The translations under genes were made by a program, and so were the position numbers. Below, piece after piece: positions 1 to 39,022 of a stretch of DNA of 39,022 nucleotides. Source of the DNA: an uncultured Oscillospiraceae bacterium. Lineage in GTDB: Bacteria > Bacillota > Clostridia > Oscillospirales > Oscillospiraceae. The stretch lies in contig CALXFQ010000011.1 in assembly GCA_944387625.1 (NCBI GenBank), forward strand, positions 1 through 39,022. The letters are read 5' to 3'. The notes under the pieces are model-generated. The model saw only the letters and a program-made list of their open reading frames with translations. It was not told the DNA's origin and made no database searches. Position 1 is the first letter of the stretch. Each line of letters starts with the position of its first letter.

Positions 1-144
1 CAACAGATCATCAATGACATGATCGGCATATCCATCACCTGATCCTTTCGGTTGGTATGCCGCCAAGCCGCTTCTAAACCAAACTGTCTGCATTCCGTAC
101 TGTTTGGCAGGGACGATGTCATTATCCAAGCCATCCATCGTCAT
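1..144 (-). pseudogene. HAD-superfamily hydrolase, C-terminal remnant (runs off left edge)
   Basis: Reading leftward from an ATG at 144, the frame gives DGLDNDIVPAKQYGMQTVWF followed by an acidic/aromatic tail ending ADHVIDDLL. This resembles motif IV and the C-terminal strand of HAD phosphatases, usually GDxLDNDI-PAK-GM-T-W. The aspartates of motif IV are present, but the preceding Ile-Gly is not, and motifs I-III are absent. An in-frame TGA lies three codons upstream of the ATG and no good ribosome site is visible. I read it as the 3' part of a gene whose 5' part was lost or frameshifted. A complete gene with a very unusual start is unlikely, because the nucleophile Asp motif would be missing. 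The true 3' end lies outside the window. Confidence 0.5.
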
Positions 145-361
145 TATAAATCAAAGCCGTAAATATTTCTACTATATTTCCATCCTGTCTTTTTTGGCCG
201 CTGGAGCTTGATCCATTCGGCGCCTTGATAGGAATATTTTTTTCCCCAAAAACGTCTTTGAGATCCATGATGTGATAAGTCTTCAAGGCCGGTGCCGACG
301 TAAAACGGCGTCGCCTGCTTTTGCCGCCTGTAAGCGGTGCGTTTTCGATCCTCTTCCGCTC
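145..361. other. AT-richer stretch without a convincing gene
   Basis: This stretch is clearly AT-richer than the coding sequence on its right. On the minus strand a 48-codon frame (ATG at 268, stop at 122) overlaps the HAD remnant in another frame. It has no good Shine-Dalgarno and resembles no family I know. It could be decayed HAD coding sequence or the edge of an insertion or deletion. No hairpin with a T-run and no inverted terminal repeats are visible. Confidence 0.35.
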
Positions 362-390
362 TTGCAATTGTTGGGGAAAGAGGATAAAAT
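362..390 (+). promoter_or_regulatory. Probable sigma-A promoter of the patatin gene
   Basis: TTGCAA (362-367) and TAAAAT (385-390) are separated by 17 bp, about 70 bp upstream of the patatin start codon. Both boxes are one or two mismatches from consensus. Confidence 0.45.
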
Positions 391-461
391 ATGCTCATTG
401 AGCCGGCGGCGGAACGGCCGGCGGCTGTTTGGGCCATGCCGGGGAAGAGAGGAGATCGGAA

Positions 462-1301
462 ATGAAGATCGGATTGACATTGGAAGGCGGCGCCATGCGT
501 GGGATGTATACCGCCGGTGTTTTGGACACCTTTCTGGAAGAAGGGATCCGGGCGGATATGGTGGCCGGGGCCTCTGCCGGGGCGTTGTTCGGGGCCAATT
601 TCCTCTCCGGCCAGAAGGGCCGGGTGATCCGCTACAACAAGCGGTTCAACCGGGACCCGAACTACATTGGTCTGCGGCCGCTGCTGCGGGAGGGGAACAT
701 CGTCAGCACCCCCTATGCCTATGAGAAGGTCCCCCGGGAGCTGGACCCTTTTGACGATGAAACATTCCGGGCCTCCGGGATCCCGTTCTACGCGGTGATC
801 ACGGACATGGACAGCGGTCTGGCGGAATATGTCCGGATCTGTTCGGTGTTTGAGCAGATGGATGTCCTCCGGGCCTCCGGCTCCATGCCCTTCGTTTCCC
901 GGCCGGTGCGGATCGGGGAGAAGCAGTATTTGGACGGCGGGATCGCCGATCCGATCCCCTTCCGCTATCTGGCGGACCAGGGCTGTGACCGGCAGATCGT
1001 GGTGCTCACCCGGGACGCAAGCTACCGAAAAAAGCCTATGAGCAAGGCGGCGGTCCGGGCCTATGGGAGATACCCCCGGCTCCAGCAGCGGCTCCTGAGC
1101 CGCCACCAGGAGTATAACGACGCTTTGGAACTGCTCCAGGCGTGGGCGCGGGAGGGGAGGGCCTTTGTGATCCGGCCCTCGGAACCGATCCGGATCGGCC
1201 GGATCGAAAAGGACCCCCAGCGTTTACAGCAGGTCTACGAGCTGGGCGTAAAGGACGCCCATGACCGGCTGGCGGAGCTGAAGAACTGGATGGAGAAGTA
1301 A
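462..1301 (+). CDS. Patatin-like phospholipase family protein
   Basis: A 279-residue Ser/Asp-dyad acyl hydrolase that probably cleaves acyl esters of membrane lipids. The oxyanion-hole motif GGAMRG is at residues 9-14. The nucleophile elbow GASAG puts the serine at 38, and the catalytic Asp-Gly-Gly (YLDGG) puts the Asp at 158. No signal peptide or membrane segment is seen, so the protein is probably cytoplasmic. It matches the bacterial YjjU/RssA-like group in size and motif order. The ATG at 462 is chosen because GAGGAG lies just upstream and the oxyanion motif normally starts within the first 10 residues; an in-frame GTG at 429 lacks this support. It stands alone between its own promoter and a terminator shared with the opposing acetyltransferase gene. 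Substrate is unknown. Confidence 0.9.
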   Translation: MKIGLTLEGGAMRGMYTAGVLDTFLEEGIRADMVAGASAGALFGANFLSGQKGRVIRYNKRFNRDPNYIGLRPLLREGNIVSTPYAYEKVPRELDPFDDETFRASGIPFYAVITDMDSGLAEYVRICSVFEQMDVLRASGSMPFVSRPVRIGEKQYLDGGIADPIPFRYLADQGCDRQIVVLTRDASYRKKPMSKAAVRAYGRYPRLQQRLLSRHQEYNDALELLQAWAREGRAFVIRPSEPIRIGRIEKDPQRLQQVYELGVKDAHDRLAELKNWMEK

Positions 1302-1322
1302 AACCTGCCCGCCAGCGGGCAG

Positions 1323-1363
1323 AAAAAACAGACCGGCCTGTGGATCGTTCACGGCCGGTCTTT
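1323..1363. terminator. Bidirectional intrinsic terminator between patatin and GNAT genes
   Basis: GACCGGCC (1331-1338) pairs with GGCCGGTC (1353-1360). On the minus strand the hairpin is followed by TGTTTTTT, a good terminator about 20 nt past the acetyltransferase stop. On the plus strand only TTT follows. A second hairpin (CTGCCCGC 1305-1312 with GCGGGCAG 1315-1322) sits directly after the patatin stop but lacks a plus-strand T-run. Confidence 0.8.
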
Positions 1364-1381
1364 GTGTGCGTACAGCGCTTC

Positions 1382-1894
1382 TCACCCGATCCCAAATTCG
1401 TCGGCATATCGAAGGGTCCCATGGACCTCCGGCGCGGACGGGTCCAGCCTGCAGGCCATGAAATTCTCTCTTGGCACCTGGAAAGGGGGGACGATCCCCA
1501 GGGTGTCCGCCGGTACATAGCCTGTCCGGGGATAATAGCGCTCGCTGCCCAATACAACGGAATATCCGTATCCCAGCGCCCTGGCGACCCGGTGTCCTGC
1601 TTCCATTAAAGCGGTCCCGATCCCTTTTCTCTGGTATCCGGGAAGCACGGACAGCGGCGCCAACGCCAGGACCACCTGGTCTGCCACCGTCGCTTTGGTA
1701 AACAGGATATGGCCCACGATCTTCCCGTCCTCTTCCGCCACCAGAGAAAGGGCAGGGATATACGCATCGCTTTTTCGCAAGGCGTTCACCAGATCCTGCT
1801 CGTTTCCGTCGGCGTGTTCCGCGTGGGCAAAAGCCTCTCGCACCAGCGCGTAGATCGCGTCACGATCGCGCGCTTCTTCTTTCCGAATGATCAT
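1382..1894 (-). CDS. GNAT family N-acetyltransferase (YhbS-like)
   Basis: A 170-residue protein of the GCN5-related fold, transferring an acetyl group from acetyl-CoA to an unknown amine. The acetyl-CoA-binding motif A is clear in the middle: PLSVLPGYQRKGIGTALM, with the Q/R-x-x-G-x-G/A pyrophosphate loop as QRKGIG. It is preceded by the beta-4 strand VALALAPL. The tail VVLGSERYYPRTGYVPA matches the YhbS-type predicted acetyltransferases. The start at 1894 is preferred over an ATG five codons upstream because GGAGGTG sits at the right distance from it. The gene is monocistronic, ending at the bidirectional terminator. Confidence 0.88.
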   Translation of the reverse strand: MIIRKEEARDRDAIYALVREAFAHAEHADGNEQDLVNALRKSDAYIPALSLVAEEDGKIVGHILFTKATVADQVVLALAPLSVLPGYQRKGIGTALMEAGHRVARALGYGYSVVLGSERYYPRTGYVPADTLGIVPPFQVPRENFMACRLDPSAPEVHGTLRYADEFGIG

Positions 1895-1960
1895 TAAGCA
1901 CCTCCGCAAGTTTCTGCTTAATTATATCCTCAATACAGGAAAAAGTCCATGGCCTGCCGC

Positions 1961-1995
1961 AAAAAAAGCGCCCGAAGAGGCGTAGCCTCTTCGGG
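1961..1995 (-). terminator. Intrinsic terminator of the SPFH-RHH operon
   Basis: An 11-bp perfect stem (1971-1981 with 1985-1995, 3-nt loop) is followed on the minus strand by seven T residues (1961-1967). It lies 13 bp past the RHH gene stop. Confidence 0.9.
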
Positions 1996-2008
1996 CACGG
2001 TCAGGCGC

Positions 2009-2206
2009 TTACAGATCCAGCTCCGGCGGCACGTCCAGCTCCTCCGGGACGTATCGCCCATTTTTCTTGCGCTGGCGGACGCACTCGGACAGCAGATATT
2101 CGATCTGGCCGTTGACAGAGCGAAAATCGTCCTCCGCCCAGGCGGCGATGGCGTCATACAGCTTTTCGGACAGCCGCAGAGGGATCTGCTTCTTGGGGGA
2201 GGCCAT
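2009..2206 (-). CDS. Small ribbon-helix-helix (Arc-like) DNA-binding protein
   Basis: A 65-residue protein with the pattern of an Arc/MetJ ribbon-helix-helix fold. A short basic beta strand (KKQIPLRLS, residues 5-13) is followed by helix A (EKLYDAIAAWAEDD), a turn with Ser-Val-Asn-Gly, and helix B (QIEYLLSECVRQRKK). The tail is acidic and proline-rich. The start overlaps the stop of the SPFH gene in a TGATG arrangement, so the two are translationally coupled. Such proteins dimerise and bind palindromic or tandem operators, and a 24-bp palindrome overlaps the promoter of this operon. Autoregulation is an inference. No toxin gene is adjacent, so an antitoxin role is not supported. Confidence 0.75.
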   Translation of the reverse strand: MASPKKQIPLRLSEKLYDAIAAWAEDDFRSVNGQIEYLLSECVRQRKKNGRYVPEELDVPPELDL

Positions 2207-3234
2207 CAGTACAGACTGCCGGTGTTCACGATCGGCTGAGCATCGTGATTGCCGCAAAGCACCACCAGCAGATTGGATACCATGGCCGCCTTCCGCTCCT
2301 CATCCAACTCCACGAGCTGGTTCTCGCTGAGCCGCTCCAGGGCCATCTCCACCATGCCCACGGCGCCGTCCACGATCATCTTTCTGGCGTCGATGATGGC
2401 GAAGGCCTGCTGACGCTGGAGCATCACCGCCGCGATCTCCGGGGCGTAGGCCAGGTAGGTGATCCGGGCCTCCAGGATCTCCAGGCCCGCGTCCTGGACC
2501 TTGCTTTGGATCTCGTCCCGGATCCGATCGGCCACCACCTCGCTGGAGCCGCGCAGACTGCCTTCGTCGGCCTGGCCGTCGCCGGTGGTATCCACGTTGG
2601 GGGCTACATCGTAGGGGTAGATCCGCACGATGTCCCGCAGGGCGCTGTCACACTGTAAGGACAGGTACTCCTTGTAATTGTCCACGTTGAACACCGCCTT
2701 GGCGGTATCCACTACCCGCCAGGTCACGGCGATGCCGATCTCCACCGGGTTGCCCAGGCAGTCGTTGATCTTCTGCCGGGCGTTGCTCAGGGTCATGACC
2801 TTCAGGGAGATCTTCTTCTCCGCCGCGGGGGCGGCGGTCTGGACGCCGGAGGCGGTGACCAGCATGGTGGTCTTGGCGTTTCCTTCCACATCGCCGCTTT
2901 GGCCCAGCTTGGTCTTGGCGGCGGGATTCACCGCCACGCAGAAGGGATGGACGAAGTAGAAGCCCTCGTCCTTCAGGGTCCCCACATACTTGCCGAACAG
3001 GGTCAGCACCAGCGCCTCCTGGGGCTTGATGATCTTCAGGCCCAGGAAGGGGATGAACCCCAGGCACAGCCACACCAGGCCCACCACGAAGATCGCCACG
3101 GACCCGGACCCGCCGTCCCCGTCCAGTCCGATCGCGCCGAACACCACCGCCGCCACCGCCAGCAGATACAGCGCAAGGGTGATCGCCAGGGCCATAAAGC
3201 CGTTTTGGCTCTTCTTTAGGATCTTTTCTTCCAT
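2206..3234 (-). CDS. SPFH/Band-7 domain membrane protein
   Basis: A 342-residue protein with two hydrophobic segments near the N-terminus (about 13-36 and 45-66). An SPFH (stomatin/prohibitin/flotillin/HflK) domain follows from about 70 to 290, recognised by [20 protein letters not shown], the [12 protein letters not shown] strand and the [19 protein letters not shown] helix-strand region. These proteins oligomerise on membranes and scaffold proteases or lipid microdomains. This one lacks the long coiled coil of flotillins and has no adjacent NfeD partner. AGGAGGT lies just upstream of the ATG. It is first in a two-gene operon with the RHH protein. The specific cellular job is unknown. Confidence 0.88.
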
Positions 3235-3258
3235 GATCCATACCTCCTAATAAATTGG

Positions 3259-3282
3259 TATCATTATGATATCATAACGATA
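3259..3282. promoter_or_regulatory. 24-bp palindromic operator candidate over the SPFH-RHH promoter
   Basis: The half-sites TATCATTATGAT (3259-3270) and ATCATAACGATA (3271-3282) are inverted copies with one mismatch. The palindrome covers the -10 box of the minus-strand promoter and ends 25 bp before the SPFH start. Position and symmetry suit a repressor, with the RHH protein of the same operon as the obvious candidate (inference). Confidence 0.6.
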
Positions 3283-3294
3283 CATGGAAGTCAA
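3266..3294 (-). promoter_or_regulatory. Promoter of the SPFH-RHH operon
   Basis: On the minus strand TTGACT (3294-3289) and TATCAT (3271-3266) are exactly 17 bp apart, with a TG dinucleotide one base before the -10 (extended -10). The -10 lies in the centre of the palindrome. Confidence 0.75.
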
Positions 3295-3327
3295 GGCATA
3301 TCTTTCCAAATACTGAAAAAAATAAGA

Positions 3328-3356
3328 TCGACTTTTATTACAAAATAGGGTATGAT
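3328..3356 (+). promoter_or_regulatory. Possible promoter of the comM-thiI-pncC-gtrA run
   Basis: TCGACT (3328-3333) and TATGAT (3351-3356) have 17-bp spacing, 31 bp before the comM ATG. The -35 box is weak (4 of 6). Confidence 0.35.
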
Positions 3357-3387
3357 TATTTGGATAGATCAGAAGGGAGGCGCGGCC

Positions 3388-4905
3388 ATGATCTGCAGTG
3401 TGCATACCCTGGGCATCTCCGGGATCCGGGGCAGTTCGGTGGTGGCGGAGTGCTATATCTCCAACGGCCTGCCGGGCTTTGACATCGTAGGCTTGCCGGA
3501 CGCCGCCGTGAAGGAGGCCCGGGAGCGGGTCCGGGCGGCGGCAAAGAACTCCGGCCTCCATTTTCCCACCAGCCGGATCACCGTGAACCTGGCCCCTGCC
3601 AACCAGAAGAAGGCCGGGACCCACTACGATCTGCCGATCCTGCTGAGCATCATGGCCGCCTGCGGCAATATCCGCCGTCCCCGGTCCAACAGCGCCTTTC
3701 TCGGGGAGGTGAGCCTGGACGGCCAGCTCCGGCCGGTCTGCGGAGTGCTGCCCATGGCGCTGGCCGCCAAGCGGGAGGGGATCGAAACGCTGTTCGTCCC
3801 GGCGGAAAACGCGGCGGAGGCCACCCTGGCCCGAGGCCCGGCGGTGATCGGGGTGAAGACCGTCAGGGACCTGGCGGCGGCGCTCAATGGAGAGCTGGCG
3901 CTTCCCGAGGAGCCGCCCTGGATGCCCGCGCGCAGCCCGGTCGAGGGCCTGGACTTCAAGGATGTGCTGGGGCAGGAGCAGGTGAAGCGGGCGCTGGAGG
4001 TGGCGGCTGCCGGCAGTCACAACGTACTGCTGATCGGGCCGCCTGGCTCGGGCAAAAGTATGCTCAGCAAGCGTCTGCCCTCGATCCTGCCGGACATGAC
4101 CTGGGAGGAGTCCCTGGAGGTCAGCCAGATCTACTCGGTGATGGGGCTGCTCTCTCCCGGAGAGCCGCTGATCACCCGGCGGCCCTTCCGGTCGCCGCAC
4201 CACACCATATCCAACGCCGGTCTGGTAGGCGGCGGCACCAACCCCAGGCCGGGAGAGATCTCCATGGCCCATAAAGGGGTGCTGTTTCTGGACGAGCTGC
4301 CCGAGTTTCGGAAGGACACCCTGGACCTGATGCGCCAGCCCTTGGAGGATGGTCACGTTACCATCTCCCGGGTCTCCGGGGCGGTGACCTATCCGGCGGA
4401 ATTTATGATGGTGTGCGCCATGAACCCCTGCAAATGCGGCTGGCATGGCGATCCCTCCGGCCGCTGTACTTGCTCGGCCCAGGCGGTGGCCGCCTACCGA
4501 AGCCGGATCTCCGGGCCTATGCTGGACCGGATCGACATCGTGGTGGAGGTCCCGGCGGTGAAGTTCCAGGAGCTGCGGATCCGGGCGGAGGCGGAACCTT
4601 CCGCCAGCATCAAGGAGCGGGTGGATCAGGCCAGAGCCCGGCAGGAGCGCCGGTTCGGAGCGGGCAGCGCCATGTGCAACGCCCGGATGGGTCCCCAGGA
4701 GCTGCGTAGCTTCTGCACCCTGGATGAGGAATGCGGCAGGCTCATGGAGCGGGCTTTCAAAGCCCTGGGCCTTACCGCCCGGTCCTACGACCGGATCTTG
4801 CGGGTGGCCCGGACCATTGCGGATCTGGAGGGGAGCCGGGATATCCGGCCCCAGCATATCGCCGAAGCGATCCAATATCGGACGGTGGATCTTTCCGCCC
4901 GTTAA
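3388..4905 (+). CDS. comM: YifB/ComM family Mg-chelatase-like AAA+ ATPase
   Basis: A 505-residue AAA+ protein. The N-terminal Lon-protease-like fold (MICSVHTLGISGI, GLPGFDIVGLPDAAVKEARERV) is typical of YifB. The central Mg-chelatase ATPase module has Walker A GPPGSGKS near 217-224 and Walker B LFLDELPEF, and the C-terminal lid contains RSYDRILRVARTIADL. A Cys-rich insert (CAMNPCKCGWHGDPSGRCTC) fits the zinc-binding insertion of the family. In transforming bacteria ComM is a hexameric helicase driving branch migration during integration of incoming DNA; its role in Clostridia is less clear. The ATG at 3388 is chosen because GGGAGG lies 7 nt upstream; an earlier in-frame ATG at 3352 has no such site. 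Confidence 0.93.
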   Translation: MICSVHTLGISGIRGSSVVAECYISNGLPGFDIVGLPDAAVKEARERVRAAAKNSGLHFPTSRITVNLAPANQKKAGTHYDLPILLSIMAACGNIRRPRSNSAFLGEVSLDGQLRPVCGVLPMALAAKREGIETLFVPAENAAEATLARGPAVIGVKTVRDLAAALNGELALPEEPPWMPARSPVEGLDFKDVLGQEQVKRALEVAAAGSHNVLLIGPPGSGKSMLSKRLPSILPDMTWEESLEVSQIYSVMGLLSPGEPLITRRPFRSPHHTISNAGLVGGGTNPRPGEISMAHKGVLFLDELPEFRKDTLDLMRQPLEDGHVTISRVSGAVTYPAEFMMVCAMNPCKCGWHGDPSGRCTCSAQAVAAYRSRISGPMLDRIDIVVEVPAVKFQELRIRAEAEPSASIKERVDQARARQERRFGAGSAMCNARMGPQELRSFCTLDEECGRLMERAFKALGLTARSYDRILRVARTIADLEGSRDIRPQHIAEAIQYRTVDLSAR

Positions 4906-4932
4906 CAATACATCTACAGAAAAGGAAGCCAT

Positions 4933-6123
4933 ATGAACGAGATCTTTTTGATGAAGCTGGGCGAGATCGTCCTCAAGGGCGCCAACAAGCGCCAGTTTGA
5001 AAACAAACTGCGGCAGAACGTCCGCCGCCGGATGAAGCCCTTCGGCAATTTTGATGTGTATATCATGCAGTCTACGGTGTATGTCCAGCCCCTGGACCAG
5101 GAGGCGGATCTGGAAGGGGCCTGGGCGGCCTGCCACACCATTTTCGGGGTGGTGAGCCTGTGCCGGTGCCGTCCCTGTGAGAAGGACCTGGACGCGATCT
5201 ACAACGCGATCGAAGAATACCTGGGGGAGGACCTGGACTGTGCCAAGTCCTTCAAGGTGGAGTCCAAGCGGTCCGACAAGGCCTTCCCCATGACCTCCAT
5301 CGCCATCTCCCAGGAGATCGGCGGCCGTCTGGCAGAGGCCCATCCCACCGTGGAGGTGGATGTCCACCACCCGGAGTATACGGTCTATGTGGAGATCCGT
5401 GACCTGGCGGCCTATGTCCACGGACCGGCGGAGCCGGGGGCCGGCGGCCTGCCCACCGGCGTGGGGGGACGGGCCATGTGTCTGCTCTCCGGCGGCATCG
5501 ACTCGCCTGTGGCGGCGTATATGATGGCCAAGCGGGGCATGGAGATCGAGTGCGTCCACTTCTTCTCCTATCCCTACACCTCCCAGCTTGCCAGGGACAA
5601 GGTGCTGGAGCTGGCACGGCTGGTGACCCGGTATTCCGGGCGGATGACGGTGAACATCGTGTCCTTTACCAAGATCCAGGAGCAGATCCGGGACCATTGC
5701 CCGGAGGAATTCTTTACCCTGATCATGCGCCGGTTCATGATGGAGATCGCCCAGCGGATCGCCAAGGCCGATGGCTGCGGCGCGCTGATCACCGGCGAGA
5801 ACCTGGGCCAGGTGGCCTCCCAGACCATGGAGGCCATGACCGTCACCGGCGCGGTGGTGGACATCCCGATCTTCATGCCGCTGATCGGCATGGACAAGGA
5901 GGAGATCGTGACCATCGCCCGGAAGATCGGCACCCTGGACACCTCCATCCTTCCGTATGAGGACTGCTGTACCGTGTTCACCCCCAAGCACCCCAAGACC
6001 AAGCCCACCCTGGGCCAGGTGCTCCACGCGGAACAGAAGCTGGATCGGGAGGCCCTGATCCGGGAGGCCCTGGAAACGGTGGAGAAGCTGACGGTGAGAT
6101 ATCATGACGACCCTTTGCTGTGA
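4933..6123 (+). CDS. thiI: tRNA 4-thiouridine synthase ThiI
   Basis: A 396-residue sulfurtransferase that adenylates U8 of tRNA and inserts sulfur; in some organisms it also feeds thiamine thiazole synthesis. Regions in order: an N-terminal ferredoxin-like segment starting MNEIFLMKLGEIVLKGANK; a THUMP domain to about 165; and a PP-loop adenylation domain with LLSGGIDSPVAAYMM at about 185-200. The catalytic-region Cys (EDCCTVF) lies near the C-terminus. The C-terminal rhodanese domain of the E. coli enzyme is absent, as usual in Firmicutes, so sulfur must come from a cysteine desulfurase, not encoded here. The ribosome site is AAAGGA. Its end overlaps pncC by 20 nt. Confidence 0.95.
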   Translation: MNEIFLMKLGEIVLKGANKRQFENKLRQNVRRRMKPFGNFDVYIMQSTVYVQPLDQEADLEGAWAACHTIFGVVSLCRCRPCEKDLDAIYNAIEEYLGEDLDCAKSFKVESKRSDKAFPMTSIAISQEIGGRLAEAHPTVEVDVHHPEYTVYVEIRDLAAYVHGPAEPGAGGLPTGVGGRAMCLLSGGIDSPVAAYMMAKRGMEIECVHFFSYPYTSQLARDKVLELARLVTRYSGRMTVNIVSFTKIQEQIRDHCPEEFFTLIMRRFMMEIAQRIAKADGCGALITGENLGQVASQTMEAMTVTGAVVDIPIFMPLIGMDKEEIVTIARKIGTLDTSILPYEDCCTVFTPKHPKTKPTLGQVLHAEQKLDREALIREALETVEKLTVRYHDDPLL

Positions 6124-6568
6124 TCTGATCGCCGCCCTGCGGGGCCGGACCATCGCCACGGCGGAAAGCTGTACCGGCGGCATGATCGGCGCGGCGATCA
6201 CCGCCGTGCCTGGCGCTTCCAAGGTCTACAAAGGCGGCATCATCAGCTATACCAACGAGGTCAAGGAGCGGTGCCTGGGGGTCGATCCCGGCGTGCTGGA
6301 GCAGTACGGCGCCGTATCCGGCCAGGTGGCCGGTGCCATGGCCAGCGGCGCCCGACGGGTGCTGGGCAGCGATGTGGCGGTGTCCGTCACGGGCCTGGCC
6401 GGTCCCGGGGGAGATGGCCGGGGAGAGCCGGTGGGCACGGTCTTCATCGGCTACGCGGACCGGCACCAGACCCTGGCCAAGAAATTCCGCTTCTACGGCG
6501 ACCGGGACGATATCCGCCAGCAGGCCGCCCGGACGGCTCTTGAGATGGTATTGGAGATGATCGGATGA
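6104..6568 (+). CDS. pncC: CinA C-terminal-domain protein, nicotinamide-nucleotide amidase (PncC-like)
   Basis: A 154-residue stand-alone CinA C-terminal domain. The family deamidates nicotinamide mononucleotide to nicotinate mononucleotide in NAD recycling. Signature stretches are ATAESCTGGMIGAAIT (active-site Ser/Thr region), VDPGVLEQYGAVSGQVA and SVTGLAGPGGDGRGEPVGTV. The N-terminal molybdopterin-like domain of full CinA is absent. It starts inside the thiI coding end (20-nt overlap), implying coupled translation, and its stop overlaps the gtrA start by 4 nt (ATGA). Confidence 0.93.
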   Translation: MTTLCCDLIAALRGRTIATAESCTGGMIGAAITAVPGASKVYKGGIISYTNEVKERCLGVDPGVLEQYGAVSGQVAGAMASGARRVLGSDVAVSVTGLAGPGGDGRGEPVGTVFIGYADRHQTLAKKFRFYGDRDDIRQQAARTALEMVLEMIG

Positions 6569-6969
6569 AAGAGCTTTGGAAGAAATACCGGGACCTGGTC
6601 GTGTACCTGGTATTCGGCGTGCTGACCACGGCGGTCAATTACCTGGTGTATCTGCCCTGCTATCATCTGCTCCGCTGGCCGGCCTCCGTGAGCAACGTGG
6701 CGGCCTGGGTGGTGGCGGTGGCCTTTGCCTTCCTTACCAACAAGCCCCTGGTATTCCAGAGCCACGACTGGTCCTGGAAGGTGGTGGGGCCGGAACTGTC
6801 CAAATTCCTGGCCTGCCGGATCGGGTCCGGGCTGTTGGAAACGGCTGTTTTGTTCCTGACGGTGGACGTCCTTGCCTGGGACGGCAACTGGATGAAACTG
6901 ATCACTTCCGTGCTGGTGGTGATCGCCAACTATGTGGGCAGCAAACTGCTGGTGTTCAGGAAGAAATAA
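6565..6969 (+). CDS. GtrA family membrane protein
   Basis: A 134-residue protein with four predicted membrane helices. It has the typical GtrA opening (LVVYLVFGVLTTAVNYLVYL), a conserved AFLTNKPLVF loop near the middle and a C-terminal NYVGSKLLVFRKK. Family members are thought to help move polyprenol-linked sugars across the membrane. No glycosyltransferase partner is adjacent, so the substrate is unknown. The ATGA overlap with pncC makes it the last gene of the comM run, before an intrinsic terminator. Confidence 0.9.
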   Translation: MKELWKKYRDLVVYLVFGVLTTAVNYLVYLPCYHLLRWPASVSNVAAWVVAVAFAFLTNKPLVFQSHDWSWKVVGPELSKFLACRIGSGLLETAVLFLTVDVLAWDGNWMKLITSVLVVIANYVGSKLLVFRKK

Positions 6970-6971
6970 AT

Positions 6972-7003
6972 ATTGGCCCGCCTGCTGTGGTGGGCCAATT
7001 TTA
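6972..7003 (+). terminator. Intrinsic terminator after gtrA
   Basis: An 11-bp stem (6972-6982 with 6989-6999, one G-T pair, 6-nt loop) is followed by TTTAAT. It begins 3 bp after the gtrA stop. Confidence 0.75.
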
Positions 7004-7056
7004 ATAAATTACACACATATAATTCATATTTTCCTGTGGCGGCAGGAGTGGAGATA

Positions 7057-7065
7057 TGGTATAAT
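7057..7065 (+). promoter_or_regulatory. Extended -10 promoter of the FtsX-type ABC exporter
   Basis: TGGTATAAT is a perfect -10 with the extended TGn element. No convincing -35 is found at 16-18 bp. The first gene starts 32 bp downstream. Confidence 0.6.
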
Positions 7066-7096
7066 GGGCTAAATCGAAACGGACGAGGTGAGGTCT

Positions 7097-7798
7097 ATGG
7101 CGTTTGTTGAATTTGAAAAAGTGAGCAAGACCTATCACATGGGCGAGGTGACCATCCAGGCCCTGCGGGATGCCAGCTTTACCGTGGAGAAGGGGGAGCT
7201 GGTGGTGATCGTCGGCCCCTCCGGCGCCGGCAAGACCACCTTGCTGAACATCCTGGGAGGCATGGACACCCTGACCGCCGGCCGGGTGGTGCTGGACGGC
7301 CAGGAGATCTCCTCTTTGAATAAAAAACAGCTCACCGCCTACCGCCGCAACGATGTGGGCTTTGTGTTCCAGTTTTACAACCTGGTGGGGAACCTGACGG
7401 GCCTGGAAAATGTGGAGCTGGCAAACCAGATCTGCAAAGCGCCGCTGGATGCCGCCCAGGTCCTGAAAGATGTGGGGCTGGAGGGGCGGATGAGGAATTT
7501 CCCCAGCCAGCTCTCCGGCGGCGAGCAGCAGCGGGTGGCGATCGCCCGGGCCTTGGCCAAGGCCCCCAAGCTGCTGCTGTGCGACGAGCCTACCGGCGCG
7601 CTGGATCAGAACACCGGCAAGGCGATCTTGAAACTGCTGCAGGATACCGCCCGCAGTTCCGGGATGACGGTGATCATCATCACCCACAACAGCGCCCTGA
7701 CCGCCATGGCGGACCGGGTGATCCGGGTGAAAAACGGCACGGTGGAGTCCGTCACCGTGAACGACGATCCTAAAGATATCGCGGAGATCGAATGGTGA
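7097..7798 (+). CDS. ABC transporter ATP-binding protein (MacB/LolD type)
   Basis: A 233-residue ABC ATPase. Walker A is GPSGAGKTT, the Q-loop is [13 protein letters not shown], the signature is [15 protein letters not shown], Walker B is [12 protein letters not shown], and the switch His follows in IIITHNSAL. The FYNL after the Q-loop and GALD after Walker B are typical of the LolD/MacB/SalX group, which drives mechanotransmission permeases rather than solute import. The ATG at 7097 is preceded by GAGGTGAGG. The stop overlaps the permease start by 7 nt, so the two subunits form one transporter. Confidence 0.93.
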
Positions 7799-10700
7799 CG
7801 CGGCGCAACGCGATGCAAAAGAACACCCGCCGGACTATCCGAAGGTCTTTGGGCCGATATATCGCCATCGTGGCGATCATCGCCCTGGGCGCGGGGATAT
7901 TCGTGGGGCTGGTGGGCACCAAAACGGACATGGTGGCCACGGCGCAGCATTATACCGACGAGCAGGATATGTTCGACCTGCGGCTCCTGAGCACCTACGG
8001 CTGGAGCGCCGAGGATGTGGAAGCGGTCCAGGCCATGGACGGGGTGGCGGACGCGGAAGGGTCCATATTCCTGGACGTGATCGGGGGCTACGATGGGGCG
8101 GATAAGGAAGTGGTCTACCGGCTCCACGCCATCCCGGAGCGGATCAACAAGGTCTATCTGCTGGGCGGGCGGATGCCCCAGGCCGCCGATGAGATATTGG
8201 TAGACGGCAGCAACGCGGACGACTCGGTGCTGGGGAAGACCTTTACCATCTCCTCCGGCAACGAAGAGGCCACGCTGGAGAGCCTGACCACCACCACCTT
8301 TACCGTGGTGGGCTATGTGAGCACTCCGCTGTACATGGATGTGTCCCGGGGCAGCACCACTTTGGGCAACGGCAGCCTGGAAGGGTACATCTATGTGCCC
8401 CAGGATGCCTTCGACATGGACTATTATACGGAGATCGCGGTGACGATCCATGGGGACTATGCGGTCTACTCCGACGCGTTCACCGCCGCCATGGAGCGTA
8501 TGGCGGAACAGTTGGAGCCTGCGGTCACGGTGCTGGCCCAGGACCGGTACATCACACTAAGAGATGAGGCCCAGACGGAATACCAGGATGGGCTGAAAGA
8601 ATATGAAGACGGCCTGGCGGAGTATGAAACGGGCCGCCAGGAGGCGCTGGACGAATTGGCCCAAGCGCTGGCAGAGCTGGAAGACGGACAGGCCCAGCTG
8701 GACGAGCAGTGGGCCGCCCTGGAGGAAGGCCGCCAGCAGATCCAGGAGGGCCAGGCCCAGATCGACCAGGGCCGTCAGACCCTGGAACAGTCCAAGACCG
8801 ACCTTTTGAACGGAAAGGTGGAGGCTTACGATCAGCTGCTCCAGGCCCATCGGGCGTTGCAGGAAAATGAGAAGACGGTCAACGACAGCCTGCCCCAGGT
8901 CCAGGCTGGACTGGTCCAGCTGGACGATGGGATCGCCCAGCTGGAGGATGGTCTTTCACAGCTGGAAGAAGGCTTGCAGATGGTGGAACTGGTGGTCTCC
9001 GCCCTGGAGATCTCCCGGGACGTTTTGTCCGATCAGCTGGAGGCGGCCCAGTCCGCCCCGGTGGTGGACGAGATCCTGGTGGACTTGCTTCAGGAGCAGC
9101 TGGATCAGGTGGAGGTCAAGCTGGCAGAGTATACCGCCCAGAAAGCGGACCTGGAGGACCAGCTGCAGACCTACACCGCCCAGCTGGAGGATCTGAAGGT
9201 CCAGCGCCAGGAGCTGGCCCAGACCGAGCAGACCCTCCTGGACGCCCAGGAGGAGATCCAGGCCGGGTATGACCAGATCGGCCGGAAGCAGGAGGAGCTG
9301 GATCTTCAATTTGCCTCCGCCGAGGCCCAGATCCAGGCCGGTGAACAGGAGCTGGACCAGTCCCAGCAGACCCTGGACGAGAAACTGCAGGAGCTGGAAG
9401 CGGGCCAGACGGCGCTGGAAGATGCCCAGAAGGAGCTGGACCAGGGCTGGACGGAGTATGAAGAAGGCAAAGCCCAGGCGGAAGAGGAATTGTCCCAGGC
9501 AGAGGCCGAGCTGGCGGACGCCAAGGCCCGGCTGGACGATGCCAAGGCCCAGATCGATGACATGACCGACCCGGAGGTATACCTGCTGGATCGGAACACC
9601 AATGTGGGCTACCTGGCGGTGGACAGCAACTCCGACATCGTGGCGGGGGTGTCCCGGGTATTCCCGGCATTTTTCCTGCTGGTGGCGGCGCTGGTATGCC
9701 TGACGACCCTGACCCGGATGATCGAGGAGGAGCGGACCCAGATCGGCATTTTAAAGGCTCTGGGCTATGGCAACCGAACGATCATTGGCAAATACCTGTT
9801 CTACACCGGCTCGGCGGCCCTGGTGGGCTGTGGGGTAGGCGTGGTGGTGGGCAGCGTGGTGTTCCCGATCATCTTATGGTACGCCTATTCGATCGTGCTG
9901 AATTTGACGCCCCACATCCAGCTGGTGCTGAACTGGCCACTGTGCCTGGGGGTGGTGGCGGCGTATACCGCCCTTTCCATGCTGGTGACCTGGTACTGCT
10001 GCCGCCGGACCTTGGCGGAGGTGCCTGCCCAGCTGATCCGGCCCAAGGCACCCACTCCGGGCAAGAAGATCTGGATGGAGCATCTGCCCTTCTGGGGAAA
10101 GATCAGCTTCCTGAACAAGGTGATGTTCCGCAATGTGTTCCGCTACAAACAGCGGCTGATGATGATGCTGGTGGGCATCGGCGGGTGTACCGCGTTGCTC
10201 CTTACCGGCTTTGGCATCGGCGACTCGATCCAGGATATCAACGACTATCAGTTCCGGGAAGTGACCACCTACGATATACAGGTCTATTTCTCCGAGGACC
10301 AGGATCAACAGGCTCAGGACACGTTTTGCCAGGCGGTGGATGCTCAGAGCATCCTGTTTTACCATCAGTCCACCGTGGACCTGGAATTTGACGACAAGAC
10401 CAGCGAAGTGAACCTGCTGGCCGCCGGCGACCAGATCCGGGACCATATGGACCTGCATAACGGCCAGGAGGCGCTGGGGATGCCCGGGCTGGGCCAAGCC
10501 TATATCTCCACCGGCGTAGCGGAGGCCATGGATGTCCAGGTGGGAGATACCATCACCATCCGAAACGCGGATATGCAGACAGTCCAGCTGGAAGTCACCG
10601 GGGTCTTTGAGAACTATGTGTACAACTATGTGCTCCTGCGCCCTGAGAGCCTGGAACAGGCCTGGGGCGAAACACCTGCCCAGCAGATGGCTTTCGTGAC

Positions 10701-11220
10701 CTTGCGGGAAGATCAGGACGCCCATGCTGTGGGCGCCTCGATCTCGGAGCAGGCAGGGGTGATGAATGTGAGCATCAGCCAGGATCTGGCGGACCAGGTG
10801 GGCAGTATGCTGGAGGTGCTGGACATGATCGTGGCCACGGTGGTGGTGTGCGCCGGAATGTTGGCCGTGATCGTGCTGTACAATCTGACCAACATCAGCA
10901 TCACCGAGCGGATCCGGGAGATCGCCACGATCAAGGTCCTGGGCTTTACCTCCAAGGAGACCGCCGCCTATGTGTTCAAGGAGTACCTGCTCCTGACGGC
11001 CATGGGCATGGTGGTGGGCCTGGGAGGAGGCGTGCTCCTGCTCCAGTTCGTCATGTCCCAGATCAAGGTGGATATGGTCTGGTTCCTTACCCGGCTGGAC
11101 TGGACGTCCTTCCTTTGGGCCATGGTGCTGACAATGCTTTTGGCCTGCCTGGTGGACTTCCTGCTCTATTTCAAGCTGGAGCGGATCGACATGGCGGACG
11201 CTCTGAAATCCGTGGAATAA
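7792..11220 (+). CDS. FtsX-like ABC transporter permease with a giant extracytoplasmic coiled coil
   Basis: A 1142-residue permease. One membrane helix lies near the N-terminus (YIAIVAIIALGAGIFVGLVG, about 20-40), followed by an extracytoplasmic region. From about 256 to 590 runs an almost unbroken coiled coil rich in Gln, Glu, Ala and Leu, with repeats such as LEDGQAQLDE and LEEGRQQIQEGQAQID. An FtsX core with three helices follows (about 620-740), then a second anchor near 790-810, a second periplasmic-type domain, and a C-terminal FtsX core (about 1010-1140). Two FtsX modules in one chain means the ATPase may work with a single permease. This layout is common in Firmicute exporters of unknown substrate, but the coiled coil is exceptionally long. 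Confidence 0.9.
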   Translation: MVTRRNAMQKNTRRTIRRSLGRYIAIVAIIALGAGIFVGLVGTKTDMVATAQHYTDEQDMFDLRLLSTYGWSAEDVEAVQAMDGVADAEGSIFLDVIGGYDGADKEVVYRLHAIPERINKVYLLGGRMPQAADEILVDGSNADDSVLGKTFTISSGNEEATLESLTTTTFTVVGYVSTPLYMDVSRGSTTLGNGSLEGYIYVPQDAFDMDYYTEIAVTIHGDYAVYSDAFTAAMERMAEQLEPAVTVLAQDRYITLRDEAQTEYQDGLKEYEDGLAEYETGRQEALDELAQALAELEDGQAQLDEQWAALEEGRQQIQEGQAQIDQGRQTLEQSKTDLLNGKVEAYDQLLQAHRALQENEKTVNDSLPQVQAGLVQLDDGIAQLEDGLSQLEEGLQMVELVVSALEISRDVLSDQLEAAQSAPVVDEILVDLLQEQLDQVEVKLAEYTAQKADLEDQLQTYTAQLEDLKVQRQELAQTEQTLLDAQEEIQAGYDQIGRKQEELDLQFASAEAQIQAGEQELDQSQQTLDEKLQELEAGQTALEDAQKELDQGWTEYEEGKAQAEEELSQAEAELADAKARLDDAKAQIDDMTDPEVYLLDRNTNVGYLAVDSNSDIVAGVSRVFPAFFLLVAALVCLTTLTRMIEEERTQIGILKALGYGNRTIIGKYLFYTGSAALVGCGVGVVVGSVVFPIILWYAYSIVLNLTPHIQLVLNWPLCLGVVAAYTALSMLVTWYCCRRTLAEVPAQLIRPKAPTPGKKIWMEHLPFWGKISFLNKVMFRNVFRYKQRLMMMLVGIGGCTALLLTGFGIGDSIQDINDYQFREVTTYDIQVYFSEDQDQQAQDTFCQAVDAQSILFYHQSTVDLEFDDKTSEVNLLAAGDQIRDHMDLHNGQEALGMPGLGQAYISTGVAEAMDVQVGDTITIRNADMQTVQLEVTGVFENYVYNYVLLRPESLEQAWGETPAQQMAFVTLREDQDAHAVGASISEQAGVMNVSISQDLADQVGSMLEVLDMIVATVVVCAGMLAVIVLYNLTNISITERIREIATIKVLGFTSKETAAYVFKEYLLLTAMGMVVGLGGGVLLLQFVMSQIKVDMVWFLTRLDWTSFLWAMVLTMLLACLVDFLLYFKLERIDMADALKSVE

Positions 11221-11268
11221 AAAATGGCTGTCCGCGGAAGCCGACGCCGGATAAGGAAACTTTTGTAT

Positions 11269-11313
11269 AAGGGACGGCGCGGCTGAGTAAAATGGGCCGC
11301 GCCGTTTCCCTTG
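11269..11313 (+). terminator. GC-rich hairpin after the FtsX-type permease
   Basis: ACGGCGCGGC (11274-11283) pairs with GCCGCGCCGT (11296-11305), and flanking AAGGG/CCCTT can extend the stem. Only TTT follows, so termination strength is uncertain. Confidence 0.5.
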
Positions 11314-11326
11314 CTGTACGAAAATG

Positions 11327-11356
11327 CCGGCAGAGAAGAACTCTGCCGGTATTTTA
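11327..11356. terminator. Bidirectional terminator between convergent ABC operons
   Basis: CCGGCAGAG (11327-11335) pairs with CTCTGCCGG (11341-11349) around a 5-nt loop. It is followed by TATTTTAT on the plus strand and CATTTTCG on the minus strand, 12 bp beyond the stop of the opposing permease gene. Confidence 0.65.
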
Positions 11357-11367
11357 TGCGGTCTGTT

Positions 11368-12153
11368 TTAATGAATGTCTTTCTTCGTGTATTTCAGATA
11401 AGCGATCGTGATCGAGCTGATCGACAGGACCGCGCCTATGGTGACCATTACGCCGTCCAGGCCGCCGTTTGACACGATATCGGCGGCCTCACAATATCCA
11501 AACGGCGTTATGTATTTCAAAAAACCGGCCACATCGGCGATGTTCGCGATCAGATTCAGGAAATACATCATGGCGGCCAGGCCAAGCCCCAGCCCAGCAC
11601 TGCCTCTGCGCAGGAATGCCGAAATACCAAAACAGATCCCTGCCAGCTCGAGCTGAAGCAGATAATAGGCAAGATGTATCAGATCCAGCTCTTTCCAGGG
11701 GATCTTTTCGCCAATGGCGGCAATAGAGCCTACACAAAGGGCATAGATCACGATGTTCATAGCCGTGATCTGAATGAAAACGGCGATCAGTTTTTCCGTC
11801 AGGATCCTTGTGCGGCTGACAGGATGCGTCAGCAGAAATTCCGCTGTTTTGTCTTTTTCTTCCTTGCTGAGAATACCTGACGCGCAAATGGATACATAAA
11901 ACGCGCCGCCCAGCCCTAAAATATTGCCGCACTCAACGGCGTAGAACCCGATGAGCGTTCCAAAATTTAAGCGGTCCATACCAAACGCTGCAGAAAAAGA
12001 TCCCATGGAGGCAAACGCGTCGTTGATGCTGTCTATCTGACCTTTCATTTCCGGGAACAGAAAAACGCAGACCGCAAGAAGAGATCCAATGGAAGCCGTC
12101 CATATCAGAAACGAAGCTTTGCCTTGCCGCAGTTCGTGCTTTACAAGCGTCAT
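11368..12153 (-). CDS. ABC-2 type transporter permease
   Basis: A 261-residue polytopic membrane protein with about six helices. It opens with a cytoplasmic MTLVKHELRQGKASFLIWT and carries the typical ABC-2 loop GILSKEEKDKTAEFLLTHPVSRTRILTEK between helices 2 and 3. The C-terminus is YLKYTKKDIH. It is coupled to the upstream ATPase by an ATGA overlap, and together they form an exporter of unknown substrate (lipid, peptide or antibiotic). Base composition is visibly less GC-rich than the flanking exporter and aro genes, with more AAA, ATA and TCC/AGC use. That suggests separate ancestry or recent acquisition. Confidence 0.87.
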   Translation of the reverse strand: MTLVKHELRQGKASFLIWTASIGSLLAVCVFLFPEMKGQIDSINDAFASMGSFSAAFGMDRLNFGTLIGFYAVECGNILGLGGAFYVSICASGILSKEEKDKTAEFLLTHPVSRTRILTEKLIAVFIQITAMNIVIYALCVGSIAAIGEKIPWKELDLIHLAYYLLQLELAGICFGISAFLRRGSAGLGLGLAAMMYFLNLIANIADVAGFLKYITPFGYCEAADIVSNGGLDGVMVTIGAVLSISSITIAYLKYTKKDIH

Positions 12154-13031
12154 ATCGTTTCACCGCCCTTCCCGTAGTAATGCAGAAACATTTCTTCCAG
12201 ATCAGGCTCCATGACCGTAAGGTCATCGACCCGACCAGAAGACAGGGCGTGCAGTAAGCTTCCCATATCTCCGCTGTAAAGGAAACTGACCGAGCCCTCC
12301 GCTTCTTTTCTGTCACGGATGCCGGTTAGATGTTCCAGGTCTACCACGCCATGAACGGTTATCCGCTTGATGCTCGTTTTGGAAAGACCATCGACTCTGT
12401 CGCACGCGATGATCCTGCCGTCACGGATAATGGCCGCGTGGGTACAGTTGCGCTGGACCTCCGAGAGGACATGGCTGGACAGGAGGATCGTGACGCCCTC
12501 TCTGTTTCTCTCCCGGAGGATGTCAAAAAACTCTTTTTGCATCAGCGGATCTAATCCGCTGGTGGGTTCATCCAGCACCAGCAGAGCCGGTCTGTGCTGT
12601 AGAGCGCAGACGATGGCGACCTTCTTCCTGTTGCCGAAGGACAGTTCATCCACCTTCCGGGATGTATCAAGCTGTAAGCGCTCACAAAGCAGTTTCGCTT
12701 CCGATGTACAATTCGTTCTCCGCAGATCGGCGGACAGCTTTAGTATATCCTTCACGGTCATCCCGTGGTAGAACAGCGCCTCCGAGGGCAGGTACCCTAC
12801 ATCGCTCAAAATGGCGCCCTTTTCCTTTGTGATATCTTTTCCAAACACCATCGCGCTGCCGGAGGTGGGGCGGATCAGACCCAGCAGTGTTCGGATCGTC
12901 GTGGATTTTCCGGCACCGTTTGGACCAATGAATCCAAAAAGATCGCCCTGTGTTACCGTAAGGTCAAGGTCTATGATCCCTCTTGCCTTGCCGTAATACT
13001 TGGTAAGCTTTGATGTTTTGATAACTTCCAT
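12150..13031 (-). CDS. ABC transporter ATP-binding protein (ABC-2 export type)
   Basis: A 293-residue ATPase. Walker A is GPNGAGKSTT (about 36-45) and Walker B is LLVLDEPTSGLD. The signature is the variant LSFGNRKKVAIV instead of LSGGQ, a variant I associate with one ABC-2 subfamily and not necessarily a defect. The switch His lies in ILLSSHVLSEV. A roughly 70-residue C-terminal extension, ending LEEMFLHYYGKGGETI, is common in antibiotic/lipid export ATPases. AAGGAGTG lies before the ATG. The gene follows aroQ by 55 bp on the same strand without a clear terminator between, so read-through from the aro operon is possible. GC content is lower than in the neighbours. Confidence 0.9.
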   Translation of the reverse strand: MEVIKTSKLTKYYGKARGIIDLDLTVTQGDLFGFIGPNGAGKSTTIRTLLGLIRPTSGSAMVFGKDITKEKGAILSDVGYLPSEALFYHGMTVKDILKLSADLRRTNCTSEAKLLCERLQLDTSRKVDELSFGNRKKVAIVCALQHRPALLVLDEPTSGLDPLMQKEFFDILRERNREGVTILLSSHVLSEVQRNCTHAAIIRDGRIIACDRVDGLSKTSIKRITVHGVVDLEHLTGIRDRKEAEGSVSFLYSGDMGSLLHALSSGRVDDLTVMEPDLEEMFLHYYGKGGETI

Positions 13032-13086
13032 CTTCTGCCACTCCTTCCGAAGATAGAGGCCGGGATCGGCTGTCCCGGATCGATAT

Positions 13087-13518
13087 TCAGCCGTAGCGCT
13101 TTTTCAGATACAAGACCGCCTGGCGGTAGCCTTCCAGCCCCAAGCCCTGGATCGTCTTTTCACAGTACATCCCCGGGTAGGAGATCTGGCGGAAAGGTTC
13201 CCGGGCGTCCACCTGAGAGATGTGGACCTCCACCGCCGGGATCGACACCGCTTTCAAAGCGTCCAAGATCGCCACCGAGGTGTGGGTGTAGGCGGCGGGA
13301 TTGATCACGATGCCATCGAAGCGGCCGTAGGCGGCCTGGATCTTGTCCACCAGGTCCCCTTCGTGGTTGGACTGGTACTGCTCGATGGTGACGCCTGCTT
13401 CCAGGGCGGTGCTTTCCAGCAGAGCCAGAAGATCGCCGAAGGTCTGCTTGCCGTAGATATCAGGCTCCCGGATCCCCAGCATATTAATGTTGGGACCGTT
13501 GAGCACCAGGATCTTCAT
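13087..13518 (-). CDS. aroQ: 3-dehydroquinate dehydratase, type II
   Basis: A 143-residue type II dehydroquinase that removes water from 3-dehydroquinate to give 3-dehydroshikimate (step 3 of the shikimate pathway). The opening ILVLNGPNINMLGIREPDIYG contains the conserved Asn and the mobile-loop Arg and Tyr. QSNHEGDLVDKI, INPAAYTHTSVAI and VEVHISQVDAREPFR carry the remaining active-site residues, including the catalytic His. Length matches the family. Its start overlaps the aroE-aroK stop by 4 nt (ATGA). It is the last gene of the aro operon. Confidence 0.96.
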   Translation of the reverse strand: MKILVLNGPNINMLGIREPDIYGKQTFGDLLALLESTALEAGVTIEQYQSNHEGDLVDKIQAAYGRFDGIVINPAAYTHTSVAILDALKAVSIPAVEVHISQVDAREPFRQISYPGMYCEKTIQGLGLEGYRQAVLYLKKRYG

Positions 13519-14741
13519 ACACATTCCTCCAAACATTGGATGATCCGCGCGAGGGTCTGGTCCAGGGGACCATCGTTGTCGATGATATGGTCGGCGAAGC
13601 GCCGGTACAGAGGCGCCCGGACCTGGTACATTTGAGCAAGATCGCCGGTCTGGGACAGGGGGCGGCCCTGGGTGGGCAGTTTTCTCAAGTCCCGGGTGAG
13701 CCAGAAAATGGTGCCGTTTTGGTGGAGGGCTGGGTAGTTCTCCGCCCGGGTCACACAGCCGCCCCCGGTGGCGATCACCAGGCCGGACTGCTTTCCCAGT
13801 TCCCGGAGGACCTGGCTCTCCAGCTTCCGAAAACCGGCCTGACCTTGCTGGGCAAAGATCTGCGGGATCGGACAGCCGGCCGCCGCTTCGATCTGGGCAT
13901 CCGCGTCCGCCCAGGGCCTGCCCAGCCGCGCCGCCAGGGCGGCGGCCAGGGTGGTCTTGCCGGAGCCTGGCATACCGATCAGGATGATGTTCTCCATCTG
14001 CCGGCGAAGCCGCCGGCAGATCTGACCAATCACATCGTCGGAGAGCGTCTTGCCCTGGAACCACTCCGAGGACTCCTTGGCCTGGGCCACCAGCATCCAA
14101 AGGCCGCTCATGGCCGGGATCTTCCGCTCCTGCGCCTCCAAGATCAGCCGGGTCCGGGCGGGGTTGTAGACGATGTCCAGCACACATTCCAGGGAATGGA
14201 AGAGGTCCAGATCCACCGGGGAGATCCCGTTGTTGGGATACATCCCCACCGGCGTGGCGTTGACGATCCCGGCGGCGTCGGCGTGGCGGTGGAGGTTTTG
14301 ATAGTTGTTTTCTCCATGGCGGGAGATCACCACCGCCTGGGCGCCCAGCTCCCGCAAGACCGCCACCACCGTATTGGAGGCGCCGCCGCTGCCCAGGACC
14401 AGCACCTTTTTCCCGGCAAAGTTTGCGCCGCTTTGTTCCACCATGGAGCGGAAGCCAAAATAGTCCGTGTTGTGGCCCACCAAAGCGCCGTCGCTTTGGC
14501 GGACGATGGTGTTCACCGCCCCCAGCCGGGCGGCTTCCGGGGTCAGCCGGTCCAGGTAGGCGATCACCGCTTTTTTGTAGGGGATGGTCACATTCAGGCC
14601 GGTGAAGCGGCCCCGGCGGAGAAAGTCCTCCAGCGCCTGGGGCTCCTTTTCAAAGAGCCTGTAAGGATACGGCCCCAGCAGGCGGTGGATCTGGGGGGAG
14701 TAGCTGTGGCCCAGCTTTTGGCCCAGAAGTCCGCACTCCAT
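13515..14741 (-). CDS. aroE-aroK: Bifunctional shikimate dehydrogenase / shikimate kinase fusion
   Basis: A 408-residue fusion carrying steps 4 and 5 of the pathway. Residues 1 to about 245 are AroE. They hold shikimate-binding GHSYSP, LNVTIPYKK with the catalytic Lys at 56, GHNTD with the catalytic Asp at 93, an NADP-binding glycine loop GSGGAS (117-122) and the late motif SGLWMLVAQA. Residues 250-408 are AroK. They hold P-loop GMPGSGKTT (256-264), DADAQIE, substrate Arg in FRKLE, GGGC (326-329) and the lid GRPL. The reading frame is continuous, and the Met at 249 has no convincing ribosome site, so I treat it as one polypeptide. Both active sites look intact. It overlaps pheA by one base and aroQ by four. 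Confidence 0.93.
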   Translation of the reverse strand: MECGLLGQKLGHSYSPQIHRLLGPYPYRLFEKEPQALEDFLRRGRFTGLNVTIPYKKAVIAYLDRLTPEAARLGAVNTIVRQSDGALVGHNTDYFGFRSMVEQSGANFAGKKVLVLGSGGASNTVVAVLRELGAQAVVISRHGENNYQNLHRHADAAGIVNATPVGMYPNNGISPVDLDLFHSLECVLDIVYNPARTRLILEAQERKIPAMSGLWMLVAQAKESSEWFQGKTLSDDVIGQICRRLRRQMENIILIGMPGSGKTTLAAALAARLGRPWADADAQIEAAAGCPIPQIFAQQGQAGFRKLESQVLRELGKQSGLVIATGGGCVTRAENYPALHQNGTIFWLTRDLRKLPTQGRPLSQTGDLAQMYQVRAPLYRRFADHIIDNDGPLDQTLARIIQCLEECV

Positions 14742-15883
14742 CAGACCACCTCGCTGTAGCTGCCCAGATACTTGAATTCCTCACACATCTCGTCCAGCTC
14801 GCACATGAGCTGGACATATTCTTCGGAGTAGATCGAGGTCTCCAGGTCAAAGTAGAACATGAACTCAAACTCCCGGTCCGGGATCGGCCGGGATTCCAGC
14901 TTGGTCACGTTGATCCCCAGGGTGAAGAGCCGGGCCAGCACCCGGTACAAGGAGCCTGGCCGGTGGGGGAGGATCATCATGATGCTGGTCTTGTCTGCCC
15001 CGGGATAGATCTCCAGATCCTTGCTGATGCAGATGAACCGGGTCCGATTGTTGCCCTTGTCCTGCACCGAGGGAGCCAGGTTCTCCAGGCCGTACAAGGC
15101 GCAGCAGGACCGGCTGCTCAGGGCCGCCACATCGGTCCGGCCGGACTGGGCCACTATTTGCGCGGCCACCGCGGTGTTCTCCACCGCGATCACCTCCACA
15201 TCCTTCAGCTCCCGGAGAAAATCGGAGCACTGGCTGATCGCCTGCTCGTGGGAGTAGATGGTCCGAATGGAGGCCAGGTCCGCGCCTTTCCGGGCCAGCA
15301 GATTGTGGTCCACCTTCAGCCGGAAGGTGCGGATGATGGAGAAGTTGTGGAGGATCATCAGGTCGTATACCTTGTTCACCGACCCGGCGGTGGAGTTTTC
15401 GATGGGCAATATGCCGTATTTGCACAGCCCCTGATCGATGGCGTTGAAGACCCCGTTGAAGTTTTTGAAGTACATGATGTTCGGGCTTTTGAAGATCTTT
15501 TCACAGGCGATCTGGGAGTAGGCCCCTTCCACCCCCTGGCAGGCCACCATGGGGGCCTGGGGGAACAATGGAGAGGTCTGCCGGATCGCCTGGGCGATCC
15601 GGTCATGGAGGGGGCTTGACACCATGTTCCGCTTGCTCTGCCAGCTCCTGCTCAGCTCGAAGATCGTGGAATACAAAGCCCGGGTGTAGTCGGCCATCTC
15701 CTTCCCGGAGCGCTGGGCCACCTTCGCCAGCACCTGCCGCTCCCGGGCAGGGACCTGGATCGGCAGGCCGTTGGCCCGCTTATAGTCTGCCACCTGGGCG
15801 GAAACGTCCATCCGCTGGCAGAACAGGTCTACCAGCTGGCAGTCGATCTGATCGATCTGGTCCCGCAGTTCGTTGATATCCAT
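14741..15883 (-). CDS. pheA: Chorismate mutase / prephenate dehydratase (P-protein)
   Basis: A 380-residue bifunctional enzyme converting chorismate to prephenate and then phenylpyruvate, the Phe branch. An AroQ-type chorismate mutase spans 1 to about 90 (MDINELRDQIDQID, with VADYKRANG). Prephenate dehydratase covers about 108-290, with GVEGAYSQ, PIENSTAGSV and the catalytic TRF motif (281-283). An ACT domain follows (about 298-380) with PHRPGSLYRVL and LESRPI. The ESRP-type motif is where Phe binds for feedback inhibition in known P-proteins, so allosteric control by Phe is likely. AGGAGG precedes the ATG. It shares one base with the aroE-aroK start. Confidence 0.95.
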   Translation of the reverse strand: MDINELRDQIDQIDCQLVDLFCQRMDVSAQVADYKRANGLPIQVPARERQVLAKVAQRSGKEMADYTRALYSTIFELSRSWQSKRNMVSSPLHDRIAQAIRQTSPLFPQAPMVACQGVEGAYSQIACEKIFKSPNIMYFKNFNGVFNAIDQGLCKYGILPIENSTAGSVNKVYDLMILHNFSIIRTFRLKVDHNLLARKGADLASIRTIYSHEQAISQCSDFLRELKDVEVIAVENTAVAAQIVAQSGRTDVAALSSRSCCALYGLENLAPSVQDKGNNRTRFICISKDLEIYPGADKTSIMMILPHRPGSLYRVLARLFTLGINVTKLESRPIPDREFEFMFYFDLETSIYSEEYVQLMCELDEMCEEFKYLGSYSEVV

Positions 15884-15884
15884 A

Positions 15885-16976
15885 TCAAAAAGCCCTCCTG
15901 TGCCTGGATGGATCGGAAAGGATCGCGTCATATATCCCGATCGCCGCGGCGGCTTCCACCACCGGCACGGCTCTGGGGACGATGCATGGGTCATGGCGGC
16001 CACGGACCTGCAGAGGCGTCGGCTCCATGGTCTCAAGGGAAACGGTGGTCTGGGGCAGGCTGATCGAGGGGGTGGGCTTCACCGCCACCCGGAAGATCAG
16101 CGGCATCCCATTGGTGATCCCGCCCAAGATCCCGCCGGCGTGGTTGGTGGTGGTGACCACCCGGCCCTCCCGGACGGTGTAAGGATCGTTGTTCTCCGAG
16201 CCGTACATCCCGGCCACCCGGTATCCGGCTCCAAAGTCCAGCCCCTTCACCGCCGGGATCCCGTAGACGATCTGCCCGATCCGGCTCTCCATGCCGCCGA
16301 ACATCGGGTCCCCCAGCCCGGCTGGCAGGCCGGTGACACAGCACTCGATCATGCCCCCTACGCTGTCGCCTTTGCTTCGGGCCTGGCTGATGAGCTGGCG
16401 CATCTTATCCCCCCGCGCCGGGTCGATCACCGGGAAGTCCGCCCCCACGGCCTCCAGATCCGGCACCACCGGATCGAAGGACTGGTCCTCCACCGGCCCG
16501 ATCTTGGCGATGTGGGCGGCCACACGGATGCCCAGGTCTTCCAGCCATTGAAGGCAAAGCCCGCCGGCGACGCACAAGGGCGCGGTCAACCGGCCGGAGA
16601 AATGGCCGCCGCCGGCGCTGTCCTGGAAGCCGTGGTATTTGACCTGGGCCGTATAGTCGGCGTGGCCCGGCCGGGGGCAGACCTTCAGACCGGCATAGTC
16701 CCCGGAACGGGTGTTGTGGTTCCAGATCACCGCCGCGATCGGTGCGCCGCAGGTCCGCCCATCCAGGATCCCGGACAGGAACTCCGGCCGGTCTTCCTCC
16801 CGGCGGGGGGTGGAGATGTGGTTCCGCCCCGGCGCGCGCCGGTCCAGGAACTTCCCCAGTTTTTCCAGATCCACCGCCAGTCCGGCAGGGATGCCGTCCA
16901 GGGTCATGCCGATGGCCGGCCCATGGGACTGGCCGAAGATGGATAATTTCAAAGACTCACCGTAGGTGCTGCTCAT
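15885..16976 (-). CDS. aroC: Chorismate synthase
   Basis: A 363-residue flavin-dependent enzyme making chorismate from EPSP (step 7). Diagnostic stretches are GESLKLSIFGQSHGPAIG at the N-terminus, CPRPGHADY, SAGGGHFSGRLTAPL, the Arg-rich RRAPGRNHISTPRREED near 45-65, and ATTNHAGGILGG-like VTTTNHAGGILGGITNG in the C-terminal part. Length is normal. It overlaps aroA by 20 nt, and its stop lies 1 nt before the pheA ATG. Confidence 0.96.
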   Translation of the reverse strand: MSSTYGESLKLSIFGQSHGPAIGMTLDGIPAGLAVDLEKLGKFLDRRAPGRNHISTPRREEDRPEFLSGILDGRTCGAPIAAVIWNHNTRSGDYAGLKVCPRPGHADYTAQVKYHGFQDSAGGGHFSGRLTAPLCVAGGLCLQWLEDLGIRVAAHIAKIGPVEDQSFDPVVPDLEAVGADFPVIDPARGDKMRQLISQARSKGDSVGGMIECCVTGLPAGLGDPMFGGMESRIGQIVYGIPAVKGLDFGAGYRVAGMYGSENNDPYTVREGRVVTTTNHAGGILGGITNGMPLIFRVAVKPTPSISLPQTTVSLETMEPTPLQVRGRHDPCIVPRAVPVVEAAAAIGIYDAILSDPSRHRRAF

Positions 16977-18153
16977 AATGACCTCCCAGTTTTTGATAGT
17001 CTTTCCAGAAGCCGGGGTAGGATTTCTCCACCGCCTCCGCGCCCAGGACCGTCACCGGCCCCCGGCATACCGTAGCGGCCACGGCGGCGGCCATGGCGAT
17101 CCGGTGATCCCCGGTGGCATCCACCGTGCCGCCGGTGTAGCCGGTGCCGGATACGATCAGGTCATCGCCCAGGATCTGGGCCTGGCCGCCCAAAGCCCGG
17201 ATCATGGCGGCGGTGGTCTGCAAACGGTCCGTTTCTTTCAGCCGCAGACGGGCGCAGTCTGTAAATCTGGCCCCATTGGCCGCCCCGGCCACCACCGCCA
17301 GCACCGGCACCAGGTCCGGGGTGTGGGTGGCCCGGATCTCAGGACAGCCCTCCAGATCTTGCAGGAGCCGGGCAATGGCCCGGTCCCCCTGGGAAGAGGT
17401 CTGGGACAGGCCGGTGACTTCCAGGGGAGAGCCAAGGGCCTGGGCCGCCAGCCAGAAGGCGGCGTTGCTCCAGTCCCCCTCCACGGTCACTTCCCCGGGG
17501 GAGCGGTAGACCTGCCCGCCGGGGATCTGATAGCCGGTGGTGTCCACGCCGAAGGCGGCCATGGCCTGGCACGTCATGTCCACATAGGGACGGGAGGCCA
17601 ATGGCCCCTGGATCTGGATCTGGCTGTTTCCCGAGAGCCGGGAGGCGGCGAAGAGCAGTCCGGTGATGAACTGGCTGGACACGCCGCCGGAGATGGTAAA
17701 CGCCCCGCTTTGGAGCTGCCCGGTACAGCGCAAAGTATTGGAAGAAGGCCGGGACAGGCGGCAGCCCATCCGCTCCAGCTCCTCCCACAAGGGGGAGAGG
17801 GGCCGCTCCGGCAGCCGCCCGGCCATGACGAAGGTGGCATCCACCCCCAGCGCGCCTGCCACCGGCAGTAAAAAACGCAGGGTCGAGCCGCTCTCCTGGC
17901 AGTGCAGCACCGCGGACCTGGGCAGCGCCCGGATCGGCTGGACCAGATACCCCTCCTCGGTGTGCTCTACGCAAGCGCTCAGCGCGTTCAGGCAGTCCGC
18001 GGTGGCCTGGATATCCCGGCTGGTGGCGGGGCAGAGGAGCCTGGTGGGCCGATCGGCGAAGGCGGCGCAGATCAAAAGCCGGTGGGCCTGGGATTTGGAG
18101 GGGATCGCCTGGATGGTGCCGGTGAGCTTACCGGGATCGATCGTGATGTCCAT
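16957..18153 (-). CDS. aroA: 3-phosphoshikimate 1-carboxyvinyltransferase (EPSP synthase)
   Basis: A 398-residue EPSP synthase (step 6), joining phosphoenolpyruvate to shikimate-3-phosphate. The N-terminal PSKSQAHRLLICAA carries the substrate Lys, Ser and Arg. QESGSTLRFLLPVAG is the phosphate-binding SGxxxRF motif, GGVSSQFITGLL lies at about 150, and LKETDRLQ (RxKExDR-like) and GDHRIAMAAAVAA follow in the C-terminal half. The PEP site reads AGALGV where class I enzymes have NAGTA. I therefore suspect a class II-like or divergent enzyme, but cannot classify it by eye. Confidence 0.95.
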   Translation of the reverse strand: MDITIDPGKLTGTIQAIPSKSQAHRLLICAAFADRPTRLLCPATSRDIQATADCLNALSACVEHTEEGYLVQPIRALPRSAVLHCQESGSTLRFLLPVAGALGVDATFVMAGRLPERPLSPLWEELERMGCRLSRPSSNTLRCTGQLQSGAFTISGGVSSQFITGLLFAASRLSGNSQIQIQGPLASRPYVDMTCQAMAAFGVDTTGYQIPGGQVYRSPGEVTVEGDWSNAAFWLAAQALGSPLEVTGLSQTSSQGDRAIARLLQDLEGCPEIRATHTPDLVPVLAVVAGAANGARFTDCARLRLKETDRLQTTAAMIRALGGQAQILGDDLIVSGTGYTGGTVDATGDHRIAMAAAVAATVCRGPVTVLGAEAVEKSYPGFWKDYQKLGGHYEQHLR

Positions 18154-18154
18154 A

Positions 18155-19189
18155 TCAAAGCCCTGCCTCTATAAATGGTTTTATATCCTGCACGTCCATG
18201 GCGACCACCGCGCAGTCGCCGATCGCTCTGGGAACGATCATATGGATGGTGTCCCCGGCGCGCTTTTTGTCCGCCAAAGCGCTTTCAAACAGGGCCTGGG
18301 CGGTGTAGTCTGTTTCCGCAGGCAGACCAAACTGCCGGAGGATCGATACGATCCGGTCCCGGTCCGGGCAGCCGGCGGCCCGGGCCACCACCGCCATACC
18401 GATCGCCACCGCCTGACCGTGGGAAACGCGAAAGCCGCTCAGGGCCTCCACGGCGTGGCCGATGGTGTGGCCCAGGTTCAGCTTCATCCGTTCGCCCCGG
18501 TCAAATTCATCCCGGGCTACCACGTCCCGTTTCAGCTCCACGCACCGGCCGATCACCTTCTCCCGGCAGAAGTCCAGGCCCGTTTCCTCCAAATAGGCAA
18601 ACAGGTCCCGGTCGTACAAGACGGCATACTTGATCACTTCGGCACAGCCGTCTCGGAAGACCGGCGCTGGAAGCGTATCCAATGTGTCCACACTGCACCA
18701 CACCAGGCTGGGCTGGCAGAACGCGCCGCACAGGTTCTTCCCGGCAGGCAGGTCGATGGCGGTCTTGCCCCCTACGGAAGAGTCCACCGCCGCAAGCAAG
18801 GTGGTGGGGACCTGGATATAGGGGATGCCCCGCAGATAGGTGGCGGCGGCAAAGCCGGTCAGATCCCCCACCACGCCGCCCCCCAGGGCGATCAGGCAGT
18901 CGGCGCGGGTGATGTGGTTCCGGGCCAGGAAGTTCAGCAGGTCCAGATACACCGGGGGGGACTTGCTCTGCTCTCCCGCGGGGAAAACATACCGCAGTGC
19001 GCGGACCCCGGCGCTGATCAGGCTCTCTTCCGCCGCCTGGGCATAGAGGGGGGCCACCGTCGTGTCGCTGACGATCACCGCCGTGCCGGAGCCGGTCACT
19101 TCCCGGATCTGCCGCCCCAGGGTGGGGAGCAGATCTGTGCCAAGCAGGACCTGATAGGGCCTTGAGGCGTTTACCTGGATCGCTTTCAT
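18155..19189 (-). CDS. aroB: 3-dehydroquinate synthase
   Basis: A 344-residue NAD- and metal-dependent enzyme that cyclises DAHP to 3-dehydroquinate (step 2). Conserved blocks in order: VFPAGEQSKS, ALGGGVVGDLTGFAAATYLRG (NAD loop), QVPTTLLAAVDSSVGGKTAID, GCAEVIKYAVL with a metal-ligand Glu, and LNLGHTIGHAVE with metal-ligand histidines. Length is typical. The start overlaps the tyrA stop by 4 nt (ATGA). Confidence 0.96.
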   Translation of the reverse strand: MKAIQVNASRPYQVLLGTDLLPTLGRQIREVTGSGTAVIVSDTTVAPLYAQAAEESLISAGVRALRYVFPAGEQSKSPPVYLDLLNFLARNHITRADCLIALGGGVVGDLTGFAAATYLRGIPYIQVPTTLLAAVDSSVGGKTAIDLPAGKNLCGAFCQPSLVWCSVDTLDTLPAPVFRDGCAEVIKYAVLYDRDLFAYLEETGLDFCREKVIGRCVELKRDVVARDEFDRGERMKLNLGHTIGHAVEALSGFRVSHGQAVAIGMAVVARAAGCPDRDRIVSILRQFGLPAETDYTAQALFESALADKKRAGDTIHMIVPRAIGDCAVVAMDVQDIKPFIEAGL

Positions 19190-20016
19190 CCGTCGATCTC
19201 CTCCTTGCGCCGTTTCCCTTCCTCCAAAAGGGCGGTGAGGGCGGCTTTATCGTTGCGCTCGATGGCATCGTGATAGCTTTGCAGATTTAAGATCAGGGTC
19301 CGCAGCTCGGTGAGCACATGGTCCCGGTTCTCCAGGAACAGCTCCGCCCACATGGAGCTGTTCAGCCAGGCCACCCGGGTCAGGTCCTTGTAGCTCCCGG
19401 CGGAGAAGCCTTTGTGCTCCAGGGCGATGGGAGATTTGATATAGGCGTTGCTGACGATGTGGGCCAGCTGGGAGGTAAAGGCGATCATGCGGTCGTGGCG
19501 CTCTGCCGTGGTCACGGAGAAGGAACCGAAATGGCAGGGCGCCAGGGCGGTCTTCGCCCGGTCCAGCAGGCGGATGTCGTCGAACCGATCTGGCACCAGC
19601 ACCATGGGTGCGCCCCGAAACAGGTCGGCCCGGCTGTACTTGAAACCGGAGAACTGGGTGCCTGCCATGGGGTGGCCGCCGATGAAGGTAAAGCCGTACC
19701 GCTTGGCCAGCGGGAAGCACCGGCGGCAGATCTGCTCCTTTACGCCGCAGCAGTCGATCACCAGGGCCTCAGGGGAGATATAGGGGGCGTGCTCTTCCAG
19801 CCAGGCGGCGGCCCCCTCTGGGTAGATCGCCAGCAAGATCAGGTCGCATTGGGAGATATTGTGCCGGTCCAGCGGCCCTTCCGCCGCCCCGGCCAGGATG
19901 GCGAAGGAGCGCATGGACTCGTCCTTCTCACAGCACAGCACCCGGTGGCCCTCCAGGGCGTAGGCCCGGGCCAGAGAGCCGCCGATCAGCCCCAGTCCCA
20001 AGATACCCACGGTCAT
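19186..20016 (-). CDS. tyrA: Prephenate dehydrogenase
   Basis: A 276-residue NAD(P)-dependent enzyme oxidising prephenate to 4-hydroxyphenylpyruvate (Tyr branch). The N-terminal Rossmann loop is GILGLGLIGGSLA, GGHPMAGT carries the catalytic-region His, and TSQLAHIVSNAY and GSYKDLTRVA lie in the helical dimerisation domain. No C-terminal ACT domain is seen, so direct Tyr feedback of the usual kind is not evident. The start at 20016 is chosen for GGGAGG and for its ATGA overlap with the aroF stop; upstream in-frame codons lie inside aroF. Confidence 0.94.
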   Translation of the reverse strand: MTVGILGLGLIGGSLARAYALEGHRVLCCEKDESMRSFAILAGAAEGPLDRHNISQCDLILLAIYPEGAAAWLEEHAPYISPEALVIDCCGVKEQICRRCFPLAKRYGFTFIGGHPMAGTQFSGFKYSRADLFRGAPMVLVPDRFDDIRLLDRAKTALAPCHFGSFSVTTAERHDRMIAFTSQLAHIVSNAYIKSPIALEHKGFSAGSYKDLTRVAWLNSSMWAELFLENRDHVLTELRTLILNLQSYHDAIERNDKAALTALLEEGKRRKEEIDG

Positions 20017-21023
20017 ACGATCGCCTCCCGGATCTTTCGGATCTTTCCGCCAAGTTCCGAGAATTGGGCCGGGGTGAGGGACTGGCTGCCGTCGCACAGG
20101 GCGTGGGAGGGGTCGTTGTGGACTTCCACGATCAGACCGTCCGCCCCGGCGGCGGTGGCGGCCACCGCCATGGACGGCACCAGCCGGGCGCTGCCGGTGG
20201 CGTGGCTGGGATCCACGATCACCGGAAGATGGCTCAGCTCGTGGAGCACCGGCACCGCCGACAGGTCCAGGGTGTTCCGGGTGTAGGTCTCAAAGGTCCG
20301 GATCCCCCGCTCACACAGCAGGACGTTCTCGTTGCCCTCGCTCATGATATACTCGGCGCTCATGAGCAGCTCCTGCAGGCTGTTGGCCAGGCCCCGCTTC
20401 AGGAGTACCGGCTTCTTGGTCTTTCCCAGCTCCCGCAGCAGGTCGAAGTTCTGCATATTCCGGGCGCCTACCTGGATCATGTCCACCTCGGCAAACACTT
20501 CCAGCGTGGAGATGCTCATGATCTCGGTGACGATCGGCAGGCCGGTCTGCCGCTTGGCTTCCAACAGCAGACGGATCCCCTCCTGTCCCAGGCCCTGGAA
20601 GGCATAGGGGGAGGTGCGGGGCTTAAAAGCGCCGCCGCGAAGGATCTGAGCGCCGGCATCCTTCACCGCCTGGGCCACCGAAAGGATCTGCTCCTCGTTC
20701 TCTACAGAGCAGGGACCGGCCATCACGGCGAAGTGTCCGCCGCCGATCTTCACGTCCCCCACCTGGACCACGGTGTCCTTGGGGTGGAACTTTCGGTTGG
20801 CCTGCTTGAACGGCTCGGACACCCGCTTCACCGCGGCCACCATCTCCAGACTGCCCAGCAGGTCCATATCCACCCGGCTGGTGTCCCCGATCAGGCCCAG
20901 CACCGTCACCTCGGCCCCTTCCGAAACATGGACGTCCAGGTCCAGCTTGGCCAGCCATTCGATCAGGAGCCGGATCTGCTCCCTGGTAGTGCCTTGCTTC
21001 AAGATTGCGATCAATTCCATCAT
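20013..21023 (-). CDS. aroF: 3-deoxy-7-phosphoheptulonate synthase (DAHP synthase, type I-beta)
   Basis: A 336-residue enzyme for step 1, condensing phosphoenolpyruvate and erythrose-4-phosphate. An N-terminal ferredoxin-like domain (about 1-75, MMELIAILKQGTTREQI... VKRVSEPFK) resembles the regulatory domain of the Thermotoga-type enzyme that confers aromatic feedback inhibition. The barrel follows with MAGPCSVEN, GGAFKPRTSPYAFQGLG, IQVGARNMQNF, LLKRG and IVDPSHATG. The ribosome site AAGGAG directly abuts two tandem ATGs, so the second ATG (21020) may be the real start. It is the first structural gene of the aro operon, 9 bp after the attenuator T-run. Confidence 0.95.
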   Translation of the reverse strand: MMELIAILKQGTTREQIRLLIEWLAKLDLDVHVSEGAEVTVLGLIGDTSRVDMDLLGSLEMVAAVKRVSEPFKQANRKFHPKDTVVQVGDVKIGGGHFAVMAGPCSVENEEQILSVAQAVKDAGAQILRGGAFKPRTSPYAFQGLGQEGIRLLLEAKRQTGLPIVTEIMSISTLEVFAEVDMIQVGARNMQNFDLLRELGKTKKPVLLKRGLANSLQELLMSAEYIMSEGNENVLLCERGIRTFETYTRNTLDLSAVPVLHELSHLPVIVDPSHATGSARLVPSMAVAATAAGADGLIVEVHNDPSHALCDGSQSLTPAQFSELGGKIRKIREAIV

Positions 21024-21031
21024 CTCCTTGT

Positions 21032-21069
21032 GAATAAAAACGCCGCCCGGATACGATCCGTGCGGCGTT
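21032..21069 (-). terminator. Intrinsic terminator (attenuator) in the aro operon leader
   Basis: On the minus strand AACGCCGC pairs with GCGGCGTT (21069-21062 with 21046-21039). The inner CGGAT/ATCCG pairs extend the stem after one mismatch, leaving a 3-nt loop. The hairpin is followed by GTTTTTATTC. It lies between the leader peptide and the aroF ribosome site, so it must be passed for the operon to be expressed. Confidence 0.85.
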
Positions 21070-21113
21070 CATTGGTGTTTTACCATCCTGTGTAAAAACT
21101 GCAACACAAATCG

Positions 21114-21144
21114 CTATTACTTTTTACAGGTAAAAAAGTAATAG
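21114..21144 (-). promoter_or_regulatory. Pause-type hairpin overlapping the aromatic codons of the leader
   Basis: CTATTACTTTTT and AAAAAGTAATAG form a perfect 12-bp stem with a 7-nt loop (21133-21144 with 21114-21125). The 5' arm carries the Tyr-Tyr-Phe-Phe codons and the 3' arm carries the tandem stop codons. The loop plus 3' arm (21121-21130) can alternatively pair with 21087-21098 (about 10 bp with a 2-nt bulge). Ribosome position could therefore switch between the two structures (inference). Confidence 0.6.
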
Positions 21145-21185
21145 TAGGTAAAGCAGAACTGAGCGGTGAAGACGCGATCGACCAT
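21117..21185 (-). CDS. Phe/Tyr-rich leader peptide of the aro operon
   Basis: A 22-codon frame preceded by AGGAG at 9 nt spacing. It holds five Phe and three Tyr residues, with residues 10-18 reading FCFTYYYFF, and ends Cys-Lys-Lys before tandem TAA TAG stops. This composition, the position after a promoter, and the terminator directly before aroF match attenuator leader peptides such as PheL and PheM of enterobacteria. Ribosome stalling at Tyr or Phe codons when charged tRNA is scarce would change leader RNA folding. No T-box sequence was found, so ribosome-mediated sensing is the better reading. The coding call rests on composition and context. Confidence 0.8.
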   Translation of the reverse strand: MVDRVFTAQFCFTYYYFFTCKK

Positions 21186-21217
21186 GATGTTCAGCTCCTG
21201 TTACACAAGATGTGGAC

Positions 21218-21246
21218 ATTATACCATCCGATGTGGAATAATGCAA
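21218..21246 (-). promoter_or_regulatory. Promoter of the aro operon
   Basis: On the minus strand TTGCAT (21246-21241) and a perfect TATAAT (21223-21218) are 17 bp apart, with TGG before the -10 (extended -10). The predicted start lies about 25 nt before the leader peptide ATG. Confidence 0.8.
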
Positions 21247-21343
21247 GAGGGAAGGGAAGAAAATGATCGTTTTTTTGATAGGGTCCTTTTATTGGACCAT
21301 TTCCCCGCTATGCTGGCAGTATCTAAAATAGGGGGGTATATAC

Positions 21344-23488
21344 ATGGACGCGTACTTACAGGAGCTTAATGACCACCAGCGTCTGGCGGCCGCCACCACG
21401 GAAGGGTATGTCCGGGTGGTGGCGGGGGCTGGGTCCGGCAAGACCCGAACGCTGACGGCCCGATACCTTTACCTGGTGGAGAGCCTGGGCCTGTCCACCG
21501 CCAATATCCTGTGCGTCACCTTCACCAACAAGGCGGCGGCGGAGATGAAGAAGCGGATCCGGCGGCAGCTGCCGGACGGGGACCTGGCCCAGATCTGCAC
21601 CTTCCACAGCTTTTGTGTGGGACTTTTAAAAAGGGAGTGCCATGTGGTGGGGTATCCTACCACCTTCATCGTGCTGGACGAGGAGGATAAGGCCTCCGTC
21701 CTGCGGCAGGTGTTTCAGGATCTGGGGATCTCCGGCCGGGATATGACGATCCAGGAGGCGGTGGACCACATCGGCCGCCACAAAGGCGGCCGGGGGTATG
21801 TAAAGACCCTGATCGATCCGTCCCCGGAGGCCCTGCTGGCCCTGTCGGATCAGGCCCAGACCTTGAAGGACAAGGTGCTCTACCGCTACTTCTATGAACA
21901 GCGCAAGTGCTTCGGTCTGGATTTTGACGATCTGGTGTACTTTACTTTGTACATCCTTCGGAAAGATCCGGCTGTCCGGGAAAAATGGCAGCGGCGGCTG
22001 GAATACATCATGGTGGACGAGTTCCAGGACATCGACAAGGACCAGTACGCCCTGGCGCAGATCCTGTCCGGCTTCCACAAGAACCTGTTCGTGGTGGGGG
22101 ACCCGGACCAGACCATCTACACCTGGCGGGGCGCCAATGTGAAGTTCATTTTGGAGTTCGACCAGCGGCATGAGGATGTGAAGACCATCTGCCTCACCAC
22201 CAACTACCGCTCCCGGCCCCAGATCCTGGCGGCGGCCAATGCCCTGATCGGCCATAACCGGGACCGGCTGGACAAGTCCCTGACCGCCGTCCGCCCGGCA
22301 GGCCGGAAGCCCCTGTATTTCCATGCCCGGACCAGCCAATTGGAGGCGGACCATGTGACCGCCCAGATGCGCGCCCTCCACGAAGGAGGCATGGCCTATT
22401 CCCATATGGCGGTGCTGTACCGTGCGCACCATGTGTCCCGGGCGGTGGAGGAGTCTTTGATCCGGAACAAGATCCCCTATGTGCTCTACTCCGGCGTGGA
22501 GTTTTACAAGCGCAAGGAGATCAAGGACGTGCTGTGCTACCTGCGGATGATCTATAATGGGGACGATATCAGCTTTCTGCGGACGGTGAACGAGCCACGC
22601 CGGGGGGTGGGGCGGACCCGGATCGCCGCGCTGAAGCAGTACGCCCAGCTCAATCGGTGCAGTCTTTACCAGGCGCTGGTGGAGAACCTGGACACGGAGC
22701 TGTTCCGCCGGAGCCAGGCCCGGGGATATGTCCGGCTGATCGAGAAATACCGGGCGATCTTCGAGGACATGGATCTGACGGATCTGCTCTCCGGGGTCCT
22801 CAGCGAAAGCGGCTACGAAGCCACCCTTCGGTCCTCCGGCCAGGAGGACCGGCTGGACAACCTGGCGGAGCTGAAACAGGCGATCTGGGACTTCCAGCGA
22901 AAAGCCGGGGAGGCGGTGAGCCTGGGCAATTACCTGGACCATGCGGCGCTGTTTACCAACCTGGACCAAACGGATCGGACCCAGGCGGTGAAGCTGATGA
23001 CGATCCACGGCGCCAAGGGCCTGGAATTTCCGGCGGTGTTCCTGTGCGGCCTTTCCGAGGGGATCTTCCCCGGAAAGCGGGTCAACACCCGGGAGCGTCT
23101 GGAGGAGGAGCGGCGGCTGGCTTATGTGGCCTTCACCCGGGCCATGGACCGGCTGTACCTGTCCGATGCGGAAGGATCCAATTACGACGGCTCTTTCCGC
23201 TACCCCAGCCGGTTCCTTTTCGACGCCGGGGAGGAGAACCTGGAATATGTGGTCCCCCTGGACCCCCAGCTCAAGGATGGGGCCTTGACCCAGATCCGCC
23301 GGACCGAGGCGGAGGACCGGGCCATGCCCGGGGAAGCCAGCCTGGTGGGCCGCCGGGTCCGCCATCCGGTGTTCGGCCAAGGCACGGTGATCGGCACGGA
23401 CCGGGCGGGCCAGGGCTATATCGTCCAGTTCGACACCATGGTCACCCCCCGGACCCTGAGCGCCGGGGCCAGGCTGGAGCTGGTGTAA
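21344..23488 (+). CDS. UvrD/PcrA/Rep-family superfamily 1A DNA helicase
   Basis: A 714-residue 3'-5' helicase. Motifs in order: Q-motif LNDHQRLAA, I GAGSGKT, Ia FTNKAAAEMK, II DEFQD, III GDPDQTIYTWRGA, IV LTTNYRS, V TIHGAKGLEFPAVF and VI RRLAYVAFTRA. A C-terminal Tudor-like segment (GRRVRHPVFGQGTVIG...YIVQF) resembles the RNA-polymerase-binding tail of PcrA/UvrD. That points to roles in nucleotide-excision repair and removal of stalled transcription complexes. A G-run (GGGGGG) precedes the ATG by 8 nt. The gene diverges from the aro operon, and no convincing promoter was found in the 97 bp upstream. The next gene, a Y-family polymerase, has its own SOS promoter. Confidence 0.93.
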   Translation: MDAYLQELNDHQRLAAATTEGYVRVVAGAGSGKTRTLTARYLYLVESLGLSTANILCVTFTNKAAAEMKKRIRRQLPDGDLAQICTFHSFCVGLLKRECHVVGYPTTFIVLDEEDKASVLRQVFQDLGISGRDMTIQEAVDHIGRHKGGRGYVKTLIDPSPEALLALSDQAQTLKDKVLYRYFYEQRKCFGLDFDDLVYFTLYILRKDPAVREKWQRRLEYIMVDEFQDIDKDQYALAQILSGFHKNLFVVGDPDQTIYTWRGANVKFILEFDQRHEDVKTICLTTNYRSRPQILAAANALIGHNRDRLDKSLTAVRPAGRKPLYFHARTSQLEADHVTAQMRALHEGGMAYSHMAVLYRAHHVSRAVEESLIRNKIPYVLYSGVEFYKRKEIKDVLCYLRMIYNGDDISFLRTVNEPRRGVGRTRIAALKQYAQLNRCSLYQALVENLDTELFRRSQARGYVRLIEKYRAIFEDMDLTDLLSGVLSESGYEATLRSSGQEDRLDNLAELKQAIWDFQRKAGEAVSLGNYLDHAALFTNLDQTDRTQAVKLMTIHGAKGLEFPAVFLCGLSEGIFPGKRVNTRERLEEERRLAYVAFTRAMDRLYLSDAEGSNYDGSFRYPSRFLFDAGEENLEYVVPLDPQLKDGALTQIRRTEAEDRAMPGEASLVGRRVRHPVFGQGTVIGTDRAGQGYIVQFDTMVTPRTLSAGARLELV

Positions 23489-23492
23489 AAAA

Positions 23493-23504
23493 GAACGGAC
23501 GTTC
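23493..23504. promoter_or_regulatory. LexA (SOS) box
   Basis: GAAC-GGAC-GTTC followed by G matches the Gram-positive LexA/DinR operator (GAAC-RNRY-GTTC) in every defined position. It lies 6 bp upstream of the -35 box of the Y-family polymerase promoter. Confidence 0.75.
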
Positions 23505-23510
23505 GCATAC

Positions 23511-23538
23511 TTGTATTTGCCGCAAAATGTGATATAAT
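23511..23538 (+). promoter_or_regulatory. SOS promoter of the Y-family polymerase operon
   Basis: TTGTAT (23511-23516) and TATAAT (23533-23538) are 16 bp apart, with TGA directly before the -10 (extended -10). Confidence 0.7.
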
Positions 23539-23567
23539 GAGCCTATGATACCTGGGGGGTGAGGACA

Positions 23568-25070
23568 ATGGATACGGGAAGATACTATATCGCCATCGAC
23601 TTAAAATCCTTCTACGCCTCCCAGGAGTGTATCGAGCGGGAGCTGGACCCGATGACCACCAATCTGGTGGTGGCGGACGAGAGCCGGACGGATAAGACGA
23701 TCTGCTTGGCGGTATCGCCTTCCTTGAAGAGCTTCGGCATCCCCGGCAGGCCCCGGCTGTTCCAGGTACTGCAAAGGCTCCAGGAGGTCAACGCCCTGCG
23801 CCGGGACCGGGCACCGGGGAAGCGTTTCACCGGCAAGTCCTGGGACGCCAAGGCCCTGGCGGAAGACCCGGCCCTGGAAGTGGACTTCATCATCGCCAAA
23901 CCCCGGATGGCCCACTACATCGAGTGCAGCGCCCGGATCTATGAGGAGTATCTGCGCTTCATCGCCCCGGAAGACATCCACGTCTATTCCATCGATGAGG
24001 TGTTCATCGACGCCACCCCCTATCTAAAGACCTATCATATGGACGCCCATGAGCTTGCCCGGATGCTGATCCGGGCGGTGCTGAAGCGCACCGGGATCAC
24101 CGCCACCGCCGGGATCGGCACCAATCTGTACCTGTGCAAGGTGGCTATGGACATCCTGGCCAAGAAAAGCCCCCCGGACCGGGACGGGGTCCGGATCGCC
24201 CAGCTGGATACGCTGGGCTACCGCCGCCTGCTCTGGGACCATCAGCCCCTGACGGACTTTTGGCGGATCGGTCCGGGGTACGCCAAAAAACTGGCCCAAA
24301 ACGGGATGTACACCATGGGGGATGTGGCCCGGTGCTCCCTGGGCAAGCCTGGACAGTTTCACGACCAGGCGCTGCTCTACAAGCTCTTCGGGGTCAACGC
24401 CGAGCTGCTGATCGACCACGCCTGGGGCTATGAGCCGTGCACCATCGCCGACATCAAGAGCTACAAGCCGGAGACCAACTGCATCAGTTCCGGCCAGGTG
24501 CTCCAATGTCCCTACGATTTTGAAAAGACCCGGCTGGTGGTCCGGGAGATGGCGGATGCCCTGTCCATGGACCTGCTGGACAAGGGGCTGGTGACGGACC
24601 AGATCGTGCTGACCATCGGCTACGACCGGGAGAACCTTCGGGACCCTCAGCGGCTGCGGGCTTATCAGGGTCCGATCGCCTCCGATGGCTATGGCCGCCC
24701 GGTCCCCAGGCACGCCCACGGCACCGCCCCGTTGGGAGGGCATACCGCCTCCACCAGGAAGATCGTCCAGGCGGCCATGGACCTGTTTGACCGGGTGGTC
24801 GATCCCGGACTGCTGTGCCGGAAGATCAATATCACCGCCGGTCATGTGATCCGGGAGGATCAGATCCCGGCGCGGGCCATGGAACAACTGGACCTGTTCG
24901 GCGGTGACACCTTAGAGCAGGAGGACCTGGACCGGGAGAAGCGCCGCCAGCAGGCCCTGCTCACCATCCGCAAGCGCTACGGCAAAAACGCGATCTTAAA
25001 GGGCATGAACTACCAGGAGGGCGCCACCGCCCGGGAGCGGAACGCCCAGATCGGAGGGCATAAGGCATGA
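23568..25070 (+). CDS. Y-family DNA polymerase (UvrX/UmuC-like, translesion synthesis)
   Basis: A 500-residue translesion polymerase. The palm motif IAIDLKSFYASQECIERELDP carries the first catalytic Asp, and YSIDEVFIDATPY carries the acidic SIDE pair. A helix-hairpin-helix region lies at about 220-250 (DFWRIGPGYAKKLAQNGMYTMGDVA), followed by a little-finger domain with VLQCPYDFEKTRLVVREM. It resembles the Firmicute UvrX/YqjW branch, not DinB, because of the variable linker after SFYAS and its pairing with a YolD protein. The ATG at 23568 follows GGGGGGTGAGG; a GTG three codons upstream overlaps that site. It overlaps the yolD-like gene by 4 nt. Confidence 0.93.
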   Translation: MDTGRYYIAIDLKSFYASQECIERELDPMTTNLVVADESRTDKTICLAVSPSLKSFGIPGRPRLFQVLQRLQEVNALRRDRAPGKRFTGKSWDAKALAEDPALEVDFIIAKPRMAHYIECSARIYEEYLRFIAPEDIHVYSIDEVFIDATPYLKTYHMDAHELARMLIRAVLKRTGITATAGIGTNLYLCKVAMDILAKKSPPDRDGVRIAQLDTLGYRRLLWDHQPLTDFWRIGPGYAKKLAQNGMYTMGDVARCSLGKPGQFHDQALLYKLFGVNAELLIDHAWGYEPCTIADIKSYKPETNCISSGQVLQCPYDFEKTRLVVREMADALSMDLLDKGLVTDQIVLTIGYDRENLRDPQRLRAYQGPIASDGYGRPVPRHAHGTAPLGGHTASTRKIVQAAMDLFDRVVDPGLLCRKINITAGHVIREDQIPARAMEQLDLFGGDTLEQEDLDREKRRQQALLTIRKRYGKNAILKGMNYQEGATARERNAQIGGHKA

Positions 25071-25474
25071 GCTGGAAGTATGAAGATATGCTGCATATGG
25101 ACCGGCCGGTGGGCCTGACGAAAATGTCCCGGCACGACCGGGCGGCCCAGTTCGCCCCCTTCGCCGCCCTCACCGGCCATGACGCGGTGCTTCGGGAGAC
25201 CGCCCGGCTCACCGACGGGCCGGTGGAGCTGACCCAGAGCCGCCGGGAGGAGCTGGACGCCCAGCTGCGGGCCTTGGCGGACCGGCTGGACTGCCGTCCG
25301 CTGATCGCGGTGACCCACTATGTGCCGGATGAGCGAAAGTCCGGCGGGGCCTATGTGCGGACCACCGGGCGTCTGCGGAAGCTGGATGCCCTGGCCGGGG
25401 CCTTGGTATTCACCGACGGGTCCGGGATCGACTTGGATGGGCTGTTCGATATCGAGTGCCTGGAAGAACCGTGA
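25067..25474 (+). CDS. YolD-like protein
   Basis: A 135-residue protein beginning with the YolD-type signature: YEDMLHMDRPVGLTKMS followed by MSRHDRAAQFAPFAALTG. The C-terminal half (LIAVTHYVPDERKSGGAYV...GRLRKLDALAGALVF) is the beta-rich YolD core. YolD proteins sit beside UvrX-type polymerases in Bacillus and its phages and are suspected polymerase accessory factors, perhaps replacing UmuD. The ATGA overlap with the polymerase and the upstream LexA box make joint SOS induction likely. Confidence 0.85.
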   Translation: MSWKYEDMLHMDRPVGLTKMSRHDRAAQFAPFAALTGHDAVLRETARLTDGPVELTQSRREELDAQLRALADRLDCRPLIAVTHYVPDERKSGGAYVRTTGRLRKLDALAGALVFTDGSGIDLDGLFDIECLEEP

Positions 25475-25539
25475 CCGGACGTCCTTTACTTTTCCGAACA
25501 GGTATGATAAGCTGAAAAAAACGAGCGGGAGGGGCAGGC

Positions 25540-26583
25540 ATGGTCCAACTGGTGGAAAAGCTGGCGGCGGAGCAGAGCCTTACCCATGAGGAGCTGGTCC
25601 GTCTGATCCGGGACCGGGACGATGCCACCGCCCGGCTCCTGGCCCAAAAGGCGGCGGACCGGCGGCGCGGATACTACGGCGACCGGGTGATCCTTCGGGG
25701 GCTGATCGAGTTTACCAGCTTCTGCAAAAACGACTGTTACTACTGCGGCCTGCGCCGGTCCAACCGAAAACTCAGCCGCTACCGGCTCACCGGGGAGCAG
25801 ATCCTTGCCCAGTGCGGGAAGGGCTATGCCCTGGGCTTTCGATCCTTCGTCCTCCAGGGAGGAGAGGACCCTGGCTATAGCCCGCGGTCGATCGCCCAGG
25901 TGGTGTCCGCGATCAAGGATCGGTGGCCGGACACGGCGGTGACGCTGTCGGCAGGGGAGCGCAGCCGGGATACGTACCGGCTCTGGCGTGACGCCGGGGC
26001 GGACCGATACCTTCTCCGGGAGGAAACGGCGGACCGGGACCACTATGGGACGCTCCATCCCGGGGATATGTCCTACGAAAACAGGATCCGGTGCTTATAT
26101 GACCTGAAGGAGCTGGGCTACCAGGTGGGCTGCGGCTTCATGGTGGGCAGTCCCGGACAGGGGACGGAGCAGATCGTTCGGGACCTGGAACTGATCCGGC
26201 TTTTCCAGCCCCATATGGTGGGGATCGGCCCGTTCATCCCCCAGAAGGATACCCCCTTTGCCGGGGAGGGGACAGGCAGCGCCGGACTGACCTGCTACCT
26301 GCTGTCGATCATCCGGCTGCTGGTCCCCAAGGCCATGATCCCGGCCACCACCGCCCTGAACACGGTCCACCCCCAGGGCCGGGCCTGGGGCCTGCGCTCC
26401 GGGGCCAATGTGTGTATGCCGGATCTTTCGCCTGTACAGGTGCGGGGGCAGTACGCCATCTACGATCGGAAGCTGTGTACCGGCCTGGAGGCGGCGGAGG
26501 AAGTGGAAGCGTTGAAAGAGCAGATCCGGTCCCTGGGACTTCTCCCGGACATGGGCCGGGGAGACCACATCGATCTGCGATAG
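25540..26583 (+). CDS. hydE: [FeFe]-hydrogenase H-cluster radical SAM maturase HydE
   Basis: A 347-residue radical SAM enzyme. The 4Fe-4S site CKNDCYYC (Cys 62, 66 and 69) is followed by GLRRSNRKLSRYRL, typical of HydE. Other family stretches are FVLQGGEDPGY, LREETADRDHYGTLHPG and GIGPFIPQKDTPF. HydE acts on an iron-cyanide-CO synthon during assembly of the 2Fe subcluster. GGGAGGG precedes the ATG. No clear promoter was found in the 65-bp gap after the yolD-like gene; a lone TATGAT at 25503 lacks a -35. The gene starts the hydE-hydG-hydF cluster. Confidence 0.94.
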   Translation: MVQLVEKLAAEQSLTHEELVRLIRDRDDATARLLAQKAADRRRGYYGDRVILRGLIEFTSFCKNDCYYCGLRRSNRKLSRYRLTGEQILAQCGKGYALGFRSFVLQGGEDPGYSPRSIAQVVSAIKDRWPDTAVTLSAGERSRDTYRLWRDAGADRYLLREETADRDHYGTLHPGDMSYENRIRCLYDLKELGYQVGCGFMVGSPGQGTEQIVRDLELIRLFQPHMVGIGPFIPQKDTPFAGEGTGSAGLTCYLLSIIRLLVPKAMIPATTALNTVHPQGRAWGLRSGANVCMPDLSPVQVRGQYAIYDRKLCTGLEAAEEVEALKEQIRSLGLLPDMGRGDHIDLR

Positions 26584-26594
26584 GAGGATGCCAT

Positions 26595-28004
26595 ATGTAC
26601 GATGTTCGGTCCATGATCGCGGAGGAGTTCATCGATCACCAGCAGATCCTGGAGACCCTTGCCTATGCCGACGCCCATAAAGACGATGAAGCCCTGATCG
26701 ACCAGATCTTGGACAAGGCCCGGCGCTGCCAGGGCCTGGATCACCAGGAGGCCTCGGTGCTTCTGGCCTGTGAGCGGCCGGATAAGATCGCCCGGCTGTA
26801 CGAGCTGGCCCGGCAGATCAAGGAGCGGTTCTATGGGGACAGGATCGTGATGTTCGCGCCGCTGTACCTGTCCGATCACTGCGTCAATGGATGTATTTAC
26901 TGCCCCTATCACCGGCAAAACACCCACATCCCCCGGAAGAAGCTGACCCAGGAGGAGATCCGCCGGGAGGTGATCGCCCTGCAGGACATGGGCCACAAGC
27001 GGCTGGCGCTGGAGGCCGGGGAGGACCCGGTGAACGTGCCGCTGGAGTACATCCTGGAGTCCATAAAAACGATCTATGCCGTGCGCCACAAAAACGGCGC
27101 GATCCGCCGGGTGAACGTGAACATCGCCGCCACCACCGTGGAGAACTATCGCAAGCTGAAAGCGGCCCAGATCGGCACATACATCTTGTTCCAGGAGACC
27201 TACCACAAGGAGCGCTATGAAAAGCTCCATCCCACCGGCCCGAAAAGCGACTACGCCTACCACACCCAGGCCCATGACCGGGCCATGGAGGCAGGGATCG
27301 ACGATGTGGGCCTGGGGGTCCTGTTCGGCCTGGAGGGATACCGATACGATCTTGCCGGATTGCTGATGCACGCGGAGCACCTGGAAGCGGTCTTCGGAGT
27401 AGGGCCGCATACGATCAGTGTGCCCCGGATCTGCCCGGCGGAGGATATCGACTTGGAGCGCTTCCCGGACGCGGTGCCCGATCCGATCTTTGAGAAGATC
27501 GTGGCCTGCATCCGGGTGGCGGTGCCTTACACCGGGATGATCGTTTCCACCCGGGAAAGCCCTGCCGTTCGGGAGCGGGTGCTTCGGCTGGGGGTATCCC
27601 AGATCTCCGGCGGCAGCAGCACCAGCGTAGGCGGCTACGCCCAAAAGGCGGAGGACACCGCCCAGTTTGACGTGAGCGACCGGCGGACATTGGAAGAGGT
27701 GGTCCGCTGGCTCATGGAGATGGACCAGATCCCCTCCTTCTGCACCGCCTGCTACCGGGAGGGCCGCACCGGGGACCGATTCATGGCCCTGTGCAAGTCC
27801 GGCCAGATCTCCAACTGCTGTCTGCCCAACGCCCTGCTGACTTTGAAGGAGTATCTGATCGACCATGCCGGGCCTGAGACCCGGTCGATCGGCGAGGCGC
27901 TGATCGAAAAGCAGCTGCAGAACATTTCCCGGGAAAAGACCCGGGCCTTGGTGATCCAGCGGCTGAAGCGGATAGAAGAAGGCCAACGGGACTTTCGGTT
28001 TTGA
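26595..28004 (+). CDS. hydG: [FeFe]-hydrogenase H-cluster radical SAM maturase HydG (tyrosine lyase)
   Basis: A 469-residue enzyme that cleaves tyrosine to give the CO and CN ligands of the H-cluster. The radical SAM site CVNGCIYC is at Cys 96, 100 and 103. The C-terminal auxiliary-cluster motif C-x2-C-x22-C is exact (Cys 383, 386 and 409). ISGGSSTSVGGY and PSFCTACYREGRTGDRFM separate it from ThiH. AGGAGG precedes the ATG at 26595, 11 bp after the hydE stop; a longer open frame upstream lies inside hydE and is rejected. Confidence 0.96.
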   Translation: MYDVRSMIAEEFIDHQQILETLAYADAHKDDEALIDQILDKARRCQGLDHQEASVLLACERPDKIARLYELARQIKERFYGDRIVMFAPLYLSDHCVNGCIYCPYHRQNTHIPRKKLTQEEIRREVIALQDMGHKRLALEAGEDPVNVPLEYILESIKTIYAVRHKNGAIRRVNVNIAATTVENYRKLKAAQIGTYILFQETYHKERYEKLHPTGPKSDYAYHTQAHDRAMEAGIDDVGLGVLFGLEGYRYDLAGLLMHAEHLEAVFGVGPHTISVPRICPAEDIDLERFPDAVPDPIFEKIVACIRVAVPYTGMIVSTRESPAVRERVLRLGVSQISGGSSTSVGGYAQKAEDTAQFDVSDRRTLEEVVRWLMEMDQIPSFCTACYREGRTGDRFMALCKSGQISNCCLPNALLTLKEYLIDHAGPETRSIGEALIEKQLQNISREKTRALVIQRLKRIEEGQRDFRF

Positions 28005-28014
28005 GGTGAGCGAC

Positions 28015-29217
28015 ATGGCAGATCTGAACAGCACCCCCGCCGGGGAACGGCTCCACATCGCCTTTTTCGGGCGGCGGAACGTGGGCAAATCCAGCCTGGT
28101 CAACGCCTTCACCGGCCAGGACCTGGCGATCGTATCCGATGTGCCAGGGACCACCACCGACCCGGTGTACAAGGCCATGGAGCTGCTGCCCCTGGGGCCG
28201 GTGATGATCATCGACACCCCCGGTATCGACGATGTGGGCAAGCTGGGCCGGTTACGGGTGGAGAGGACCCGGCAGGTCCTGACCAAGACGGATCTGGCGG
28301 TGGTGGTGACCGACGCCACCCGCCCGCTGGATGAAACAGAGTCCCAGCTCCTGGCCCTGATCCGGGAGCAGGGGACACCCTGCATCCTGGTGAAGAACAA
28401 AGCGGACCTTTTATCGGACCTTCCTTCGGAAGCGCCGGGGACGATCTTTACCAGCGCCGCCACAGGCTTCCACATTCGGGAGCTGAAAGAGCTGGCGGCC
28501 CACACCGCCGCCCAGCGCTCGCCGTCCCGGCCTCTGGTGGCGGACCTTTTACAGCCGGGGGATCTGGTGGTGCTGGTGGTGCCGATCGACAAGGCGGCCC
28601 CCAAGGGGCGGCTGATCCTGCCCCAACAGCAGACCATTCGGGCTATTTTGGACGCCGGAGGGATGGCCCTGGTGTGCCGGGAGGTGGAGCTGGACCAGAC
28701 CCTTTCCAGGCTGGCCGCGCCGCCCAAGCTGGTGATCACCGACTCACAGGTCTTTGGCCTGGCGGACCGAGTGGTCCCCCGGGAGATCTTGCTGACCTCC
28801 TTTTCCATCCTCATGGCCCGGTACAAAGGGGACCTGGCTCTGACGGTGGCTGGCGTGGCCGCCCTGGACCGATTGCGGAACGGGGACCGGGTGCTGATCT
28901 GCGAGGGCTGTACCCACCACCGACAGTGCGGGGACATCGGTACGGAAAAACTTCCCCAATGGATCCGGGCCTACACCGGCAAAGAATTGGAGTTCTCCTT
29001 CACCTCTGGCCGGGATTTCCCGGCGGACCTGGGGGACTACGCTCTGGCTCTCCACTGCGGAGGGTGTATGCTGGGCAGTCAGGAGATGGCCTGCCGCCAG
29101 CGGCTGTGCGCGGACCAGGGCGTGCCGGTGACCAATTACGGCATCGCTATCGCGTTTCTTCACGGCATCCTGGGCCGCGCCCTGGAGCCATTCCCGCAGA
29201 TCCGGGCCATGCTATAA
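28015..29217 (+). CDS. hydF: [FeFe]-hydrogenase maturation GTPase HydF
   Basis: A 400-residue scaffold GTPase that receives the 2Fe precursor and delivers it to the hydrogenase. The N-terminal GTPase domain has P-loop FFGRRNVGKSS, G2 PGTTTDPV, G3 IDTPGIDD and G4 KNKADLL. A dimerisation domain follows, then the cluster domain with CTH (Cys 299, His 301) and HCGGCM (Cys 348 and 351), the CxHx(n)CGGC motif of HydF. The ATG at 28015 is preferred because GAGGTGAG lies just upstream; a GTG three codons earlier would overlap that site. It follows hydG by 10 bp. Confidence 0.95.
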   Translation: MADLNSTPAGERLHIAFFGRRNVGKSSLVNAFTGQDLAIVSDVPGTTTDPVYKAMELLPLGPVMIIDTPGIDDVGKLGRLRVERTRQVLTKTDLAVVVTDATRPLDETESQLLALIREQGTPCILVKNKADLLSDLPSEAPGTIFTSAATGFHIRELKELAAHTAAQRSPSRPLVADLLQPGDLVVLVVPIDKAAPKGRLILPQQQTIRAILDAGGMALVCREVELDQTLSRLAAPPKLVITDSQVFGLADRVVPREILLTSFSILMARYKGDLALTVAGVAALDRLRNGDRVLICEGCTHHRQCGDIGTEKLPQWIRAYTGKELEFSFTSGRDFPADLGDYALALHCGGCMLGSQEMACRQRLCADQGVPVTNYGIAIAFLHGILGRALEPFPQIRAML

Positions 29218-29234
29218 AACTAAAACTATAAAAG

Positions 29235-29261
29235 GCTCCCGGGGCTTGCAGCCCCGGGAGC
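29235..29261. repeat. 27-bp palindromic repeat, copy 1
   Basis: GCTCCCGGGGCT-TGC-AGCCCCGGGAGC, identical to the copy at 29467-29493. It lies 17 bp after the hydF stop. Confidence 0.85.
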
Positions 29262-29414
29262 TCAGGCTGTCGAAAATCCCCTTCGGGGCTTTTCGACAAA
29301 AGAGCCGCAGTCTGCCGCGCGCATAATTTGTACGCCTTCGGCGTACAAATTCCACACTTGCAGCCTGTAAGGTATTTTCTGCCAGGTACACGCCCTGACA
29401 AAAAATGAATTTGA

Positions 29415-29457
29415 CCTCTTTGCCGTCTGCGGACGGCAAACTCTGCGAGGCTTTTTT
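29415..29457 (+). terminator. Probable terminator of the hyd cluster, within the hairpin element
   Basis: The TTTGCCGTC/GACGGCAAA stem is enclosed by a possible CCTC/GAGG outer pair and followed by CTTTTTT (29451-29457) on the plus strand. Confidence 0.55.
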
Positions 29458-29466
29458 ATATGCCGC

Positions 29467-29493
29467 GCTCCCGGGGCTTGCAGCCCCGGGAGC
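29467..29493. repeat. 27-bp palindromic repeat, copy 2
   Basis: Exact copy of 29235-29261, 10 bp from the stop codon of the opposing YfhO gene. As a hairpin it could also serve that gene's 3' end. Confidence 0.85.
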
Positions 29494-29503
29494 GGTCTAT
29501 GGG

Positions 29504-32473
29504 TCAGTTTTCTTTTTCATATTTGCCGGGACGCCGCTGGCGCAGATACCGGGGAACGAAGAGGATGGCCAGGAAGATCAGCAGACACAGCACCGATACC
29601 AGCACGCCAATGGTGAAGGCGTCGTTTTTGTATCGGAAACAGATCTCATGGGTCCCGGCCGTCAGCTCCACCGCCATCATGGCGTCGCCGACCAGCACCG
29701 GCTCGGCCTCCTGGCCGTCCACTTCCACCACCCAGTTGCCATCATAGGGGATGGAGGTATACATCAGGCCGTCCCGGCCGCAGTCGATGGTGCCCTGGAC
29801 ACGGGTGGTGGAGAAGTCGGTCAGATCCCAGGTGGAGGAGGACAAGATCTCATAGCCCTCCCGGAACACCTGATCGTTGATCTGGGCCGCCTGGATCAGG
29901 ACCACGCCCCGGTCGGTATTGCTGTTGCAGATGATGTCCAAATAGATCGTATCCCCAGGCTCCACCTCACATACCGCCAGCATTTGCGGCAGGCTCAGGG
30001 ACTCGCTGTAAAGCTCCTGGTTATTTTTATAGACCCGGAAGCTGTTGCGCTTGGACATATTCATATCCAGGCACAAAAATCCGGCACGATCTATGGTATA
30101 GGTGTAGCGCAGAGTTGCGGCGTTCTCCTTGGTGGCGTAGATGGTGTAGCCGGTGGCGTTGTTGGCCCTGGTCAGCTCCAGGCTCTTGGAACCGGTGATC
30201 GACAGGCAGTCCCCATAGACCATGTTCCAAACGCTGTCCTCCAGGCCGGTAGCGGCCCGGAACAGATAGTTCTGACGCAGGAAATTGTTGGTGCCGGCAT
30301 TTTCTTCGATCTGCTCCAAAGAGCAGTCCGCCAGAGTATCCTCTGCCAGGAAGCCCAGAGGCAGGTAGGCGTTGTTTTCCAGCAGGTACACATCGCCATA
30401 GCTGTGGACCACATCGAAATAGCTGTTTTCCTCCACGTCCCCATCCCGTTCGATCATGTATTTCAGATTCAGGAACAGGTTGGCCACCGGGGAGGATTCC
30501 TCAAAGCAGTAGCGGTTGTAGGTGTCTTTTGCTCCATAGCCCAGCATGGCCATGAATTCGGTGACCCGAACATTGGCAGAGCTGGTGAAGGTGGAGATGC
30601 CGTTGTAGCCGTTGAGGGCGCCGTCGTTCAGGGTCTGGGTGTGGGTGACCTCCGCCCGATAGAAGTCGGACCCTTCCTCCCGCTGTTTCATATAGTTGAT
30701 CATGGACTGGGTGTAGGTGGTGCCCTTGGGGTAATTGGTCACTGTGGTGTAAGGGAAGCGCACACCGAAATTGATCACATTGAGCACCAGCTCCATGACC
30801 ATGATGCCGGCAAAGAACAAGGTGGCAAGTTTTTTGTACTGGAGGGACGGCAGCTCCTTAGACCGCAGCTTGGAGGCCGGGATCTGGTAGACCGGGACTT
30901 CCGGATCGTCTTCCCCGTCAAGGGCAGGGATAGGCTCTTCCGGCACAGACGCCGCCTCCCCTGCCTGGAGCGCTTCTTCCTGGGCCGGATCCTGGAGGAG
31001 CTGGTCTGCCCCCTCTTCCGCTGCCGGCCGCGGTTTGGGCTGGATCAGCCGGAAAGCCACCAGGCCGGCGCAGTACAGCACGATGAACACCAGGTTCACC
31101 GCCAGATACAGCATTTCGTCCGCCTCGTTGCCGGAGAGGATGATGGCGGCGGACCACATCACCGCGATGATGATCTGCCAGATCTGGAAGCTGTACCGCA
31201 GGAGCCAGGCCCGGTAGGCCATATACAGCATCACAAAGCTGAACAGGAAGCTGAACCGATAGGGGATCATATTGGTGAAATGGAAGCCGTGCCAGATATA
31301 GTCCAATTGCCGCAGCAGGAAGCTGAGGATAAAGAACAGCAGCAGACCTACACAGCACAGCTTGTCCCGGAGCTTGACCTGACCGCTGGTCAGGAACAGG
31401 AAGGCCAGGATCACCGATCCTACGCCGCAGTAGACATTGGGCAGACCTTCCTTGAAGGTGGGCTCCAGAGCGGCGCCCAGGTTGCCGGCCACCTGACGCA
31501 TACCCTCCAGGATCGGCAGGAAGGATGCCTTGACGGCGGAGAGCCACAGGCTGGTCAGATCCATGAACGAGGCGCCGGCCTCTTTGGCGACTTTGTAGGA
31601 TTCCCAGGCGTCCTTGGCAGACTGATAGACGGTCTGACCGACGATGTTCATCTGGAAGCCTTCCGGGAAGGTGTTGACTGCCGACTGGGTGTCCTGCAAG
31701 GCCATCAGGGCCGGCAGTTCCAGGAACGCGGTCATGCCGATCGCCAGGATCGAGAACAGGGCGATCCGGCCCAGATCCAGAAGGAAGCGGACCAGGCTAT
31801 TGCACCGACAGATCTGATAGCAGATGAACAGCAGCAATACGAAGATGCAGGTGAAGAAGCCGATATAGTAGTTGGACAGCACCGACAGGCACAGCGCCAC
31901 GGTGTAGAGCACGACCTTCTTATCCCGCAGAAGCTCCACCGTACCCAGCGCCACCAGGGGGAGCAGCGCAAAGGTGTCCAGCCACATGACGTTCCATTGA
32001 TAACCCAGCGCCCAGGCGCACAGGGCATAGATGGCGCCGAAAATGGAGATGGAATGATCCTTGACGTTGAAGATCTTCTTCAGGAAGATGGCAAAGAACA
32101 GTCCGGCCAGTCCCAGCTTGATCGGGGAGAGCAGGGCGAAGTACTCCAGCACCAGGGACTCGGGGACCAGGACACTGAGCAGATTCAGCGGAGAGGCCAG
32201 ATAGTAAGCGATCAGGCCCAGATAGTCCATGCCCATGCCCACGTTCCAGCTGTAGAGCAGGGACTCCCCGCTGAGCAGCGACTTGCGGAAGGCCAGGAAG
32301 AAGGGATAGTACTGGTGGTACTCATCGGAATACAGCAGCGCCCGGTCGTTGCCGAACGGCTCATAGCCGCCGAAGAGCATCACACACAGCATACTCAGGA
32401 AGGGTATGAGGAAGGCGATCACCAGCGGATCGCTGATGAAGCGCTTGGAAGTGGTCTTGACATCGAGTTTCAT
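29504..32473 (-). CDS. YfhO family integral membrane protein
   Basis: A 989-residue polytopic protein with about a dozen predicted helices in two groups. The first group covers roughly 20-470, with the hallmark early loop GGYEPFGNDRALLYSDEYHQYYPFF and an aspartate pair near the first loop. An acidic Pro/Glu-rich cytoplasmic insert (about 485-540) follows. A long beta-rich extracytoplasmic region (about 560-960) leads to a final helix near the C-terminus. YfhO proteins are GT-C-like; in Bacillus and Listeria relatives they decorate lipoteichoic acid or other envelope polymers with sugars from lipid carriers. The acceptor here is unknown. GGGGG precedes the ATG. The gene is monocistronic between the hairpin element and an upstream terminator. 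Confidence 0.9.
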   Translation of the reverse strand: MKLDVKTTSKRFISDPLVIAFLIPFLSMLCVMLFGGYEPFGNDRALLYSDEYHQYYPFFLAFRKSLLSGESLLYSWNVGMGMDYLGLIAYYLASPLNLLSVLVPESLVLEYFALLSPIKLGLAGLFFAIFLKKIFNVKDHSISIFGAIYALCAWALGYQWNVMWLDTFALLPLVALGTVELLRDKKVVLYTVALCLSVLSNYYIGFFTCIFVLLLFICYQICRCNSLVRFLLDLGRIALFSILAIGMTAFLELPALMALQDTQSAVNTFPEGFQMNIVGQTVYQSAKDAWESYKVAKEAGASFMDLTSLWLSAVKASFLPILEGMRQVAGNLGAALEPTFKEGLPNVYCGVGSVILAFLFLTSGQVKLRDKLCCVGLLLFFILSFLLRQLDYIWHGFHFTNMIPYRFSFLFSFVMLYMAYRAWLLRYSFQIWQIIIAVMWSAAIILSGNEADEMLYLAVNLVFIVLYCAGLVAFRLIQPKPRPAAEEGADQLLQDPAQEEALQAGEAASVPEEPIPALDGEDDPEVPVYQIPASKLRSKELPSLQYKKLATLFFAGIMVMELVLNVINFGVRFPYTTVTNYPKGTTYTQSMINYMKQREEGSDFYRAEVTHTQTLNDGALNGYNGISTFTSSANVRVTEFMAMLGYGAKDTYNRYCFEESSPVANLFLNLKYMIERDGDVEENSYFDVVHSYGDVYLLENNAYLPLGFLAEDTLADCSLEQIEENAGTNNFLRQNYLFRAATGLEDSVWNMVYGDCLSITGSKSLELTRANNATGYTIYATKENAATLRYTYTIDRAGFLCLDMNMSKRNSFRVYKNNQELYSESLSLPQMLAVCEVEPGDTIYLDIICNSNTDRGVVLIQAAQINDQVFREGYEILSSSTWDLTDFSTTRVQGTIDCGRDGLMYTSIPYDGNWVVEVDGQEAEPVLVGDAMMAVELTAGTHEICFRYKNDAFTIGVLVSVLCLLIFLAILFVPRYLRQRRPGKYEKEN

Positions 32474-32539
32474 GATGGACCCCCTTTAGATACTATCCCA
32501 TATTGTATCACGATCTGACCGGAAGGTAAAGAGCGGGAC

Positions 32540-32579
32540 AAAAAGAAATTCCGGATGCAGATCCCTCCGCATCCGGAAT
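32540..32579 (-). terminator. Intrinsic terminator after the PH-domain gene
   Basis: ATTCCGGATGC (32579-32569 on the minus strand) pairs with GCATCCGGAAT (32558-32548) and is followed by TTCTTTTT. It ends the kinase/PH-domain transcription unit before YfhO. Confidence 0.85.
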
Positions 32580-32583
32580 ATGT

Positions 32584-32979
32584 TCATTCGGTCAGGTCGT
32601 CCCAGTCGTCCAGATCGTCCGTGTCGGAGGAGATCTCATTGACCCGGACCCGGCGCTTCATCTTCTGCTGCTCCACCTGCTGATGGATCAATTCCTTGAC
32701 CTCCATAGGGGACTTGATGTTTTTCAGGGCCAGAGTGGGCTGGGTGCTGTCCGAGGAGATCACGGTGACGGTGCCAACGCCGAAGATCCGCTGCCACAGG
32801 CCGCGCTGGGTGTTGATGTCCCGGACCCGGTAGAGCAGCAGCTCATCGTCCTTCAGGCTGAGAAAGCCGGTGGACAGGAACAGCCGGTCCTCGCTAAGAC
32901 GATAGCGGGTGAAGCTCAGCGGAAGCCCCAGGATGCGCTTTCGGTCAGACCAAATATACGCGGTGTCAGTCTTTGCCAT
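32584..32979 (-). CDS. PH domain-containing protein (bacterial PH, YdbS-like)
   Basis: A 131-residue soluble protein. Its central strands (RILGLPLSFTRYRLSEDRLFLSTGFLSLKDDELLLYRVRDINTQRGLWQRIFGVGTVTVIS) are typical of bacterial PH-like domains, with the conserved LYRVRDI and GxGTV pieces. A C-terminal helix (SPMEVKELIHQQVEQQKMKRR) and an acidic tail (DTDDLDDWDDLTE) follow. It lacks the membrane helices usual in YdbS/YdbT. GGAGG precedes the ATG at 32979. It lies 42 bp after the kinase-like receptor gene on the same strand and is probably co-transcribed, so a signalling or membrane-adaptor role is possible but unproven. Confidence 0.82.
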   Translation of the reverse strand: MAKTDTAYIWSDRKRILGLPLSFTRYRLSEDRLFLSTGFLSLKDDELLLYRVRDINTQRGLWQRIFGVGTVTVISSDSTQPTLALKNIKSPMEVKELIHQQVEQQKMKRRVRVNEISSDTDDLDDWDDLTE

Positions 32980-33021
32980 AAAGAGTCCTCCATTCTTTCT
33001 TTCCCGGTCCAGTTTCAAATG

Positions 33022-36000
33022 TCAAACGATGGTGAATTGGACCGAGGATACATACATCCCATTCATGTACAGGTCCAGCACGTACTCACCGGGGACGGCA
33101 GGCAGCTGGTCCAGGGCGATCGCGGCCCGATGCCGATACCAGACCTGCCGCCAGGGACGCTCTTGGGCGATCTCCTGGATCAGGGCGTTGCTGCTGTCCC
33201 GGATCACCACGGTGGTGGCGAGAGGCTCGTCGGAAACAGGATAGGTAGCGTTCAGCTGGATCAGCAGCGCGGCAGAGGACCCGGCGGTGAACTGGGTGAC
33301 CGGCGCGTCCGCGTCCAGGTCCGCCGCTGCCCAATTGTCCTTGGCCGGGGTTTGGTGGAGGGACAAGAGCATATCCGCGGCGGTGACATAGAAGCCGGAG
33401 AAGGTATCGGTCTGCACCGGGCCGTAATTGACCTCCTCGCTGAAGAAGGTGATCTCCCCCTGGGGGCAGATCCGGAAGGCATAGGCGCAGCCGGGACTGA
33501 GGACGATCGTGGCCTGCTCCTCCGAACAGGCCAGCCAGATCGGATCGCCGCCGTCGATGGTGTATTCCACCAGCCACCCATCCGCAGGGGCCTGGCCGGT
33601 GTAGGTCCATGTAAGGCCCAAAGACCAGGGGGAGAGCCGCTCCATGGTGAGGTGGGTGACGTTGATCGGGTGGGCGGTAACGGTGGTCTGGGCGCTTTGG
33701 GTCATGCCCTGGGCGGTGACCACCAGGGTATAGCCGGTGGCCTCATCCAGGTCTTCAAACACCGCTTCCGGCGCTTCGGTGGTGATGGTCCGATCATCTC
33801 CGGCATCGTTGTAGATCCGAACAGTCCAGCTTTCAGGGTCGGCGCCTTCCGGCGTTTCCCAGACCAGGGTCAGCTTGCCGTCCTGGTAGGACTGGACCTC
33901 CAGGTCCTGGGCCAGCACCACCTTTTGGGGCGTGAAGCGAAGCTCGTCCGAGCCGGTGACATGGATGCCGCCGGCACTGATAAGGCGGAAGGTGTATTCC
34001 TGGCCCACCGTCAGGCCGGTGATCGTAGTGTGATTGCCGGTGACCTGGACGGTCTGAGGTTCCTGGCCGTCGGCGGAATACTCCACCAGCCAGTCGGTGG
34101 CGGTGGGGACATCGGCGGTGAACAGCAGGACCACCGAGCCGTCCTCAGGGCCGACGGAGGCGGTGAAGTCCAGTACCTGGATCTGGGGCAGGGTGGTGCA
34201 GCTGTCTGAGGTGATGCCCTGGAGCTTGTGATCGCCTTGGATCGTCACACGGACGGTATAGTGGGTGCTGGGGGCAAGCTCGGTGAAGGTGGCGCGGCCG
34301 TCCACCACCTGGGCGCTGAACGTGTTGCCGTAGGTGTCGGTACAGGTCACCGTCAGCAGGGCGCCGTCGGTCTTTGTGTCCACCTGGACCGTGATGCTGG
34401 TATGGTCGGCCTGGAGATGTAAAGCGTCGATGGTTTGAAGATAATGGTTGTGGTAGTACCAGCTTCCGCAGAAGATCGCCACGGCGATCGCCGCCGCCGC
34501 GATCAACAGACCGATCCAGGGCCGCTTCTTTCGCACCGCGCCTGGGGCCGTTCCCTCCGGGGAGGCCGGGGGCGGATCGTCCTGGGCCTCTTCCGCAGGG
34601 CCGTCCGTCTGCTGTTCCGGCGCGGACCCGTCCTCTGTCGGCGCTTGATCTTCCGACGGCAGGTCCTCCTGCGGAGAGGCAGGCACGATCGGAGGGGGGA
34701 TGGGGACATCGATCGGTCCAGGGACCACTACCGGCTCCGGCGCTTCCACCTGCATCAATTCCTCCGCCTGGGCCAGGATCTGGGCAACCTCCGTGGTGAC
34801 CCCTTCCTCCGTCAGCTCGGTGCGGGGGTATAGAGGCTTCTCTTCCGGGGCCGCATCCTCCGCTTCCTCAGTTCCTTCGGCACCTGCCGGGACCTCTTCG
34901 GGACTTTCCACCGGCGCTGTGGTTCCTTCCGGCTCTGCTTCCGGCGCTTCTTCCTCCGGGGCAGATTCGTCCCCCACAGGGGCTTCCTCCGGCAGATCCG
35001 GGGACTGGGACGGATCACCTTCCTCAGCAGGCGGCTGGGGCGGCTCTTCTGGCTCGGCGCTCTCCGGGGGCATCTCCTCCGGCGGCTCCTCGTCGCCGAT
35101 CTGGGAGAGCAGCTGGGCCAGCTCCCGGTCGTTTTCCTCTTCCGTCAGAAATTCCTCCGGCTCTTCCTCCGGCTCCAAGATCGGATCTATCGGCGGCGGG
35201 ATGATGGGGGTGTCATTGACACCGTTGCGCTGCATATAGTCCACCAGGGCCTGGCCCATTTGCCCGGGATCGGCCCATCGGTCCTGAGGATCCGGGGCGC
35301 AGGCCTTCAGAATGATCTCAGCCAGCTCATAGTCCGCGTACATGGGCGGAGGCAGGGGCTGGTCCGCTGGATGATCGTCAGGCGGGAGCTGGCAGTTGTT
35401 GTACAGCTGGTACATCACCAGGCCCAGCGCGTACAGGTCCATGGTCTGGTCCAGGGACGCGTAGGCGTCGTTTACCTCCGGCGGCGTGTACCGGCTCCGA
35501 TAGCGCTCCGGCAGGGAGGCATATTTCAGTGAGGACAGGCCGATCACGCCCAGATCGCCGATGCAGTAGCCCCGGGTGTCGGTCAGGAAGATGTTCTCCG
35601 GCTTCAGGTCCACATACAAATACCCGATCCGGCGGCACTCCGCCAGAGCCGCGCACATATCCAGCCCTAAGTTGATGGCGGACAGGTGGGTCAGCGGCTC
35701 CTGGATCATCTGCCGGGCCAGAGAGCGGCGGTAGGGGCTTAGAAAGTAGATATCATAGCCCACACCATCGTCCATTTTCACCACCTGGCTGGCCTGAAAG
35801 GGGAGGAAGCCGGCCAGCTTGCTCAACTGGCTCAAAACAGAGGCCTCCTTGATCGTGTCTTGGGTCAGATCCTGAAAATAACCCAGGGCCACCAGTTCAT
35901 TTTTGAAGGCACCGGTGAGCAAGAGGGCATCCAGCTGGTCTTGGCTCGCGGGGATGGAAACGATCTTGACCATGTACCGTTCGTCCGTATCCTCCCGAAG

Positions 36001-36090
36001 CGCGGGGCAGCAGCGGACGCCGTGGTGATCGCTGATCGGCTCTCCCATGATGAAGCCATCCAGAAGGGGAGATATCAATTTCGGTTCCAA
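33022..36090 (-). CDS. Atypical Ser/Thr protein kinase-like receptor with fibronectin-III-like ectodomains
   Basis: A 1022-residue single-pass protein. A kinase-like domain spans about 15-290. Lys 42 is the ATP-lysine candidate (YMVKIVS), YVDLKPEN puts the catalytic Asp at 161 and Asn at 166, DLG (179-181) replaces DFG, and PPE (203-205) replaces APE. No glycine-rich loop is visible and HRD reads YVD. A Pro/Glu-rich acidic linker runs from 296 to about 520. A basic stop and one helix follow (about 525-545), then four fibronectin-III-like domains (about 555-890) and a last beta domain. The start is a TTG with AAAGGAGG 11 nt upstream; the first in-frame ATG (36048) would cut the domain edge. 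Active kinase or pseudokinase is undecided. Confidence 0.82.
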   Translation of the reverse strand: MEPKLISPLLDGFIMGEPISDHHGVRCCPALREDTDERYMVKIVSIPASQDQLDALLLTGAFKNELVALGYFQDLTQDTIKEASVLSQLSKLAGFLPFQASQVVKMDDGVGYDIYFLSPYRRSLARQMIQEPLTHLSAINLGLDMCAALAECRRIGYLYVDLKPENIFLTDTRGYCIGDLGVIGLSSLKYASLPERYRSRYTPPEVNDAYASLDQTMDLYALGLVMYQLYNNCQLPPDDHPADQPLPPPMYADYELAEIILKACAPDPQDRWADPGQMGQALVDYMQRNGVNDTPIIPPPIDPILEPEEEPEEFLTEEENDRELAQLLSQIGDEEPPEEMPPESAEPEEPPQPPAEEGDPSQSPDLPEEAPVGDESAPEEEAPEAEPEGTTAPVESPEEVPAGAEGTEEAEDAAPEEKPLYPRTELTEEGVTTEVAQILAQAEELMQVEAPEPVVVPGPIDVPIPPPIVPASPQEDLPSEDQAPTEDGSAPEQQTDGPAEEAQDDPPPASPEGTAPGAVRKKRPWIGLLIAAAAIAVAIFCGSWYYHNHYLQTIDALHLQADHTSITVQVDTKTDGALLTVTCTDTYGNTFSAQVVDGRATFTELAPSTHYTVRVTIQGDHKLQGITSDSCTTLPQIQVLDFTASVGPEDGSVVLLFTADVPTATDWLVEYSADGQEPQTVQVTGNHTTITGLTVGQEYTFRLISAGGIHVTGSDELRFTPQKVVLAQDLEVQSYQDGKLTLVWETPEGADPESWTVRIYNDAGDDRTITTEAPEAVFEDLDEATGYTLVVTAQGMTQSAQTTVTAHPINVTHLTMERLSPWSLGLTWTYTGQAPADGWLVEYTIDGGDPIWLACSEEQATIVLSPGCAYAFRICPQGEITFFSEEVNYGPVQTDTFSGFYVTAADMLLSLHQTPAKDNWAAADLDADAPVTQFTAGSSAALLIQLNATYPVSDEPLATTVVIRDSSNALIQEIAQERPWRQVWYRHRAAIALDQLPAVPGEYVLDLYMNGMYVSSVQFTIV

Positions 36091-36122
36091 CGCGCTGGTC
36101 GCCTCCTTTCGTTCGTCCTTTT

Positions 36123-36151
36123 ATCATAATGGGATCGGCAAGAAAATGCAA
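36123..36151 (-). promoter_or_regulatory. Promoter of the kinase-like receptor gene
   Basis: On the minus strand TTGCAT (36151-36146) and TATGAT (36128-36123) have 17-bp spacing, about 33 bp before the TTG start. The -35 box is the same hexamer as at the aro promoter. Confidence 0.6.
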
Positions 36152-36286
36152 CAGCTTTTTAAGTCTTTTGCCCACGATTCCTGTCGGATCCGGGGAAAGA
36201 CCCGGAGAAAGTCGGGCTTTGTCGATGGACGGGGAGGGCGTTCTTCGGTTTACGATAATTTTTTGTAAATTGTGCGAGGTGGGAGG
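36152..36286. other. Divergent intergenic region between receptor and BIG_2 protein genes
   Basis: It separates two outward promoters and holds an imperfect inverted repeat, AAAGACCCG and CGGGCTTT, near 36196-36220. No gene is seen. Shared regulation of the divergent genes is possible. Confidence 0.4.
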
Positions 36287-36315
36287 TTGTTTTCTTTCCC
36301 ATTCGGTGTTATAAT
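36287..36315 (+). promoter_or_regulatory. Promoter of the zinc-ribbon/BIG_2 protein gene
   Basis: TTGTTT (36287-36292) and TATAAT (36310-36315) are 17 bp apart, with TGT before the -10 (extended -10). Confidence 0.7.
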
Positions 36316-36365
36316 GGCGAGGAAGTAGAGCACGGCAGGTGGTCCTGCCGGAATGGAGGTCAAGG

Positions 36366-37892
36366 ATGAAGAAGATCATTTGCGATGTCTGCGGCACCGA
36401 CTATCCTGAAACAGCGGCACAATGCCCGATCTGCGGCTGTGCCACTACAGGCGGTGAGCAGACGTCTGCCGGAAATAATGAGCCGGAGGCGGCGTCTTCC
36501 TATACATATGTCAAAGGCGGGCGCTTCTCCAAGTCCAACGTCAAGAAGCGTCTGAAAGCCAGCCAGGCCCAGCGGGACGCGGTGGTCCAGCAGCAAAAGC
36601 ACCAGGAGCCTGACGAGGATGATGAAGACGAACCCTACACCGAAGAGAGCGGGATCTCCAACAAGGGCCTGATCGTGATCGTGGTGCTGCTGCTGTTGGC
36701 GATCATTGCCGTGTCCAGCTATATCGCGCTGACTTTGTTCGGCGGCGGAGAACGGGAAGATCCCTCCCAGACCAGCCGGCCCGCGAGCTCCACCAACTCT
36801 TCCACCAATACGGAACAGACCGAGCCTTCTCAGGGCCAGGGCGAGGTCCCCTGCACCGGCCTGACCATCCAGGACAACGCCCTCACCTTCAGCGCCGCCG
36901 GCGCCAGCCAGGCCCTGAAGCTGGTGGTGGAGCCTGCGGATACTACGGATGTGATCACCTTCAGCACCACCGATCCCAATGTGGCCGTGGTGGATGCCAC
37001 CGGCCGGGTCACCGCTGTGGGGACCGGCCGCGCGGAGATCGTGGTCCAGTGCGGCGAATTTGAAGCACGGTGTACCGTGGCCTGTGAGATCGAGCAGACC
37101 ACCGATCCCAGCGAGCCTACCAGCCCCTCCGAGCCTACAGAGCCGCAGCAGATCCTGGAGCTGAACCGGGAGGATTTCACCCTGGACGATGACGACCGGA
37201 CCTGGCAGCTCTACAGCGGCGACATCGATCGCAGCCAGATCGTCTGGTCCAGCGACGATCCCACCGTTGCCACGGTGGAAGACGGACTGGTCACCGCGGT
37301 GGGGAGAGGAAGCACCACCATCCGGGCCAAATACGGCGATCAGGAAGCCACCTGTAAGGTCTATGTACGGCTGACGGAGCCTCAGGAGGAAACGCTGGAG
37401 CTGAACCGGGAGGAGTTCACCCTGTCCCAGGCCGGGGAGACCTGGCAGCTCTACACCGGCGACTTAGACCGGGGCCAGATCACCTGGTCCAGCGACGACC
37501 CTTCCGTCGCCACGGTGGAGGATGGTCTGGTCACGGCCGTTGCCAACGGCGACACCACCATCCGGGCCAAGTACGGCGACCAGGAGGTCACCTGCAAAGT
37601 GTATGTGTCGATCTCTGAGGAGCCGGTCGATCCGGAGGTGACCTTGGTGCTTGATACATACCAGGGCTCCGGCGAGTTCACGCTGAGCCAGATCGGGGAG
37701 ACCCACCAGCTATTCAGCCAGGATAAGAACCCTGGGATCGACCCCAGCCAGATCGCCTGGTCCATCAGCGATACCGCTGTGGCCACGGTGGAAGGCGGCC
37801 TGGTCACCGCCGTGGGTGAAGGCAAGGCCACCATCACCGCAACTTACGGCGGTGAGGAATTCACCTGCATCGTTGAAGTCCGCCTGGGCTGA
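36366..37892 (+). CDS. Zinc-ribbon, single-pass membrane protein with BIG_2 (Ig-like) repeats
   Basis: A 508-residue protein. An N-terminal rubredoxin-like zinc ribbon (Cys 6, 9, 20 and 23) is followed by a basic and then acidic cytoplasmic linker. One membrane helix lies at about 102-123 (GLIVIVVLLLLAIIAVSSYI). A Ser/Thr/Glu-rich stalk leads to four bacterial Ig-like group 2 domains at about 155-238, 264-340, 344-420 and 426-508. Each contains the VATVEDGLVTAVG-like core, divergent in the first. BIG_2 domains usually bind surface polymers or other proteins. GGAGGT precedes the ATG at 36366. It is divergent from the kinase-like receptor, which has the same inside-helix-outside plan. The function is unknown; a partner or decoy of that receptor is speculation. 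Confidence 0.83.
   Translation: MKKIICDVCGTDYPETAAQCPICGCATTGGEQTSAGNNEPEAASSYTYVKGGRFSKSNVKKRLKASQAQRDAVVQQQKHQEPDEDDEDEPYTEESGISNKGLIVIVVLLLLAIIAVSSYIALTLFGGGEREDPSQTSRPASSTNSSTNTEQTEPSQGQGEVPCTGLTIQDNALTFSAAGASQALKLVVEPADTTDVITFSTTDPNVAVVDATGRVTAVGTGRAEIVVQCGEFEARCTVACEIEQTTDPSEPTSPSEPTEPQQILELNREDFTLDDDDRTWQLYSGDIDRSQIVWSSDDPTVATVEDGLVTAVGRGSTTIRAKYGDQEATCKVYVRLTEPQEETLELNREEFTLSQAGETWQLYTGDLDRGQITWSSDDPSVATVEDGLVTAVANGDTTIRAKYGDQEVTCKVYVSISEEPVDPEVTLVLDTYQGSGEFTLSQIGETHQLFSQDKNPGIDPSQIAWSISDTAVATVEGGLVTAVGEGKATITATYGGEEFTCIVEVRLG
37155..37634 (+). repeat. Two tandem 240-bp units encoding BIG_2 domains
   Basis: Units begin at 37155 and 37395 with the same CTGGAGCTGAACCGGGAGGA and are exactly 80 codons long, indicating a fairly recent in-frame duplication. 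A diverged third unit follows from about 37644. Confidence 0.8.
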
Positions 37893-37897
37893 TATAC

Positions 37898-37937
37898 AAA
37901 AAAGGAGCTGCCACGAATGCTGTGGCAGCTCCTTTTT
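37898..37937. terminator. Bidirectional terminator between BIG_2 protein and DUF378 genes
   Basis: A perfect 14-bp stem (37901-37914 with 37922-37935, 7-nt loop) has an A-run before it and a T-run after it, so it can serve both converging genes. Confidence 0.9.
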
Positions 37938-38145
37938 ACGGTTCGCACTCCGGGGCCCGGTCCCGGTGAAACAGCAGCTTGATGCACCACAGTCCCGCAA
38001 GACCGATCAGGGCGTAGACGATCCGGCTGATCAGCTGATCCGAACCGCCGAAGAGCCAGGCCACCAGATCGAATTGGAAAATGCCCACCAGGCCCCAGTT
38101 GGCGCAGCCGATGATGGACAAGATCAGTGCCAGGGTATCCAACAT
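37936..38145 (-). CDS. DUF378 family small membrane protein
   Basis: A 69-residue protein with two predicted membrane helices (about 4-26 and 40-60). It has the DUF378 hallmarks: ALILSIIGCANWGLVGIFQFDLVAWLF, then SRIVYALIGLAGLW. The function of the family is unknown. GGAGG precedes the ATG. Its stop codon lies inside the 3' part of the bidirectional terminator. Confidence 0.88.
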   Translation of the reverse strand: MLDTLALILSIIGCANWGLVGIFQFDLVAWLFGGSDQLISRIVYALIGLAGLWCIKLLFHRDRAPECEP

Positions 38146-38227
38146 ATCCGTTCCTCCGTTCTTGGATCTTACGCCTATATATTCCCCGAAAAGATCCGGA
38201 TCATTCGGAAGAGCCGGGGAAATTCAC

Positions 38228-38255
38228 TTGACTGGCCAGATCGGTGTGGTATAAT
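38228..38255 (+). promoter_or_regulatory. Promoter of the CobW-type GTPase gene
   Basis: TTGACT (38228-38233) and TATAAT (38250-38255) are 16 bp apart, with TGG before the -10 (extended -10). It is the strongest-looking promoter in the window. No Zur-like palindrome was recognised around it. Confidence 0.8.
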
Positions 38256-38291
38256 ATGTTGGATATTTTGAAACAGAAGGTGTTTTTTACA

Positions 38292-39022
38292 ATGACAAAG
38301 ATCGATATCTACAGCGGCTTCCTGGGCGCGGGCAAGACCACGCTCATCAAGAAGATGATCCAGGAGGCCTACACCGGCCAGCAGCTGGTGCTGATCGAGA
38401 ACGAGTTTGGCCAGATCGGCATCGACGGCGGCTTCCTCCAGGACGCGGGCATCAACATCACGGAGATGAACTCCGGGTGCATCTGCTGCTCTCTGGTGGG
38501 CGACTTCGGCAAGGCGCTGGAGCAGGTCCTGCAGACCTATCACCCGGACCGGGTGATCATCGAGCCTTCCGGCGTAGGCAAGCTCTCCGAAGTGATCGCC
38601 GCCGTGCGTAAGGTCACCACCGATCAGGTGGAGCTGGGCTACACGGTGGCGGTGGCGGACGCGGGCAAGGTCAAGGTCTATATGAAGAACTTCGGTGAGT
38701 TCTACAATGACCAGATCGAAACCGCCTCCACCATCGTCCTGTCCCGTACCGACGCCATCCCTCAGGCCAAGCTGGATGGGGCGGTAGAGCTGCTGCGCCA
38801 GCACAATGACCACGCGGCTCTGGTCACCACCCCCTGGAACGAGATCACCGGCGCTCAGCTGGTGGAGGCCATGGAAGGGAAAAACTCCGTGGCGGACACG
38901 CTGGCGGAGCTGGAACAGGAGCACCACTGCTGTCACGGCCACCACCATGACGAGGAGGACGGGGAGCACCACTGCTGTCACGGCCATCACCATGATGAGG
39001 AAGAGGGCGAGCACCACTGCTG
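38292..39022 (+). CDS. CobW/G3E-family GTPase, putative metallochaperone (3' end outside window)
   Basis: 243 codons are present and the frame is open at the right edge. A P-loop GFLGAGKTT lies near residue 9, the Glu-rich IENEFGQIGIDG follows, and the metal-binding CxCC motif GCICCSL lies at about 60. IIEPSGVG and the G4-like SRTD complete the GTPase. G3E proteins use GTP to insert or deliver Zn, Co or Ni. From 38919 the sequence enters a His/Cys/Asp/Glu-rich tail of 15-residue repeats. The C-terminal CobW domain is not seen before this tail, which may make it a short CobW-like or UreG/HypB-like variant. AAGGTG precedes the ATG. Confidence 0.87.
   Translation, partial: MTKIDIYSGFLGAGKTTLIKKMIQEAYTGQQLVLIENEFGQIGIDGGFLQDAGINITEMNSGCICCSLVGDFGKALEQVLQTYHPDRVIIEPSGVGKLSEVIAAVRKVTTDQVELGYTVAVADAGKVKVYMKNFGEFYNDQIETASTIVLSRTDAIPQAKLDGAVELLRQHNDHAALVTTPWNEITGAQLVEAMEGKNSVADTLAELEQEHHCCHGHHHDEEDGEHHCCHGHHHDEEEGEHHC
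38919..39022 (+). repeat. 45-bp tandem repeat encoding a His/Cys metal-binding tail
   Basis: Units at 38919-38963 and 38964-39008 and a partial unit from 39009 each encode EHHCCHGHHHDEE(D/E)G. Each unit has five histidines and two adjacent cysteines. The array continues past the window edge. Confidence 0.9.

Follow-up and report, generated by a model that had tools for sequence, protein, structure and literature searches.

The gene at 33022..36090 (minus strand) of a 39,022-nucleotide stretch of uncultured Oscillospiraceae DNA, hereafter the window, raises the question of what a kinase-fold membrane receptor does when half of its relatives have given up the catalytic base. An initial annotation had posed this as a choice between an unusual active kinase and a pseudokinase signalling across the membrane. 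Its observations were confirmed overall, including the coordinates, strand and frame of the open reading frame (ORF), and its interpretation was supported in part. The ORF encodes 1022 residues from a TTG start, carries Pfam kinase and fn3 matches, and has orthologues in 58 family genomes. A ribosome-binding site (AAAGGAGG, 36102..36109, minus strand) lies 11 nt upstream of the TTG, and AGGAGG is likewise found upstream of the starts of most homologues.

The presumably cytosolic end of the protein has the fold of a protein kinase. AlphaFold2 modelling of residues 1-303 (35182..36090; this and all further features of the gene are on the minus strand) with 10 relatives as input gave a pLDDT of 88.6 and a pTM of 0.87 with the kinase subdomain order present, and the top Foldseek match of the domain in the PDB was Mycobacterium tuberculosis PknB (6i2p, E 2e-14). 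Structure prediction, which the initial annotation had proposed as a check of the ATP pocket, thus returned a kinase fold, the pocket being judged by its secondary structure, by the conservation of its residues and by the match of the fold. Pfam detects Pkinase at residues 131-237 (39 bits against a cut-off of 31.7) and PK_Tyr_Ser-Thr at 127-271, while an extra helix (residues 50-58) and a long alphaC (65-89) follow beta3. The catalytic residues and motifs are exactly those first described, with the beta3 Lys42 within VKI (codon 35965..35967), the catalytic loop YVDLKPEN at residues 159-166 (35593..35616), which holds Asp161 (codon GAC, 35608-35610) and Asn166, the DLG at 179-181 (35548..35556) with the metal-binding Asp179, and PPE in place of APE at 203-205 (35476..35484), in which Glu205 is invariant in 63/63 aligned sequences. 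The probable alphaC Glu is Glu82 (codon 35845..35847; Glu in 58/63 aligned sequences). The glycine-rich loop is indeed unrecognisable, as ISDHHGVRCC at residues 19-28 (36007..36036) has Ser, His and Val at the canonical glycine positions 20, 22 and 25 and does not fit GxGxxG; Gly24 remains at the loop tip, where it is retained in 49/60 family members. The GxGxxG loop is typical of Hanks-type kinases without being strictly required by them. The window protein has the fold of the Hanks-type superfamily and its Lys, HRD Asp, Asn and DFG Asp, and lacks none of the residues (Lys, HRD-Asp or DFG-Asp) whose loss defines a pseudokinase, a loss that is found in 31/60 family members. With K42, E82, D161, N166 and D179 all in place, the window copy may, as far as its residues can tell, be an active kinase.

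The remainder of the protein is laid out as a receptor. An acidic Pro/Glu linker (residues 301-525, 34516..35190; 30% E+D and 20% P), measured at 225 residues where 220 had been estimated, leads to a single transmembrane helix predicted by hydropathy at residues about 526-544 (34459..34515) and preceded by RKKRP. Beyond it lies the putative ectodomain (residues 546-1022, 33025..34455), made up of Fn3 domains and a C-terminal beta domain, so that the fibronectin-like part also stood as annotated. Pfam finds fn3 in four stretches (E = 7e-17), and the best Foldseek match in the PDB is the four-domain fibronectin fragment 3t1w. An AlphaFold2 model of the ectodomain, built from two sequences, reached a pLDDT of 78.9 but a pTM of only 0.39, and therefore the single domains are reliable and their arrangement is not. 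The protein is accordingly an Fn3 receptor in the sense of an Fn3 ectodomain that follows one transmembrane helix. This receptor layout is real and conserved, since kinase and fn3 domains occur together in all 28 members scanned with Pfam (the search for homologues with the same domain order that had been proposed), the helix count is one in all members of sufficient length, and most ectodomains are about 460-520 aa long. Surface adhesion proteins often contain Fn3 and Big_2 domains, and together with the nearly constant ectodomain length this could be taken to mean that the Fn3 domains of the receptor serve mainly to anchor material of the wall or surface, with the cytosolic domain as a passive plug; such a protein would have no need of a conserved ATP and metal site, however, and this reading is the hardest of all to credit. 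Two short linker motifs were also seen. The window linker (34516-35190) holds the proline motif VVVPGPIDVPIPPPIV, which is akin to one in L116 of the same genus and to the kinase-adjoining IPPPIDPI, while a recurrent EPVRFADxxxLDDxFxxxFAPD-like motif lies directly after the kinase domain in the linkers of L122, L123, L125, L127, L131, L144 and L154, from several other genera, and was not seen in the window linker.

The overall plan resembles that of the PASTA kinases (PknB/PrkC/Stk1, NF033483), which likewise combine a cytosolic kinase, a linker, one transmembrane helix and a modular beta-rich ectodomain, and PknB is the closest fold. The window protein differs from them in having Fn3 instead of PASTA domains, no canonical glycine loop and a beta3-alphaC insertion, and its family in that the HRD Asp is often Asn. 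The protein does not belong to the PASTA kinases, as it is without PASTA repeats and scores 39 bits against the NF033483 cut-off of 450. The suggestion that Fn3 domains stand in place of PASTA repeats thus holds for the protein and does not hold for the genome, in which a canonical PASTA kinase is encoded elsewhere, next to a PP2C-like gene.

To define the family, 400 genomes of the bacterial family were searched, 104 of which had a match at E <= 1e-10, and the family clade was drawn at E <= 1e-44, comprising 58 genomes including that of the window. Two further members came from Oscillospiraceae MAG records (L003 and L004), and residue counts refer to 60 members, three outgroup kinases having been set aside from 63 aligned sequences. 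All 10 sampled genomes of the window's genus carry a member, and full-length proteins are mostly 800-1100 aa. The other families of the order hold only the parent group of clostridial transmembrane kinases (L005, L006, L170-L172 and L196-L215), at about 27-33% identity. The beta3-alphaC insertion is common to both groups, and P47 and G60 also occur in L005 and L006, but the parent-group kinases examined have a canonical HRD and Gly loop (24/24; DFG detected in 23/24), and those scanned with Pfam have very varied ectodomains (TPR, LRR including LRR+Big_2, Big_2/Big_3 or DUF2963). Therefore, the changes of the Gly loop and HRD in the Fn3 family are a derived state. Within the family, 47/60 members have no glycine at any of the three canonical loop positions and only three members have all of them, so that a lost glycine loop characterises the family and is nothing special to the window gene. 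Thus, the loop decayed early on, and the HRD Asp became labile afterwards. The Fn3 clade may already be named in the classification of bacterial STKs into 42 families.

The most variable of the catalytic positions is the one that defines catalysis. Of the 60 members, 29 have D at the position of Asp161, 30 have N and one has G, whereas Lys42 is kept in 58/60, Asn166 in 59/60 and the DFG-Asp179 in 57/60. Glu205, Asp218 and Arg271 are each present in 60/60 and show no change on the tree. On a maximum-likelihood tree built without the HRD Asp column, the D/N state changed at least 13 times, 10 of these changes being forced by well-supported branches, as compared to 2 changes at Lys42, 5 at Glu82, 1 at Asn166 and 3 at Asp179 by the same count. 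Irreversible loss would require 16 losses, and a reversible two-state model was favored over it (lnL -31.2 vs -35.2) in a comparison made on a single tree with simple assumptions. The codons that were checked are GAC or GAT for D and AAC or AAT for N, which are a single transition apart. Two sister species of the window's genus, L117 and L118, differ in D vs N at 75% identity, while some lineages have D throughout, such as the clades of L140-L156 and L130-L148. The HRD Arg has been lost in many members, and it was considered as a residue co-varying with the D/N state; it differs in only 1/10 independent pairs, and thus no link was shown.

The N-type domains are under purifying selection and show no decay. 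Their alignment columns have a mean entropy of 1.57 bits, as compared to 1.55 for the D-types (r = 0.85), and dN/dS of close pairs is 0.05-0.16 for N/N and 0.01-0.23 for D/D. Sequencing error and pseudogenes were rejected as sources of the Asn, given its presence in 30 genomes and the dN/dS of 0.05-0.16. A dying kinase, in which the D/N pattern would be neutral drift within a non-functional domain, could account for the degraded glycine loop and for the many members without the HRD Arg, but the strong purifying selection in N-types contradicts drift, and the many invariant positions and the conserved partner gene and architecture likewise speak against it; we consider ordinary decay scarcely credible.

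The D- and N-types do differ in one respect, as further catalytic losses occur in 4/30 N-types and 0/29 D-types, all of which keep Lys, Asn and DFG-Asp. In L129 both the beta3 Lys and the catalytic Asn are gone, L135 and L142 have GLG instead of DLG, and L167 has Lys changed to Arg and DLG to NLA. At the level of sequence, the confinement of these losses to N-types is suggestive only. It is what would be expected once catalysis has been dropped, and could mean that the family is a mixed one. Its D-types, including that of the window, would then be functional Ser/Thr receptor kinases whose Gly loop is non-canonical, and its N-types would be pseudokinases of particular lineages, each of which lost catalysis on its own and took up a narrower regulatory role. 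The clades that are uniformly D or uniformly N would fit such a division. However, the contrast of 4/30 with 0/29 is small and phylogenetically clustered, constraint elsewhere in the domain is equal in the two types, N occurs as single tips within D clades, and reversal is favored over irreversible loss, and thus we regard a mixed family as rather unlikely, though well worth keeping in view.

A catalytic residue that is swapped while the rest of the domain stays intact suggests that this domain often serves to bind ATP as a switch and not to catalyse a reaction. JAK2 JH2, which has been compared with HER3, has Asn for Asp166 and yet binds ATP; both retain Lys72 and Asn171, and the glycine loop of JAK2 JH2 is partly degraded (PMC4718504). 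In residue pattern, the N-type relatives of the window protein match these two, which belong to the eukaryotic tyrosine-kinase lineage, whereas D and N alternate among orthologues in the Fn3 family. We would give about even odds (roughly 50%) that the protein is an ATP-binding receptor switch for which phosphotransfer is dispensable and which works with the product of a divergent neighboring gene. In such a receptor, the extracellular Fn3 domains of a single-pass membrane protein would sense or hold something, and the signal would travel along one helix and the flexible acidic linker into the cytosol, where the kinase-fold domain would be under selection mainly for its role as a conformational switch or scaffold that binds ATP and metal. 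If the function common to all members does not need phosphotransfer, Asn can replace the catalytic Asp, and probably give way to it again, while the gene is kept. The broader proposal, to which we would give somewhat less than even odds, is that the catalytic Asp is evolutionarily reversible, a switch of the JAK-JH2/HER3 type having arisen in bacteria and toggled at least 13 times with a kinase-competent form, acting via a dedicated membrane partner with a Zn-ribbon and an Ig-like domain. Several points tell against a switch. The degraded loop glycines leave ATP binding by the domain unproven, catalysis may matter in the lineages that are uniformly D, and sequence alone cannot show that the Asn-types are inactive, as the plant kinase ILK1 illustrates, in which D319N (HRD to HRN) yields a hyperactive enzyme (PMC9403797).

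This ILK1 precedent could be extended to the whole family, so that all members would be active, with an Asp that is not essential as a base and possibly Mn2+ or another substrate class. Consistent with this, the site is restricted to D or N (with one G), and Lys163, Asn166 and the DFG-Asp are kept in most members, but D to N abolishes activity in most kinases (PMC9403797) and the DFG-Asp or Lys is also gone in some N-types, which makes general activity improbable. The ILKs of metazoa and plants do resemble the Fn3 receptors in that the loss of catalytic residues took a different course from one lineage of the family to another (PMC9403797), and differ from them in domain order and organisms. 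The kinase fold might also perform another ATP-dependent reaction that does not need the HRD Asp, such as AMPylation or glutamylation; SelO and SidJ are bacterial precedents (PMC12599244). The metal- and Lys-site residues are retained, in line with this, but no residue pattern of the SelO or SidJ type backs it and the fold is closest to PknB, and thus we consider it very improbable.

Known bacterial pseudokinases offer a further comparison. DYD, ActPs1-3, GLW, CP1 and DLHK share the kinase fold with the Fn3 family, and several are membrane-anchored, but what groups them is divergence either of all three motifs or of those that bind ATP and metal, with some variation among single CP1 members (PMC12599244), whereas change in the Fn3 family is mostly confined to the HRD Asp. 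Membership in two of these families was considered and rejected. DYD is defined by a beta3 Lys changed to Arg and the lack of an alphaC Glu (PMC12599244), while K42 and E82 are present and conserved here; ActPs2 is defined by a beta3 Arg, HRN and a DFG deletion (PMC12599244), of which the Asn alone is shared, and in relatives only. EssB/YukC, a Firmicute transmembrane pseudokinase with a non-catalytic role (PMC12599244), has lost all three motifs and serves type VII secretion, and its residue pattern is absent from the Fn3 family. In the bacterial pseudokinase families described so far, the motifs of the ATP and metal sites have mainly been lost too (PMC12599244), while here the chemistry residue alone toggles. 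Our interest in the family stems from this, as changes that recurred, and that may be reversible, have left half of a strongly conserved family without the catalytic base. To the choice first posed between active kinase and pseudokinase, the homologues give an answer that neither option foresaw, as the window copy keeps every catalytic residue, but Asn stands for the HRD Asp in half of its relatives and the state has changed at least 13 times. Its D and N orthologues of otherwise equal constraint form a natural mutant series in which the kinase domain can be asked to declare itself an enzyme or a switch, and matched pairs like L117/L118 allow a direct test, in a setting of gut Clostridia that are abundant yet little studied.

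The gene expected to work with the receptor had been missed by the initial annotation. It lies at 36366..37892 (plus strand), divergent from the kinase gene across an intergenic region at 36091..36365, and encodes a CxxC...CPxC N terminus that is Zn-ribbon-like by its cysteine motif alone, the Pfam match of the protein being to Big_2 (E 6e-34), followed by a linker, one predicted transmembrane helix (about 36669-36725) and the Big_2 ectodomain. The partner is found beside the kinase in 53/57 informative loci. BLAST identified a divergent counterpart in 50/60 loci, the window included, with the cysteine motif and transmembrane helix in 50/50, and three more were recognised by motif (L127, L160 and L168); L150, L165 and L169 end too close to be informative. 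It is missing beside the kinase in L119, L139, L152 and L161, although the L119 genome has a full-length partner on a separate contig (G195:C76). In the same 400 genomes, partner matches at E < 1e-30 were all in kinase-bearing genomes except one (G100), where the match lies at a contig start and an adjoining kinase would be cut off. No other neighbor of the kinase loci is comparably conserved. Judging from this adjacency, the two proteins would act together, most simply through contact of their ectodomains, their cytosolic parts or both, and the partner is the first candidate for what the kinase domain acts on. A literature search for bacterial Fn3 kinases or a Zn-ribbon/Ig-like partner returned nothing specific.

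Several minor observations concern the partner. Weaker full-length relatives of the Zn-ribbon/TM/Big_2 type (about 340-375 aa) occur in the kinase-less genomes G305, G337, G091, G391, G180 and G206. The parent-group kinases L196 and L197 carry Big_2 within their own ectodomains, which hints at an association between kinase and Big_2 modules. A short basic motif, G[GAK][RK][FYV][SAR], is present in the partner's cytosolic linker in 16/50 loci vs 0.25 expected on shuffling, a figure to be read with the motif having been picked after seeing the data; at 36500-36590 of the window it reads KGGRFSKSNVKKR. It is a possible docking or phosphorylation site.

On its other side, the kinase gene is followed by a bPH_2 gene (32584..33018, minus strand) that starts 3 nt past the kinase stop, or else at an alternative ATG at 32982, and a terminator-like hairpin (32548..32579, minus strand) lies 3' of bPH_2. 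Thus, the kinase and bPH_2 genes look like a short operon. bPH_2 and YfhO were nevertheless rejected as general functional partners, since neither adjoins other kinase homologues. A scan of the shared intergenic region for the sigma-70 consensus found no promoter, which is weak evidence, Rfam found no RNA elements near the locus, and the gene had no match among plasmids. Elsewhere in the window, three adjoining ORFs (25540-29217) resemble by eye the hydrogenase maturation genes HydE, HydG and HydF, and a CobW-like metal GTPase with CCHGHHHDEE repeats (38244-39020), also recognised by eye, extends past the end of the window. The genome has a lone FHA domain (G000:C4:50757-50948, in a 593-aa frame), which might act as phospho-reader to either the PASTA kinase or the Fn3 receptor.
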